From Chitinophaga agri (GTDB lineage: Bacteria; Bacteroidota; Bacteroidia; Chitinophagales; Chitinophagaceae): a stretch of DNA of 64,000 bases. Made by a program: the position numbers and the translations under genes. The stretch spans positions 4,836,001 through 4,900,000 of the forward strand of contig NZ_CP048113.1 of assembly GCF_010093065.1 (NCBI RefSeq), given 5' to 3'. Each line of letters opens with the position of its first letter. Within the stretch, counting starts at the first letter, position 1. The notes beneath the pieces were generated by a model. It was given only the letters and a program-made list of their open reading frames with translations. It was not told the DNA's origin and made no database searches. Below are positions 1-64,000 of this stretch, piece after piece.

Positions 1-537
1 GTAGAATTTATAAGTGATTAATGAATCATAATGTGGATATTCAGGTCATGGCTGTGCCAATACCATATAGGTTCATTTTAAAAAACAACACGCACTGAAA
101 TGGAAAAAAGGGTTAAATGAATCTGGGTTCTCTCTGGATTGAACTACAGGTTCTATTGTTCGCTATTCGTTCTATTGCCGGTTGATAAGGTTACTGTAGG
201 TTGATGACCGAAATTATCTAAAAACATTACACAACTACATAAACCTGAACGATATTTTTACGCAATCGTTCTCGGTATCGATTCCGTAAATAAATTATTT
301 GCTTTTGTCAAGTATGGGCCATTTTTTGATAGCGTTGAGGACATTTTTACCCCCCGAAAAATCTCTTTCGCGGCATGGTCGCTGCCGATACGAATCCTGG
401 CCGGAAGGCCTGCCGAAAATATCCAGCTGTATCCTCAAAAAAACATGACGACAGCAAGTACTTTAGTTGCCATCGTCATATATAAACACGTATATCCTTT
501 ACTATAAATGCTTCTAACGGATTTAAATTTCATCCTT
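1..537. other. Gene-free left edge
   Basis: No open frame here shows a recognisable product, signal peptide or coding-like composition. It is AT-rich apart from a GC-richer patch near 360-430. It lies downstream of the minus-strand gene that ends at 538. I see no tRNA, terminator or repeat in it. It could contain the end of a feature starting outside the window. Confidence 0.5.
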
Positions 538-885
538 TTACTTTCCTTCCAGGCGTTGTGCCTCCTGATAACTTCCCAGTCTGAGCTTCACAGGAAACTG
601 TGTTTGCTTCTCCCAGTTCCATTCTTTCTTGCAAAAAAAACCAAAATGTTGATCATAATAATCGTTCGGTTTTAAAGGGGACTTCACGACCCTGTTTTGC
701 ATATCAGGAGGTATCTGAAACGACGATAAATACAAGGGAGAAAATGCCTCCTTCCTGTCCGTTAGCCACGATTTGCTTGACTTAGTCAAAGGATAAAGTG
801 GTCCTACGATCAATCTCACCTGGGCAGATACTTGCGTAAGGCAAGCAATTAGCAATAAACCTGCTATAATAGCCGCTCTTCTCAT
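538..885 (-). CDS. Small secreted protein of unknown function
   Basis: A 115-residue product starting at the ATG at 885; two codons upstream there is only an in-frame TTG. The N-terminus is a clear Sec signal peptide: two arginines, a hydrophobic core and a VSA-Q cleavage site near residue 22. The mature part is about 93 residues, basic and rich in Tyr, Phe and Trp, with one cysteine. I recognise no family. It stands 32 bp downstream of the YciO-type gene on the same strand and might be co-transcribed with it. The coding call rests on the signal peptide and the orientation. Confidence 0.6.
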   Translation of the reverse strand: MRRAAIIAGLLLIACLTQVSAQVRLIVGPLYPLTKSSKSWLTDRKEAFSPLYLSSFQIPPDMQNRVVKSPLKPNDYYDQHFGFFCKKEWNWEKQTQFPVKLRLGSYQEAQRLEGK

Positions 886-917
886 ATTCAATTTATTTTT
901 AAACGCATGATCATCTT

Positions 918-1535
918 TTATACAAGGGCCTCCCAGCTACCTGCGCCTTCCCTGATCAGTTCCGGTTCATCGCCTGTACAATCTACAACAGTGGAAAAGG
1001 CCATCCCGCCAATCCCGCCATCTACCACAATGTCTACGATGTTGCCAAATTTCTCATGTATGATCTCAGGGTCTGTGTATTCCTCTACGTATTCTTCAAT
1101 AGGAAGGGAGGTACTCATCACCGGGTTACCAAGTTCTTTGACGATCGTCCGGGCGATGTTATTATCGGGGATGCGTATACCAACCGTATCCTTCTTCTGT
1201 TTCAGCAAACGGGGAACAGCCCGGCTGGCTGGCAGAATAAAAGTATATGGTCCAGGCAATGCCTTTTTCAGCATACGGAAAATGGGCGTATCCACACTTT
1301 TCGCATAGTCCGATAAATGGCTGAGGTCATAACATACGAATGAGAACTGGGCTTTGGCCGGGTTAATATGTTTGATACGACAGATCCGTTCCACTGCTTT
1401 GGTCTGACAAATATCGCACCCCATACCATACACGGTATCGGTAGGATAGATAATCACACCTCCGTCTTTCAGACACTCAGTGATTGTCTTTAGATGTCGC
1501 GGATTCGGATTGTCCGGATGTACTGTTAAGAGCAT
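918..1535 (-). CDS. yciO: YciO-type Sua5/YrdC-domain protein
   Basis: A 205-residue protein with the YrdC/Sua5 double-stranded RNA-binding fold, which in TsaC/Sua5 makes L-threonylcarbamoyladenylate for the t6A modification of tRNAs. The N-terminal block with YPTDTVYGMGCD (about residues 30-41) is the nucleotide-binding signature. The following pattern, with PGPYTFIL, VPRLL and then TVGIRIPD, resembles E. coli YciO more than TsaC, and the chain lacks the extra C-terminal Sua5 domain. YciO proteins are paralogues whose own role is unsettled, so this may not be the main t6A enzyme. Start is ATG at 1535, divergent from mtgA across 108 bp. Confidence 0.85.
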   Translation of the reverse strand: MLLTVHPDNPNPRHLKTITECLKDGGVIIYPTDTVYGMGCDICQTKAVERICRIKHINPAKAQFSFVCYDLSHLSDYAKSVDTPIFRMLKKALPGPYTFILPASRAVPRLLKQKKDTVGIRIPDNNIARTIVKELGNPVMSTSLPIEEYVEEYTDPEIIHEKFGNIVDIVVDGGIGGMAFSTVVDCTGDEPELIREGAGSWEALV

Positions 1536-1590
1536 AATACGAATTTACGAAACTACTGCGGAAGCGCCCCAATTTCCAGGCCAACAGCTG

Positions 1591-1619
1591 TTGCACATTA
1601 AATAATCTTACTATCTTTC
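1591..1619 (+). promoter_or_regulatory. Candidate Bacteroidota-type promoter of mtgA
   Basis: TTG at 1591-1593 and TATCTTTC at 1612-1619 are separated by 18 bp. The second box matches TAnnTTTG at seven of eight positions. The start codon of mtgA follows 24 bp downstream, a normal leader length for this group. Predicted by eye only. Confidence 0.45.
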
Positions 1620-1643
1620 GGACCAATTTGAAAAACCAATCGG

Positions 1644-2357
1644 ATGAATACAAAGGGGATTGTTCCGAGAACATGGAGAAGGCTAAAAAGGATTGCACTT
1701 ATTCTGTTTATAGCACAATTTGTTTACATCATTATCTTAAAGTGGATCAATCCGCCCATTACGCTAACCATGATATCCAGCTGGTTTAGTCTGATGGGAA
1801 CGGATAAGCACTTTCATAAAACCTGGGTCAATTACGACGAGATATCCCAACATGCCAAACTGGCGGTACTGGCTAGTGAGGACCAACTCTTTCCTGATCA
1901 TAATGGCTTCGACTTCAAGTCCATCGAAAAAGCGATGAAGCATAATCAGAAAAGTAAAAAGATCAGAGGCGCCAGCACCATCAGTCAGCAGGTAGCAAAA
2001 AACGTTTTCCTGTGGCAGGGGCGTAGTTGGGTACGGAAGGGGCTCGAGGTCTACTTCACATTTATGATTGAGAAGATCTGGGGCAAGGAGCGTATCCTGG
2101 AAATGTACCTCAATGTGGCACAGATGGGAGATGGCATTTTCGGTATAGAAGCCGCTGCGCAGCAATATTATCACAAGGGAGCCGCCAGTCTGAACCGCGA
2201 ACAGGCGGCCATGATCGCTGCCTGCCTGCCAAACCCCGTTAAGTACACGGTAGTACCACCTGCACGAACTACTTCCTATCGTCAGCGTAAGATATTACAA
2301 CAGATGCGTTTTATCGCTCCCGATCCGGATATATCGGAACTGGTAAGGGGTGAATAG
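1644..2357 (+). CDS. mtgA: Monofunctional peptidoglycan glycosyltransferase
   Basis: A 237-residue GT51 enzyme that polymerises lipid II into glycan strands at the outer face of the inner membrane. One transmembrane helix lies at about residues 15-34. The GT51 motifs follow in order: ASEDQLFPDHNGFD with the catalytic Glu, then GASTISQQVAKN, then ILEMYLN with the second Glu. No penicillin-binding domain follows, and the length fits MtgA. It has its own candidate promoter and ends directly at a strong hairpin shared with the convergent NadR-like gene. Confidence 0.95.
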   Translation: MNTKGIVPRTWRRLKRIALILFIAQFVYIIILKWINPPITLTMISSWFSLMGTDKHFHKTWVNYDEISQHAKLAVLASEDQLFPDHNGFDFKSIEKAMKHNQKSKKIRGASTISQQVAKNVFLWQGRSWVRKGLEVYFTFMIEKIWGKERILEMYLNVAQMGDGIFGIEAAAQQYYHKGAASLNREQAAMIAACLPNPVKYTVVPPARTTSYRQRKILQQMRFIAPDPDISELVRGE

Positions 2358-2427
2358 CAACGACTATTATAAGAAAGAAGGGGTACCAATGCGATTGGTA
2401 CCCCTTCTTTCTTATAATAGTCATTGC
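2357..2427. terminator. Bidirectional terminator with 34-bp arms
   Basis: Arms at 2357-2390 and 2394-2427 are inverted complements with one mismatch (2361/2423) around a GCG loop; the inner 29 bp are perfect. It overlaps the stop codon of mtgA on one side and that of the NadR-like gene on the other, so both genes end inside it. The arms carry A/T-rich and G/C-rich segments symmetrically, as expected for termination in both directions. Confidence 0.85.
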
Positions 2428-2942
2428 CGTAATAACCTGTCAATGGCGGCTATGGCACTTGTCTGCCTTTCTTCGAAACCGCCCCTGATCTCGACCCATG
2501 GTACTCCTGACGCAATCACCAGTTCACGGTAGATATTGTAAAAATATTCACGCATCTCCGGGTCGGGATGCTCACGTTGTGGGTCTTCGACCCACGGAAG
2601 GTCAATATAGGTCAGCAGATACAGATCATAGTGCCGGGCGGCAATGTGTTGCAGAATGACCGGATCACAATTACCGTATTTATGTTCGCTCCATACCTTA
2701 ATGACATGCAGGTCTGTATCACAGATCAGCAGGCGGTTAGCCTGTGTGGCCAGCCGGTCCTCTAACGCCAGCTGCCCCTCAGCCATCAGCGTGAGGTCGT
2801 GTTGTTCATAAGGCCTGGGCAATTCCTCCAGGTACTGCCGGGCATATTCAGGTACCCACATCGTTTTAAAATGTGTGGCCAGCTGCTCACTTAATGTACT
2901 CTTTCCGGTCGACTCCGGGCCTATAACAACGACTCTCAACAT
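2421..2942 (-). CDS. NadR-like nicotinamide riboside kinase (ATPase)
   Basis: A 173-residue P-loop kinase resembling the C-terminal ribosylnicotinamide kinase domain of NadR. The Walker A motif is GPESTGKST at residues 8-16, followed by VPEYARQYLEE, typical of NadR kinases, and an LLICDTDLHVIKVWSE block where the substrate and metal site is expected. It lacks the N-terminal DNA-binding and NMN adenylyltransferase parts of E. coli NadR. It follows pnuC by 8 bp. PnuC brings nicotinamide riboside into the cell and this kinase would trap it as NMN. A thiamine-pathway role is less likely, since no thiamine pyrophosphokinase features are present. Confidence 0.85.
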   Translation of the reverse strand: MLRVVVIGPESTGKSTLSEQLATHFKTMWVPEYARQYLEELPRPYEQHDLTLMAEGQLALEDRLATQANRLLICDTDLHVIKVWSEHKYGNCDPVILQHIAARHYDLYLLTYIDLPWVEDPQREHPDPEMREYFYNIYRELVIASGVPWVEIRGGFEERQTSAIAAIDRLLRQ

Positions 2943-2950
2943 ATGATAAT

Positions 2951-3586
2951 TTACTTTGCCAGTCCTGCAGCTTGTTGTTCCCGCCAGATCTTCATCCAGC
3001 TGAAATATCCCAGTATGGCAACTATAAACAGGAAAATGGTCAGTACGGCTGTTGGTAACAGGTGCTTGTGAAATAACAGGGGTATTGCCACCAGGTTAGA
3101 AACGTTCAGTACCAGCCAGTTTTCAATCTTTCTCTTTGCCAGTAGCCACATGCCGGCACAGGCGGTAGCAGACACAAATCCATCCACCACAGCAACATCC
3201 GATTTGGAATAGGTAGTGAGCAGATAAGCGAACACTCCCCAGCCGACGACCGTGATAAGCCCTGTTATCAACCAGTCTTTACCATTCGCTCTGGTCACCG
3301 GGGTTTCAGGACCATCTGCTCCTTTTTTGGCCCAGTGATACCAGCCATAGGCACTCATGATGAAATAATAGATATTCAGCGTCGCTTCTGCATATAACAT
3401 GAACTCCGCCCTCGATAACAGGTAGGCATAAATACCCGTGCTCACCAGACCGGTCGGGTACAGCCAGATGCTGTTCTGTTTGCTGAAGAGCACACTGATG
3501 GCACCAAATAGCGCTGCCACTATTTCCAGCCAACTCATCGCTTTTATTCCTTCCTGCAAACCCTGATATAGCGTGTCAAAAATCAT
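2951..3586 (-). CDS. pnuC: PnuC-family vitamin-precursor transporter
   Basis: A 211-residue inner membrane protein with about seven hydrophobic segments and PnuC family hallmarks, including an early WLEIVAALFGAISVLFS block, a WLYPTGLVSTGIYAY block and a late NWLVLNVSNLVAIPLLF block. PnuC proteins carry nicotinamide riboside by facilitated diffusion; the related PnuT carries thiamine. The adjacent NadR-like kinase favours nicotinamide riboside. It is the middle gene of a likely three-gene transcript, 22 bp after the PNGase F-like gene. I found no riboswitch directly before it. Confidence 0.9.
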   Translation of the reverse strand: MIFDTLYQGLQEGIKAMSWLEIVAALFGAISVLFSKQNSIWLYPTGLVSTGIYAYLLSRAEFMLYAEATLNIYYFIMSAYGWYHWAKKGADGPETPVTRANGKDWLITGLITVVGWGVFAYLLTTYSKSDVAVVDGFVSATACAGMWLLAKRKIENWLVLNVSNLVAIPLLFHKHLLPTAVLTIFLFIVAILGYFSWMKIWREQQAAGLAK

Positions 3587-3608
3587 TTCGAAAGATTATA
3601 CTGCTTAA

Positions 3609-5279
3609 TTATTCAGCTATTAAACATCCAGCTACGTTCCAGGCACTGAAGCTGCCGCCTTCTCTTTCTCCTAATGGAATAGCCACTTTAAATGTATGCA
3701 GTCCCGGCGTGAGATCAGGCAAAGGTATGGTAACCGGTTCAGTTACACCACCCGGACACCAGTTGGACCTGCTCAGGTCAGAAGAGGAGAGACCATTGAT
3801 GAAGTTACCTGTTGCCGGATTCAGTAAGCGGAAGTTTCCACAGTCTGTTCTCCAGGGAATGAAGTGATATACCCGCTGCCCGTCGACAAAGATCTCATTC
3901 AGCTTCTTATTGAACTCATCTCCGCCACCCCAGCCGCCATGGCCGGTAGTGGTATAACGCAGCCGCAGGTTTTTCAGGCCTGCAGGGACATTTACGGTCA
4001 CTGCCAGCGAATCCTTTCCGAACATGGTACCATATTCCTGACCCGCCATTTCCATCAGGTTAGTGGAGTTGAAGATCGGCATGATCCAGTGCTTTTTAGT
4101 GGTAGTATCCTGGTCATTGTCCGCCGGATAATACTTCAGTCGCAGACTCACCTTGTGTCCTCCTTTATCATAGTTACCCACAAATACACCTATCCAGACG
4201 TCCCCTTCCAGACGTGGTTGTAATTCTGTGATGTCCTGACGGTATACGGCAGAATCAGCCCACTGATAACCTTTGATCTTCACTTTTTTGTTGTATTCAC
4301 TGATGCCGAAAGGCGTGAAAAAGCGCATCAGTTCCAAAGTAGGCAGGTAGCTGTCCGTAGCTATAACCCCACGGTACTTCTCATGATAAGCCGGTAGCGC
4401 ATTTACACCGTTTTTTAATCCGTCCAGGAATGACTGCTTTTTATCCATCGGAATCATAAATACAGCACCTGTGCGGTCATAGGAATCTCCGTTGGAAAAT
4501 GCTGCTACTTCGGCAAACAGGGTGCCGACTGGCAGTTTAGGCAGCTTCACCTTCTTCAGGATCACAGTACCTCCCGCATAGTGGTAGGTCACATTCTCCT
4601 GATCATCGGCCGGATCATGGTGTTCATTGCCCCAGCTGATCTGCTCATCAGTGAAAATTGGAATAGTGGTGAATCTGTTTTCAATTACCTGGCGCAGGTA
4701 AGTGGCGTCGTCCACCAGCTGGCCCATAGATGCAGGCCATTGTAATTCAGTGTCTTTTATAGTATGCAGATCTACTTTTGTCGCAATATATTCGGCAGTA
4801 CCGTTACGTACCGTTCTGAGTATCAGTCCCAGACCAGGCGCATAACCCTGAATCGGTGTTCCTTTTACCGGTAGTGCATCTGTGTACCAGATCTCAATGC
4901 TATTGGAGCGAACCCTCATTTTGGCCTTCTTACAGGGATATCCCAGTATAGTGTCTGTACCCGGTATCAGTTCCGGCTGATCATATTCAGCGAATGGCTT
5001 CTTAAATGTGAGCAGATGGCCTTCCTTGTCTTTGATCTGCTGGTAGGTTACCTTTCCTTTCTGGTCCAGCAGCTGCAGTTCTTTCTGTGCGACGGGATCA
5101 ACAGGTGCAAAACGGGCTTTATCTCCGCTGATGATCAGCTTAATATTCCCATCAGGCACTTCTTTTCCATTGTACCTGAATCCATATGTGACCTCGGCAC
5201 CGGCCTTTGTTCCTTTCGACTGTGCGAATGCGCTCCCTGCGACAAGCAGGGTCATCCACACGAATGACATTTTCTTCAT
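3609..5279 (-). CDS. Secreted PNGase F-like protein with GLPGLI-like N-terminal region
   Basis: A 556-residue exported protein with a signal peptide ending near AFA-QS (residue 20). Residues about 25-190 resemble the GLPGLI family, with a PGLGLILRTVRNG segment. The C-terminal part, about 255-556, resembles peptide:N-glycosidase F, which releases N-glycans from asparagine. A likely catalytic Asp lies in SYDRTG (near residue 266) and a likely catalytic Glu in the GGGDEFN segment (near 450). Trp/Cys-rich segments LSRSNWCPGG and SFSAWNV are also seen. It heads a minus-strand group with pnuC and the NadR-like kinase. The link to NAD salvage is unclear and may be only positional. Confidence 0.8.
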   Translation of the reverse strand: MKKMSFVWMTLLVAGSAFAQSKGTKAGAEVTYGFRYNGKEVPDGNIKLIISGDKARFAPVDPVAQKELQLLDQKGKVTYQQIKDKEGHLLTFKKPFAEYDQPELIPGTDTILGYPCKKAKMRVRSNSIEIWYTDALPVKGTPIQGYAPGLGLILRTVRNGTAEYIATKVDLHTIKDTELQWPASMGQLVDDATYLRQVIENRFTTIPIFTDEQISWGNEHHDPADDQENVTYHYAGGTVILKKVKLPKLPVGTLFAEVAAFSNGDSYDRTGAVFMIPMDKKQSFLDGLKNGVNALPAYHEKYRGVIATDSYLPTLELMRFFTPFGISEYNKKVKIKGYQWADSAVYRQDITELQPRLEGDVWIGVFVGNYDKGGHKVSLRLKYYPADNDQDTTTKKHWIMPIFNSTNLMEMAGQEYGTMFGKDSLAVTVNVPAGLKNLRLRYTTTGHGGWGGGDEFNKKLNEIFVDGQRVYHFIPWRTDCGNFRLLNPATGNFINGLSSSDLSRSNWCPGGVTEPVTIPLPDLTPGLHTFKVAIPLGEREGGSFSAWNVAGCLIAE

Positions 5280-5324
5280 AAGTATAAGTGTATCCTATTT
5301 ATGGCTAAAGATACTGGTATAAAT

Positions 5325-5359
5325 AAAAAAAGCACAGTCAAAAGACTGCGCTCTTTTTT
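5325..5359 (-). terminator. Terminator after nfu
   Basis: Nine-base arms at 5331-5339 and 5344-5352 surround an AAAA loop and are flanked by A and T runs. The single non-matching pair becomes G-U in RNA read from the minus strand and A-C in the other direction. It therefore fits termination of the minus-strand nfu transcript ending at 5386. Confidence 0.65.
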
Positions 5360-5385
5360 AACACTATCATTCTCTCAACTATGGC

Positions 5386-5982
5386 TTATTCTGCTTCTGC
5401 CACTACTTCTTTCACTTCTGGAATCATACGCTTCATCATGCCTTCAATACCGGCTTTCAGCGTGATCATAGAAGATGGGCAGCCTGAACAGGACCCCTGC
5501 AGCATCAACGTCACAGTACCGTCGTCGTAATCTTTAAACTGAATTGCACCACCATCCATTTCTACCGCTGGCTTTACGTAGTTCTCAAGTAATTCCTTGA
5601 TACGTTTTACAACATCGGTATCATCTGCACTTACTTCATTGGTGGCAGCTGCTTTTGTAACCACTATTTCCTCTTCGTTAACAACAGGACGGTTATCTTC
5701 CAGGTATTCCTTCAGGAAGGCTTTAATAGTAGGTATAATATCGTTCCAATCAGTGTCTGGCGTCTTCGTGAGTGTAATGAAGTTCGCCATGATAAAAACT
5801 CCTCTGATAAACGGGAAGCTGAACAACTCAACAGCCAATGGAGATGGCTTAGCGCTCGCCTCATCAGGGAAATCGATGTGCTTACCAGGGTACAACAGTT
5901 TGTTAGCTACAAACTTCATTGTCTCCGGATTGGGCGTCATTTCTGTATATATACTGATTATGGGATTGCCTGTTTTGATCAT
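5386..5982 (-). CDS. NifU/Nfu-type iron-sulfur scaffold protein
   Basis: A 198-residue cytoplasmic protein with two domains. Residues about 1-95 match the Nfu N-terminal domain (IYTEMTPNPETMKFV). Residues about 123-195 form the NifU C-terminal domain with the cluster-binding pair C165-SG-P-C168 in GSCSGCPSS. Such proteins carry assembled Fe-S clusters to target enzymes. Plausible clients in this window are NadA and glutamate synthase, although nothing shows a direct link. It is transcribed alone, divergent from the GHL10 gene. Confidence 0.9.
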   Translation of the reverse strand: MIKTGNPIISIYTEMTPNPETMKFVANKLLYPGKHIDFPDEASAKPSPLAVELFSFPFIRGVFIMANFITLTKTPDTDWNDIIPTIKAFLKEYLEDNRPVVNEEEIVVTKAAATNEVSADDTDVVKRIKELLENYVKPAVEMDGGAIQFKDYDDGTVTLMLQGSCSGCPSSMITLKAGIEGMMKRMIPEVKEVVAEAE

Positions 5983-6184
5983 AGTACACTAAACTTTTAT
6001 GATGGGACAAAGGTAGCAACTTTCGCTCACATACCCAGTGGAATCAACCGTAATACCCATCGAATTTTACAATGCGGATATAGATAAATTTTGCATCACA
6101 TGTCATTTAACACTGTTTTCTCCTTATTTCCGGCACCGTTTGTGCTGCATAACCAACTTCATAATCAACCTTCCGTATAACGGA

Positions 6185-6214
6185 TTGGTGGAATGATTCG
6201 TTTTGTTATTTTCG
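6185..6214 (+). promoter_or_regulatory. Candidate promoter of the GHL10 gene
   Basis: TTG at 6185-6187 and TATTTTCG at 6207-6214 are separated by 19 bp, close to the Bacteroidota pattern of a TTTG box and a TAnnTTTG box. The start codon lies 32 bp downstream. Found by eye. Confidence 0.45.
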
Positions 6215-6246
6215 CAGTTTTCAGGTCTTAACCTACAATTAGTAGA

Positions 6247-7779
6247 ATGTTGAAGTATTTATTGGGAGTTGCGCTGCTACTGACGGGCATCTTCGGTCAG
6301 GCACTTGCACAACTGCCGCCTAAACGGGAATTTCGTGCAGTATGGATCGCCACGGTAGAAAACATTGACTGGCCCTCCCGAAGGGGCCTGCCAGTGGAAA
6401 CACAGAAACAGGAATTTATTAATCTACTTGATAAACAGCAACGCAATGGTATGAACGCGGTGATCGTACAGATACGCCCGGTCGCCGATGCTTTCTACGA
6501 TTCTCCTTTCGAGCCCTGGTCCGAATACATCACCGGTACCCAGGGACAAGCGCCCAACCCTTATTATGATCCGCTTCGTTTTATGCTGGAAGAGACGCAT
6601 AAAAGAGGAATGGAATTTCATGCATGGTTCAATCCTTACCGCGCCGCTATTCGCAATACAACGTCCAACCACATCACCCGCATGCGTCCTCAGTGGTTCG
6701 TAACGTTTGATGGTAAAAAATACTTCGACCCGGGCATTCCGGAGGTCCGTGAATATGTGACCAATATCATCCGTGACGTAGTACGCCGCTATGATATTGA
6801 CGCTGTACATTTTGATGACTATTTCTATCCTTACCCGGTTCCGGGAAAAGAATTTGGCGACAACAACTCCTACCGCCAGTATGGTCGCAACATGATGAAA
6901 GACGACTGGCGCCGCTGGAATGTAGACACGATCATCCAGATGGTAGGTAAAATGATCAAGGAAGAAAAACCCTGGGTAAAATTCGGTATCAGTCCGTTCG
7001 GCATCTGGCGTAATAAGAATAAAGACCCTGAAGGTTCTTACTCTTCAGGTCTGTCCAACTACGACGACCTCTATGCTGATGTACTCAAATGGCTCAAAAA
7101 CGGCTGGATAGATTATGTCGCGCCACAGCTCTACTGGGAGCGGGGCCATCGTGTAGCCAATTATGAGTTGCTGCTGAACTGGTGGGCCCAGCATGGGTAT
7201 GGTCGCAATGTCTACATCGGCCATGGTGTATACCGCCTTAAAAGTAATGCTGCCTGGAGTATTCCCAACGAACTGCCTGTACAGATCACCGAGGTACGTA
7301 CACTCAACACTATACACGGCAGCGCCTTTTACAGCGCCAAGTCCTTCAATGGTAATCCTTTAGGCATTGAAGACAGTCTCCGCAACCACTTTTACCGTTA
7401 CCCCGCACTCAGACCAGCAATGCCCTGGATCAACATGCCATCGCCATTTCCGCCCTACTTCGTGGATGCGTTTGAACGCACAGATGGATTGCATCTGCAC
7501 TGGGCTGACCAGGATACATCCGGGCGTACGCAGCAATATGTGCTGTACCGCTTCGATGCCAATGAGTCTATTAACCTGGGTGATCCGACTAAAATACTGG
7601 CGATCGTACAGCAACAGTCGGAACCACAATATGTAGATCTCTCTTATGTAAAAGGCAGGCTGTACACATATGTTGTGACTGCCCTGAACAGGATGCAGAC
7701 GGAAAGCTGGGCCAGCGATCCCTTGTATATGCGTTTCTCAGGCAAAAAGACCCAGTTCATTATTGATCCTGAACCGTAG
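6247..7779 (+). CDS. Secreted GHL10 (DUF187) glycoside hydrolase-like protein
   Basis: A 510-residue exported protein with a signal peptide of about 21 residues (LAQ-LPP). Residues about 27-350 form the GHL10/DUF187 TIM-barrel, recognised from FRAVWIATVENIDWPS, an AWFNPYRA block, the DAVHFDDYFYP block with acidic residues where a retaining glycosidase would have its catalytic pair, and the IDYVAPQLYWERG block. Residues about 400-500 look like a fibronectin type III module. Some relatives act on peptidoglycan lacking the peptide stem. The exact substrate here is unknown. It ends before a bidirectional terminator shared with pafA. Confidence 0.88.
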   Translation: MLKYLLGVALLLTGIFGQALAQLPPKREFRAVWIATVENIDWPSRRGLPVETQKQEFINLLDKQQRNGMNAVIVQIRPVADAFYDSPFEPWSEYITGTQGQAPNPYYDPLRFMLEETHKRGMEFHAWFNPYRAAIRNTTSNHITRMRPQWFVTFDGKKYFDPGIPEVREYVTNIIRDVVRRYDIDAVHFDDYFYPYPVPGKEFGDNNSYRQYGRNMMKDDWRRWNVDTIIQMVGKMIKEEKPWVKFGISPFGIWRNKNKDPEGSYSSGLSNYDDLYADVLKWLKNGWIDYVAPQLYWERGHRVANYELLLNWWAQHGYGRNVYIGHGVYRLKSNAAWSIPNELPVQITEVRTLNTIHGSAFYSAKSFNGNPLGIEDSLRNHFYRYPALRPAMPWINMPSPFPPYFVDAFERTDGLHLHWADQDTSGRTQQYVLYRFDANESINLGDPTKILAIVQQQSEPQYVDLSYVKGRLYTYVVTALNRMQTESWASDPLYMRFSGKKTQFIIDPEP

Positions 7780-7855
7780 AAAATCCATTAAGCATTAGGA
7801 ACTGGGATTATTGCTAAAATATTCTTACTCAAAGAAGAAATACGATATTAATATT

Positions 7856-7897
7856 AAAAGAAAGGGGGCTTCTATTAAATAGAGCCCCCTTTCTTTT
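7856..7897. terminator. Bidirectional terminator between GHL10 gene and pafA
   Basis: Fifteen-base perfect arms at 7856-7870 and 7883-7897 surround a 12-base loop. A run of A on the left and T on the right make it usable from both convergent genes. Confidence 0.85.
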
Positions 7898-7950
7898 TTC
7901 ATCCATCGATCCCAATCTCCGCTACATTTCAATTTCTAATTCCTAATTAA

Positions 7951-9588
7951 TTACTTATATACTGCCTGCACCGGTTTACCTACAGCACCGTTCGGCATCT
8001 GTATACGCAGCATTGCAGCAATAGTGGGTGCAATGTCAGCCATGCTTACCACGTCATTTGTATAACCATGTTTCACATGCCAGCCCATAAATACAAGTGG
8101 TAAATGGGTATCATATGGGTTCCAGTTACCATGTGTCGTGCCTTTGGATGAGCCGGAATACCAGCCTGGTTCAGGAATGATGATCACTGATCCGCAGCGC
8201 TTGGGGTTATATCCATTAGCAGCCATAGACTTTATAGGCTCAGGCAGCGGGCTATTCCCCAGGTTATCCATGTCTGCCGCAAACTCAACGCCTGGTAATT
8301 TCTGAAGGAATTGTACGGTAGCCTTCTTAATCGCATCAAAATCCAATTTCTGTGCTTCGATGCTTTTCAGATCAAAACCTATATGATAGTTTTCTCCTGT
8401 CAGGGCCAGCTTATCTGCACCGAAACGTTCTTTCAGCCATGCATTCAGGCCGGAAAGCATTTTACCGTCTGGTAATCCTGCAGGTATCTGATGTTCTTTC
8501 ATAAAACCGACTGAATGAGCCGCACCATGGTCGGCAGAGAGGAACACCAGGTAATTGCCCTTACCTACACGCTGGTCCAGATAGCGGAAGAATGCAGACA
8601 GGTCTTTGTCAAGACGCAGGTAAGTATCTTCTACCTCTATGGAGTTAGGACCATATTTATGTCCAACATAATCTGTTGAAGCACAGTTGATCGTTAAAAA
8701 GTCTGTCACATTGCCGGTACCCATCTTATATCCATCGATCGCTGCTTTGGCAAATTCCAGTGTCAGGGTGTTTCCGGAAGGCGTGGTACGCAGGCTACCC
8801 TTGTCATTCGGGTAAATATCCTGCATGTTGTGTGGGAATGTAGCCGTTTTCTCTCCCCCGAATGTACCTTCCCAGCTCATATCATCCGCGGTGCTCTGCA
8901 CATAGGTGCTGATCGGGTAGAGCGGGTTCCAGGGTTTGGACATCATTGCAGCCGGCAGCTGACGCGCGTTAAAAGTTTTCACCCATTCCGGCAGGTCCTG
9001 CATATAAAAGGAACTGGTCACAAAACTGGCATTACTGTCATCCAGCCAGAAAGCACCATCGGCGATATGGCCGGCAGGCAGGATAGAGGCCCTGTCTTTC
9101 AGCGATACACCTACCACTTTGGAACGGAAGTTGGTCGCCAGTTTTAACTCGTCCGTGATCGTAGAAGCCAGCAGGTTACGAGGCGACATTTTACCCGCAT
9201 CTGTCGTAGTACCGATAGGCTGTACGGTAGTATCTTCTGTACAATACCAGTGACGGCCGGTTACCTGGTCTGTCCAGTCATTGCCGGTAATACCATGAAT
9301 AGCAGGCACCGAACCCGTGTAAATAGTACTATGTCCTACAGCTGTAAAAGAAGGTAAGTGAGTAATGAAAGCGTTTTCGCAGGAGAAACCTTCTCCCAGC
9401 ATTCTTTTGAATCCGCCTGCCTCGTATCGGTCATAATAGCGGTACAGATAGTCCCAACGCATCTGATCAACAACAATCCCGACTACCAGTTTCGGACGAT
9501 CTACCGGTTTTTGTGCCCGGAGAACGCCTGCCTGCAGCATGGCGCCGGTAAGCGCCAGCGCAGACAATAATTTGCAAATTCTTCTCAT
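7951..9588 (-). CDS. pafA: PafA-type alkaline phosphatase
   Basis: A 545-residue exported phosphomonoesterase of the alkaline phosphatase superfamily. The start is placed at the ATG at 9588; an in-frame TTG five codons upstream is less likely. A signal peptide covers about residues 1-25. The metal-binding VDQMRWDYL block is followed by the nucleophile T82 in PSFTAVGHST, N103 in GNDW, and K164-D-R166. These match Thr79, Asn100, Lys162 and Arg164 of Elizabethkingia PafA with a small constant offset. Further metal ligands lie in SADHGAAHSVG and THGNW. It releases phosphate from many phosphomonoesters, does not depend on the PhoA-type serine, and stands alone between two terminating gene groups. 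Confidence 0.93.
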   Translation of the reverse strand: MRRICKLLSALALTGAMLQAGVLRAQKPVDRPKLVVGIVVDQMRWDYLYRYYDRYEAGGFKRMLGEGFSCENAFITHLPSFTAVGHSTIYTGSVPAIHGITGNDWTDQVTGRHWYCTEDTTVQPIGTTTDAGKMSPRNLLASTITDELKLATNFRSKVVGVSLKDRASILPAGHIADGAFWLDDSNASFVTSSFYMQDLPEWVKTFNARQLPAAMMSKPWNPLYPISTYVQSTADDMSWEGTFGGEKTATFPHNMQDIYPNDKGSLRTTPSGNTLTLEFAKAAIDGYKMGTGNVTDFLTINCASTDYVGHKYGPNSIEVEDTYLRLDKDLSAFFRYLDQRVGKGNYLVFLSADHGAAHSVGFMKEHQIPAGLPDGKMLSGLNAWLKERFGADKLALTGENYHIGFDLKSIEAQKLDFDAIKKATVQFLQKLPGVEFAADMDNLGNSPLPEPIKSMAANGYNPKRCGSVIIIPEPGWYSGSSKGTTHGNWNPYDTHLPLVFMGWHVKHGYTNDVVSMADIAPTIAAMLRIQMPNGAVGKPVQAVYK

Positions 9589-9723
9589 GATAGATAATTT
9601 CAACAGTGATAAGACCCGTGACTATTAACGCCTTTGGTTACTTAAGGTTGTCAAATTATCTATCCTTTTAAACTTATGATTATATAAATGTTACCAACGG
9701 AGATATAAATGGATAAGGACTCC

Positions 9724-10650
9724 TTAGAATCCTGCTTCCGCAAACCGCACCGGATAATCAGAGATAATACCATCTACGCCCATTTCCTTAAGCTTCTTCA
9801 TCTCTGCTGCCTCCTGTACCGTCCATGGAACAACCTGGATCTTCCGGCTATGGCACAACGTTAATAACGCAGGTGTTGTGAACTGGTAAAACGGATTATA
9901 GAACTGTGGAGTGAATCCGAGCAGGTCCAGTTGTTTAGCCGGGTTCACTTCCTTATCATATGTCAGGAAACCCAGTGTGACAGCAGGATATCTGCGATGC
10001 AGCACCTGCAGGGGCCGGGCGTCAAAAGACTGTATAATCAGGCGGTTACCGAGTGGCAGCATGTTCTTCACCGCCATCAGTTTGTCAATATATTCTTCCG
10101 GCGCGGGTTGTTCTGTACCATCTGTTTTAGCGGAAGACTTGATTTCCAGTAAATAAAATACCGGTGCCAGGTGATGCGCCTTAGTATATGTCTCTACGGA
10201 ATCAATCATCTCTGACAGGAGAGGAGCATAGGATTTAATGCGCTGCTGCTGAGGGAACTCAGGATATGGCTTTTCACCGATCACAAACTGGCGGATGCGG
10301 CTATAGTCCATCTTATAGAAGGTATAGTCTGCCCTGGAAGCAGTCGGTATTTCTGCGCCATCTGGCATGGTTGTATAAGCAGGATTGAAGGAGGCGTCAT
10401 GATATACGACCACCTGTCCGTCTTTTGTGATATGCACATCAAACTCGATCGTGTTTGCACCTGTCTCAATGGCTTTGATCATGGAAGGAATCGTATTCTC
10501 CGGCATCAGTCCACGGGTACCGCGGTGCCCTACCTTGTAAAATGATGGCAACTGGTGTGCTGTCATGGGTTTCGTAGATTTACAGGCATTCATACCTGTT
10601 GTGGCGAGCAGCAGTCCTGCCGCCAGCATGGCTTGTTGTAAAGGTTTCAT
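9724..10650 (-). CDS. Glycerophosphodiester phosphodiesterase lipoprotein
   Basis: A 308-residue GDPD-family enzyme that splits glycerophosphodiesters into glycerol 3-phosphate and an alcohol. The N-terminus carries a lipobox (MNAC, lipidated Cys23). The barrel shows GHRGTRGLMPENTIPS and EFDVHITKDGQVVVYHD, with the catalytic His and metal-binding Glu/Asp, and ends with VDGIISDYP. It is the last gene after glpD-glpK-glpF on the same strand, separated from glpF by 85 bp. This placement suggests that it supplies glycerol 3-phosphate to the regulon. It could have its own promoter in the gap. Confidence 0.9.
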   Translation of the reverse strand: MKPLQQAMLAAGLLLATTGMNACKSTKPMTAHQLPSFYKVGHRGTRGLMPENTIPSMIKAIETGANTIEFDVHITKDGQVVVYHDASFNPAYTTMPDGAEIPTASRADYTFYKMDYSRIRQFVIGEKPYPEFPQQQRIKSYAPLLSEMIDSVETYTKAHHLAPVFYLLEIKSSAKTDGTEQPAPEEYIDKLMAVKNMLPLGNRLIIQSFDARPLQVLHRRYPAVTLGFLTYDKEVNPAKQLDLLGFTPQFYNPFYQFTTPALLTLCHSRKIQVVPWTVQEAAEMKKLKEMGVDGIISDYPVRFAEAGF

Positions 10651-10735
10651 CGTCTAACGTTTTCCGGCTGTTAAAGTAATACTCGCGCATTTCTTTACGG
10701 GACCAGGCATGTTAACTCATTATTAATTAATGGGA

Positions 10736-11464
10736 TTACATGCAGAGAAATACGCCTGCTGCGATGGCAGCCCCTGCTAGTGGACCCAGTACAGGTATCC
10801 AGGCATAATCCCAGCCATTACCGCCTTTTCCCTTCACAGGCAGAATAGCATGCATGATACGGGGGCCAAGGTCTCTCACCGGATTAATCGCATATCCCGT
10901 TGTTCCTCCCAGTGAAAGGCCGATGGCCAATACCAGCAGAGACACCGGCACCGCGCCCAGGGAGCCCATGCCTATGGGTGTTTTCTCCTTACCAAACTCC
11001 CCGTTCGAAACGATATAGAAAATAGTGAACAACAATACAAAGGTACCGACAATCTCACTGGTCAGGTTACGGGCATTATTACGGATAGCCGGGGCCGTAC
11101 AGTAACAGGCCTGTATCAATCCCGGATCTGCTGTATCATCCAGGTGATCTTTATAATGTATCCATACCAGCAGTGAGCCAGCCATAGCACCCAGTAACTG
11201 TGCTCCGGCAAATAACGGCAACTGTGCCCATTCAAACCTGCCGGCTAAAGTTAGTGCCAGCGTCACTGCCGGATTAAGGTGTGCGCCGCTGTAGGGGCCT
11301 GCTACCACCACACCGACAAATACAGCCAGTGCCCAGCCGGTCGTAATTACGATCCAGCCGCCACCATGACCTTTTGTTTTATTAAGGATCACATTAGCAA
11401 CCACACCATTGCCGAGCAATATCATCAGCATGGTGCCCAGAAACTCTGCTATTAAGGGATGCAT
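10736..11464 (-). CDS. glpF: Glycerol facilitator (aquaglyceroporin)
   Basis: A 242-residue MIP-family channel with six membrane segments and the two half-helix loops. The first loop has the canonical NPA in GAHLNPAVTLAL. The second has INPVRDLGPR, where NPV replaces NPA and Asp after Arg is typical of glycerol-conducting members. It lies 78 bp downstream of glpK and lets glycerol enter by diffusion so that GlpK can phosphorylate it. Confidence 0.93.
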   Translation of the reverse strand: MHPLIAEFLGTMLMILLGNGVVANVILNKTKGHGGGWIVITTGWALAVFVGVVVAGPYSGAHLNPAVTLALTLAGRFEWAQLPLFAGAQLLGAMAGSLLVWIHYKDHLDDTADPGLIQACYCTAPAIRNNARNLTSEIVGTFVLLFTIFYIVSNGEFGKEKTPIGMGSLGAVPVSLLVLAIGLSLGGTTGYAINPVRDLGPRIMHAILPVKGKGGNGWDYAWIPVLGPLAGAAIAAGVFLCM

Positions 11465-11542
11465 CGAAGAATGAATTTTATCAGTTAGTCATTGGTGCTG
11501 TGTGACATGGAACGATTCCCGCACCAGCGTTTACGTGAAATA

Positions 11543-13084
11543 TTACTTTGTAACAGCAGCATCTTCTTCCTGTGCGGAAAACTTCGTCCAGGCTTTTACT
11601 GCCTTTACAGCATTGCCCCATCCGCGTACCCATTTACGCACATCTTCATCTTTCCCAGCAGGTGTAAAAGAGTGGTCTACCTGCCATTGACGGGCGATCT
11701 CCTCCTGGTCTTTCCAGAAGCCAGTGGCTAACCCTGCCAGATAAGCCGCGCCCATTGCAGTTGTTTCCGTCACTTTAGGGCGTACCACCTGTGTATTGAG
11801 AATATCAGCCTGGAACTGCATCAGCAGATTATTGTTAGTGGCCCCGCCGTCCACCCGCAACTCTTTGATACTGATACCCGCATCCGCCTCCATGGCCTGT
11901 AATACATCCATGGTTTGATAGGCAATGCTCTCCAGGGCGGCCCTGGCAATATGTGCAGATGTTGTACCCCTTGTCATTCCCACGAGTGTACCTCTCGCAT
12001 GCTGGTCCCAGTGAGGCGCCCCCAGTCCGGCGAAAGCCGGCACCAGATACACACCATCATTATGTACTACTTTCTTAGCCAGTCCCTCCACTTCGGAAGA
12101 TGAGCGGATGATCCCCAGACCATCTCTCAGCCATTGCACAACCGCACCGGCAATAAAGATGCTGCCTTCCAGCGCGTATTCTACCTTGCCATTTATCTTC
12201 CAGGCAATTGTGGTTACCAGGTTATTCTGCGAAATGATCGGCTGTTCCCCGATGTTCATCAGCATGAAACAGCCGGTGCCGTAGGTGTTCTTCACCATTC
12301 CCGGCGCAGTACACATCTGCCCGAATAAGGCGGCATGCTGGTCGCCCGCAATACCGGCAATAGGGATCGTTGAAGAGAAAATAGCAGAGGTAGTATGACT
12401 GATCAGCTCACTGGACTGCTTTACTTCCGGCAACATACCTGCCGGAATATCGAACAGTGAGAGCAGTTCTTCATCCCACTGCTGTGTATGTATATTAAAT
12501 AACATGGTACGGGATGCATTGGTGATGTCCGTCGCATGCGTCTTTCCTTCTGTCAGGTTCCATACAAGCCAGGCATCCACCGTACCAAATGCCAGTAGCC
12601 CTTTGGCCGCTCTTTCGCGCGCACCTTCCACATTATCAAGTATCCATTTTACTTTCGTAGCCGAGAAATAGGCGTCAATGACCAGTCCTGTTTTTTCACG
12701 GATCAGCTGTTCATGACCAGCTGCTTTGAGCTCGTCGCAATAAGCGGCCGTACGGCGGTCCTGCCATACGATGGCATGATGAACCGGCTTTCCGGTGTGG
12801 CGGTCCCATACGACGGTTGTTTCCCGTTGATTGGTAATACCTATGGCTACAATGTCCGTTCCCCGCAGGCCGGCTTTGGCTACGGCTTCTGCCGCGACTC
12901 CCAGCTGGCTGGACCAGATCTCATTGGCATCATGCTCCACCCATCCCGGTTGTGGGAAGATCTGACGAAACTCTTTTTGTGCAAGGGATACGATCGTACC
13001 TGCTTTGTCAAATATGATCGCTCTGGAGCTGGTAGTACCCTGGTCGAGTGCGAGGATGTATCCGGTTGTTTCCTTTTCCTTCAT
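11543..13084 (-). CDS. glpK: Glycerol kinase
   Basis: A 513-residue FGGY-family kinase converting glycerol to sn-glycerol 3-phosphate with ATP. The N-terminal ATP-binding block [14 protein letters not shown], the substrate block with [10 protein letters not shown], the [12 protein letters not shown] signature and the C-terminal [20 protein letters not shown] signature are all present, and the length equals that of typical GlpK. It starts 15 bp after glpD and is followed by glpF, so these genes almost surely share a transcript. Confidence 0.96.
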
Positions 13085-13099
13085 AACTGATCGTGAAAT

Positions 13100-14692
13100 T
13101 TATTGCTGGTTATTAACAGGTACTGATACAGGTAACAGGTAATGTGCGGCTATGGCTGCAAAGATTTTCACCTGTTCCTGCTCCCAGTCTTTATCCTTTC
13201 CCAGTTCGGCAGCCATGATAGCGGCTACCTCCGGGGCCATGTCAATAGCGGCATGTGCGTCGAGTAATAATGCCCGTAATCTGCGGGACAGCACATCATC
13301 CACTGTCCTGGCCATTTCATGCTCAACGGCCCAGATCACCTGTGCTTTTATGTAAGGCAGTCTGGAGTGGAGCTGTGCTTTCAGTTCCGGCCGGGCTTCT
13401 ATCAATTCGGTTATTTCAACAGCATCACTGCCATAGACATCCAGAGGAGCCATACTGATAGCAGTCGTATAGCCATGTATGTGCAGGGTCTCAGTACCAC
13501 AGGGTACAGCGGGCAGTCCACCGGTCGTAATTGCTGTATCCACGGTGTCTTCTGCCATTTTACGGAAGGTAGTCCATTTACCACCGGTAATGGTGATCAA
13601 TCCGGAATCAGCAATGATGATCTTATGACTGCGCGATATTTCCTTGGTGCTGTCTGTTTCTTTCTGAGGAGCGGCCAGCGGGCGAAGACCTGCATACACG
13701 CTCAGAACATCCGCACGGGTAGGTGCCTTTATCAGGTATCCTGCGGCCGTCTCCAATATAAAACTGATCTCTGCCTCCAGCGCCTGCGGTTCCAGACTAT
13801 GTGCATTGAGTGGCGTATCCGTCGTACCCACCAGTACCTTCCCATGCCAGGGGAGTGCAAATAGCACTCTGCCATCGGCCGTTTTAGGAATCATTAATGC
13901 GCTGGTACTGTCCAGAAAAGAGGCATCCAGCACGATGTGGACACCCTGACTGGGGCGGATCGTTGGCCGGGCGCCTGGCTCGTCCATCTGTAACACTTCA
14001 TCTGCAAAAACCCCTGTTGCATTGATCACAGACCTGGCGCTGAGCTGATATCTTTCCCCCGTTTCTTCATCCTGGGCATGTACACCTGCGATCTTACCTG
14101 CGTTGTCTTTATCTAACCCAATGACTTTAAAATAATTAAGCAGTACAGCGCCCTGTTCTGCCGCCGTTTGTGCGATGTTGATCGCCAGGCGGGCATCATC
14201 AAACTGTCCGTCGTGATAGACAATACCACCTTTCAGTTTATCTCTGCGTATAGCCGGCAACGCTTTGATAACAGCGTTACGGCCAATGACTTTTGACGGG
14301 CCGAGGCTAAGCCTTCCGGAAAGGAGGTCATATACTTTAAGACCGATACCGTAGAACGGGCCCTGCCACCATTTATAGTATGGAATAATAAACTCCTGAT
14401 CATGTGCCAGGTGAGGCGCGTTGGCCAGCAGCAACCCTCTTTCGTGCAAAGCCTCTTTCACAAGGCCCACATCTCCCTGGGCGAGATACCGCACGCCCCC
14501 ATGTACGAGTTTAGTGCTGCGGCTGGAGGTACCTTTTGCAAAGTCTGACTGTTCGAGTAACAGTGTGCGGTAACCTCTCTGGGCGGCATCCATAGCTACC
14601 CCGAGTCCGGTCGCACCACCGCCGATGACAATAATATCCCAAACGACTGATGCCGTATTGCCTATCTGTTGCTTAAAGGTTAACCTGTTCAT
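13100..14692 (-). CDS. glpD: FAD-dependent glycerol-3-phosphate dehydrogenase
   Basis: A 530-residue membrane-associated flavoenzyme oxidising glycerol 3-phosphate to dihydroxyacetone phosphate, with electrons passed to quinones. The FAD-binding motif GGGATGLGVAMDAAQRG sits near residues 23-39, followed by GTSSRSTKLVHGGVRYL, the GlpD signature. A C-terminal capping domain follows. It is the first gene of the glp operon and is divergent from the DeoR/GlpR regulator. Confidence 0.96.
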   Translation of the reverse strand: MNRLTFKQQIGNTASVVWDIIVIGGGATGLGVAMDAAQRGYRTLLLEQSDFAKGTSSRSTKLVHGGVRYLAQGDVGLVKEALHERGLLLANAPHLAHDQEFIIPYYKWWQGPFYGIGLKVYDLLSGRLSLGPSKVIGRNAVIKALPAIRRDKLKGGIVYHDGQFDDARLAINIAQTAAEQGAVLLNYFKVIGLDKDNAGKIAGVHAQDEETGERYQLSARSVINATGVFADEVLQMDEPGARPTIRPSQGVHIVLDASFLDSTSALMIPKTADGRVLFALPWHGKVLVGTTDTPLNAHSLEPQALEAEISFILETAAGYLIKAPTRADVLSVYAGLRPLAAPQKETDSTKEISRSHKIIIADSGLITITGGKWTTFRKMAEDTVDTAITTGGLPAVPCGTETLHIHGYTTAISMAPLDVYGSDAVEITELIEARPELKAQLHSRLPYIKAQVIWAVEHEMARTVDDVLSRRLRALLLDAHAAIDMAPEVAAIMAAELGKDKDWEQEQVKIFAAIAAHYLLPVSVPVNNQQ

Positions 14693-15014
14693 AGTGAGGA
14701 AAATGCTTTAATTTTCTTTTAATTCGTTTCAGTTTATTTCATCCATATATGAAAAAAACATACCGGGCGCTGGCCGTCCCGTTAGCCGAAAATAAATGTT
14801 TTGTTCCTTCCTTTTCAGTAAGTTAATGCATAAACGAGCATTTATACATGATATTCTTCACTTTTTACTAAATATTTTTTCTGATACGATGTGTTTAATT
14901 CAACAACATGAAAGTAATTTTGTAACGAATTGGAAGAAGGCATAAGCGTATTTATTCCAAATCTGATTTTAACATCTTTTGCTTTTTTCTACAACTGCTA
15001 ATTTTATTTCGCAT
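14693..15014. promoter_or_regulatory. Divergent glpD/glpR control region
   Basis: A 322-bp AT-rich gap between the glpD and glpR start codons. It must contain promoters for both directions. The stretch at 14833-14841 (AACGAGCAT) resembles one half of the enterobacterial GlpR operator, which has AACGAACAT half-sites, but I see no full palindrome. I see no clear TAnnTTTG box. The regulatory role is inferred from the gene arrangement. Confidence 0.4.
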
Positions 15015-15785
15015 ATGTCAATGATCAATATTGCAGAGAGACACAAATACATTCTTGACCGGTTGTCTGAGAAGGGGTATGTGAATGTGGTGGATCTTTG
15101 CAAAGAACTGGATGTTTCCGGTGTTACCATACGTAAAGACCTAAAGCTACTCGAAGACAAATCCCTGTTATTCCGTTCTCACGGAGGGGCAACAGTGAAC
15201 AATCCGTACATTAATGATAAACCGGTTAATGAAAAGGAGAAGCTACGCCGTGAAGAGAAGAACAATATCGCGGTAGCTGCTGCTGCAATGATTGCACCAA
15301 ATGACGCGATTATCATATCATCTGGCACAACAGCACTGGCGCTGGCGAGGAACATACATCCGAGAGGCCATCTTACGGTGATCACCCCGGCGCTGAATGT
15401 GGCACAGGAGTTACTGAGACACCAGGAGATAGAGGTATTACAGCTGGGAGGAATTGTGAGAAACAGTTCTTCTTCAGTAACAGGCACTTATGCTGAGCGT
15501 ATACTGGCCGACTTTTCCTGCTCCAAATTATTCTTAGGGCTGGAAGGTATTGATATTGAATTCGGACTGACGACTACCAATCTGATGGAAGCACAGCTGA
15601 ATGCACGTATGGTGACGGCTGCACAAAAGACGATCGTACTGGCCGATTCTTCTAAATTTGGCCGTCGCGGTTTTGGAAAGATCTGCGACCTGGAAGATGT
15701 AGATGAGATTATCACAGACAGTGGTATATCAGGACATGTGGTCAAGGCACTGGAAGAGATGGGCATTAATGTCACGATCGTATAA
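15015..15785 (+). CDS. glpR: DeoR/GlpR-family transcriptional regulator
   Basis: A 256-residue regulator starting at the ATG at 15015; the longer frame starts with a TTG and adds an unlikely N-terminus. Residues about 5-55 form the DeoR winged helix-turn-helix (AERHKYILDRLSEKGYVNV, then SGVTIRKDLKLLE). The rest is the sugar-phosphate sensing DeoRC domain with ISSGTTALALAR and LADSSKFGRRGF. It is divergent from glpD-glpK-glpF, which makes it the likely glycerol 3-phosphate-responsive repressor of that operon. The assignment to glp rather than another sugar pathway is by context. Confidence 0.85.
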   Translation: MSMINIAERHKYILDRLSEKGYVNVVDLCKELDVSGVTIRKDLKLLEDKSLLFRSHGGATVNNPYINDKPVNEKEKLRREEKNNIAVAAAAMIAPNDAIIISSGTTALALARNIHPRGHLTVITPALNVAQELLRHQEIEVLQLGGIVRNSSSSVTGTYAERILADFSCSKLFLGLEGIDIEFGLTTTNLMEAQLNARMVTAAQKTIVLADSSKFGRRGFGKICDLEDVDEIITDSGISGHVVKALEEMGINVTIV

Positions 15786-15865
15786 AATATTACTTGGAAG
15801 GGGAGGACAGGCGTCTTCCCCTTTTCATTTTCAGATTAACTACTCACACCGGTAATAGCGATTAC

Positions 15866-16162
15866 CTATCTACGCAAACAGTTTGTACTGATCTTATAGG
15901 TAAATAACAATGTATCCTTCCCTGCTATGACGTGGTTCCTGCCGGTGGCCTTATGAAAATGGTCAAGATAGGCGACGATAAATGCCTCTGTATCACAAAT
16001 GGTCCGGACTATTGTGTCGCGGCCGGTCTTGCCATTGTCAAACAGGCTGTCAATGTGGCTTGTACAGACATAGCAGTATACTTTTGGCGAATAATCGGGC
16101 CTGACGTCCTCTTTAATGCAGGCGGTCATAAGCAGGAGGGTGGGTAATAACAGCTTTTTCAT
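15866..16162 (-). CDS. Small putative lipoprotein
   Basis: A 98-residue product with a short signal and a lipobox ending at Cys15 (LMTAC). The mature part has three cysteines and a Tyr/His-rich stretch; no family is recognised. It is convergent with glpR and lies 80 bp from it. The clear lipoprotein signal is the main support for coding. Confidence 0.6.
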   Translation of the reverse strand: MKKLLLPTLLLMTACIKEDVRPDYSPKVYCYVCTSHIDSLFDNGKTGRDTIVRTICDTEAFIVAYLDHFHKATGRNHVIAGKDTLLFTYKISTNCLRR

Positions 16163-16355
16163 GTCGGGATTGGGTCTGATAATGATTATGTTAATTCCGG
16201 GTATAACCAGGGATGTTGTTGTCCTGACAAACTACATAATTATTTGATCCCACAGATACAACATCGCCGGCTTTTCATTTTCTTTCGGATCAGGGCATTC
16301 CGGCCACTCGCGTATTTAGCGACTTAGCGTGGTATTGGGTGGCTTTTAGTATGCT

Positions 16356-16449
16356 TTTAGTATTAGTAAGGTAAGCTTTCTCTTACGTTTCTCCTACGTT
16401 TTAAAACGTAAGAGAAACGTAAGAGAAAGCTTACCTTACTAATACTAAA
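16356..16449. repeat. 94-bp near-perfect palindrome without a loop
   Basis: Arms of 47 bp at 16356-16402 and 16403-16449 match with one mismatch (16394/16411), centred on TTTTAAAA. Each arm contains a nested direct repeat of the type ACGTAAGAGAA. Unlike the terminators in this window it has no loop and no gene ends close by: the nearest gene start or end is about 200 bp away. Its role is unknown; a cruciform, a protein-binding site or a remnant of a mobile palindrome are possible. Confidence 0.85.
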
Positions 16450-16648
16450 CCGAATCTAAACACTATTAAAAACACACATCCAACTGCGGACAGTCAGATA
16501 AATAACCTGGTGGGCTGCCGGTATACATATCGTGTTTGACCCTGTTTTTAGCCCATTGGCAACGTTCCCGGCAACCGGGGTGCTCCCGATGGTCACAACT
16601 AGGCCTTTTTGTCCTGAATGCCCCCTATCGGTCCTTTTTTATCGTTTG

Positions 16649-16690
16649 GACGAACAAGCGACGAACAAGCGACGAACAAGCGCTATACAA
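16649..16690 (+). repeat. 11-bp minisatellite (GCGACGAACAA)
   Basis: A partial unit at 16649-16657 is followed by two exact units, GCGACGAACAA at 16658-16668 and 16669-16679, and a variant GCGCTATACAA at 16680-16690. The unit length of 11 would shift a reading frame at each copy, so it is not a coding repeat. A second copy of the same minisatellite lies near 46206. Confidence 0.8.
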
Positions 16691-17067
16691 GCAACGACTA
16701 TTTTACCGCTTATCTACCCGGCTTTTACCACGTCAGGCTACATATCCGCCCGTTCATATGATTAACGATCAGTCACTTACTGTCTGGATCTCCTAATTCC
16801 ATATGGATGACTCCTAATTACAATCTTTGCGCGCACCCAACACATTAAACATTTTTATAAGTCAAGATCCGCTGGCAATACCCTAAAAAGGGCCCATATC
16901 ACCCTGCTCCTTATTTAATTCTAACGAATACCTATACTTTTTTAATCTTTTCTAAATTTTCGGGGTTATACAAAAACTTTCTTAAAAAATACCGGCTTCC
17001 TTTAGTATCTTTATACCGTTCCCGAAACAATTACGGTACCACAACCGCCTGGAGTAAGCGGGGAAGT

Positions 17068-21621
<4,554 letters not shown>

Positions 21622-21654
21622 TATTATTCTAACACCACCTAACGAAAGAGACAA

Positions 21655-23130
21655 ATGGGCAAACCAACAGGATTCATGGAATTTACCCGGGAGATGCCGG
21701 GTAAAGCTCCTGCAAAGGAAAGAGTCCAACATTATAATGAATTCGTGGAAAAGTATTCAGATTCAAAACTGAATGAACAGTCTGCGCGCTGCATGAACTG
21801 TGGCGTTCCTTTCTGTCACAGCGGTTGCCCTCTGGGTAATGTGATCCCTGAGTTCAATGATGCCGTGTATCATAAGGACTGGAAAGAAGCTTACGAAATA
21901 TTAACCAGTACCAATAACTTCCCGGAATTCACAGGCAGGATCTGTCCTGCGCCATGTGAAAGTGCCTGTGTACTGGGTATCAATCAACCGCCTGTAGCGA
22001 TTGAAGAAATCGAGCGTCACATTATTGAGATCGCTTTTGATAAAGGACTCGTACAGGCGAAAACACCGAGAGTACGTACTGGCAAAAAAGTAGCAGTAAT
22101 TGGTTCTGGTCCTGCCGGACTGGCCGCTGCTGCTCAGCTGAACTACGCTGGTCACAGTGTAACCGTATTCGAGAGAGACGATGCTCCAGGTGGCTTGCTG
22201 CGTTACGGTATCCCTGACTTCAAACTGGAGAAATGGGTGATCGACCGCCGTGTAAAACTGATGGAAGAAGAAGGTATCGTATTCAATTGTAATGCAAACG
22301 TAGGCGTAAATGTAGGCGTGAACGATCTGCTGCGTGAATATAATGCGATCGTACTGGCTGGTGGTTCCACTATTCCACGCGACCTGGGTATCCCTGGCCG
22401 TCAGCTGAAAGGTGTACACTATGCGATGGACTTCCTGAAACAGCAGAACAAACGCGTGAGCGAACGTGCTGTAGACGGAGAAGACATCCTTGCAACAGGT
22501 AAAAATGTAGTTGTCATCGGTGGCGGTGATACCGGTTCTGATTGTGTAGGTACTTCCAACCGTCACGGCGCAATAAGTATCACACAGCTGGAGCTGTTAC
22601 CAAAACCTCCGGGCGAACGTACTACGTATATGCCCTGGCCAACGTATCCTATGGTGCTGAAAACTTCTTCTTCTCATGAAGAAGGAGCAAACCGTGAATG
22701 GGCCATCGGTACCAAAGAATTTGTAGGTGACGAAAACGGAAATCTCAAAGGATTAAAAATAGTAAAGCTGGAATGGGCATTAGGTCCTGATGGCAGACCC
22801 GGTAGCTTCAAAGAAGTACCTGGCACCGAACAGGAGATCCCTTGTGAACTGGCATTCCTGGCAATGGGCTTCTTACATCCGCAACATACGGGTCTCCTCG
22901 ATGAACTGGGTGTAGACAGAGACGAGCGCGGTAATGTGAAAGCCGGTGAAAAAGCATTCCAGACTTCCATCTCCAAGGTATTTGCCGCAGGTGATATGCG
23001 TCGTGGTCAATCCCTGGTAGTATGGGCCATCAGCGAAGGACGTGAGTGCGCAAGAAAAGTAGATGAATTCCTGATGGGGGCCTCTCAACTTGAAAGTAAA
23101 GATCATTCCCTGCAGGCAATGGCAGTGTAA
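21655..23130 (+). CDS. gltD: Glutamate synthase small subunit
   Basis: A 491-residue GOGAT beta subunit that passes electrons from NAD(P)H through FAD to the large subunit. The N-terminal region binds two 4Fe-4S clusters through the CMNCGVPFCHSGCPLGN and CPAPCESACVLG cysteines. The FAD-binding motif GSGPAGLAAAAQL lies near residue 150 and the NAD(P)H-binding motif GGGDTGSDC near residue 287. It ends about 80 bp before a hairpin terminator. Confidence 0.97.
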   Translation: MGKPTGFMEFTREMPGKAPAKERVQHYNEFVEKYSDSKLNEQSARCMNCGVPFCHSGCPLGNVIPEFNDAVYHKDWKEAYEILTSTNNFPEFTGRICPAPCESACVLGINQPPVAIEEIERHIIEIAFDKGLVQAKTPRVRTGKKVAVIGSGPAGLAAAAQLNYAGHSVTVFERDDAPGGLLRYGIPDFKLEKWVIDRRVKLMEEEGIVFNCNANVGVNVGVNDLLREYNAIVLAGGSTIPRDLGIPGRQLKGVHYAMDFLKQQNKRVSERAVDGEDILATGKNVVVIGGGDTGSDCVGTSNRHGAISITQLELLPKPPGERTTYMPWPTYPMVLKTSSSHEEGANREWAIGTKEFVGDENGNLKGLKIVKLEWALGPDGRPGSFKEVPGTEQEIPCELAFLAMGFLHPQHTGLLDELGVDRDERGNVKAGEKAFQTSISKVFAAGDMRRGQSLVVWAISEGRECARKVDEFLMGASQLESKDHSLQAMAV

Positions 23131-23210
23131 TACTACCATCACCGCAGTGATCAATTTATAATCTAAAGAATCTCATAAGCAGGTTTAGATTTTGTTGTAA
23201 CCTTCAGCCG

Positions 23211-23234
23211 GGCCGGGTTTTTACCCGGCCTTTT
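23211..23234 (+). terminator. Terminator of gltBD
   Basis: Eight-base GC-rich arms at 23211-23218 and 23223-23230 around a TTTT loop, followed by TTTT. It lies 80 bp after the gltD stop codon. Confidence 0.75.
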
Positions 23235-23265
23235 GCATGCCAGGAACTGCCGGCAGGAATTTCTA

Positions 23266-23273
23266 TATCTTTG
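23266..23273 (+). promoter_or_regulatory. Exact TAnnTTTG box before the 23304 gene
   Basis: TATCTTTG at 23266-23273 lies 30 bp before the start codon and matches the Bacteroidota -7 consensus exactly. I could not place a convincing -33 box at the expected distance. Confidence 0.4.
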
Positions 23274-23303
23274 AATATATAAATTGTATTCCTCCAGATC
23301 CCT

Positions 23304-23894
23304 ATGAAAACATTTTTACTGTCCCTGATCAGCGTATGCCTGCTGCTGCCTGCCTTTTCCCAGAGAAGGACCATCCTTAAACTGGATGTCACTGAACACA
23401 AACTGGATTCCGTTAAAAGTTATCATAAACTCCTGATCGTTACAGAAGGTAACATGCAGTCGCGCATGTATGTGGAAAACCTCTCTGCAGAGCTGGGAAA
23501 AGCACTCAAATCATTACAGATTGAATGTAAATACCAGTTTCTGGGCGACCGGCTGAAAGACAATGCGGATACTGATGCCGCACTGGAAAAAGCGAAAGCA
23601 TGGGCGCCAGATGCGATACTTCGTTTTGTACCGTCTACTACGACAGAAAAAATGGGATATACTTATGCGCCTGTCGTGAATTCTCTAAATAATAGCATGC
23701 GTTTCTCGAGTCCCTCAGCAGAACTATATCTTACTAATACCTTTGATGTCAAATTAATTGACACAGAAGACGATCATGTCTGGTCAGCCAGACTATTCAC
23801 CGTTATTGAAGCAGGGCGGCCGACTATTTTCAGACGTATCGGGAAAATGATCCTCGCCGGGCTGAGAAAACAGCATGTACTGGCCCAATCCTGA
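23304..23894 (+). CDS. Secreted protein of unknown function, copy 1
   Basis: A 196-residue exported protein with a signal peptide of about 19 residues (AFS-QRR). It is clearly paralogous to the gene at 24032: both have LDSVK, a hydrophobic strand LLIV or ILIV then EGN, AEL-K, IECKYQFLGD and a W-PD motif at matching positions. The region around EGNMQSRMYVENL looks like an alpha/beta fold, perhaps stress-related or enzyme-like, but I do not recognise the family. It has its own -7 box. Confidence 0.75.
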   Translation: MKTFLLSLISVCLLLPAFSQRRTILKLDVTEHKLDSVKSYHKLLIVTEGNMQSRMYVENLSAELGKALKSLQIECKYQFLGDRLKDNADTDAALEKAKAWAPDAILRFVPSTTTEKMGYTYAPVVNSLNNSMRFSSPSAELYLTNTFDVKLIDTEDDHVWSARLFTVIEAGRPTIFRRIGKMILAGLRKQHVLAQS

Positions 23895-23991
23895 TACCAG
23901 GTTGTATACCAACCCTATACGACAAATCTTTACATACAGGCCAGCTCCTGCACTTTCAGGTGCATGCATGATCAGGCGTCGGGATTTGTTA

Positions 23992-23999
23992 TATATTTG
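23992..23999 (+). promoter_or_regulatory. Exact TAnnTTTG box before the 24032 gene
   Basis: TATATTTG at 23992-23999 lies 32 bp upstream of the ATG at 24032 and matches the -7 consensus. The distance is almost the same as for the paralogue at 23304. No clear -33 box was seen. Confidence 0.4.
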
Positions 24000-24031
24000 G
24001 TGTGCAATTAAATCCCATCCCTTACCTGTTT

Positions 24032-24613
24032 ATGAGAGTAGCGTTATTACTGCTGTTAGCATCATTTGTATTCTTTATTGCAAAAGCCCAGCTGCCAGAT
24101 ATTAAATTATCGCCTGTAGAACATCCCCTGGATAGTGTGAAACATTTTAAAAAAATACTGATTGTCGGGGAAGGCAACATACAGGCGCATGCATTTGTAG
24201 ACATGCTTGCAGCTGAGCTGATCAAAGGATTTAAAACAAAGAACATTGAATGTAAATATCAGTTCCTTGGTGATAAATCGAAAGTAAATACTGCTGCTGT
24301 ACTGGAAAGCAGCAAAAGCTGGGAACCCGATGTTGTTTTTCATCTCAATCCGGTATCTAATACCATGAATAACAAAAGGGAAATTGGGATCGTGCCTATT
24401 GACCTGAGAAGAACCAATATAGTCGCTCCTTTTGGATATGAGAACAACAGATACGTTAAGAATGAATTTGAACTGCTGCTGGAAGAAAATAATACTTCTC
24501 TCTGGTTTAGTACGCTTTCTCTTGAAACGAAGTTTGGTAAAAAAAACTTCTTCAAACAATTGCGTATGATGATCATCGAAGATATGGAACGGCAGCTTGT
24601 ACTACCTTCCTAA
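24032..24613 (+). CDS. Secreted protein of unknown function, copy 2
   Basis: A 193-residue product starting at the ATG at 24032, which gives a clean signal peptide (hydrophobic leucine core, AKA-Q cleavage). The longer in-frame start at 24002 would place ten polar residues before it and sits on the promoter box. It shares with the 23304 product the ordered motifs LDSVKH, KILIVGEGN, AAELIKGFK, IECKYQFLGDKSK and WEPD. The C-terminal halves have diverged more. This points to a tandem duplication followed by divergence. Confidence 0.75.
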   Translation: MRVALLLLLASFVFFIAKAQLPDIKLSPVEHPLDSVKHFKKILIVGEGNIQAHAFVDMLAAELIKGFKTKNIECKYQFLGDKSKVNTAAVLESSKSWEPDVVFHLNPVSNTMNNKREIGIVPIDLRRTNIVAPFGYENNRYVKNEFELLLEENNTSLWFSTLSLETKFGKKNFFKQLRMMIIEDMERQLVLPS

Positions 24614-24649
24614 TCGTTGCCTGCTCTAAAAACAGTAAATTTGTTGTCT

Positions 24650-25264
24650 ATGAGGCAGTTAGTACTTTTATTCATGTTCTGCACAGCCATTGCGCACAAC
24701 ATTTCCGCACAGGTAGGCAATACGGTGTATGATACCCGTCAATATAAAAAAGGCGTATACAAGACATTCCAGGAGTTTCGTGCTAACAACCCGTCCGTAA
24801 CAGGCACCCTGGTTGTCAAGAACAGGACGCCGGCAGCGCAGGTATACCTGCTGTCTGCACCCAATGAACTGAGGATCATTGATTCTACAGGACAGGAACA
24901 GAAAGTGAGGAAGTTCTGGGGATATTCCGATGGTGTATCTATATATATAAAAGACAACGGACTAAATAAGCTGGAAGAAATCGGATACTATTGCCTTTAC
25001 CGCATTAATGCCATTACCTCTGCCCCGGCAAACAGAGCAACAGAAGGCATGGTTTTCAATAATACGCCGCCGCCGACAGCTGATAAAAGGGTGCTGAATC
25101 TGGCTACCGGCGATGTATATGACCTGACGCTGTTCAATATGCGCCGTTATATCCTGCCAAATGATACGGCGTTACTACGGGAATTCAACGACGATAAACA
25201 AAATAAGAACAAACTGGTATATTATATACAGAAATTCAATCAGCGGAACACACCAACCTGGTGA
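24650..25264 (+). CDS. Secreted protein of unknown function
   Basis: A 204-residue product starting at the ATG at 24650; a TTG start 33 bp upstream is less likely. The signal peptide ends near ISA-QVG. The mature part has a YDTRQYKKGVYKTFQEFRANNPS stretch (longer motif around residues 29-51) common in uncharacterised Bacteroidota proteins, and aromatic-rich beta-like segments. It lies 36 bp after the 24032 gene and may share its transcript. A terminator follows. The function is unknown. Confidence 0.7.
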   Translation: MRQLVLLFMFCTAIAHNISAQVGNTVYDTRQYKKGVYKTFQEFRANNPSVTGTLVVKNRTPAAQVYLLSAPNELRIIDSTGQEQKVRKFWGYSDGVSIYIKDNGLNKLEEIGYYCLYRINAITSAPANRATEGMVFNNTPPPTADKRVLNLATGDVYDLTLFNMRRYILPNDTALLREFNDDKQNKNKLVYYIQKFNQRNTPTW

Positions 25265-25304
25265 AAATCTGCCAATTGAGCTGATAAACACCTTTTTATA
25301 TGAT

Positions 25305-25334
25305 AGCGTCCTGTGAGTAGCAGGACGCTTTTTT
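25305..25334 (+). terminator. Terminator after the secreted-protein genes
   Basis: Perfect nine-base arms at 25305-25313 and 25321-25329 surround a seven-base loop, followed by a T run to 25334. It separates the three small secreted-protein genes from tamB. Confidence 0.8.
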
Positions 25335-25441
25335 AATTGGGGAATAGCTGAGCAGGTACAGTATTTGTTTGATTACCTATGTAAACCAGAAGTGCCCTAA
25401 AGCGTTTTATTTCAGTAATTTACTATGTAACCTTTTTCGTA

Positions 25442-28400
25442 GTGACAGATCCATCTACAACCGAAGAGAAACATCATGGTCGTCCCTGGTGGCGGTGGTT
25501 ATTGTGGGCGCTTGTCGTCCTGCTGATACTGCCTGTTATGGCAGTATTGCTTTTACAGCTCGATCCTGTGCAGGATTTCATCCGCCGGCAGGGAGAACAA
25601 TACCTCAAAAAGAAACTTCATACTCAGGTAAAGATTGGCTACCTCCGCATGCGCGGCTGGCAGTATCTGGAACTCAGAGATGTGTACGTTGCTGATCCCT
25701 CGTCTAAAGCCCTGCTTTACTCCGGCTCCCTGAAAGTCAGGTACAATCTGTTGGCATTTCTCAACAATGAGTTACAGGTTAATGGACTGGAATGGGATTC
25801 TGTCCTGGTGAATGTCTATCGTAATCAGGGGGATAGCACCTTTAATTACCAGTTCGTAATGGATGCCTTCGTTTCAAAGGATACAATTCCTGATACACTT
25901 TCGGCAGAGACAGGCACTACCTTACAGTTCAAAATAAAAGATGTTAATCTCCGTAAGATAAGACTTCGTTTTGCAGATGCAGAAGGCGGGATGACGGCTG
26001 TAATGTACCTGGAATACCTGCATGTAGACCCGGATGATCTCTTGATGGATGAAGGATTATATGCTTTCCGGGGCATCGAATTAGTTGGCCTGAAAGGTCT
26101 TTATTCACAGGAATATCGTCCCAAAGCTATTACCAATGCAGCTCCTCCGCCTGCTCCGGCAGATACTGCCAGCACACCTTTTCATCTGTTGCTCAAAAAA
26201 CTCCAGATTAAGAACAGCTCCTTCCTTTACAAGGATGAGGCGAGTGGTATATCAACGGTGTGGCGTATTGGTAAACTGGAATTGCTGAATTCAAGCATCG
26301 ACATGGACTCTACCCTGGTACAGCTGGGTAGTCTGAAGATCGGTAATACTGCTGGTGCCTTTACATTAGCCGCAGCGAAAGATACTTCAACACCTATTCC
26401 GGCAGATAGCACTGCTCCAAACACATGGAAAGTGCTGGCAACCAAGGCGGAACTGGAACAGATAGACGTCAAATTTGACAACAATGCGGCCCCACCAACC
26501 AGGGGTGCAGGCAATGATCCCGACTTTAATCATCTCTTCCTCTATAATTTCAACACCTCAGTTTCCAATATAGCTTATAATCCTGATACGATCAGTGCTT
26601 CTCTGAAAAAGCTGGAAGTAAGGGAAAAATCGGGCTTTGCTGTCAAAGAGGGACATTTCAATGTGATTTTCACACAGCAGTCCCTGGCGTTGGAGAACAT
26701 GTTACTCCAAACCAACAAAACCCTGCTCCGTAAGCAAATCGCTGTTGACGTTCCATCATGGGCTACAATGTCAGAAAATATGGATCTGCTACAGCTCCGG
26801 GCGAATATAGACTCTTCACATATTTCGCTGGGTGAATGGCTGCCGTTTGTGCCCGACTCCCGTAAAAATCCCTCGATGAAACCATTGTGGGATAAAGAGA
26901 TAGACGTAACCGCAGTCTTAAAAGGCAACCTAGGTAAGCTGATCATAGAAACCCTGCGGGTTGCCGACAATAAGGGTAATCGCATCCGCACAAGCGGAGA
27001 AATAGCACACGCTACTGACCCTGATCATTTCGCAGCCAATCTTCCTTCCATATATATTGAATCAGGTAACAAGCCGCTCCGTTCCTGGTTACCGCCAGGC
27101 ACAATGCCCGATACCCCACGGCTTCCAGAGCACATGATCATTACTGGTAGTGTACTGGGAGGCATACAGGATATTAAAACCCGGCTTCAGCTGACCAGCA
27201 GTTCTGCCAACGCCCAAATTGCTGCTCATCTGGTCAATATCATGGATAGTATACGTGCCCGTTATGATGTGAATCTGTCTTCTTTCAAAGCCAATCCGGG
27301 CGTATTATTATATGATACGACTATGGGCTGGATCAGTGGAAGAATGCTGGCAACGGGGCAGGGGTATACTTTTCCGGGGATGGTAGCCAGGGCTGCGATA
27401 AATCTGGATGCCGCTACCTACAACGGTTACACCTATCGGGGGATAGATATTAACGGTAATATTGACAAACAGCAGTTGCATGCTGAAGGACAGAGTACGG
27501 ATACCAGCATCACCCTCAATTTTAATGTGGATGCAACTATGAATGATACCAGTGTAAGCACCTTACAGGCCAACCTGCAAATGGACAAAGCGGACCTGTA
27601 TGCGACGAACTGGTACAATTCACCCATGATACTGAAGGGAAACCTGGCTGCCGACTTTAGTAGTCTCGATCCACAAAGATTAACGGGCAATGCCTTCCTG
27701 CATAACTGGCAGATCGCTACTAACGGACAGGTATTCCCAATAGATACAATAGCGCTTACTGCTAAATATGAAGATCAGCAATACATTTCGCTGACAGGGC
27801 CTTTCGGCTTTGTAAACGCCAATGGGCATATAGACTATACGAAGGTAGGTAGCGCCTTTGGCGCGTTGATCAATAAACCGCTACAGCCATACGATAGCGC
27901 GAAGCTAGTGAAATTGCCCGCCGGGCAACTGTTACAATGGAATGCCGCCCTATCTTGGCCCCGCAGCCTGAAAAATATGGCACCTGGTCTTCGTATGGAA
28001 CAGCCACTTATTGTCACCGGTCGCCTGAACTCAGATAGTAGCTTGCTTGCATTAAATGCCTCCTTACTGAAACTTACCTACGACTCTATCCGGGTAGATA
28101 GTATGACGCTCACCGCTCAAATACAGGATACTGCGCTGACCACTGTTGTTGACATGGCCAGACTTTACCACCCTATCGCGCCGTTAAATCATACTCAACT
28201 GAAAGCCAGTGCCGAGAGTGGGAAAGTAGACTGGGACCTGTTGGTAGATGATATCAAAAGGGATCCCAAATATAAGATGGGCGGCTACGTGTATTTCCTG
28301 CCAGCCAATGTGATGGACCTGTCTCTAAAAACGGACCTGCTCCTGAACAAACAGCAATGGAGAGTAGACGAAGGCAATCATATCCATCTGAACAATGGTA

Positions 28401-30514
28401 ACCCTGATTCAGCACAACTGACACTATCATATCAGAACCAGTCCATACAGATACAAACGCTGGCTGATAGCGTACATGGTAATCTGCCTCCGCTGAAAGC
28501 CACCATTAAAGACTTCAAATTATCAACTGTAACAAGCTTGCTTTCCAGCGATACCCTGCTAGCCAATGGTATTCTAAATGCAGATGCTACAGTCACTAAT
28601 CTGGATAAATCTCCACTGATAACCAGTAAATTAAAAATAGATTCACTGGTATTCAGAGGCACTTCGGTTGGTACACTGGAGGCGAATGTCGAAACTCCGC
28701 AGGCAGGTCAGTATAAACTGGCTGCTAACCTGACAGGCAATCAAAATGATGTGAAAGTAGACGGAACATACGACTCTACTATTAACGCCAATGTGAATAT
28801 CAACAATCTCAACATGGCGTCCATAGAAGCATTTACGTTTGGTAATGTATCGCGTATGCATGGAAGTGCAGATGGGAAGTTCACAATCACAGGTACTAGA
28901 GACAAGCCTAAAGTATTGGGAAACATTCATTTTAACAATGCTGGTGGTACTATTACGTATATAGGAACACCGCTGACACTACCAGATGAAAACATCCAGC
29001 TGGATGAAAGAGGTATTCAGTTCCAACAGTTTGTTGTAGCTGACAGCCTTGGTAACGAAATGGTTGTAAATGGACGTGTCAATACCCGGGACTTTACCAA
29101 CTACAACTTTAACATGACTGTAAACTCAGATAACTTCATGGTGCTGGGTGAACAACAAAACCCTGACCAGCTATATTATGGTCCGGCGTTTATTGATACA
29201 CGTATCTCCGTAAGAGGAAATATGGACCTTCCGAGGGTGGATGCCAATGTTAAGCTCAAAGATAAATCCAAGGTAACGATTACCCTGCCCACAGAAGAAC
29301 CAGGCGTTGCCAACAGAGAAGGGGTAATGGTATTCGTAGATAAATCGAATCCTGTAGACTCCGCACTGATAAGAGCTGCTGATAGTCTCCGTTTTCAGAA
29401 TCCGCGCCTGAAAGGCATTAACCTTTCAGGTAACGCTGAAATCACACCGGAGTCCATTATTAAGATCATCATCGATCCTTTGAATGGTGACTATGTACAG
29501 GCACAGGGTACTGCCAGTATTAATGCCACACTGGACGCAAGCAGCAAAATGAGCCTGACCGGCCGCTATGAGATCTCAGAGGGTAAGTATGAGATGTCGC
29601 TCAACCAGTTGATCAAACGTTCTTTCAGTATTGAAAAGGGAAGTACCATTACTTTCAGTGGCGATGCTATGGATGCTGATCTGAACATTACTGCACGCTA
29701 TACGGTCAATGCTACTGCCGCAGACCTGGTACAGGACCAGCTCACCAATCCGAATATGTCTGAATCTGATAGAAACAGGTATCGTCAGAAACTGCCTTTC
29801 TATGTATACCTCCGCATCAAAGGACAGATGATGAAACCCGAAATATCCTTCGAACTGGATATGCCGGAAGCAGAACAGAATGCTTTTAACGGAAGCGTAT
29901 ATAATCGTCTAAAACAGATCAACCAGATACCATCAGAACTGAATAAGCAGGTAATGGGATTACTGGTGCTTAACCAGTTTATACCAGAAGACCCACTCGC
30001 CGGTGATGGTGGTGGAAGCGGAGATTTTGGTGTGAGTAATATGGCCCGTCAGAGCGTGAGCAAGATCCTTTCACAACAATTGAATAACCTCGCTGGTAAT
30101 CTCATCAAAGGGGTAGATCTGAACTTTGACTTAGAAACAAGAGAAGACTATTCCACCGGTAGTGCGCAGCAAACCACCAATTTGAAAGTAGGAGCATCCA
30201 AGCAACTGTTCAACGAAAGACTGTCTGTGTCTGTTGGCTCAAACGTGATGCTGGAAGGAGAGAACCAGGCCAATCCCTCTACACTGGTAGGTGATATATC
30301 AGTGGAATATAAACTGACAAAAGACGGCCGCTATCGTGTCAGGGTGTATCAGCGTAATGACAATAGCACAGTGATCCAGGGCCAGGTTGTAGAAACGGGG
30401 GTTGCATTTGCATTGATCATGGACTATGATGAATTCCGGGAAATATTCCACAGGGCCAAAGCCCAGCAGAAAACAGAACGACTCCGCAATAAGAAAACCG
30501 TGAGCAAAAAATAA
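25442..30514 (+). CDS. tamB: TamB-like translocation and assembly module protein
   Basis: A 1690-residue AsmA/TamB-type envelope protein. It appears to start with GTG at 25442; no in-frame ATG precedes the membrane segment at about residues 18-40. The long central part has repeated beta-strand blocks, as in the beta-taco groove that conducts lipids across the periplasm. The C-terminal region, about 1250-1660, matches the DUF490/TamB domain. It is followed after 1 bp by the Omp85 lipoprotein gene tamL. The pair would connect inner and outer membranes for phospholipid transport or outer membrane protein assembly. Confidence 0.9.
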   Translation: MTDPSTTEEKHHGRPWWRWLLWALVVLLILPVMAVLLLQLDPVQDFIRRQGEQYLKKKLHTQVKIGYLRMRGWQYLELRDVYVADPSSKALLYSGSLKVRYNLLAFLNNELQVNGLEWDSVLVNVYRNQGDSTFNYQFVMDAFVSKDTIPDTLSAETGTTLQFKIKDVNLRKIRLRFADAEGGMTAVMYLEYLHVDPDDLLMDEGLYAFRGIELVGLKGLYSQEYRPKAITNAAPPPAPADTASTPFHLLLKKLQIKNSSFLYKDEASGISTVWRIGKLELLNSSIDMDSTLVQLGSLKIGNTAGAFTLAAAKDTSTPIPADSTAPNTWKVLATKAELEQIDVKFDNNAAPPTRGAGNDPDFNHLFLYNFNTSVSNIAYNPDTISASLKKLEVREKSGFAVKEGHFNVIFTQQSLALENMLLQTNKTLLRKQIAVDVPSWATMSENMDLLQLRANIDSSHISLGEWLPFVPDSRKNPSMKPLWDKEIDVTAVLKGNLGKLIIETLRVADNKGNRIRTSGEIAHATDPDHFAANLPSIYIESGNKPLRSWLPPGTMPDTPRLPEHMIITGSVLGGIQDIKTRLQLTSSSANAQIAAHLVNIMDSIRARYDVNLSSFKANPGVLLYDTTMGWISGRMLATGQGYTFPGMVARAAINLDAATYNGYTYRGIDINGNIDKQQLHAEGQSTDTSITLNFNVDATMNDTSVSTLQANLQMDKADLYATNWYNSPMILKGNLAADFSSLDPQRLTGNAFLHNWQIATNGQVFPIDTIALTAKYEDQQYISLTGPFGFVNANGHIDYTKVGSAFGALINKPLQPYDSAKLVKLPAGQLLQWNAALSWPRSLKNMAPGLRMEQPLIVTGRLNSDSSLLALNASLLKLTYDSIRVDSMTLTAQIQDTALTTVVDMARLYHPIAPLNHTQLKASAESGKVDWDLLVDDIKRDPKYKMGGYVYFLPANVMDLSLKTDLLLNKQQWRVDEGNHIHLNNGNPDSAQLTLSYQNQSIQIQTLADSVHGNLPPLKATIKDFKLSTVTSLLSSDTLLANGILNADATVTNLDKSPLITSKLKIDSLVFRGTSVGTLEANVETPQAGQYKLAANLTGNQNDVKVDGTYDSTINANVNINNLNMASIEAFTFGNVSRMHGSADGKFTITGTRDKPKVLGNIHFNNAGGTITYIGTPLTLPDENIQLDERGIQFQQFVVADSLGNEMVVNGRVNTRDFTNYNFNMTVNSDNFMVLGEQQNPDQLYYGPAFIDTRISVRGNMDLPRVDANVKLKDKSKVTITLPTEEPGVANREGVMVFVDKSNPVDSALIRAADSLRFQNPRLKGINLSGNAEITPESIIKIIIDPLNGDYVQAQGTASINATLDASSKMSLTGRYEISEGKYEMSLNQLIKRSFSIEKGSTITFSGDAMDADLNITARYTVNATAADLVQDQLTNPNMSESDRNRYRQKLPFYVYLRIKGQMMKPEISFELDMPEAEQNAFNGSVYNRLKQINQIPSELNKQVMGLLVLNQFIPEDPLAGDGGGSGDFGVSNMARQSVSKILSQQLNNLAGNLIKGVDLNFDLETREDYSTGSAQQTTNLKVGASKQLFNERLSVSVGSNVMLEGENQANPSTLVGDISVEYKLTKDGRYRVRVYQRNDNSTVIQGQVVETGVAFALIMDYDEFREIFHRAKAQQKTERLRNKKTVSKK

Positions 30515-30515
30515 G

Positions 30516-32819
30516 ATGATCAAAGGAAACAGGTATATATCATCCACTGTTAGCGCAGCACTGATTGCCATGTGCATCTGTGCCTGTAGCACTACCAGGA
30601 CGGTTCCAGACAACGACCGGTTATACACTGGTGCCAATGTCAAGTGGGAGGGAAAGAAACCCCGTGACTACAGCACGCTTTCAGCTGAAATGAACAGCCA
30701 GACGAGGCCGAAACCTAACCGTAAGTTTGCCGGTATGCCTTTCAAACTATGGTTCTATAACCTGGGAAATGAACCCAAAGGCAAAGGGCTCAACTACCTG
30801 CTCAGAAAGAAATGGGGAGAACCACCGGTATTACTTAGCAGTGCTAAACCTGACTATACAGCAAACGTGCTGGAACAATACCTGGTAGACAATGGCTTCT
30901 TCCAGGCAGCTATTGCCTCTGAGATCAAGAACAGCGGAAAGAAAAAAGCGTCCATCACATATACTGTTACCCCTAATCACCGCTACCGGATTAAGAGTGT
31001 CACGTATCTGACCGATTCCAGTGCCTTGGGCAAAGCTGTTGCGGCAGCAAAGGAAGGAAGTTCGTTAAAACTTAATCGTCCTTACAGACTGGATAGCGTG
31101 GTGGCAGAGCGGAACCGTGTACATATTATCTTAAAGGATCAGGGATATTATTATTTTACTCCTGATCACCTGCTGGTAGAAGTAGACAGCACAAACAATG
31201 GCATGGTAGACCTGTATCTGAAGATAAAGGACGAAACGCCAGAAGCTGCCCGCAGGGCATATCGCATGAAAAACATTACGTTGTACCCTAACTATTCCCT
31301 GGATAATGACTCCATGAGCCGTAGGGGTACACCAGTGCAATACAATCATATCAGGATTGTTGACTCTACTAAAAAGTTCAGACCCAGTGTCTTTGATAAA
31401 TCTGTCTTCCTCAAGCCAGACAGTTTATATAGATTGACCAATCACAATCTTACACTCCGGCGTTTGACGGACCTTGGCACTTTCAAGTTTGTAAAAGGTC
31501 AGTTCAGAACAGTTAGAGGAGACAGCTCCCGGCTGAACGCAAGTTTCTTCCTTACACCCTATCCACGCAGGAGTTTGTCTGCTGAGTTAAGAGGTACATC
31601 CAAGTCAAACAACTTTGTCGGTTCTGAAATAAGGATCACTTCCAGGAACCGCAACTGGCTACATGCAGCCAACTTACTGGAAATTATATTATCCGGAGGT
31701 ATGGAATGGCAGGTAGGTGGCCGGAAAGCAGCTGATAACAGCCCCTTGCTCGGCGGCAACTCCTATAATCTGAAGGCAGAAGCAGCTGTTACCATTCCTC
31801 GTTTCTGGCAGCCTCTTTTTAATTTCAATGTGCGTACACCATATGTCCCACGCACCCGCATCAGTGTAAGTTATGAGTTGTTCAGCCGTAGCCAGCTCTA
31901 TAACCTGAATGCCTATTCCTTCCAGTTCCAGTATATCTGGCGGCAAACGCAGTACCTGGAACATAAGTGGTCGCCAATTGCTATTACATATGTATTGCCA
32001 ACCAGCACCACACCAGGATATGATAGTATCCTGGTGAATGACCCGAGTCAGCGGGCGGCTATTGAAAAACAATTTATACTGGGCGGTAACTATACCGTTA
32101 CATATAATAATCAGTCGGATAACAGGGAACACAGCTTCTACATGAATGGTGACCTGGATTATTCCGGTAACCTGGCAGGCCTGGTGGTGCCTAAGAAAGA
32201 TGATGCCAGAAAGATCGTTGGATCTCCATTTGCACAGTATATACGTCTTACCGGTGATATCAGGCACTACTGGAAACTCAACCGCAAACTGACCTGGGTA
32301 AACCGTGTTTTCGCCGGCTTTGGTATGCCTTACGGTAATTCAACCACCCTACCTTTTGTAAAGCAATACTTTATTGGAGGTAGTAGCAGCCTTCGGGGTT
32401 TTCGCGCCAGAACACTTGGTCCGGGCTCATACAGAGATACGACCAGCCAGTACCTGGCCAATGAAGCCGGGGATATTAAATTTGAATTTAACTCTGAACT
32501 GCGGGCAAAGCTGACCGGCATATTCAATGCGGCCGTCTTTGTAGACGCGGGTAATATCTGGCTGAAAAAAGATATCCCGACCAAACCGGGTAGTAAATTC
32601 AAAGCCAGCAGTTTTGGCAACCAGATGGCGGTAGATGGAGGTGTTGGTCTTCGTGTAGATGCGTCTATCATCGTAGTCAGGCTCGATCTGGCCTTCCCTC
32701 TTCGTAAGCCATGGCTCCCATCCGACGAAAGATGGGTAATAAAAGATATTAAGTTGGGCGATCCAGACTGGCGTAAAGAAAATCTTATTCTGAACATTGC
32801 GATTGGATATCCTTTCTGA
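30516..32819 (+). CDS. tamL: TamL-type Omp85 outer membrane lipoprotein
   Basis: A 767-residue protein with a lipobox (ICAC, lipidated Cys24), three or so POTRA-like segments in residues about 100-330 and a C-terminal 16-strand Omp85 barrel. The barrel contains the conserved GGSSSLRGF motif of strand-lid contacts (near residue 620) and ends in an aromatic residue. Omp85 proteins with a lipoprotein signal are the TamL form of TamA seen in Bacteroidota. It sits 1 bp downstream of tamB, which supports a shared machine. Confidence 0.9.
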   Translation: MIKGNRYISSTVSAALIAMCICACSTTRTVPDNDRLYTGANVKWEGKKPRDYSTLSAEMNSQTRPKPNRKFAGMPFKLWFYNLGNEPKGKGLNYLLRKKWGEPPVLLSSAKPDYTANVLEQYLVDNGFFQAAIASEIKNSGKKKASITYTVTPNHRYRIKSVTYLTDSSALGKAVAAAKEGSSLKLNRPYRLDSVVAERNRVHIILKDQGYYYFTPDHLLVEVDSTNNGMVDLYLKIKDETPEAARRAYRMKNITLYPNYSLDNDSMSRRGTPVQYNHIRIVDSTKKFRPSVFDKSVFLKPDSLYRLTNHNLTLRRLTDLGTFKFVKGQFRTVRGDSSRLNASFFLTPYPRRSLSAELRGTSKSNNFVGSEIRITSRNRNWLHAANLLEIILSGGMEWQVGGRKAADNSPLLGGNSYNLKAEAAVTIPRFWQPLFNFNVRTPYVPRTRISVSYELFSRSQLYNLNAYSFQFQYIWRQTQYLEHKWSPIAITYVLPTSTTPGYDSILVNDPSQRAAIEKQFILGGNYTVTYNNQSDNREHSFYMNGDLDYSGNLAGLVVPKKDDARKIVGSPFAQYIRLTGDIRHYWKLNRKLTWVNRVFAGFGMPYGNSTTLPFVKQYFIGGSSSLRGFRARTLGPGSYRDTTSQYLANEAGDIKFEFNSELRAKLTGIFNAAVFVDAGNIWLKKDIPTKPGSKFKASSFGNQMAVDGGVGLRVDASIIVVRLDLAFPLRKPWLPSDERWVIKDIKLGDPDWRKENLILNIAIGYPF

Positions 32820-32868
32820 TTTCTTTACCTTGGGCGGGAATATCCCGCCCATTTTTTAAAAACGACCT

Positions 32869-33249
32869 ATGATAATAATGAAATATACACGCCATGCATT
32901 ACTGCTGCTCGGAACAATGTTCTGCTTCACTGCCTGCAGCAAAAAAGTTACAGAGACAGGAAAAGCATCTTACTATGCGGATAAGTTTGAAGGCCGTAAA
33001 ACTGCCAGCGGAGAAATATTCAGACAGGGGCAACTCACCGCAGCTCACCGGACCTTGCCATTTGGTACAAAAGTGACTGTCGTGAATGTGTCTAACGGAC
33101 GTTCTGTAAAAGTGCGTATCAATGACCGCGGACCATTTGCTGAAGGCAGGGTCATTGATGTATCAAAGAAAGCTGCCCGGAAGCTGGGTATGGTGACAAC
33201 GGGTGTCGCGCCGGTGGAAGTGAAGTATAAGAAGAAGAAGAAGGGATAG
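32869..33249 (+). CDS. rlpA: RlpA-like septal-ring lipoprotein
   Basis: A 126-residue lipoprotein with lipobox FTAC and a double-psi beta-barrel RlpA domain: GKASYYADKFEGRKTASGE, then LPFGTKVTV and VRINDRGPF, and an Asp in the following VIDVS. RlpA proteins cleave or bind stem-less glycan strands at the division site; this short form lacks the SPOR domain. A second possible start is the ATG at 32878. The C-terminus is a run of lysines. It may belong to the tamB-tamL transcript, 49 bp behind tamL. Confidence 0.88.
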   Translation: MIIMKYTRHALLLLGTMFCFTACSKKVTETGKASYYADKFEGRKTASGEIFRQGQLTAAHRTLPFGTKVTVVNVSNGRSVKVRINDRGPFAEGRVIDVSKKAARKLGMVTTGVAPVEVKYKKKKKG

Positions 33250-33270
33250 AAGATATTTATCAATAACAGA

Positions 33271-33301
33271 AAAGGCGATATCATACACTGATATCGCCTT
33301 T
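33271..33301. terminator. Bidirectional terminator between rlpA and the PfpI-like gene
   Basis: Perfect 13-base arms at 33271-33283 and 33289-33301 around a five-base loop lie between the two convergent genes. A and T runs occur on both sides. Confidence 0.8.
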
Positions 33302-33321
33302 ATTTATTGGAAACCTTAATA

Positions 33322-33873
33322 TCAAGCGTGTACACCTTCACCAATCTCTTCCACCATTTTTCTGCAGAAAGCAGGCAGGTCATTCGGATTGCGGCTGGTC
33401 ACTAAACCATTGTCTACCACTACTTCCTGGTCTACCCAATTGGCACCCGCATTGGTAAGATCTGTTTTCAGCGAAGGGTAGGAAGTAACCGTTCTGCCTT
33501 TCAGTTCTCCGGTCTCTATCAGCGTCCATGGACCGTGACAGATAGCAGCAATTGGTTTACTATCATCAAAAAAGCCAGATACGAAATTTACCGCGTCCTG
33601 ATTTTCCCTCAGGTGATCAGGATTCATTACACCACCGGGCAGAACAAGCGCATCATAATCTTTTGCATTAGCACTCTCAACAGTCTTATCGACAGGATAG
33701 GTATTCCCCCAGTCTTTTTCCGCCCACGCCTTTACCTCTCCATCATGTAACGATACCACTTCTACCAATGCACCAGCCTCTTTCAATGCTTCGACCGGCT
33801 GTGTAAATTCGACTTCTTCAAAACCATCGGCCACAAGAACGGCCACTTTTTTATTACTGAGTTTGTTTTCCAT
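33322..33873 (-). CDS. DJ-1/PfpI-family protein
   Basis: A 183-residue cytoplasmic protein of the DJ-1/PfpI superfamily. The nucleophile elbow is AICHGPW, with Cys and neighbouring His near residue 112, and a Glu from the VADGFEEVEF segment near residue 18 completes the expected site. Close relatives (YhbO, YraA) have been described as stress proteins acting on glyoxal or glycated targets; PfpI itself was described as a protease. I keep the call at family level. Confidence 0.9.
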   Translation of the reverse strand: MENKLSNKKVAVLVADGFEEVEFTQPVEALKEAGALVEVVSLHDGEVKAWAEKDWGNTYPVDKTVESANAKDYDALVLPGGVMNPDHLRENQDAVNFVSGFFDDSKPIAAICHGPWTLIETGELKGRTVTSYPSLKTDLTNAGANWVDQEVVVDNGLVTSRNPNDLPAFCRKMVEEIGEGVHA

Positions 33874-34436
33874 GATTATATCGTTTTATGGGTGTTAGGT
33901 AATAATCAGTTCGGACTACTATTTATTCACACAAAAACGATTCCTAAAGGTAAAATGAAGGCCATAGCGCATACGACGCATATATGTGTATGACGTTCAG
34001 TGGGTTGCTGTGCAATTATTTACTCAGAATAATGTTCACAATACTCATTTAACTCACATTTATGTGGCAATTGGGGTGTTTTTTTTGGAATTATTAGGCA
34101 GCTAATGTTACTTGCAGCGCAATCAGTTTTACACTTATCCTTGTGAATACAGAAGACACGACTTGCTACCAGGCATCTGAGAATGCAAATTAAATCAGGA
34201 TTGCTGCAATGGTGTTGTGGGCTAATAATGTAAGAGAAAGCTGAAGAATTGTTATTATCCAATCTCTATTAATTCCCTTTTTTGTACTGCATGTGTTCCT
34301 TCGTAAACATTTACGGAGTTGTTTGCGTGCTGCCTGCGAATACTGACCATAACATTATTTTCCATCGTCTTCCATATCCTAGTCTTAAATAGCCAATCTG
34401 CTGCCGGTGAGTCCTTCGCCGGCAGTTCTTCTTGTG
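33874..34436. other. Gene-free region
   Basis: 563 bp with no gene I can support. An 80-residue minus-strand frame at 34020-34262 has no signal peptide, motif or coding-like composition. A GC-rich inverted repeat at 34401-34424 could be a weak transcription end for the gene at 34437, but it lacks a T run. Confidence 0.5.
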
Positions 34437-35441
34437 TTAATTATCCGCCGCAACAGAATTGAGTCCACCGTTCTGTTGCAGTAACGTATACATGTAACTG
34501 GCCCGGAATTGCTGTCCATTTATTTCATACAGGGGATCATTGTTGCCTGCCGAATCATGTAGCGCATCGGCCGAAAAGTATAAAGGATGAACGGCATCTC
34601 TGGCAAATATATTCGAGGCTGCCGGATCCAGTGCATAAGCATTATCATCATAAGGAATAGACAGTGCTTCTCTTGATAATTTGAAGTTAACAGACAGATG
34701 GTTCATATAATCTGAAATGAACAATTGCCTGTCGAAGGTTGACGTTGTTGAATGCTCTAACTGTCTGATAGCTGCATCTATCAGTTCATCCGTATATTTT
34801 ACCAGGGAAGGATTGTAAATATTCACACGGTCAGTATACAAGCTCCATACACTTTCTATGCCTCTCAAAGATGCTGCCGCTTCCCGGAGACTCTGATACG
34901 CTTGGGGAGAATCAAACCCACTGATACCCAGCGATATGATCCGAACGAGCTCCAGCCTCATCGCATCAAATAATTGGCCGTCAGTAGGAGCGGGGTGGTT
35001 ATTTCCCTGACATAATGTTTTCACCGCATCAGCCAGTTTGCGGGCCGCTATATATGCCTGCTGTGCATCTGTAGCGTGCAGTTCAGGGTAAATAAGAGAT
35101 TCCAGTTGTTGAAACGCATGACCATTCCTGTACATGGTCATATCACCTCCCTGCCCATTCATCAACTGGACAGTAGATGGATGTAAATATGCTGCAAGTA
35201 CCTCTATTTCTTTATAGGCAATTCTGGATGCGGAAAAGGCTTCGTGTATGGTCGCTGAAGACTGGTTCGTGGCAAGTGCTGTACATAGTTTATCCACATT
35301 GGCCTCCAACTTCTTTATTCCTGGTGTATACCAGGAAAATATCTGTTGCGAAGGAGCTGCAGGCTTTTGTCTGCATTCATACATACTGAAAATGCATATG
35401 GCTGACAATAATGTGGTCACAACAAAAATTAGTACACGCAT
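34437..35441 (-). CDS. Putative exported protein, similar to the N-terminal part of Bacteroidota cytochrome c peroxidases
   Basis: A 334-residue product starting at the ATG at 35441; a TTG six codons upstream is less likely. A hydrophobic segment with a Cys near residue 23 suggests a signal anchor or a poor lipoprotein signal. The AFSASRIAYKEIEVLAAYLHPSTV region (about 40-70) resembles the imelysin-like helical N-terminal region of large MauG/cytochrome c peroxidase proteins of this phylum. No CxxCH haem motif is present in this gene or after it. It could be an independent helical periplasmic protein or a truncated remnant. Confidence 0.55.
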   Translation of the reverse strand: MRVLIFVVTTLLSAICIFSMYECRQKPAAPSQQIFSWYTPGIKKLEANVDKLCTALATNQSSATIHEAFSASRIAYKEIEVLAAYLHPSTVQLMNGQGGDMTMYRNGHAFQQLESLIYPELHATDAQQAYIAARKLADAVKTLCQGNNHPAPTDGQLFDAMRLELVRIISLGISGFDSPQAYQSLREAAASLRGIESVWSLYTDRVNIYNPSLVKYTDELIDAAIRQLEHSTTSTFDRQLFISDYMNHLSVNFKLSREALSIPYDDNAYALDPAASNIFARDAVHPLYFSADALHDSAGNNDPLYEINGQQFRASYMYTLLQQNGGLNSVAADN

Positions 35442-35633
35442 AGCCCTATTATTTCTCAAGTTGTTTAAAGCACTCTATTTTTATACATACAAAACTGAGG
35501 TCAGCATAATAGCATGTCATTACCGGTGGGTTGGCTAACAAGCGGAGCAGTTATCCCTGATAATTCTTATTATGTGAACAGTCGTAGGTAGTATCCGCTC
35601 AAGATAAAGACCAGTTGTTAAATCAGCGTTACG

Positions 35634-35660
35634 GCTATTTTAATTTAACTTTAAAATAGC
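35634..35660 (+). promoter_or_regulatory. AT-rich hairpin in the corA leader
   Basis: Ten-base perfect arms at 35634-35643 and 35651-35660 with a seven-base loop, ending 19 bp before the corA start codon. It is too AT-rich and too early for a normal terminator. A leader control element is possible, but no known magnesium riboswitch was recognised. Confidence 0.35.
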
Positions 35661-35679
35661 GCAGCATAAATCTGTCCAA

Positions 35680-36804
35680 ATGCCAAGGCCGAATCGCATA
35701 TTGCCCATACAACCGATACAAGATGTACTGGAGACCTTAAATCCATTTAAGGCCAGGAAGCAACGGTTGATGAATTACAATCCGGTAACGGGGCCGTTGA
35801 CCCGTAAACCAACTGAATGTGAAAAGATCACCATCTTTAATTATAGTCACACTTATTTCGAGGAAGTAACAGTGAAAGGAGGAGATGTAGCTGCCATATT
35901 CAGGCACATTGATAGCAAAAATACGGTGTGGATCAATGTGGATGGTATTAATAAGGAAACGGTGCACAGGATATGTATAGAACTGGGTGTGCATATACTA
36001 CTGGAAGATGATATCATGAGTATCGGACAGCGGGCAAAAATGGACGAGATAGGCGATCATCTTTTCTGTCTTCTCCCTATGATGTATTTCAATGCAGAGA
36101 CTTGTACTATTGAACAGGAGCAGGTCAGCATCGTGCTGGGAAAGAACTTCGTAATCTCGTTTCAGGAAGATGCGGAACGTGATGTTTTCAATCATGTAAG
36201 AGATAAACTGCGCATTAATAATTCCCGTATCCGTTCAGTAGGAGCAGATTATCTTTGCTATTCACTGATAGATGTTATTGTAGACAGCTACTATCTCATC
36301 ATTGAAAAACTGGGCGAGCGTATAGAGTTAATGGAAGATGCTGTACAGCATCAGGCGAATACACGGGCACAGGCAAGAATTAATTTGCTGCGAAAGGAGT
36401 TGCTGTTATTTAAACGCGCCATCGCTCCAGTAAGAGAACTGGTGAATGGGTTTCTTAAGAGTGAAAGTGACTTACTGGAAGAGCGGACAACTAAATACTT
36501 CAAAGACGTATACGACCATATTGTACAGGCCAATGACCTGACAGAAAACTATCGTGATGTATTACTCAACGTACAGGATCTTTATCATACCCAAATCAAT
36601 CTCAAGATGAACGAGATCATGAAGGTGCTGGCGGTCGTAACAACAATCATGGCCCCGCTCACTTTCATCGTAGGCATTTACGGTATGAACTTCGACAATA
36701 TGCCGGAGCTACACACCAAGAACGGATATTACTACACTATGGGACTTATGCTGTTCCTGCTGGTCGGTATGATCATTTTTTTCAGAAAAAAGAAGTGGTT
36801 CTAA
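35680..36804 (+). CDS. corA: CorA-type magnesium/cobalt transporter
   Basis: A 374-residue CorA channel. The N-terminal cytoplasmic domain (about 1-300) holds the alpha/beta sensor region and the long helix. Two membrane helices lie at about 310-332 and 348-368, with the selectivity motif GMN at residues 335-337 (YGMNF) and a basic C-terminal tail. It ends directly against the convergent DUF2480 gene with no spacer. Confidence 0.95.
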   Translation: MPRPNRILPIQPIQDVLETLNPFKARKQRLMNYNPVTGPLTRKPTECEKITIFNYSHTYFEEVTVKGGDVAAIFRHIDSKNTVWINVDGINKETVHRICIELGVHILLEDDIMSIGQRAKMDEIGDHLFCLLPMMYFNAETCTIEQEQVSIVLGKNFVISFQEDAERDVFNHVRDKLRINNSRIRSVGADYLCYSLIDVIVDSYYLIIEKLGERIELMEDAVQHQANTRAQARINLLRKELLLFKRAIAPVRELVNGFLKSESDLLEERTTKYFKDVYDHIVQANDLTENYRDVLLNVQDLYHTQINLKMNEIMKVLAVVTTIMAPLTFIVGIYGMNFDNMPELHTKNGYYYTMGLMLFLLVGMIIFFRKKKWF

Positions 36805-37308
36805 TCACTTCTTTTTATAAATAGGTACTGTGGAGCAAGGTTCTCCGTACATCAGGCTTTTTACGACCGGTTTCAGTAACCTGGTAATCTCTACATAAGC
36901 AGCTTCACCGGCTCCCTTATCTCCGCATCCCTTGATGACAATGCGCTTATCGCTGTATTCAGTTACATCTATCGCAGCAAGGTTTTTCATGAACTGTACC
37001 TGGTGAACATGTCTCTTGTCACCGAAAGCTGCGAAATGAGCGAGAGGCTCGAGGTATGTCATCACCAGCATATATGCCCAGAAGGGTATGACAGCATCGA
37101 CAGAACAGAAGATCGCGACATTTTTATTGCGGTATTGTTCCCAATCCAGTTCCTGTAATTTAGTACGAAAGTCTTTCTCTTTGAGGATCATCTCCATAAA
37201 GAGGTATGGCTTGAGATCAAACTCGACTATTTCTTCCTTTGGATAGTAATCTTCAAGGTCCAGCGTAATGATTCCACTCTGTGCTACCTTGTTTACAATC
37301 TCTTCCAT
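36805..37308 (-). CDS. DUF2480-family cytoplasmic protein
   Basis: A 167-residue protein recognised as DUF2480, a family nearly restricted to Bacteroidota. A TLDLEDYYP block near the N-terminus and the GCGDKGAGEAAYVEITR block near residue 130 are characteristic. No enzymatic motif is evident. It starts 8-16 bp downstream of an exact -7 box (TAAATTTG on the minus strand, 37325-37332), so its leader is very short. Its stop codon abuts that of corA. Confidence 0.85.
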   Translation of the reverse strand: MEEIVNKVAQSGIITLDLEDYYPKEEIVEFDLKPYLFMEMILKEKDFRTKLQELDWEQYRNKNVAIFCSVDAVIPFWAYMLVMTYLEPLAHFAAFGDKRHVHQVQFMKNLAAIDVTEYSDKRIVIKGCGDKGAGEAAYVEITRLLKPVVKSLMYGEPCSTVPIYKKK

Positions 37309-37324
37309 GATAAATCGCTTTATA

Positions 37325-37332
37325 CAAATTTA
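37325..37332 (-). promoter_or_regulatory. Exact TAnnTTTG box before the DUF2480 gene
   Basis: TAAATTTG on the minus strand, 17 bp before the ATG at 37308. It matches the -7 consensus; I could not identify a good -33 box. The ppiD terminator lies just upstream, consistent with a new transcript starting here. Confidence 0.4.
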
Positions 37333-37380
37333 CTAAAAAATGGATCGCTGCCCGGAAATTATATTGACAGCTTTCGATGT

Positions 37381-37443
37381 ATAACTGATTATAACAAAAA
37401 GCCCCAGGCTGTTGGCCTGGGGCTTTTTGTTATAATCAGTTAT
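37381..37443 (-). terminator. Terminator of ppiD with 29-bp perfect arms
   Basis: Arms at 37381-37409 and 37415-37443 are perfect inverted complements around a TGTTG loop, with a GC-rich inner stem bordered by A5/T5 runs. It begins 11 bp after the ppiD stop codon, reading on the minus strand. Its design closely resembles the hairpin at 2357-2427. Confidence 0.88.
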
Positions 37444-37453
37444 TGAAGATTCC

Positions 37454-39562
37454 TTAAAAGAATTTGCCACGGTTGTCTTCGATCTTGCTCAGCTTTTTCA
37501 GCACAGCAAACAGCTGACCATCCAGCGCAGCAAGCATGCTTTGTTCATAAGCACGGCTTACGCTCTTAGGATCCTGACCGCCACCAGCGTTCTGGTAAGC
37601 ATCAACTTTTACTACATATACACCAGCGTTACCTTCGATTGGTGAGCTAACCTTAGCAGTACCCCAGTTCTTGTTGAAAGCTGCACCTACTACGCGAGGC
37701 TCAAAGCCCATGCTAGCTACGAAAGGAGTACCGAAACCGATACCTTCAGCTTTCTGCTCTGGTTGCGCGGTTGCTTTTGCAACGTCAGCCAGGGAAGCAG
37801 GAGATTTGATCTTTTCGATGATCTGAGCCGCTTTCTTTTCTTTTCTAACTTCTGCTTCAACAGTAGGTTTTACATCAGCCAGTGGCGCAACACCTTCAGC
37901 ACGAACAGCAGTCAGCACAGCTACTACATAAGTGTTATCAAAAGTGAATACGTTACTTACCGCACCAGCTTCAGAATCATATGCCCAACGAACCAGCTCA
38001 CGAGCCTGGCCGATACCTGGAATTACGAAGTCCATAGGTCGGAGGTTATCAGCAATACGTTTGTTAAGACCTTTCTCCTGAATAGTTTTTTCGAAAGTTT
38101 TCTGGTCACGGTTCTTAGAAGCGAACTCATTTGCTTGAGCGTATGCTTTGCTGTCAGTTTCACGGCTAGGCGTTACTGGTTTAGCAAGGTACGCGATCTT
38201 AACAGCGGAACCCACATTCTTCTGGTCCATGATCTGGATCAGGTGGTAACCAGCCTGTGTTTTTACTACTCCGATAGAACCTTTAGGTTTTTCCAGTGCG
38301 AAATCTTTAAATTCTTTCAGGAAGTCAGTAGAAGGAGTTACATCATATTCACCACCGGTTGGTTTGCTTCTTACGTCGTCTGTAAATTGTTCAACGAGCG
38401 CTTTGAAGTCAGCACCACCTTTAAACGCTCTTTCGATACTATCGATACGAGCTTTAGCGATAGAATCAGGTAAACCACCACCCTGTGGGTTCTGGGTAGC
38501 AATTAATATATGACGTACTTTAACGCTATCCGGTAAAGTCTTACGATCGATCATTTTAGCATAAACGATCAGGTTGTTATCATAATAAGGTCCGAATACA
38601 GCACCTACTGGTAAGCTAACCAATGTATCTTTCTGAGGCACCATCAGTGCGCTCTTAGCCACATAGCTATCATAAAAAGGCAGGTCAGAGTTACGGTTGA
38701 TAAATGCAGCAATGTCGTTGTTACCGATAGTATCCAACTCCTGTTTTGCATCCATCAGTACTTTCAGGGCAGCAGCTGTATCAGCAGCTGAAGGGATCAC
38801 GTTGAAAGCGATATAATCTACTTTACGGGATTCTTCTACCTTGAACAGTTCTTTATGTTTATTAATGAACTCATTCAGTTCGCCATCAGTTACTTTAACA
38901 GTAGAGTCAGCGATAGAGGCATACGGAACGGATACATAAGAAATAGATGCTGTCTGTGCGTTATCCAGGATTTGCTTTTCAGCTAACCATTTAGGATAAT
39001 AAACTGCCTGTTTGATCAGGGAGAGATATTTCTCAGAAACTCTTGACTGAGCGATATAGTCTTCCAGCTGGAGTAGACTGGCACGCATCTGACCGGTTTT
39101 ATCCTGGCCGATGCTGGCAAGTACCTGCTGCATACGTACACGGTCAAACTTTCCTGTTTTCTCATCAGTGAACTGTTGAGTAATAATAGGACTAGGATTT
39201 TGACCGGTGAATTGATCCTTGATCTCTTCTTCGGTTACCGCGATACCCAGTTTCTCGTACTGAGCATTCAAGATATTGTCGCTCAGGAATTTGTTCCATG
39301 CGGATTCACGGGCCTGCTGAGTGATTTGCTCATTCACGCCCCCATTAGACATACGCATACGGTCCTCAGCAGTCTTAATCATTTGCTGATAGTCCGCAAA
39401 TTCGAGTTCCTCGCCGTTTACTTTACCAACAGTCGTGGAGCGGCGGATAATTGAGTTTTTGCCAAAAAAGGCATCCTGTAGCAGGAAACTAACAATAGCC
39501 AGGCAGATCACTACTACGATCACCACGGCATATTTATCCCTGATCTTCTGAATAACTGACAT
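37454..39562 (-). CDS. ppiD: PpiD-like periplasmic chaperone/peptidyl-prolyl isomerase
   Basis: A 702-residue protein anchored by one N-terminal membrane helix (about residues 13-31). It has a SurA N-terminal-like chaperone domain (about 40-170), a parvulin PpiC domain (about 345-465, with VRHILIA and GYHLIQI), and a second, degenerate rotamase-like region near 510-640. PpiD helps outer membrane and secreted proteins leaving the Sec channel. It is transcribed alone from a strong candidate promoter. Confidence 0.93.
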   Translation of the reverse strand: MSVIQKIRDKYAVVIVVVICLAIVSFLLQDAFFGKNSIIRRSTTVGKVNGEELEFADYQQMIKTAEDRMRMSNGGVNEQITQQARESAWNKFLSDNILNAQYEKLGIAVTEEEIKDQFTGQNPSPIITQQFTDEKTGKFDRVRMQQVLASIGQDKTGQMRASLLQLEDYIAQSRVSEKYLSLIKQAVYYPKWLAEKQILDNAQTASISYVSVPYASIADSTVKVTDGELNEFINKHKELFKVEESRKVDYIAFNVIPSAADTAAALKVLMDAKQELDTIGNNDIAAFINRNSDLPFYDSYVAKSALMVPQKDTLVSLPVGAVFGPYYDNNLIVYAKMIDRKTLPDSVKVRHILIATQNPQGGGLPDSIAKARIDSIERAFKGGADFKALVEQFTDDVRSKPTGGEYDVTPSTDFLKEFKDFALEKPKGSIGVVKTQAGYHLIQIMDQKNVGSAVKIAYLAKPVTPSRETDSKAYAQANEFASKNRDQKTFEKTIQEKGLNKRIADNLRPMDFVIPGIGQARELVRWAYDSEAGAVSNVFTFDNTYVVAVLTAVRAEGVAPLADVKPTVEAEVRKEKKAAQIIEKIKSPASLADVAKATAQPEQKAEGIGFGTPFVASMGFEPRVVGAAFNKNWGTAKVSSPIEGNAGVYVVKVDAYQNAGGGQDPKSVSRAYEQSMLAALDGQLFAVLKKLSKIEDNRGKFF

Positions 39563-39593
39563 ATATTATATAGTCTAAATTTTTTAAGGAAAG

Positions 39594-39625
39594 CAAAAAT
39601 AGAATAAAATAATTGTAACTACAAA
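39594..39625 (-). promoter_or_regulatory. Promoter of ppiD
   Basis: On the minus strand, TTTG at 39622-39625 and TATTTTTG at 39594-39601 are separated by 20 bp. Both boxes fit the Bacteroidota TTTG/TAnnTTTG consensus exactly. The start codon lies 31 bp downstream. Confidence 0.65.
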
Positions 39626-39697
39626 AAGGTTTTCATTCGCCGAAACCCAATACAGTAAAGGGTTTGGGGCATTTTATCGTGAAAAGTATTCCAAGTT

Positions 39698-40273
39698 TCA
39701 TTCACAGGTTATCCACATTTGTCATGATTTTTGTACCAGGTATTGGTTGCACCTGTTGATTTTTAAATACGGCTACAGGCCATTATTTCAGGAAAAGGGT
39801 GATGCCAAAACCATGTGTTTGGTTATTCACATTTTGGAAGTGGCAAATTCTTCATCCACATAAAATTGTGAAAAAGATTCATGTAAAGCTAAAAAAGCAA
39901 ATTCAACCTGTGATAACTTTTTAGTTGTAGTTTATCCACATCGGCTGTTAAAAAACTGGCAAAAGTTGTTCAATATCTTCTTAAAAACTCTACTTCGGGT
40001 ACCTGAAAACTAATTTTGTTATTTCAAAAGAAACTGGTCCGGATGGAAAAAGTGGATTTCTCCGCCGAGTTTTACCTCACTATTAACATTTTCTTAATAC
40101 AGGGTCCATTAAAAAATTATTCACGGGAAACGATATCCACGGGTGTGGATTAAAATAGGGTTTTCCAGTGCTATGGCCAATCTCGACTGTTAATTTGCTG
40201 TGGATAGCCGTGTTAAAAGGAATAACAACTACATTTGTACACAGCGGTCAAAATTTGTTTTCACATATTCACA
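39698..40273. other. oriC: Putative replication origin: DnaA-box cluster
   Basis: Between divergent ppiD and nadA, two perfect DnaA boxes (TTATCCACA) lie at 39709-39717 and 39932-39940, plus strand. Sites with one mismatch or fitting TTWTNCACA lie at 39823-39831, 39852-39860, 39867-39875 (minus), 40144-40152 (minus) and 40199-40207 (minus). Weaker ones lie at 39698, 40117, 40133 and 40265. The region is AT-rich and an almost pure A/T stretch runs from about 40290 to 40325. A chance cluster of this density is very unlikely. mnmG (gidA), a common origin neighbour, and two parS-like sites lie within 7 kb. The origin role is inferred. Confidence 0.65.
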
Positions 40274-40325
40274 GCCCTAATAGTAGTGGGTTTTTCTTTT
40301 TTAAAAAATAACTAGATATATAATT

Positions 40326-41333
40326 ATGATGAGGGAGCTGGAAATTGCTAAAAGCGAACTTCAAAAAAAAGGGTACCTCGATTTGCCGGTTGATGTGCGT
40401 CTGGACCTTTTTGCAGAAATCGAAAGATTAAAGAAAGAAAAAAATGCGATCGTCCTGGCGCATTATTACCAGGAACCAGATATTCAGGATGTAGCCGACT
40501 ACATCGGAGATAGTTTGGGCTTAAGTCAGCAGGCTGCAAAAACCGATGCTGACATTATTGTTTTTGCCGGTGTGCATTTTATGGCTGAGACAGCAAAGAT
40601 TTTGAGTCCGCAGAAGAAGGTATTGCTTCCTGATCTCAAAGCGGGTTGTTCCCTAGCCGACAGCGCTCCTCCCGAGCTTTTCAGAAAGTTCAAGGAGAAG
40701 CACCCCGACCACCTCGTTATTTCCTACATAAACTGTTCTGCGGGTATCAAGGCCCTCAGCGATATCATTTGCACGTCCTCTAATGCCGAAAAGATCATTG
40801 AGAGCGTTCCAAAGGACCAGCCGATCATTTTTGCCCCCGACAGGAATTTAGGCGGTTATTTGGCCAAAAAAACGGGTAGGGAAATGTTACTATGGAACGG
40901 AGCATGCATGGTGCATGAGATATTTTCCCTTGAAAAAATAACAAAACTGAAGATCCGTCATCCGAAAGCCAAGGTGATAGCGCATCCAGAATGTGAAGCG
41001 GCTATTCTCGATATTGCCGATTACATCGGATCGACAACTGCGCTGTTGAATTTTTCGAAAAAGGACGACGCGAAGGAATACATTGTGGTGACCGAAACCG
41101 GAATTTTACACCAGATGCAAAAAGAAAATCCTTCGAAAACTTTCATTCCGGCTCCTCCCAATAATGCATGCGCCTGCAACGACTGTCCACACATGAAATT
41201 GAACACACTTGAAAAGTTGTATTTGTGTATGGAGTTCGAACAACCAGAGATTACTATGAACGAACAATTGCGGATCGCTGCTAAAAAACCGATTGAGCGT
41301 ATGTTAGAGATCAGTGCTCAGTATGGATTATAG
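40326..41333 (+). CDS. nadA: Quinolinate synthase
   Basis: A 335-residue NadA that condenses iminoaspartate with dihydroxyacetone phosphate to quinolinate in NAD synthesis. The oxygen-sensitive 4Fe-4S cluster is bound by C108 (KAGCSLAD), C194 (NGACMVHE) and a C-terminal Cys of the CNDCPHM motif (C284 or C287). The [21 protein letters not shown] block marks the first of three pseudo-symmetric domains. nadB and nadC are not next to it. Its leader overlaps the AT-rich end of the putative origin. A terminator follows. Confidence 0.96.
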
Positions 41334-41385
41334 TTAAATGTTTGAAAAACAATAAATTATAACTTAGTTTCAGAATAATTTATCA

Positions 41386-41424
41386 TAAAAAGGCCTGGTT
41401 AGCGTGCTAATCGGGCCTTTTTTA
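41386..41424 (+). terminator. Terminator of nadA
   Basis: An A run and AGGCC pair with GGCCT and a T run, and an inner GGTTAGC pairs with GCTAATC through one G-U pair around a two-base tip. It begins 53 bp after the nadA stop codon. It stands at the left edge of the tandem array and shares the AAAGGCC sequence seen in the array units. Confidence 0.75.
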
Positions 41425-41539
41425 TGCCTATAAAGGCCTGATCAGTAGCTTAAACCGCTTCGTTTCGTAGGCTTATACAGGCTAATTTGTACTAATGCGT
41501 TGGTTTTTCTAACTGTCTGTAGATGAAATATTTTTAAAA

Positions 41540-42665
41540 ATCACGTGGGGGGGTACGGGGATTTTTCGTACAGGCAATTCTCAGGATGCTTATTTACGAA
41601 GGCCTTATAGCTGTAATAACTTCCCCTCATAAGATAATCATCCGGATAAGTGTATCCTGACGGCTTTATGTGAAGGCCTCATAGTTTTGTTGAAGTTTGA
41701 TATGCTGTAGGGGACTACGGGAATTTAGTTTTCAACATGATTATGGGGCTTTCGTTTTTGAAGGCCTTATGGATGCAACGAAATTCACATTGTGTGAATT
41801 GGGATTGTGTAATAAACTATAAGCCGTTTATTTTGAATGTTTTTTAGGTGAACTACGTGTGGATATCGTGTGGGTACCTACGAGAATGTTTAATTTATTG
41901 AACGGAAATCGCCTTCCTTTTTGAACACGTTATAGAGGCGATGGTGTTTTAAATGTGGATAATATATGGGGCTATTTAAACCTCAGCCTGTTCATGAAAG
42001 CGTTATGCTTGAAATGAATTTTTTTACCTGTGGACACCCACAGGTCTTTTTATTTAATAACGATTATGCGCGTTTAAATTTTAAAGGCCTTTTAGTTGTG
42101 ATGGGATTTGGTTGCCTGGGATATTCTGAAGATCACTTTATTCTCAGCGCTTTCACGAAGCGCTTGTGTGTGAGGTAATAATTTATTCCTGTGTATACCT
42201 ACAGGTTTTTTTGTCTGATCGAAAATGACAGGCCTTTATTTTTTAATGGCCTGTAAATAAGGTGAAAGTCAGCCGTCTGGAGAATAGTTAGATGTATCAA
42301 ATTCTCAGGCTTTCATGAAGGACTTGTGAATTGATTGATGATATGTAGCTGTGGGATACCACAGCTATTCTTTCTCGATCAAAAATGTGAGGCTTTCGTC
42401 GGTAAGAGCTTTCTAATTGCGATAAAAATATCAGGACGGAGCGGTGTATAGATGGATTAATTCTCGACACCTTCGCTAACCGCTATGTTTGGGATAATGC
42501 AAAAATGCTGTAGGTAGGTACGAGTGAAGGTAATTGGAGTCAACTACATGTTACTTATTTCTGGAGCTTTGCAATAGCGAAAGAATTTTGAAGGGGTACT
42601 AATAAATGCGATATGTTTCTGGCCGTTTGTTAAGCAAGAGCCGATTATACATGTGATATCCACAT
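41540..42665. repeat. Tandem array of about seven diverged ~161-bp units with hairpins
   Basis: Each unit has three elements. Box A is a small hairpin at 41543, 41704, 41866, 42026, 42187, 42347 and 42508 (steps of 160-162). Element a has a consensus close to GGCTTTCnTTTTTGAAGGCC, with anchors at about 41598, 41760, 41922, 42083, 42244 and 42404. Element b is related to a, with anchors at about 41672, 41834, 41995, 42157, 42317 and 42476. Anchor steps alternate between 73-74 and 87-88 bp. Box A of two units forms perfect 8-bp stems that differ by a compensated C-G to G-C exchange (42027-42046, 42348-42367). No coding capacity is apparent. A perfect DnaA box (minus, 41954-41962) lies inside the array. 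Confidence 0.75.
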
Positions 42666-43722
42666 TTTTGAAGAATTTTTTTCATTTTTTCTAATTTCTT
42701 TTGTCGACGCGCCGTTCTCCCCAGAAAATGTGAATATGTGAGTTACTTCAGGTTATTTTCCCCCGATGTTGCTTTGTTATGCGGAGTAGACGGAGTTTTT
42801 CATTGAATTTCATGCCTTTTTACAATGACATTGTGGAAAAGTTTTAGGAACCTAGACTATAAATAGGTTAAATGAAGAAATATATTTATTGCACCTTTGA
42901 AATGTGAATAACAGGGGAGGATATCGCGAGGTTTTTGTTATTTATCTTTTTATTTCTGTTTTCTGGCGCTCTTATGTGGATTTGCGACCTGATTTTTTTT
43001 CTTTCTGATAGGAGATATTAACAACTAATTGATTTAAGAGGAGCTCATGTGAATTTATAATCTTTATTATGCCAGTTCATTGTCCATCCTGCTTTTTTAG
43101 CATTTTCAGGGGTAATATGCCCTTTTTCTTATTTTTTTTGCCAATTTAGCTTTAGAGCATATGATAACTAGACAGTTATCCACAAATCAGCACTTAATCC
43201 AGGACTTCTCCATATTTTTACAGACTTTCTCATTGTAGTCTAATGTTCTTTCCAATATGGTTGGAAAACTTCAATTTATTCACAATAACATGGCTAGCTT
43301 GCATACCAAGCAGCTATTCAATAGTGTTTCGGCATGCAGACATTTGGGTGAGTAGTGACAATGTCAATGGTGGCAGGGAAAAGTATACACTTCGACCCCG
43401 TTTAGTTCTGCTCCAATGAAAGCAGAGATGGAATGTTATCAATCTATATGATGTTTTTTAAGGCAGGCTCTCCTTCTCTGCGTTGTTGAACTGTAAACAT
43501 ATAGTAGATAGCTAGGTAATGATAACTATTGCTAAAGGCAGGTGTTTTTAGAAACTACAGTGGATTGGCTGCCTTATATAGTCAGGTCATGTTTATTTCA
43601 GCAAAGACGTTCTTCCTTTTCTTGCGATATTGGGCGAGGGGAGTATCGTGTTGAAGTAGATTCAGATAATGGAGGGGGAATAGAAAGGATATTGTAGCAA
43701 AATAATATTAGCGGTTAAACAC
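42666..43722. other. Gene-free region after the array, with DnaA boxes
   Basis: About 1.06 kb with no supported gene and many T runs on the plus strand. It holds a perfect DnaA box TTATCCACA at 43176-43184 and TTATTCACA at 43276-43284. A one-mismatch box, ATATCCACA at 42656-42664, lies at its left border inside the last array hairpin. I see no tRNA, terminator or further 161-bp unit. Confidence 0.55.
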
Positions 43723-43768
43723 GAATGACCTGGTATTGTTTCCTATTAAAACGAAGACCAGGTCATTC
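43723..43768 (-). terminator. Terminator of feoA
   Basis: Perfect 12-base arms at 43723-43734 and 43757-43768 with a 22-base loop that contains an inner GTTT/AAAC pair. It lies 12 bp after the feoA stop codon reading on the minus strand. The following T run is weak. Confidence 0.65.
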
Positions 43769-43779
43769 ACATTCTTTAA

Positions 43780-44019
43780 TCAGACCAATTCTTCTACCCA
43801 TATATAGTCTGCTTCTGTTTTTCGGAGGGATAGATTATATCCAGCTACCATAATTGAGATAGGATCTCCAAGAGGGGCGATCTTCTCCACTTTCACTGTC
43901 TCACCAGGTACACAACCCATTTCCATTAACTTAAGGTGCAAATCATCTTTTTCGAAAGATGTGATCACGGCACTTTTTCCAATAGCAAGTGAAGACAACT
44001 TAATCACTCCTTTTTTCAT
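43780..44019 (-). CDS. feoA: FeoA-domain protein
   Basis: A 79-residue SH3-like FeoA protein with the typical LSSLAIGKSAVITSFE start, MEMGCVPGETVKV and DPISIMVAGYNLSLRK segments. FeoA is a small cytoplasmic partner of the FeoB ferrous iron transporter. No feoB follows; the next 2.4 kb downstream is gene-free. It therefore either serves a distant feoB or has another role. It is a single-gene unit with its own terminator. Confidence 0.9.
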   Translation of the reverse strand: MKKGVIKLSSLAIGKSAVITSFEKDDLHLKLMEMGCVPGETVKVEKIAPLGDPISIMVAGYNLSLRKTEADYIWVEELV

Positions 44020-44210
44020 CCGTTGTATTTTAATCTTTAATGCCTGAAGAAATTCTCAATCTTAGTCGGGTGATAAATTGCACCTTTATACTAAGTAATG
44101 GAGCAAAGGTACTGGCTGCCTCCCAATCGAACAAAGACAGTCTAGCTGTAATCCGAAATTTCACCATATTTTTACATTCTCAATCACTTACATAAACATA
44201 GTTTCGAGGT

Positions 44211-44645
44211 ATGGCGATCAATTTTACTGCTAATGAGGTAAAGGTTAATCTGAAGAACAGAACAAAGCTCAAAGCTTTTATAAAGGAGTTATTTACCAGA
44301 GAAGGACAGGGGCTTAAAAATCTTCAGTATGTTTTTTGTAGTGATGAGTATCTACTCGAAATCAACCAGGAATTTCTGCAGCATGATACCTTAACTGACA
44401 TTGTTACTTTTGAATTAGGAGAGGATCCGAATATCACTGAAGGAGAAATCTATATCAGTATTGATAGAGTTAGGGACAACGCGGAAAAGTTTAAGGTAAC
44501 TGAAGAGCAAGAATTGCATCGCGTAATTTTCCATGGCGCCCTACATCTCTGTGGTTACAAAGACAAGACAAAAGAGCAATCTGCCAACATGAGGGCGAAG
44601 GAAAATGAAGCAATTGAAATGTATTTTGGCATAAAAATATCATAA
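44211..44645 (+). CDS. ybeY: Endoribonuclease YbeY
   Basis: A 144-residue metal-dependent RNase needed for 16S rRNA 3' end maturation and ribosome quality control. The signature is HGALHLCGYKD: H108 and H112 are the first two zinc ligands, and D118 stands where E. coli YbeY has its third His. As I recall, this exchange is common in Bacteroidota. TAGTTTCG at 44199-44206 resembles a -7 box but would leave almost no leader. The stop codon overlaps a parS-type palindrome. Confidence 0.94.
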   Translation: MAINFTANEVKVNLKNRTKLKAFIKELFTREGQGLKNLQYVFCSDEYLLEINQEFLQHDTLTDIVTFELGEDPNITEGEIYISIDRVRDNAEKFKVTEEQELHRVIFHGALHLCGYKDKTKEQSANMRAKENEAIEMYFGIKIS

Positions 44646-44663
44646 TGTTCCACGTGGAACATT
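44644..44663. promoter_or_regulatory. parS: parS-type ParB binding site 1
   Basis: A perfect 20-bp palindrome, AATGTTCCACGTGGAACATT. Its 16-bp core (44646-44661) equals the chromosomal parS sequence TGTTCCACGTGGAACA described for Pseudomonas and is close to the general bacterial consensus. It overlaps the last two bases of ybeY and precedes its terminator. No parA or parB gene lies in this window. Confidence 0.8.
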
Positions 44664-44664
44664 T

Positions 44665-44696
44665 GTAAAAACCGGATCGCCTGATCCGGTTTTTAC
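44665..44696 (+). terminator. Terminator of ybeY
   Basis: Perfect 14-base arms at 44665-44678 and 44683-44696 with a GCCT loop and a T run in the right arm. It starts 19 bp after the stop codon and directly behind the parS-type site. Confidence 0.85.
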
Positions 44697-46603
44697 GTTT
44701 ATGGGACTTGAAGTTGATAACCTAGTCCGATCAAAAAAACCTTTGCACCTATCAATAAATTTTTCAATTCCAGTGAGTCAATATTTAAAGAGAGCTGGCA
44801 GCTTGCTTGCAGTCCGCTGGTTAAGTATATTGTCGAACTTTGTTTTTATGGATAAATGAAGCAAGTTTTATTGTGATTCAGTAGACGAGGTTCAAGGAAG
44901 AATTATTTCTAATTTGTCTAATTAGAACTGTTTGTTGTAGGAATAGCGTTTTATAATACTGCATCTTTAGTAATAGGGTGAACTTTTTTTAGACTGGTAT
45001 GACTATATTCCCTTTCTTAAGCCCTTATGTTGAACCTGGTCTGTGTAGGAGAGATATTAACCTCTGCCGGGGGCAGTAATCTGGATAGGGTGAACGCCCT
45101 TTATAACAGACTAAACTTGCAGTAATGATCGTTTTTTTATCATGGGTCGAGTGTTTAGATCATTGATTCTTTTCGATTGATAATTTATCCCACACATGCA
45201 TTTATCCTGAACAATACTGTTCCTTTTTTTTGTCTTTAAACTTGAATAAAGGTTGGCAATGTTAGCGACTAATAATAGTTAGAAGTTCTGATCTATCTCC
45301 TGGTGTATTATTTTGGATAGCTATTTCTTTTGTAATTGATCGAAGTTTAACTGTCCAGTACCCCTATAGTATCTGAAAATTATAAATGCTTATACCTGCA
45401 TAATAAATATTTCCGTCGGCCCCTTACAATGTTATTTAGCTATGCACTTACCAGAAGGTATAGCATTATAGGGACAAGATTGTCGAAGAAGGTGAACTTC
45501 TTTTCAACGATTGACATCGAAAAGAAGACATATGTCTTCTAATATTTACGTATTGCTCTCAACTGGTGTCATCCGGATCCTGTGCTGATAATTGCTATCT
45601 TACGCTCATTTTCTGTTTTTAAACGGGGGATAGACATAGGATAATAAATATCATAGCAAAACTAGGCAAAGATCCGCCATTAACCCGTTGTAGGCACCTC
45701 GCCATATTATTTGCCCAGGTGTCATGGGAACTGACGCTTTGCCTGACTGCTTGAGGAACTATCTTAACTCTCCAATTTAGATTTGGAAACTTGCTATTAT
45801 AAGAGTGCGTTAATAATGTGAGATCCTGAAATGTTGATTCAATTTGAGATAATCGAAGAGAATGTAAGAAGTAAGTTTCCCCTGTCATATACCTCCATCC
45901 AATAGCTAAATCTTTTAAACTTGTCTCGTCAAGTCAGATTCAGGAACGTAGCCTGATTAGTTTTTCTGGCATTTAATCTAGTACGAACTATATCCTCTTC
46001 TAATTATTCCGTCGTCGGTCTTGCCAAACATTTTATCAGCGTTTTGATGCGGCTCTGGCGCTTTTGCGTTACATAGCACCCAATGCCTTGAGAGAAGAAG
46101 ATAGTCCCAACTCGATTGTGATCGACCGGGCTCAATACATCTCCTTCAGGAACGGATACGACCCGAATATCCTTATGAGGTACTTTTCGAAGTCTGGGTA
46201 TACAAGCGACGAACAAGCGACGAACTAGCGACGGCCAAGCGGTATGCAAATGACGGTATAGCAAAAGCGGCTGAAGGCGAACAGCCAGGGTGATACTTCT
46301 CAGCGCATATCTGAAACGCTGCCTATTAAATGATGTGAACCGATCCTTCCACGACATAATAACATAGACTTACATTTCGATATAGGAGGTTACTCCAATA
46401 TTGTTTCAAGGAAAAATCACTTTTTTATCGACAATAACATTTGAGAGCCGAAATATTTACGCCCATAAAATCAGACTATCGAACCCAAATATATCAGGTT
46501 ATAAACAGGTTTTTTTTAGATAAAGAGTCAGGCAAAATTCCTTAAACTTGTTAGGCTCGTATTTTTAAATATACCTTAGCCCCCTTTAGTAAGGAAAAAG
46601 TCA
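44697..46603. other. 1.9-kb gene-free region between two parS-type sites
   Basis: No convincing gene is seen. Two minus-strand frames (45619-45888, 89 codons; 46004-46357, 117 codons) lack recognisable domains, signal peptides and coding-like composition. The second runs through the 11-bp minisatellite. An 18-bp perfect palindrome (AGAAGACATATGTCTTCT) lies at 45523-45540. I cannot exclude an unrecognised small RNA. Confidence 0.5.
46198..46249. repeat. Second copy of the 11-bp minisatellite
   Basis: Units of 11 bp at 46206-46216 (GCGACGAACAA), 46217-46227 (GCGACGAACTA), 46228-46238 (GCGACGGCCAA) and 46239-46249 (GCGGTATGCAA). The order, exact units followed by a GCG-TAT-CAA variant, matches the copy at 16649-16690, so the two loci are homologous. 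Flanking sequence is not obviously shared beyond this. Confidence 0.75.
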
Positions 46604-46621
46604 ATGTTCCACGTGGAACAT
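46604..46621. promoter_or_regulatory. parS: parS-type ParB binding site 2
   Basis: A perfect 18-bp palindrome with the same 16-bp core as site 1 (46605-46620), 1.96 kb from it. It lies 50 bp before the mnmG start codon and covers the expected -33 area of the mnmG promoter. A ParB complex here could therefore influence mnmG transcription. Confidence 0.8.
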
Positions 46622-46641
46622 CATATATCCTCCCTTCTATG

Positions 46642-46649
46642 TACTTTTG
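46642..46649 (+). promoter_or_regulatory. TAnnTTTG box of mnmG
   Basis: TACTTTTG matches the -7 consensus exactly and lies 21 bp before the ATG at 46671. The -33 region falls at the right end of parS-type site 2, and no separate TTTG box is seen there. Confidence 0.5.
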
Positions 46650-46670
46650 CAGTTCTATTTAAACAAAATT

Positions 46671-48539
46671 ATGTTTCCATCATACGATGTAATTGTGGTA
46701 GGCGCCGGACATGCCGGTTGCGAAGCGGCGGCAGCTGCTGCAAACATGGGATCAAAAGTACTGTTGATCACCATGAACATGCAAACCATCGCTCAGATGA
46801 GTTGTAACCCGGCAATGGGAGGTATCGCTAAAGGACAGATAGTTAGAGAGATTGATGCATTAGGAGGATACTCAGGAATTGTGACGGATCAATCTATGAT
46901 ACAGTTCCGGATGCTGAACCGTTCCAAAGGACCGGCGATGTGGAGTCCCAGAACCCAGAATGACAGAATGTTGTTCGCGGCGAAGTGGAGAGAAGCATTG
47001 GAACAGACACCTAACGTTGACTTCTACCAGGACATGGTGAAAGGACTACTGGTGAAAGATGGCAGATGTTATGGCGTAGTCACTGGAATGGGACACGAAA
47101 TAAAAGCTAAATCAGTTGTACTGACAAATGGTACATTCCTAAATGGAGTGATGCATATTGGCGACAAACAATTTGGTGGAGGACGCGTTGCTGAAAAAGC
47201 AGCCACAGGCATCACAGAACAATTAGTGACGCTTGGCTTCGAAAGCGACAGATTAAAAACAGGTACCCCGCCAAGAATTGATGCCAGAAGTCTAGATTAT
47301 TCCAAAATGGAGGAACAACCGGGTGACGATGTAATCACCGGTTTTTCTTACCTGGATGTTGAAAAGATTAAACCTGAGCAACAAAGAAGTTGCCACGTCA
47401 CTTATACAAGTGACAAAGTACATGAAATGCTGAAGACAGGTTTCGACAGGTCTCCTATGTTTCAGGGCAGGATTCAGGGGGTCGGACCACGGTATTGTCC
47501 AAGTATCGAAGATAAGATCAACCGTTTCGCCGAAAGGGACAGACACCAGTTATTTGTAGAACCTGAAGGTTGGAACACGGTTGAAATTTATGTGAATGGA
47601 TTCTCCACATCCTTGCCGGAAGATGTACAGTATAAAGCACTGCAGTTGGTACCTGGGTTTGAGAATGTGAAAATGTTCCGTCCGGGATATGCTATTGAAT
47701 ATGATTATTTTCCACCAACCCAATTACAATTTTCTCTGGAAACTAAACAGATCCAGCACCTGTTTTTCGCCGGGCAAATAAATGGTACTACTGGATATGA
47801 GGAGGCCGCATGTCAGGGTCTGATGGCAGGCATCAATGCACACCTGAAAGCAAACGGTCAGGCGCCATTTGTATTGAAAAGGAGTGAAGCCTATATCGGC
47901 GTACTGATAGATGATCTTATTAATAAAGGTACCGATGAGCCATATAGAATGTTCACATCAAGAGCTGAATTCAGAACATTGCTGAGACAGGATAACGCCG
48001 ACCTGCGGCTTACAGAGACTAGTTTCCAAATGGGACTCGCCCGACAAAACAGGCTCGACAAAGTGATTATTAAGAAAGAAGGTGTAGAAAAGATCAAAGC
48101 GATTCTGAAAGAACTGCCAATTGATCCGGAAGATATTAACCACCTGCTGGCTGAGAAAAATACCTCGGCATTACCACAGCGTATGCGCGCTTACCAGATC
48201 CTCCTGCGTCCTTCTATGGATATCTTCTCCATGAAACGCAACGTAACAAAAATCGGGAAAGCACTGGCTGAGTTTTCAGACGAAGTACTGGAACAAGCAG
48301 AGATCCAGATCAAGTATGAGGTATATATTGAAAAGGAAAATGACCTGGTGAAGAGAATGAGTCAGATGGAAGACCTGCTGATACCTGATGGTTTTGATTA
48401 TACCAAACTGGTATCACTGAGTGCAGAAGCCAGACAAAAATTTAACAAGATCCGCCCACGTACCCTTGGTCAGGCAAGCAGGATCAGTGGTGTAAATCCA
48501 AGCGATGTACAGATACTGATGGTATACATGGGGAGATAA
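46671..48539 (+). CDS. mnmG: tRNA uridine-5-carboxymethylaminomethyl modification enzyme MnmG (GidA)
   Basis: A 622-residue FAD enzyme starting at the ATG at 46671; the longer frame starts with TTG inside the promoter box. With MnmE it modifies the wobble uridine of several tRNAs. The FAD motif VVGAGHAGCEAAAAAANMG is near the N-terminus, followed by the GidA signatures CNPAMGGIAKGQ and GPRYCPSIEDKI. mnmG is often next to the replication origin, which agrees with the DnaA boxes and parS-type sites upstream. Confidence 0.96.
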   Translation: MFPSYDVIVVGAGHAGCEAAAAAANMGSKVLLITMNMQTIAQMSCNPAMGGIAKGQIVREIDALGGYSGIVTDQSMIQFRMLNRSKGPAMWSPRTQNDRMLFAAKWREALEQTPNVDFYQDMVKGLLVKDGRCYGVVTGMGHEIKAKSVVLTNGTFLNGVMHIGDKQFGGGRVAEKAATGITEQLVTLGFESDRLKTGTPPRIDARSLDYSKMEEQPGDDVITGFSYLDVEKIKPEQQRSCHVTYTSDKVHEMLKTGFDRSPMFQGRIQGVGPRYCPSIEDKINRFAERDRHQLFVEPEGWNTVEIYVNGFSTSLPEDVQYKALQLVPGFENVKMFRPGYAIEYDYFPPTQLQFSLETKQIQHLFFAGQINGTTGYEEAACQGLMAGINAHLKANGQAPFVLKRSEAYIGVLIDDLINKGTDEPYRMFTSRAEFRTLLRQDNADLRLTETSFQMGLARQNRLDKVIIKKEGVEKIKAILKELPIDPEDINHLLAEKNTSALPQRMRAYQILLRPSMDIFSMKRNVTKIGKALAEFSDEVLEQAEIQIKYEVYIEKENDLVKRMSQMEDLLIPDGFDYTKLVSLSAEARQKFNKIRPRTLGQASRISGVNPSDVQILMVYMGR

Positions 48540-48564
48540 CAGCAATAATACTCAAAGAGAAAAT

Positions 48565-48597
48565 AAAAATACATGCTTGTTATGAGCATGTATTTTT
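48565..48597 (+). terminator. Terminator of mnmG
   Basis: Thirteen-base perfect arms at 48565-48577 and 48585-48597 around a seven-base loop, ending in a run of eight T. It begins 26 bp after the stop codon. Confidence 0.85.
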
Positions 48598-48600
48598 TTT

Positions 48601-49174
48601 GTTTATATTCGTTTGATACCAGAAATCACGTTAACCCTGAGTAGATGTAAACGACTGAACCTATGACTCGACCAGCATTTATTTCATCCAGCAAAAAATT
48701 CTAACGAAGCAGGCTGAAATTTATTTATAGCTCTTGCCACTAATATCTTAATTAGTGTTCTATGAATTTATTCATCATCCGATTTTCTGAAAATTTACAG
48801 ATCAATTTTACGCAACGTAATATTTCGTGATTACTGTTACAATTGTACACAGCACACACATGCCGTGTATAATATATTAACATAGTCATTACCGTCTTTA
48901 AGATAAAAGTTAAGGTTAAATTAGAAGTATATAGCTCCCGGACCGCTTCTTCGGACTGGGATTTTCTTTAAAATATTAAAATATTGATTTTCAATCATTT
49001 GATCTTTTACAAGCGTTAAAATAGCGGCTCTATTATCTCTTCATAATTCGACGATCAGTAGATGAGTAAGGGTAATGTTCCAAAACAGGATAATTGTTCT
49101 AATTCAGGCTTAAAATGCGTTTTCTACTTTATTATGGAATTAGTAACTTGTTTTTACATAAAAAGGCACAGTAT
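48601..49174. other. Gene-free region before the lactonase gene
   Basis: About 570 AT-rich bases. No gene, RNA or repeat was recognised. The promoter of the next gene must lie here, but I could not place it with confidence. Confidence 0.45.
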
Positions 49175-50305
49175 ATGCTCAATACCTTACTTACTTGCAC
49201 TGCGTTATTAACTACTACTATGTTGTCAGCACAAACCGATACGACAAAAGAAAATTTTTTACTGGTAGGCACTTATACAAAAAGTGCAGAGGAAGGTATC
49301 AATGTCTATGCATTTAATACGACTACCGGTAAGCTACGTTTCGTCAGCACGGCAAAAGATGTGAATAATCCTTCTTATCTCGTTATTGCGCCGGATCATC
49401 AACATGTGTATACTGTCAATGAAAATGATGAAGGAGGTGTCAGTGCCTTTGCATGGGATACAGTGAGTGGTAATCTAACTTTTTTAAATAAACAGATATC
49501 CGGTGGTGCAGCGCCTTGCTATATTACGACTGATGCAGATGGAAAATATGTGATCGTGGGAAATTATAGTGGTGGTAGTCTGTCGGTATTGCCTGTTCGC
49601 GAAGATGGTAAAATTGATGCTCCTGTGCAAACAATTGAGCATACCGGCAGAGGGCCTAATAAAGAAAGACAGGAAAAGCCGCACGTGCATTGTGTGGTCT
49701 TTGGTCCAGATAAAAATACATTGTACGTATCGGATCTGGGCATAGATCAGGTAGTCATCTACAATTATAAACAGGGAGATGTCTTGCCACTTGTACCTGC
49801 AGATACGGGCTATGCTGCATTAGCACCAGGTGCTGGTCCGCGACATCTTACTTTCCATCCTAACGGAAAATGGGCATACATTATTCATGAACTGGATGGA
49901 AAAGTAACAGCGTTCAATTACGTTAATAAAAAGCTTGTTCCATTTCAGACAATATCTATGTTGCCCGCAGGGTACAAAGGTCCTGTCTCTGGTGCTGACA
50001 TTCACATCTCTCCGGATGGTAAATTTTTATATGCCTCCAACAGAGAGAAATTGAATAATATTGTTATCTACAGTATCGATCGTAAAAATGGTCAGCTTGT
50101 AAAAAAAGGTGAACAACCTACTGGTGGAAAAGCACCGCGCAACTTTATGATCGATCCTGATGGAAACTTCTTACTGGTTGCCAATCAGAATACAGATAAT
50201 GTGGTTGTATTCAAAAGAAATAAACTGACGGGGTTATTAACATCAACTGGTCAGGAAATCAAAGTACCCAAGCCTGTTTGCCTGAAAATGATCGGAACGA
50301 ATTAA
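49175..50305 (+). CDS. Secreted lactonase-family (YbhE/Pgl-like) beta-propeller protein
   Basis: A 376-residue product starting at the ATG at 49175, which gives a good signal peptide ending at LSA-Q; the longer frame adds 20 aromatic and basic residues and is less likely. It forms a seven-bladed propeller of the lactonase family, with LLVGTYT, PSYLVIAPDHQHVYTVNE, GPRHLTFHPNGKWAYIIHE and a GADIHISPDGKFLYASNR blade. YbhE-type members hydrolyse 6-phosphogluconolactone in the cytoplasm. The signal peptide means this one acts outside, and its lactone or sugar substrate is unknown. Confidence 0.88.
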   Translation: MLNTLLTCTALLTTTMLSAQTDTTKENFLLVGTYTKSAEEGINVYAFNTTTGKLRFVSTAKDVNNPSYLVIAPDHQHVYTVNENDEGGVSAFAWDTVSGNLTFLNKQISGGAAPCYITTDADGKYVIVGNYSGGSLSVLPVREDGKIDAPVQTIEHTGRGPNKERQEKPHVHCVVFGPDKNTLYVSDLGIDQVVIYNYKQGDVLPLVPADTGYAALAPGAGPRHLTFHPNGKWAYIIHELDGKVTAFNYVNKKLVPFQTISMLPAGYKGPVSGADIHISPDGKFLYASNREKLNNIVIYSIDRKNGQLVKKGEQPTGGKAPRNFMIDPDGNFLLVANQNTDNVVVFKRNKLTGLLTSTGQEIKVPKPVCLKMIGTN

Positions 50306-50372
50306 CTTTTGCTGATGAAATACTGGTATCTGATTGGCATAACTTTTTCATAAATATTAAAAACCAAAGATC

Positions 50373-50714
50373 ATGAAAAAGAAAGTGACGAAACCAACAG
50401 ATAAGAAATCCGAACTCAAAGAAGATGAAAAATTTCCGGGCTATCCTGCTTATCCTGCAAATGAAGATATCACTTACAGAGGTGAACAGGAAGATCTCGA
50501 TGTAGAAAAGGTAACAAGATCTTCACGTTTAAATAATGAACTCGCGAGAGAAGAATTTGTTGATCCAGCTGAAATGGATGAAGGACTCGATGTTCCTGGC
50601 GCAGACCTTGACGATAGTAATGAACTGATAGGAGAGGAAGATGAAGAAAATAATTACTATAGCTTAGGTGGTGACAGGCATGAAGACCTGGAGGAAGATA
50701 ATGACCAGGCCTGA
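50373..50714 (+). CDS. Small, highly acidic conserved hypothetical protein
   Basis: A 113-residue cytoplasmic protein with a basic first dozen residues and then a very acidic, probably disordered chain. The FPGYPAYPANEDI segment near residue 22 is a pattern I associate with small conserved proteins of this family of bacteria. No catalytic motif is seen. It lies 67 bp after the lactonase-family gene and may be co-transcribed; it converges on cls. Confidence 0.7.
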   Translation: MKKKVTKPTDKKSELKEDEKFPGYPAYPANEDITYRGEQEDLDVEKVTRSSRLNNELAREEFVDPAEMDEGLDVPGADLDDSNELIGEEDEENNYYSLGGDRHEDLEEDNDQA

Positions 50715-50721
50715 TCATATA

Positions 50722-52200
50722 TTACAATAAAGGAGTTAGTAATCTGCATACTGCATCAATAAACTTTTCCCACACAGAACGGTTCCTCCATGATCGGCGA
50801 TCGATGTGAACCGCATCCTGTAAGTCCTGTTCAAATGCTGCATTCAGCTTATGCACAAATGGTTTGTCATAAACGACTACAGCAATTTCGCTATTCAGAT
50901 AAAAACTCCTGTAATCAAGGTTTACAGAACCGACAATTGCAAGATTATCATCTATTGCGATTGACTTTGCATGTATAAAACCTTTCTGATAAAAATACAC
51001 TTTCACACCTGCATCAAGCATTGATTTGATGTAGGATTGTGCTGCATGTTGTACAAAAAAGGAATCTCCTCGATGAGGTAAAATGAGCTGCACTGTCTTT
51101 CCTGATAGTGCAGCCATTTGTAATGCAGTTAATATCTGTTCATTGGGAATAAAGTATGGATTGCTGATGCGAATGGAACGTCTGGCATTATTGATGGCCA
51201 TCAGAATTGTTTGCATGGCCATTGGAAATTCTGAATCAGGCCCGCTGGCTACAATATCAGCAAAACACTTCTCCCGTAACTCAGAACGATGAAAATAAGG
51301 AGGACTAAACGGAAAGGTTTGTTTGCTGCAATAACGGTAACTCATCAGGAACTGTAGCTGCAGAAGATTTACAACATCTCCTTCCAGTTTAACATGTGTA
51401 TCTCTCCAGAATACAGGATGCTTTCCATTATTAAGATAACGGTCATCAATATTAATTCCACCGGTAAATCCAACCTCGCCATCAATGATGATAATTTTTC
51501 TGTGATCGCGGTAGTTGGCGTTGAGATAAAAATTGACCAGCACTGGAGAAAAAGAATAGACTTCTGCGCCGTTTTCCTCTAACAGGTCTGGAATATCATC
51601 TATATTATCGCTACCCAGATCATCATAAATAAATCTTACTTCAACGCCTTCCTTCAGTTTTTCTATCAGTACTTCAGTTATTGCATTGCCCACATCATCA
51701 GCAGCAAAAATGTAGTATTCAATATGTATATGATGCTTCGCGGCTTTTAGTGCGTTTATTACGGTGGGGTACTTTTCTTCTCCATTTAGTAATAGTTGTA
51801 CGCGATTATCACAGGAGAGTACAGAGTGCCTGGTATTCAGCAGCATAGCTGAGATCTCCTGTTTACTAGCTACTTCTTTCCTTAACTGGAGCTGCATTTG
51901 ATCAATCTCCATTCTTTGTGACTCCCAATATCGCAGCATCAGGGTTTCATCCTTGCTGCCTTTGAGCGTAAACCGGCGCTTCTTGCGGAGATCTCTTCCC
52001 AGGTAGTAGTAGACTACTAAACCCAGTATGGGAACAAAAACAAGCAGCATGATATATGACATCGCCTTCACAGGATTGCGGTTCTCCAGCAGAATGGTAC
52101 CTACAATACCCAGAAAGGAAAGAGAGATTAGCACATAGCCTATAATTTTCAATGCGATATGCCAGTTTGTGCCCCAGAGAAAATATAATATCTGATACAC
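50722..52200 (-). CDS. cls: Cardiolipin synthase
   Basis: A 492-residue phospholipase D-superfamily enzyme joining two phosphatidylglycerols into cardiolipin at the membrane. Two N-terminal membrane helices (about 12-33 and 45-68) are followed by two HKD motifs, HRKIIIIDG near residue 237 and HAKSIAIDD near residue 415, each with the expected GG or S residues behind. The start is a GTG at 52200; an in-frame stop upstream and the need for the first membrane helix leave no better choice. It is divergent from the large helicase gene. Confidence 0.93.
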   Translation of the reverse strand: MYQILYFLWGTNWHIALKIIGYVLISLSFLGIVGTILLENRNPVKAMSYIMLLVFVPILGLVVYYYLGRDLRKKRRFTLKGSKDETLMLRYWESQRMEIDQMQLQLRKEVASKQEISAMLLNTRHSVLSCDNRVQLLLNGEEKYPTVINALKAAKHHIHIEYYIFAADDVGNAITEVLIEKLKEGVEVRFIYDDLGSDNIDDIPDLLEENGAEVYSFSPVLVNFYLNANYRDHRKIIIIDGEVGFTGGINIDDRYLNNGKHPVFWRDTHVKLEGDVVNLLQLQFLMSYRYCSKQTFPFSPPYFHRSELREKCFADIVASGPDSEFPMAMQTILMAINNARRSIRISNPYFIPNEQILTALQMAALSGKTVQLILPHRGDSFFVQHAAQSYIKSMLDAGVKVYFYQKGFIHAKSIAIDDNLAIVGSVNLDYRSFYLNSEIAVVVYDKPFVHKLNAAFEQDLQDAVHIDRRSWRNRSVWEKFIDAVCRLLTPLL

Positions 52201-52317
52201 GGTAATGCTTGATAGTTATGTAAATAAAGGTAATAGTAATATTATTAGAATAAATTATCGTCAATAATCGTTCTTAACATAAATTATCTTTTTTTTTGCT
52301 CTTACAACGAACTGTAC

Positions 52318-55300
52318 ATGAAGGAATCAATCCTTATTAAACTGGAAGCATCCCGCAGGGAATTGTTGGACCTGGGACTACGTAACCCCTTGCTAAATTA
52401 TCGTTTACCCGTAAGTCGCGGAGTACATATCGAACAGGAGACCGTCAGCAGTATTTACGAAGTACTGGTGAAACAGGGAAAGGCGATGACTTTCCTACCG
52501 AAAGCGGATGTGAAGGAAAAGAAAGCCGTAGCAGAACAGGAGACAATACCCGAAATTGTACCTGTTGAACCTGTAGTATTGCCTGAAGTGGAAGAAGTAG
52601 TATATGATACCCGGTTACAGACAGCAGAAACAGCTACCGCTTTACAGAACAGATTACTTAATACATACTATGCTGCACGTACCAGTCTTGAAGAACAAGG
52701 TGTTAATATCCTGTTCCTTACATTGGGTATGTTAAAATGGTATGAAAAAGATAATGGTAAAGAGGCTCGTTATGCGCCGCTTATTTTAATACCTGTATCT
52801 CTTGAACGATCAAGTGCAAGAGAAAGGTTTCGTTTGCGCTATACCGGTAGTGATGTTGAAATGAATCTTAGCTTACAGACTAAGATCAAGGCTGAATATG
52901 GAATTATACTTCCTGATATACCAGAAGGAGATGACATAGCTGTTAATGAATATATACAACAGGTCGCAGATACTATTAATGGTATGCAGGGATGGGACGT
53001 GATCACAGATACTGCAGAACTGGGCTTCTTTTCATTTGGTAAACTGATGTTGTATCATGACCTGGATAGTGATGGATGGCCTGCTGATGAACAGCCTGCG
53101 GATCATCCGATATTACAGAGTTTGTTCGGAGATGGATTCAGTGATGGTGCGCCTGTTGTTCCGGAAGACGCATTCATTGATACAGACACGAATGCACATG
53201 AATTACACCAGGTAGTTGATGCGGATGGCTCACAATTGCTAGCTATGCTGGCGGTACAGGAAGGTCGTAACCTTGTGATACAGGGGCCTCCTGGTACAGG
53301 TAAATCGCAGACAATTACCAATCTTATCGCCAATGCAATTGGTGAAGGAAAGAAGGTATTGTTCGTGGCAGAAAAGATGGCTGCTCTTGAGGTGGTAAAA
53401 CGTAGGCTTGACAGTATACAGCTAGGCGATGCCTGTCTTGAACTGCATAGCCATAAAGCCAATAAAAAAGAATTACACCAGGAATTAAGAAAGACGCTGG
53501 AGCTACGTAAGCCGGCTATTCTTCAGTTGCAACAGGAAGTTACACTACTGAATGACTATCGTCAGGAGCTGAATGATTATAGTATTGCTGTTAATACACC
53601 TGTTGGTGAAAGTGGTATTACGCCGCAGCAATTGATGGGATATCTGCTGCAGTTAAAAGAGCAGTTTCCTGATACTACATTGCCAAGAATTCCTTTACCT
53701 GATATGGATAAATGGAATGCACTGAACATGAAACGTGCAGAAGCTATGTCGGCAAGAATAGAGCATAGACTGAAAGAAACAGGAATGCCTTCTTCTTTAT
53801 TGTTCTGGGGAGTTAGCTTAACCGTATTAACGCCTCCAGAACAGGATAGATTAACGCCTTTGTTGCAAAAGGCATTCGATACAATCACATCGCTGCAACA
53901 TGAAAGTGCCGTGATTGCAGGACAGGTGGGATTGTCTATGCCGCTTAGCAGAAAGTATAGTATGGATCTTTCTTTCTTTGTACAACTGGCATCCATACGT
54001 CCTGATATAACAGGAGTGAACTTAAGGCATCCGGCGTGGTTGCAACAGAAAGAGGATATCAAAGAGTTATTGCAGACAGGAAAACGTTTGCGACAGATAC
54101 GTCAGGTATATGACGCAATTCTTATTCCTGAAGCATGGGATCAGCAAGTGCTTGAGATCAGACAGCATCTACTGGCGTATGGTGATAAGTGGTATAAGTT
54201 TTTAAAAGGCGATTATAATAAAACGAATCGCCAGCTGGCTGCCTTATGTAAAGCTGGAGTACCGGATGAGTTGTCTGAGAAACTTGCTTGTGTTGACGCT
54301 ATTCTGGAAGCAAGGCGGCTGGAAAAGCAATTGCAGGAGCAGGAGTTACTGGCGAAAGATCTGTTCCTGCAACGCTGGCAGAAGGGACAGTCTAACTGGG
54401 ATGTGCTGGAAGCTATTACTAATTATGTTACAGAAGTGCATAAGCAGATCAGCTATGGTACTTGTACGGTGGTAATACTAGATTATCTGGAGAAGAATGA
54501 GCCAGTTGAAATAGCGAAAAAATATTACGATACTTTATTGAGAGTGTTGCAACAACATGGAGCTGCTATTGATGTCATTATCAGTTCATTTGCGTTGAAT
54601 GAGCAGCGGAGATTCAGAGATGTGACGCCATTATTACAGCGCACCTATGAAGAGCAGCTGGTGATGATGCAGTCATGGATAAATGGTTTGCCGGAAATCC
54701 ATCATGCTATTTCCTGGAACAACCTCGAGGCTACGGCCAGAACAGAAGGATTGCAAACATTGACGGATGCTGTTGCTTATTGGCCGGAAGCAGTAACTGC
54801 GTTAAAAGGAGCATTGCAGAAAACATGGTATGAATATCTGTGGGAAAAAGCATTGATGACACATGCCGCATTGAGAAAATTTGAGCGGTCCAGTCATGAA
54901 GCTGCCGTAAAGCAGTTTGTGAAACTGGATACGTTAAATCTTCAGTATAACAGGGCACGTGCAGCGTTGAAACATTACGAAGGTATTCCACCAATGGAGG
55001 CTGGTGGACAGGTAAATGTGCTGCGTACAGAGTTTAATAAGAAGGCAAGACATATGCCTATACGTAAACTGGTGCAGGCAGCAGGATTAGCTATACAGGC
55101 GATTAAGCCTGTATTTATGATGAGTCCACTTTCTATTGCCAATTTTCTTCCACCCGGATCATTGCAATTCGATCTGGTGATATTTGATGAGGCCAGTCAG
55201 GTAAGGCCTGTTGATGCATTAGGTGCGTTGCTAAGAGGAAAACAACTGGTAGTTGTAGGAGATAGTAAACAGTTGCCACCCAGTAGCTTCTTTGACTCAT

Positions 55301-57000
55301 TATTAAAAGAAGTAGATGATGACGAGAACGTAACAGCGGATATGCCGAGCATTCTCGGGATGTGTGATGCACAGGGTGCGCCACAGCGAATGTTACGATG
55401 GCACTATCGTAGCCGGCACGAGTCACTGATCGCTATGTCGAATCACGAGTTCTACGAAAACAAACTGGTGATATTTCCAAGCCCTGGTGCAGCACATCAG
55501 ATGGGGTTAGTTTATCATCATCTGAAGGAAGCTACATACGATCGTGGTAAGACCAGAACAAACCAGCAGGAGGCAGATGCAATTACTGCGGCTGTTATTG
55601 AACATGCGCACAAACATCCGGGAATGAGTCTGGGAGTGGTTGCTTTTTCGACAGCGCAAATGCAGGCGATACAACAGTCACTTGAATCGGCGAGAAAGAA
55701 GATGCCGGAGCTCGAGATGTTCTTCAGAGCGCATCCGCATGAGCCATTCTTTGTGAAGAACCTTGAGAACGTCCAGGGGGATGAACGTGATGTGATTTTT
55801 ATCAGCATAGGCTATGGCAGAACCCCGGAAGGAACAGTAAGCCTGTCTTTTGGTCCGCTGAACAATGAAGGCGGAGAGAAACGACTGAATGTCTTGATCA
55901 CACGTGCGAAACAATGTTGTGAAGTGTTTACTAATCTGACAGCGGATGATATTGATCTTACCAAGACCGAAAGTGAGGGTGTACGTGCGTTGAAAAACTT
56001 CCTTTACTTCGCGCAACATGGATCAATGAATCGGGTATATACGGATGTTTTTCCTGCTAACATACCTTTTGAAACATTGGTAGCAGATCAGCTGACTGCC
56101 GCAGGATACAATGTTAAGAAGCAGTTAGGAAGCAAAGGATTTTACATCGACCTCGCTGTTGTAGATCCGGATTATCCTGGCAAGTATATTATGGGTATAA
56201 TGTGTGATGGAGCGGCATATCATTCTGCAAGATCAGCAAAAGACAGAGATAGGTTACGCCAGCAGGTACTGGAGAATATGGGATGGAATATTTATACCGT
56301 GTGGAGTACGGACTGGTTCCGTCATCCAGTGCGTGAGTTAAAACGATTGATCTCAGCGATTGAAGCTATACGAGAAAATGGCGTTGATCAGCAGGAGACA
56401 GTAGTGCCTACCGAAGATTATACAATGGTCAGAGAGGAAGATGAAGAAGGGACAGACATACCATTATATGAGATGGCGGTATTACCGGAAGAAATTGCAC
56501 TCAAGGACCTGCACCAGCATCCGGCGGATAAGTTAAGATCATGGCTGGAGATGATCGTACGGGTAGAAAGTCCTGTACATGTTGAGGAGGCAACCCGCAG
56601 AATATTGGATGCAGCAGAGGTATCGCGTGTAGGTAACAGGATACGCGAAGTGTTGAAGGCCGCAATTGCCGATGCTGTAGGTAATGAAACAGTTATTGTA
56701 AAAGACGAATTCCTGTGGGATGCCGAGATGCAGCAACCATTCGTACGAAGCAGGGCGAATCTTCCTTCTGCATCGCGAAAGATGACTTACATAGCACCGG
56801 AGGAATTGAACGTGGTGATTGAAAAAGTGGTAGCAGATGCGGTGGCAATTACGGCAACAGCGGCTATCCCTGTTATTGCAAAGACGTTAGGTTTTGCAAG
56901 GGTAACAGAAGACCTGCGTGCCGAGCTGGAGGATGCTGTAGAAACAGCCCTGGCAGATGGCATCATCTACCAGGACGATGAATGGTTAAAAGTTAAGTAG
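52318..57000 (+). CDS. DUF4011-helicase-Vsr-like nuclease protein (Hhe-type architecture)
   Basis: A 1560-residue multidomain protein. Residues about 1-300 match DUF4011 (RRELLDLGLRNPLLNYR). A superfamily 1 helicase follows, with Walker A GPPGTGKS at about 323-330, Walker B VIFDEASQ at about 954-961, GDSKQLPPS, an NVQGDERDVIFIS block and RLNVLITRAK. Residues about 1250-1345 form a Vsr-like endonuclease domain (FYIDLAVVDPD, CDGAAYH, DRDRLRQ, WSTDWF). A DUF3320 region lies near 1390-1490. The DUF4011-helicase-Vsr order is that of the single-gene antiphage system Hhe. Antiviral function here is inferred from the architecture. It ends 1 bp from the convergent vWA gene. Confidence 0.88.
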   Translation: MKESILIKLEASRRELLDLGLRNPLLNYRLPVSRGVHIEQETVSSIYEVLVKQGKAMTFLPKADVKEKKAVAEQETIPEIVPVEPVVLPEVEEVVYDTRLQTAETATALQNRLLNTYYAARTSLEEQGVNILFLTLGMLKWYEKDNGKEARYAPLILIPVSLERSSARERFRLRYTGSDVEMNLSLQTKIKAEYGIILPDIPEGDDIAVNEYIQQVADTINGMQGWDVITDTAELGFFSFGKLMLYHDLDSDGWPADEQPADHPILQSLFGDGFSDGAPVVPEDAFIDTDTNAHELHQVVDADGSQLLAMLAVQEGRNLVIQGPPGTGKSQTITNLIANAIGEGKKVLFVAEKMAALEVVKRRLDSIQLGDACLELHSHKANKKELHQELRKTLELRKPAILQLQQEVTLLNDYRQELNDYSIAVNTPVGESGITPQQLMGYLLQLKEQFPDTTLPRIPLPDMDKWNALNMKRAEAMSARIEHRLKETGMPSSLLFWGVSLTVLTPPEQDRLTPLLQKAFDTITSLQHESAVIAGQVGLSMPLSRKYSMDLSFFVQLASIRPDITGVNLRHPAWLQQKEDIKELLQTGKRLRQIRQVYDAILIPEAWDQQVLEIRQHLLAYGDKWYKFLKGDYNKTNRQLAALCKAGVPDELSEKLACVDAILEARRLEKQLQEQELLAKDLFLQRWQKGQSNWDVLEAITNYVTEVHKQISYGTCTVVILDYLEKNEPVEIAKKYYDTLLRVLQQHGAAIDVIISSFALNEQRRFRDVTPLLQRTYEEQLVMMQSWINGLPEIHHAISWNNLEATARTEGLQTLTDAVAYWPEAVTALKGALQKTWYEYLWEKALMTHAALRKFERSSHEAAVKQFVKLDTLNLQYNRARAALKHYEGIPPMEAGGQVNVLRTEFNKKARHMPIRKLVQAAGLAIQAIKPVFMMSPLSIANFLPPGSLQFDLVIFDEASQVRPVDALGALLRGKQLVVVGDSKQLPPSSFFDSLLKEVDDDENVTADMPSILGMCDAQGAPQRMLRWHYRSRHESLIAMSNHEFYENKLVIFPSPGAAHQMGLVYHHLKEATYDRGKTRTNQQEADAITAAVIEHAHKHPGMSLGVVAFSTAQMQAIQQSLESARKKMPELEMFFRAHPHEPFFVKNLENVQGDERDVIFISIGYGRTPEGTVSLSFGPLNNEGGEKRLNVLITRAKQCCEVFTNLTADDIDLTKTESEGVRALKNFLYFAQHGSMNRVYTDVFPANIPFETLVADQLTAAGYNVKKQLGSKGFYIDLAVVDPDYPGKYIMGIMCDGAAYHSARSAKDRDRLRQQVLENMGWNIYTVWSTDWFRHPVRELKRLISAIEAIRENGVDQQETVVPTEDYTMVREEDEEGTDIPLYEMAVLPEEIALKDLHQHPADKLRSWLEMIVRVESPVHVEEATRRILDAAEVSRVGNRIREVLKAAIADAVGNETVIVKDEFLWDAEMQQPFVRSRANLPSASRKMTYIAPEELNVVIEKVVADAVAITATAAIPVIAKTLGFARVTEDLRAELEDAVETALADGIIYQDDEWLKVK

Positions 57001-57001
57001 C

Positions 57002-58132
57002 TTATTTCTTTAGTACGAAGTCCTCTCTGGATGCCCAGTTATTGATATCCTGTTTGCTTAATGCAGCAGCCATAAGGTCGGGAAATTTATCAGGCGTACA
57101 CGCAAATACAGGTATACCGAGGTCAGACAGGAATTGTGCGTTGCTATGATCATACGAAGGCGCACCATCATCGTTCAATGCAAGTAGTACGATAACCTGT
57201 ACACCTGCTGCTGTTAATTCAGCTGCACGTTTCCGCATGGGGTCATCATTGCCACCTTCAAAGAGATCTGTGATCAGTACAAGTACAGTATCAGCAGGGC
57301 GTGTTATGACCTGTTGGCAATAGGTAAGCGCAGCATTGATATCTGTACCTCCACCCAGTTGTACACCGAATAACAGGTCAACAGGATCATCCAGTTCTTC
57401 TGTCAGATCGGCAACTGCGGTATCAAATACAACCATGCGTGTTTTAATTGCCGGTATAGATGCCATCACTGACCCAAAGATCCCTGAGTAAACAACAGAA
57501 GTACCCATTGATCCACTTTGGTCAAGACATAATACCACATCTTTCAGAGAAGTTGTCTTACGACCATACCCGATACGGGTTTCAGGAATGACTGTTTTAT
57601 AATCCGGCTGATAATGCTGCAGATTTTTCAGGATGGTAGCATGCCAGTTGATTTCATTATGACGTGGCCTTCTGTTGCGCACACTTCTCTGCAGGCTACC
57701 TGTTATAGCCTGCTGCGTTGGTTGCGTCAGTTTCTTGACCAGTTCATCAACAACACGTTTCACAACTTGCCTGGCTGTATCACGCGTTTTATCTGGTATA
57801 GCATGTTTTAATGTAAGCAGGGTTGCGACCAGATGTACATCTGGTTCAACATTCTCCAGCATTTCTTTTTCAAACAGCATCTGTGTAATATTCAGACGTT
57901 GCAAGGCATCGCGTTGCATGATCTGTACGACAGAAGCGGGAAAGAAAGTGCGGATATCTCCCAGCCAGCGGCTCACGTTGGGAGAGGAGGCGCCTAATCC
58001 CCCTTTTTTTTCACTATCGTATAGTGCTTCCAGTGTCTTATCCATCTGGAGTTCCTGCCCGTTGAGTGAATAGCCGGTGCCATCTGCTTCGTTACCTCCC
58101 AGCACCAGCCGCCATTTATTCAAATCGTCCAT
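57002..58132 (-). CDS. vWA-domain protein of the MoxR-associated operon
   Basis: A 376-residue CoxE/vWA-type protein. Residues about 1-190 are helical with no known motif; residues about 195-360 form the vWA domain with an intact metal site: D204-x-S206-x-S208 (DQSGSMG), T263 (GGTDIN) and ITDLFEGG near 288. Such proteins pair with MoxR AAA+ ATPases as substrate adaptors. It is the last gene of the five-gene operon, 7 bp behind the DUF5682 gene, and has no terminator before the convergent helicase gene. Confidence 0.9.
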   Translation of the reverse strand: MDDLNKWRLVLGGNEADGTGYSLNGQELQMDKTLEALYDSEKKGGLGASSPNVSRWLGDIRTFFPASVVQIMQRDALQRLNITQMLFEKEMLENVEPDVHLVATLLTLKHAIPDKTRDTARQVVKRVVDELVKKLTQPTQQAITGSLQRSVRNRRPRHNEINWHATILKNLQHYQPDYKTVIPETRIGYGRKTTSLKDVVLCLDQSGSMGTSVVYSGIFGSVMASIPAIKTRMVVFDTAVADLTEELDDPVDLLFGVQLGGGTDINAALTYCQQVITRPADTVLVLITDLFEGGNDDPMRKRAAELTAAGVQVIVLLALNDDGAPSYDHSNAQFLSDLGIPVFACTPDKFPDLMAAALSKQDINNWASREDFVLKK

Positions 58133-58139
58133 ATCAGTA

Positions 58140-60386
58140 TTATTTAACGCCTAACATTTGGAGCACAATGGGAACGCCTTTCATGGCTCTTTCCGCATCA
58201 ATATTTTCCATGGTCTGCTGTAATGTACCTGTTGTTCCTGCACTACCACCTTTAGCTTTTTCGCCCAGCTTTCTTCTCTCCGCTTTTGTAAAACCGGAGA
58301 AAGTTCTGCGTAGTAACGGAAGTAACTGTTTGAAGGCCTCTTCTTCCAGTTGATGCATCCAGTTGGATACAACTGTCCAGAGATCGTTATCCACAAGCAA
58401 TAGCGTGCCGCTTCCTTTCAAAAAGCCTTCGAGCCAGGCAGCAGCGATAGCAGGAGGAGTGGCGGATGACATTGCATAACTGAAAGCACGTACCAGCTCA
58501 CTACCAGAAAGTTGTCTGTGGTCAGCAAGGAGTCGTGTGGCATATCCTCCAATGACAGGTGCTGCACTGTTATTGCCAGCGATAGCTGATAAGGTCTGCT
58601 GCCATTGTGTGGTCATATCAATATCCTGCAGGAGGAGTATCGCATCGTTCATATTGTAGACCAGTTCCAGTAGTTCAGCAGCAGCATCGTCCGCAATACC
58701 TATACAGGCAGCAGGTAGGCTCACACAGATGCGGGTGATCATGCCTGAGATGATATTCTCTACCAGTGTGGCGTCTGTTTTTCTGACGTTGCCGTATCTG
58801 CCTATCTGCACGAGGCCGGGAATAACGGTCATCAGCTGCATTACATCACCTGTTGCCGCTGCCAGGTTATTGACCTGTTGTACGAGTACTTCCACAGCAG
58901 TATGCAGTTCTGCAGGAATAGCAGCTTCCAGTAAGGTACATACTTCTTTCAGGGAAGTAGCCGTGCGGGCCTGGTGTTGTACATACTGTGAGGTGGCTTC
59001 TTCTACTGTATTTCCCCAACTTCCTTTTTCGATGATGTCAATAGAAAAGTCAGGATTCCATTGCAGGCGCCATTGTTCTTTGAAGGTACCTTTACCAGAA
59101 GGTCCATAGCGGTGTCCCCACTGGATGTCCAGCATTTCAAGCCGGTGTAGCAGGATACTGCGTTCAAGATCTGTGTCCTTACGGAGATCGAGTACATAGT
59201 CTTTATAATCAGCTGTTTGAGGTAGCCTTAATTTCTTTTGCAGCTTCTCGATATCTGTCTGCAGCGGCGGACGGGGAATATCTGAAGGGACTTCTCCGAT
59301 GGTATTACTGACAATAAGTGCATCATTGATCAGTTGCAGCAGGATCTCTTCTCCGTTACACAGCACGCTTAAGGTCGCTTCATTCAGTTCCTCGAGACCA
59401 GCTTTTGACAAGCCTCTTAATGCAGAGAGAGCAGAAGAAAGACGAACGGCTTCCATGACGTGTGCTACAGAAATATCTTTCTGCTGTTCACGGAAGAGTC
59501 TAGCCACTCTCGACATCCAACGGGTACCATCGTCAAAGGGGTAACGCCAGTTATGTTCATACCAACCTGGAGAATTGATACCGGCACCATAACCGCTGTT
59601 ATAACTGAGACGGTTGTAGGTCCATGGAATCCAGGTTGTTGCTACTTTTACTTTTGGTAATCCTTTGAGAAGATCATTATCATCTTTGGCCTTTCCCATA
59701 TTAAGAAGGGCAGGTGTATGCCAGGCACCACAGATGACAGCTATCTCAGTATACATCTCTCTTTCAGCCTGACGAATGGTCTTACGCATATGTGCTTCGC
59801 GCAGTTGTTCTTCACGGTCGTAGGGTAGCTGCAGGTCCTGTCTCAAAGCCTGCATACCTTCAGCGACGGCTATAAAGACTTCCTGTGGGTCCTGCCTATA
59901 TTCAAACATATGTTCCCACCATTTCTCTTCATCCGCAAAGCCGGCTGCTCCTGCGAGATAGGCCACAGGATTTCTTCTTATAATACGGGCATCAGGTATA
60001 TGTGGCGCAAGACTGTTATTCAGCGCAGGGGCTTCATCCGCAGTAGTTTTTTGTTCTTTCTCTGCCTTCAGGTCAAACTGATGTGCAATAGGAAGGTCCA
60101 TGAACCGCACGGGAATACCGTGTGTGCGCGCATACAGAATGGCCTGCCATTCGGGAGAGAATTCAGCAAAAGGGTAGAAGACAGCTTTCTGTGGAGCATC
60201 CGGCTGATAGGCCAGGATCGCAACAGGTGGCCGCAGCTGTTCATCGCCTACCCATTCAAGTATATTGTCGGCTTCCGGAGGTCCTTCTACCAGTACAATG
60301 TCGGGTTTAACTTTCTCCAGATAATCCTTCACATGTCTGGCAGAACCGGGCCCATGGTGTCGAATGCCTAGTATGTGTATTGACAT
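58140..60386 (-). CDS. DUF5682-family protein
   Basis: A 748-residue cytoplasmic protein. The N-terminal part has ILGIRHHGPGSARHV (residues 5-19), VLVEGPPEAD (31-40), IPVRFMDLP (91-99), REAHMRKTI (196-204) and ICGAWHTPAL (218-227). The pattern of H-x-G, an E after a beta strand, R-x-x-x-M and a final G-x-x-H resembles the TIKI/TraB/EreA-type hydrolase superfamily, so a metal- or base-dependent hydrolase is a possible reading. Residues about 300-748 are mostly helical with no recognised domain. It lies 9 bp after the MoxR gene and before the vWA gene. The true substrate is unknown. Confidence 0.82.
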   Translation of the reverse strand: MSIHILGIRHHGPGSARHVKDYLEKVKPDIVLVEGPPEADNILEWVGDEQLRPPVAILAYQPDAPQKAVFYPFAEFSPEWQAILYARTHGIPVRFMDLPIAHQFDLKAEKEQKTTADEAPALNNSLAPHIPDARIIRRNPVAYLAGAAGFADEEKWWEHMFEYRQDPQEVFIAVAEGMQALRQDLQLPYDREEQLREAHMRKTIRQAEREMYTEIAVICGAWHTPALLNMGKAKDDNDLLKGLPKVKVATTWIPWTYNRLSYNSGYGAGINSPGWYEHNWRYPFDDGTRWMSRVARLFREQQKDISVAHVMEAVRLSSALSALRGLSKAGLEELNEATLSVLCNGEEILLQLINDALIVSNTIGEVPSDIPRPPLQTDIEKLQKKLRLPQTADYKDYVLDLRKDTDLERSILLHRLEMLDIQWGHRYGPSGKGTFKEQWRLQWNPDFSIDIIEKGSWGNTVEEATSQYVQHQARTATSLKEVCTLLEAAIPAELHTAVEVLVQQVNNLAAATGDVMQLMTVIPGLVQIGRYGNVRKTDATLVENIISGMITRICVSLPAACIGIADDAAAELLELVYNMNDAILLLQDIDMTTQWQQTLSAIAGNNSAAPVIGGYATRLLADHRQLSGSELVRAFSYAMSSATPPAIAAAWLEGFLKGSGTLLLVDNDLWTVVSNWMHQLEEEAFKQLLPLLRRTFSGFTKAERRKLGEKAKGGSAGTTGTLQQTMENIDAERAMKGVPIVLQMLGVK

Positions 60387-60395
60387 ATGACTTGT

Positions 60396-61472
60396 TTATA
60401 GGTCGCGGCATGCGCGGTAAATATCTTTCCAGTCTTCTCTTGTCTTTACAACAGTCTCCAGGTATTCGTGCCAAACCAGTTTATCCTGTACAGGGTCTTT
60501 GAGGACAGCACCGATGATACCAGCGGCAAGATCGGCTGCTTTCAGCTGACCATCACCGAAGTAGGCCGCCATTGCCAGGCCATTGTTCACTACTGAGATC
60601 GCTTCAGCTGTGCTGAGTGTACCGGAAGGAGCCTTAATCTTCGTTTTACCATCCAGTGTGACACCATTCCTGAGTTCACGGAAAATGGTCACGATGCGGC
60701 GGATCTCTTCCAGTGCTGGTTTCTCAGCAGGAAGGTCCATGACCTTTTCATAGCTTTCCACACGGCGGCGTACGATATCAATCTCTTCCTCCATGGAGTC
60801 AGGTACCGGCAGAATAACCGTATTAAAGCGGCGTTTTAAGGCGCTTGAAAGGTCGTTGACACCCTTGTCCCTATTATTGGCTGTGGCGATGATGTTGAAG
60901 CCTTTTTGTGCCATTATAGCGGTATTCAACTCAGGCACGGGAAGGGTCTTTTCTGATAAGATAGTGATCAGCGTATCCTGTACATCCGCACTGATACGGG
61001 TTAACTCTTCTATTCTGGCTATTCTGCCTGACTGCATGGCACGCATGACAGGCGTTTCTACCAGTGCTTTTTCTGAAGGGCCTTCTGCCAGTAACCGGGC
61101 ATAGTTCCATCCGTAGCGGATAGCCTCTTCGCCAGTACCTGCGGTTCCCTGTACGATCAGGGTGGAATCGCCACTTATGGCAGCAGCCAGGTGCTCACTT
61201 ACCCAGCTTTTTGCCGTACCGGGTAAACCATACAGCAACAGGGCTCTGTCAGTAGTAAGCGTCGCTACGGCGATTTCTATCAGTCTGCGGTTACCGATAT
61301 ATTTAGGCTGTATTTCAAATCCATTTTTCAATGTACCTCCCAGCAGGTAAGTTACTACAGACTGTGGTGATAGTACCCAGTTATAAGGACGCTTTTCATT
61401 GTCCTGTTTCTTCAGCTCTTCCAGTTCTTCAAGGAACAGTTGTTCGGCATGTTGACGTAATATGTTTGACAT
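60396..61472 (-). CDS. MoxR-type AAA+ ATPase
   Basis: A 358-residue AAA+ ATPase. The Walker A motif is GLPGTAKS at residues 82-89, where Ala precedes the Lys as in many MoxR proteins. The Walker B position is IARIEE (151-156), with Glu in place of the usual Asp. A sensor 1-like IIATANNRDKG and the arginine-finger region LKRRFNTV follow. MoxR proteins remodel protein complexes together with a vWA partner, here the last gene of the operon. It is 38 bp downstream of DUF5691. Confidence 0.92.
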   Translation of the reverse strand: MSNILRQHAEQLFLEELEELKKQDNEKRPYNWVLSPQSVVTYLLGGTLKNGFEIQPKYIGNRRLIEIAVATLTTDRALLLYGLPGTAKSWVSEHLAAAISGDSTLIVQGTAGTGEEAIRYGWNYARLLAEGPSEKALVETPVMRAMQSGRIARIEELTRISADVQDTLITILSEKTLPVPELNTAIMAQKGFNIIATANNRDKGVNDLSSALKRRFNTVILPVPDSMEEEIDIVRRRVESYEKVMDLPAEKPALEEIRRIVTIFRELRNGVTLDGKTKIKAPSGTLSTAEAISVVNNGLAMAAYFGDGQLKAADLAAGIIGAVLKDPVQDKLVWHEYLETVVKTREDWKDIYRACRDL

Positions 61473-61510
61473 CTTTATATGCTTGAAAAGGTGATCTTTT
61501 TTATCTTTAT

Positions 61511-62962
61511 TTATGTGAATGCGGTGGTTATCTGCATTTTGCAGGATAGCAGTTTTCGTATATGCTCACTGGTATTTCTCCACATGTTCTGGTATGCAGG
61601 TTCCTCTGGTCCCAGTTTCTCCAGTTCGTCAGCGATGGCTGACGGCAACTGCATGATGTGTTTATCAAAGAAATTCCGGGTATATTGATAAGGGTTCCGG
61701 GCAATCCATTTCAGTACCTCACGGGTAATTTTCAGGTTCCATTCTCCGTCCATCTTATCCATGAAATGAATGATACTCTGCGGGTCGCCAGGTAACATGC
61801 GCAGTAGGTATTCTTCCTGTTCTTCGGGAGACAATAAAGATATTCCGTCAGGAAAAAATGCATCTTCAGTCAGTTGCGTAAGCAGGCGAACCCAGGCCAC
61901 ATCCCTGAAGCGTCCCGAAGGGATGATCATTGCTTTTAGAAGTCGTTTGCCGATATCATCATTAGAGAAAATATTGATCACTTCTTGTTTGTCAGCATTG
62001 AAATGGGTTTCCCACCATGAAGGAGGAACATTATTCGTCAGCTGATACAGGATAAAGCCTTCATCACTGATATTCTTCTGATTACTCATCATGATGATAC
62101 CTGAGTCGGCAATGATCTTGTCCAGCGGTAATTGCAGCGATATATGCAGGGTTTTACCAGTACCGTGAGTGATAGCTTTTTGTAGTATCTGCCAGTAGGA
62201 CTGCACGATAAATGAGCCAGGTATATTTTTTAGTAAGGTCCATATCTCATCTTTCACCTTCTGGTTCTTCTCTTTCAGCGATTCCAGCCAGGAAAGATCA
62301 TCTTCACTGATATTTATACGCATGACTTTCAGGAATTCAGTTTTGGCAGCTGTATTTTCCTGTGACCAGGTTTGCTGCAACCACTCTCTCGCCATGCCAG
62401 GATAAGACCGGCGTATTTCTTCCAGTACCTGTATACGATCTTCCGAACTTCCTGTTTGCCAGCGTTCTTCAGGGCTGTGTACAACGGGGAACTGCCAGTC
62501 GGGATTCATTTTACTGAGCCATTGACCTCGTTTTCCACACACATCCATTGCCAGCTGGCGGATGCGTTTCTGCGAAACCGCTGTATCGAGTATCACGGGA
62601 ATGTATTCCGGTACTACGATCTGTCTTTTGTCAGAACACGCTTCCAGCCAGTAATGTACCAACGGTAACAGGTCCATGTCCAGCGCATCCTGTAGTGCGT
62701 ATATAGCAGCCGTATTACAGTAAGGTCTTTCCTCAGGGGGAGCCGGCTGTAATGGTACGCCACTGTTATTCACAGCGTTGACGCCACTTTGCCGGTAACT
62801 TAACACAACCGAGGCCAGATGCAGGAACTGGGTCTCTGTATCCAATGATTTGTCGCCAATGATCTTTTCAGCAACGGTGACAAGGTCAGTAGGCAGATCA
62901 GCGACAGATAATTGCCTTTTACCAGTGCCGAGGAGAGCTGTATTAATGATATTGTTCCACAT
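61511..62962 (-). CDS. DUF5691-family helical protein
   Basis: A 483-residue protein recognised as DUF5691 from its start (NIINTALLGTGKRQL) and its place in this operon type. It is rich in Leu/Trp helices that suggest alpha-helical repeats. No catalytic motif was found. It follows the SWIM-type gene by 5 bp. A scaffold or target-recognition role is plausible, but not shown by the sequence. Confidence 0.82.
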   Translation of the reverse strand: MWNNIINTALLGTGKRQLSVADLPTDLVTVAEKIIGDKSLDTETQFLHLASVVLSYRQSGVNAVNNSGVPLQPAPPEERPYCNTAAIYALQDALDMDLLPLVHYWLEACSDKRQIVVPEYIPVILDTAVSQKRIRQLAMDVCGKRGQWLSKMNPDWQFPVVHSPEERWQTGSSEDRIQVLEEIRRSYPGMAREWLQQTWSQENTAAKTEFLKVMRINISEDDLSWLESLKEKNQKVKDEIWTLLKNIPGSFIVQSYWQILQKAITHGTGKTLHISLQLPLDKIIADSGIIMMSNQKNISDEGFILYQLTNNVPPSWWETHFNADKQEVINIFSNDDIGKRLLKAMIIPSGRFRDVAWVRLLTQLTEDAFFPDGISLLSPEEQEEYLLRMLPGDPQSIIHFMDKMDGEWNLKITREVLKWIARNPYQYTRNFFDKHIMQLPSAIADELEKLGPEEPAYQNMWRNTSEHIRKLLSCKMQITTAFT

Positions 62963-62967
62963 GTCCC

Positions 62968-64000
62968 TTATAACAATTTATAGACGCCGTTATGCCAGAC
63001 GCCAAGAGGTTCATATTCCTGTTCTCTACCCAGGATAGCCATGTCCAATGGATGGCCTCCACTGAGAGACAGTAATTTCCAGATATTACGGAAGCCGTCT
63101 TTGATAGGCATGATTTCTTCATTCCGGTCTTTCAGCCACCATTTCATATTATGCTGAACAGGGGTCAACTGTTGTACAATATACGGTCGTTCGCTGCGGA
63201 CAGGCATCTTCCCGGCCAGGGCTGTTTCAGCTGTGGTCAATTCCTGCCAGCCGGTCATACCATAGGTGTCCTGCAGTTTATTATTGGTAACTGGTTCTTT
63301 GATCAATGCCCTGAGAGGTATTTCCGAAGGAAAGAAAACAAGTTCTGCTTCAATAGACATTCCGGCTGTCAATAGCAATTGTGGACGGGACATTCCCCTT
63401 GCATAGAACTGAAGGATCAATGCCGGCTGAAGGCAATTCAGGCCGAAAAGCCAGTATTTTTCAGTGGTAAGCCCTTCTTCTTCAGTGATCTGTTTATTGA
63501 GTATCAGCCAGGTATCTTTTGTTCCTTTTTCCTGACGCAGTGCTTCCTGACTTTGAGTAAAACCAATTAATGCGCGCAGTTCCTGCTGTAACAGGGGAGG
63601 AAGGGAGTCGCCCTGATTAAAGCCCTGAATGACAAGGTACATGCGGAGTAACTGTTCCATGAAGGAATGTTGCCAGCCTTCACTGTAATAGTTGATTTCA
63701 GAAAGACCCCGAACCATAGCTGCCAGTCCAGGCGCCTGAGCATCGATCATACGGCGGGCCATATTTTCCCAGTAAGAAGTTCCTTTTTCAGGAAGAGACA
63801 GGATACCATTACGTACAATGTCTTTCATCCAGAGCAACAGCTCGTAGATGCCATCTTCTACCTTTTGCTGGCGTGCCTGTTGTCTTTTGTCGCGGGCTGT
63901 TTCGTCTACCGGCTTTTCTTCTTTTCCTCGCTTCTTGGTTTCATTTTCAGCTCTTTTTTCTAACCATTCACTCACCCATGCCGGAGGCGTATTGTCAGTA
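62968..64000 (-). CDS. SWIM zinc-finger-type protein, C-terminal part (cut by window end)
   Basis: A partial gene; the frame stays open through the right edge. The GTG at 63975 is an internal codon: the residues before it read TDNTPPAW and continue with VSEWLEKRAE, giving the P-x-W-V-x-x-W-L-x-x-R motif that follows the SWIM finger in this family. The CxC-xn-CxH finger itself would lie just beyond the window, so the SWIM call is by context. The visible 344 residues are helical, with a charged Lys/Glu/Arg linker first. It is the first visible gene of the operon. Confidence 0.75.
   Translation of the reverse strand, partial: TDNTPPAWVSEWLEKRAENETKKRGKEEKPVDETARDKRQQARQQKVEDGIYELLLWMKDIVRNGILSLPEKGTSYWENMARRMIDAQAPGLAAMVRGLSEINYYSEGWQHSFMEQLLRMYLVIQGFNQGDSLPPLLQQELRALIGFTQSQEALRQEKGTKDTWLILNKQITEEEGLTTEKYWLFGLNCLQPALILQFYARGMSRPQLLLTAGMSIEAELVFFPSEIPLRALIKEPVTNNKLQDTYGMTGWQELTTAETALAGKMPVRSERPYIVQQLTPVQHNMKWWLKDRNEEIMPIKDGFRNIWKLLSLSGGHPLDMAILGREQEYEPLGVWHNGVYKLL

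Follow-up and report, generated by a model that had tools for sequence, protein, structure and literature searches.

A regular array of symmetrical DNA elements, repeating about every 161 bp, occupies the noncoding gap downstream of nadA in the window (the whole 64,000-nucleotide stretch of Chitinophaga agri DNA analysed here), where it most likely lies between the replication origin oriC and the parS sites. We put at about even the chances that it is a cis-acting nucleoprotein array of the oriC-parS interval of Chitinophaga, whose dyads would bind putative dimeric proteins and which would modulate initiation or organise the origin. Many members of the genus carry evenly spaced symmetrical elements in this interval, with a sequence that varies by lineage and a layout that stays.

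We examined the periodicity of 41540-42665 and found a smoothed autocorrelation score of 3.75 at lag 161, compared to a mean of 1.33 and a maximum of 1.77 in 200 dinucleotide shuffles, which bears out the ~161-bp periodic array proposed in the initial annotation. Self-identity reaches 0.33-0.36 at lags 160-162, the mean over lags being 0.270. The array was absent from the Tandem Repeats Finder list for the window (score of at least 30), as expected since its units are too diverged. The box A copies start at ~41544 (taken from the alignment with two relatives), 41706, 41869, 42029, 42190, 42350 and 42509, at spacings of 162, 163, 160, 161, 160 and 159 bp; seven box A hairpins had been described at 160-162 bp, and the seven copies measured lie 159-163 bp apart. 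Each unit holds two larger dyads, a and b, between successive box A copies, in the order dyad a, ~40 bp, box A, ~46 bp, dyad b, ~74 bp, next a. The dyad coordinates (Table 1) match the reported alternation of a and b at 73-74 and 87-88 bp, and the right arms of a and b recur at 162-, 163-, 160- and 74-bp steps (repeats D1 and D2). Both box A stems singled out earlier were located (42026-42045 and 42346-42367), as was the DnaA box said to lie in the array, which is perfect (41954). The inverted-repeat density, on its own a weak signal, is five stems in the window region compared to a mean of 1.2 in six shuffles. The array is noncoding, begins past the terminator-like repeat behind nadA and stops before the convergent FeoA-domain gene. 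In summary, a regular ~161-bp array with dyads is confirmed.

Table 1. Features of the nadA-ybeY region and its flanks (positions within the window; +, forward strand; -, reverse strand)
Feature	Position	Strand	Remarks
SurA/PPIase-type gene	37454-39562	-	left flank of probable oriC gap
Probable oriC, divergent gap between SurA/PPIase-type gene and nadA	39563-40325		6 DnaA boxes within 1 mismatch
DnaA boxes of the oriC gap	39709, 39823, 39852, 39932; 40144, 40199	+ (first four); - (last two)	within 1 mismatch
nadA (quinolinate synthase)	40326-41333	+	PF02445, E 1.9e-125
Terminator-like inverted repeat (I5) behind nadA, start of noncoding gap	41387-41422	+	kept in two relatives
Left array, period ~161 bp, box A alternating with dyads a and b	41544-42640	+	
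Box A copy 1 (diverged)	41544-41557		from alignment with two relatives
Box A copy 2	41705-41720		
Box A copy 3	41869-41882		
Box A copy 4	42026-42045		perfect dyad ACCTGTGG/CCACAGGT
Box A copy 5	42188-42205		
Box A copy 6	42346-42367		perfect dyad TAGCTGTGG/CCACAGCTA
Box A copy 7 (diverged)	42509-42522		
Dyad	41576-41610	+	ATTCTCAG...GAAGGCCTTATAG
Dyad	41656-41684	+	right arm GAAGGCCTCATAG
Dyad	41745-41772	+	right arm GAAGGCCTTATGG
Dyad, weak in this genome	41818-41847	+	position from alignment
Dyad	41908-41935	+	
Dyad	41981-42007	+	
Dyad	42068-42095	+	right arm AAAGGCCTTTTAG
Dyad	42140-42170	+	ATTCTCAGCGCTTTCACGAAGCGCTTGTGTG, 31 bp like that of relatives
Dyad	42228-42254	+	ACAGGCCTTTA/TAATGGCCTGT
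Dyad	42301-42331	+	ATTCTCA-N17-TGTGAAT, geometry of the relatives' 31-bp element
Dyad	42389-42413	+	
Dyad	42460-42487	+	ATTCTCGAC...CCGCTATG
Perfect DnaA box inside array	41954-41962	-	
Right part, AT-rich	42640-43720		5 DnaA boxes within 1 mismatch: 42656 +, 42832 -, 42903 -, 43176 +, 43276 +
FeoA-domain gene closing the gap, convergent with nadA	43780-44019	-	PF04023, E 1.8e-20
ybeY	44211-44645	+	PF02130, E 5.1e-25
parS	44646-44661		perfect, TGTTCCACGTGGAACA
parS, other perfect copy in genome	46605-46620		
mnmG (gidA)	46647-48539	+	PF01134, E 4.8e-163

The origin itself most likely corresponds to ~39563-40325, upstream of nadA, since the DnaA-box cluster there is conserved in position and the GC-skew switch lies nearby. 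The boxes of this gap (within one mismatch) compare with a shuffle mean of 0.24, and none of 200 shuffles had as many. Within the genus, boxes at -620, -395 and -183 from nadA (within 14 bp) were found in 28, 28 and 27 of 30 genomes, and those at -505 and -128 in 25 and 17 of the 30. Of the 14 family pieces around parS that include nadA, 13 of other genera and one of Chitinophaga, 10 show a noncoding gap with at least three DnaA boxes upstream of this gene. The source genome is a single contig of 7.97 Mb, in which dnaA is 0.87 Mb distant from the array; the GC skew, sampled in 20 pieces of 20 kb, is positive in all ten on the right of the array and negative in eight of the ten on its left, the two exceptions lying more than 3 Mb off. 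An oriC inside the array was ruled out, given the conserved cluster upstream of nadA and the two boxes of the left array (14/200 shuffles as high). Hence, the array is origin-associated as had been claimed, but nadA separates it from the conserved cluster, which places it between oriC and parS. Using a parS consensus that we take to be TGTTYCACGTGRAACA, the only perfect sites genome-wide are those at 44646 and 46605, 2-4 kb from the dyads, and the array contains none at up to three mismatches. With oriC most likely upstream of nadA and the only perfect parS copies at these positions, the array fills the oriC-parS interval. The order nadA-gap-ybeY is found in 58/60 genus pieces (the two misses are contig ends), and parS follows ybeY in 58/60, the misses being the truncated pieces L056 and L080. 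No Rep protein is present among the five neighbouring proteins named by Pfam.

The nadA-downstream region of the window was compared with that of 59 further genomes of the genus, only three of which match it by blastn. Periodicity was tested in 59 pieces, including the window's and excluding L056, with 20 shuffles per piece: 29 exceeded their own shuffle maximum and 30 did not, two of these being tied. The top lag of the 29 periodic pieces is 81-83 bp in 17 and 161-164 bp (~2 x 82) in 5, the others being 124, 134 or 155. A 31-bp dyad, ATTCTCA-N17-TGAGAAT, whose inner arms are GCGC, is present in the gap of 26 genomes (type B), where a 57-bp element model gives 6 to 12 forward matches per gap, a count that is circular for these genomes, from which the model was mostly built, and not for the rest. 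The internal gap is N17 in 188 of 245 candidate dyads, the next commonest gap accounting for 11 of them, and consecutive N17 elements less than 130 bp apart (n = 97) are spaced by 81-84 bp in 65 cases and 71-74 bp in 27. In 17 aligned genomes, motif and spacing are kept and linkers have diverged, and clade B genomes hold their elements within a few bp of the same positions despite diverged linkers. The array is origin-associated, as initially suggested, as well as regular and apparently constrained. The 20 type B genomes with box A contain 37 copies, of which 27 have an element at most 130 bp downstream, 23 of them at 40-42 bp.

The 31-bp dyad is largely restricted to this locus: at up to three mismatches, 25 whole genomes contain 73 places, with 70 falling inside this gap and 3 outside it, compared to 5 for the reversed control, and G000, G047, G050 and G013 have none. 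The a and b dyads of the window itself differ greatly from the consensus of the relatives (one forward and two reverse model matches; no place at up to three mismatches), so it is position, geometry and alignment that tie them to the 31-bp element. At up to two mismatches, box A lacks locus specificity, with 9 of 11 places lying elsewhere in this genome (reversed control 4), 11 of 15 in G047 (control 1), 6 of 11 in G048 (control 4) and 3 of 5 in G056 (control 3). Helical phasing (clade B R of 0.57 at 10.3 bp/turn, null maximum 0.185) is not claimed, since the spacings fall into just three main classes, orthologous copies lack independence and clade A (~74, ~87 bp) misfits.

On a nadA tree of 60 genomes, the array labels A, B, D and none, assigned by model and by eye, need three changes, which is the minimum possible, against a shuffled mean of 28.9. 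Clade A, the window's own (8 genomes), has right arms GGCCTTATAG and box A CTGTRGGTACCYACAG. Despite differing linkers, the copies of a clade share the form of the motif typical of that clade, which suggests that one trans factor acts on them. The dyad model is empty in 19/60 genomes, bar one match in L095; four of these carry another array, two are truncated and several have short gaps, seven having been read by eye. The array is therefore dispensable at the genus level. A sister clade (L055, L057, L064 and L065) has a different array, of hairpins with the loop GTGATAGA mostly 125-144 bp apart, and its periodicity is above shuffles in L055 and L057 only. Over the first 1500 bp past nadA, the loops of these hairpins contain an invariant TGATAG, and by eye they alternate with TCTGAAA...TTTTCGGA dyads. 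By eye, L067 has a loose repeat and L095, on a deep branch, degenerate ATTCTCA-like dyads, neither above shuffles. In L039, L041 and L044, the array, on a reading of the sequence, runs into an unrelated gene; a reverse-strand gene, short-chain dehydrogenase-like by eye, lies behind the array at the position of the DnaA-box half of other genomes.

Of 147 family genomes, 144 of which belong to genera other than Chitinophaga, 47 contain the ATTCTCA dyad core at one mismatch, at no more than 4 places each, on separate contigs or tens of kb apart. Among 19 pieces around parS from other genera, the 16 with a testable gap show no 82- or 161-bp peak; L157, L158 and L174, with no noncoding gap of 450 bp, were left out. 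In the longest noncoding run downstream of named nadA loci (73 of 80), there was one strong peak, in L179, which is Chitinophaga. Conservation beside nadA in relatives thus extends to many Chitinophaga, but no array was found in the other genera examined, and the best reading is of a lineage-specific, fast-evolving array. A survey of open-licence PubMed Central papers, at the level of titles and abstract openings, yielded none on such an array. Separately, raw, repeat-like peaks of 2.8-3.3 at lags 109, 99 and 52 appear in three pieces from other genera, L159 (9807-10705), L169 (7821-8587) and L163 (0-779), in noncoding gaps near parS or at a piece end.

We next consider whether structure or sequence is under selection. 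In 185 type B dyads (the 188 with N17 minus 3 from non-type-B genomes), the inner positions form Watson-Crick pairs about as often as in shuffles (z -2.4 to 1.6); the seven outer pairs had served for selection and provide no test. Since its inner arms do not covary, and with its exact N17 gap, the 31-bp dyad looks like a double-stranded protein target with two half-sites. The rather unlikely alternative of elements that form hairpins near the origin, in single-stranded DNA or by supercoil extrusion, and serve in this form for priming, protein loading or strand-specific recognition, has to contend with these dyads, but it fits other elements better. The 23 sister-clade hairpins have a covariation score of 0.517 compared to 0.272 when shuffled (0/500 as high; slid controls at most 0.166) and changes on both sides in 9 of 10 pairs; they behave as genuine hairpins, in an array that may however be a non-homologous element. 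For box A of clade A (31 of 33 copies kept), the covariation is moderate, 0.284 compared to 0.200 (0/500; slid controls at most 0.167), with 79% paired against 73% in shuffles; relatedness of copies inflates the scores and shuffle counts of both sets. Over the 33 copies, a clear excess is seen only at the central pair and the pair 3 bp outside the core, and the purine/pyrimidine position of the core pairs in 16/33 copies against 16.8 by chance. Hence, of the 'covarying' hairpins first described, the moderate excess over shuffles stands and the core position does not, and selection on hairpin structure is weak in the window's clade, absent in the relatives' 185 dyads and strong for the different sister-clade array. 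Of seven arrays folded, six have a negative local z on both strands, but the counts of G-T and A-C wobbles single out neither strand.

The folding results also bear on the proposal that the locus encodes small structured RNAs in an array, or else one long noncoding transcript with structure, which is very unlikely. Some hairpins are followed by T-runs, terminator-like sites number 6 compared to 2.1 in shuffles, and the sister-clade stems covary. However, the folding z of the window's array is similar on the two strands (-1.30 and -1.08), the large dyads lack covariation, and promoters show no excess (10 compared to 9.9 in shuffles, by a sigma-70 consensus that may not fit this phylum). Rfam gave no match in the window at the gathering threshold and none up to E 1 in the gap; in four relatives' pieces, its 12 matches at E up to 1 all fell below their own gathering score. 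Moreover, the genes on either side of the gap converge on it, and nadA is followed by a terminator-like repeat. The RNA claim of the initial annotation therefore finds little positive support. Box A was also considered as a terminator and rejected, its T-runs being inconsistent among relatives by eye from the alignment.

A reservoir for DnaA, in which the locus would mainly be a titration or DnaA-switching site beside oriC of the datA/DARS type, with dyads binding an IHF- or Fis-like architectural partner, is quite unlikely. Evidence for it comes from the right part, where the DnaA boxes compare with a shuffle mean of 0.30 (0/200 as high) and form a cluster outside oriC in the datA/DARS sense. 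Gaps of eight type B relatives (L058-L061, L068, L069, L071 and L073) contain 8-11 boxes, and those of L087, L093 and L094 contain 29, 22 and 13. Boxes frequently recur at intervals of 50-52 or 61-63 bp: box-like sites of the right half often lie 50-52 bp apart, or two to three times this (with exceptions such as 72 and 133), and the steps are mostly 61-64 bp in L087 and L093. Set against this, the 161-bp array has only its two boxes, and genomes that keep the dyads may have few boxes or none (0 in L053, L084 and L085, 1 in L062 and 0-2 in L039-L043 of the window's clade). Of the suggested DnaA titration, a DnaA-binding role is plausible for the right half. In L087 and L093, 21 and 16 DnaA-box-like sites were seen ~1000-2250 bp past nadA. 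A selfish or neutral satellite, that is, functionless repeats that expand and turn over by recombination at a tolerant site by the origin, is highly improbable. Arrays do differ between clades and are absent in others, and the right half of L087 shows a recent homogeneous expansion (a 124-bp tandem repeat of 7.5 copies), but element positions kept in clade B through linker divergence are not expected under neutral turnover.

We return to the nucleoprotein array, our preferred explanation. The a and b dyads would be the counterparts, by position and geometry, of the 31-bp element, and together with box A they are most likely candidate sites for one or two dimeric proteins. The exact internal geometry, the independently conserved half-sites, the locus restriction and the clade-wide change of copies point to a trans-acting DNA-binding protein, and we infer from them a dimeric mode of binding and co-evolution with this factor. 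Dyads and the adjoining DnaA-box-rich half may form an extended nucleoprotein structure, which would modulate initiation, for example by holding DnaA, or alternatively would organise the origin, once copied, ahead of its segregation by ParB. The location of the array in the oriC-parS interval, with DnaA boxes alongside, suggests such initiation control or sister-origin organisation; a promoter role is unlikely, since the flanking genes are convergent, and a modulating role is favoured by the fact that some members of the genus lack the array. Counted against this explanation are the box A-like sites outside the locus, the divergence of the window's own dyads from the relatives' consensus, and the sister-clade hairpins and weak box A covariation, which fit single-stranded structure better. 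A broader and doubtful version would be an 'origin satellite', a dense and regular array from oriC to parS in which each clade has substituted an element of its own (31-bp ATTCTCA dyad, GGCCTTATAG version or GTGATAGA hairpins), symmetry and regular spacing persisting through co-evolution with a DNA-binding protein that changes fast and assembles a structure controlling segregation or initiation; the whole might then be a functional analogue of centromeric satellites.

If true, this would show that a repeat array can evolve fast and yet be maintained between the origin and the centromere of a bacterium. To our knowledge, the origin biology of Bacteroidota has been little studied. The analysis proposes an oriC location for these genomes and defines a target of 1-2.5 kb in a genus with cultured members, and the 31-bp dyad offers a consensus bait for the putative origin-binding protein. 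Other repeats were also observed. Exact 11-bp tandem duplications occur at 16342, 16404, 16649, 19436 and 46202, several with related units (AACAAGCGACG, ACGTAAGAGAA), and by eye those around 16360-16470 make up a long inverted repeat. Over 464 kb of the genome there are 11 tandem duplications at period 11 and none at 10, 12 or 13; this looks like a dispersed repeat family. L038 has long tandem repeats of 312 and 266 bp (4792-5639 and 6199-6693) downstream of ybeY, near parS.

E. coli datA, DARS1 and DARS2 are described as noncoding clusters of DnaA boxes with sites for architectural proteins that control initiation (PMC5742627), and the right part is likewise a noncoding DnaA-box cluster outside oriC. 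The E. coli sites are compact, with few DnaA boxes and an IHF and/or Fis site, whereas here a kilobase array with two other dyads occupies the oriC-parS interval. The origin-proximal region of E. coli is dense in DnaA boxes, with a role in titration (PMC12371093). Both cases have DnaA sites concentrated near the origin, but in Chitinophaga the boxes adjoin a regular array of non-DnaA dyads. The iteron-type origin of V. cholerae chromosome II has 12-mers and 39-mers for a dedicated protein, RctB, some of them inhibitory (PMC5395669). Here too, arrayed sites at an origin would be candidates for a dedicated protein, but the adjacent oriC looks like an ordinary DnaA-box type, and element length, dyad form and the 82-bp step differ. 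We know of no iteron-type initiator for the Chitinophaga array, nor of a system in which DnaA boxes and a kilobase array of two non-DnaA dyads occur together between oriC and parS. Like parS, the target of ParB, and like Noc-binding sites, which are palindromes around the origin, the elements are palindromic and origin-proximal; parS, however, is 16 bp long and present twice, and the dyads are ~31 bp, of other sequence, and arrayed. As an analogy only, with no homology and with unit sequences that differ strongly within one genome, the array may be likened to eukaryotic centromeric satellites, which combine a fixed period with fast sequence turnover beside the segregation apparatus.
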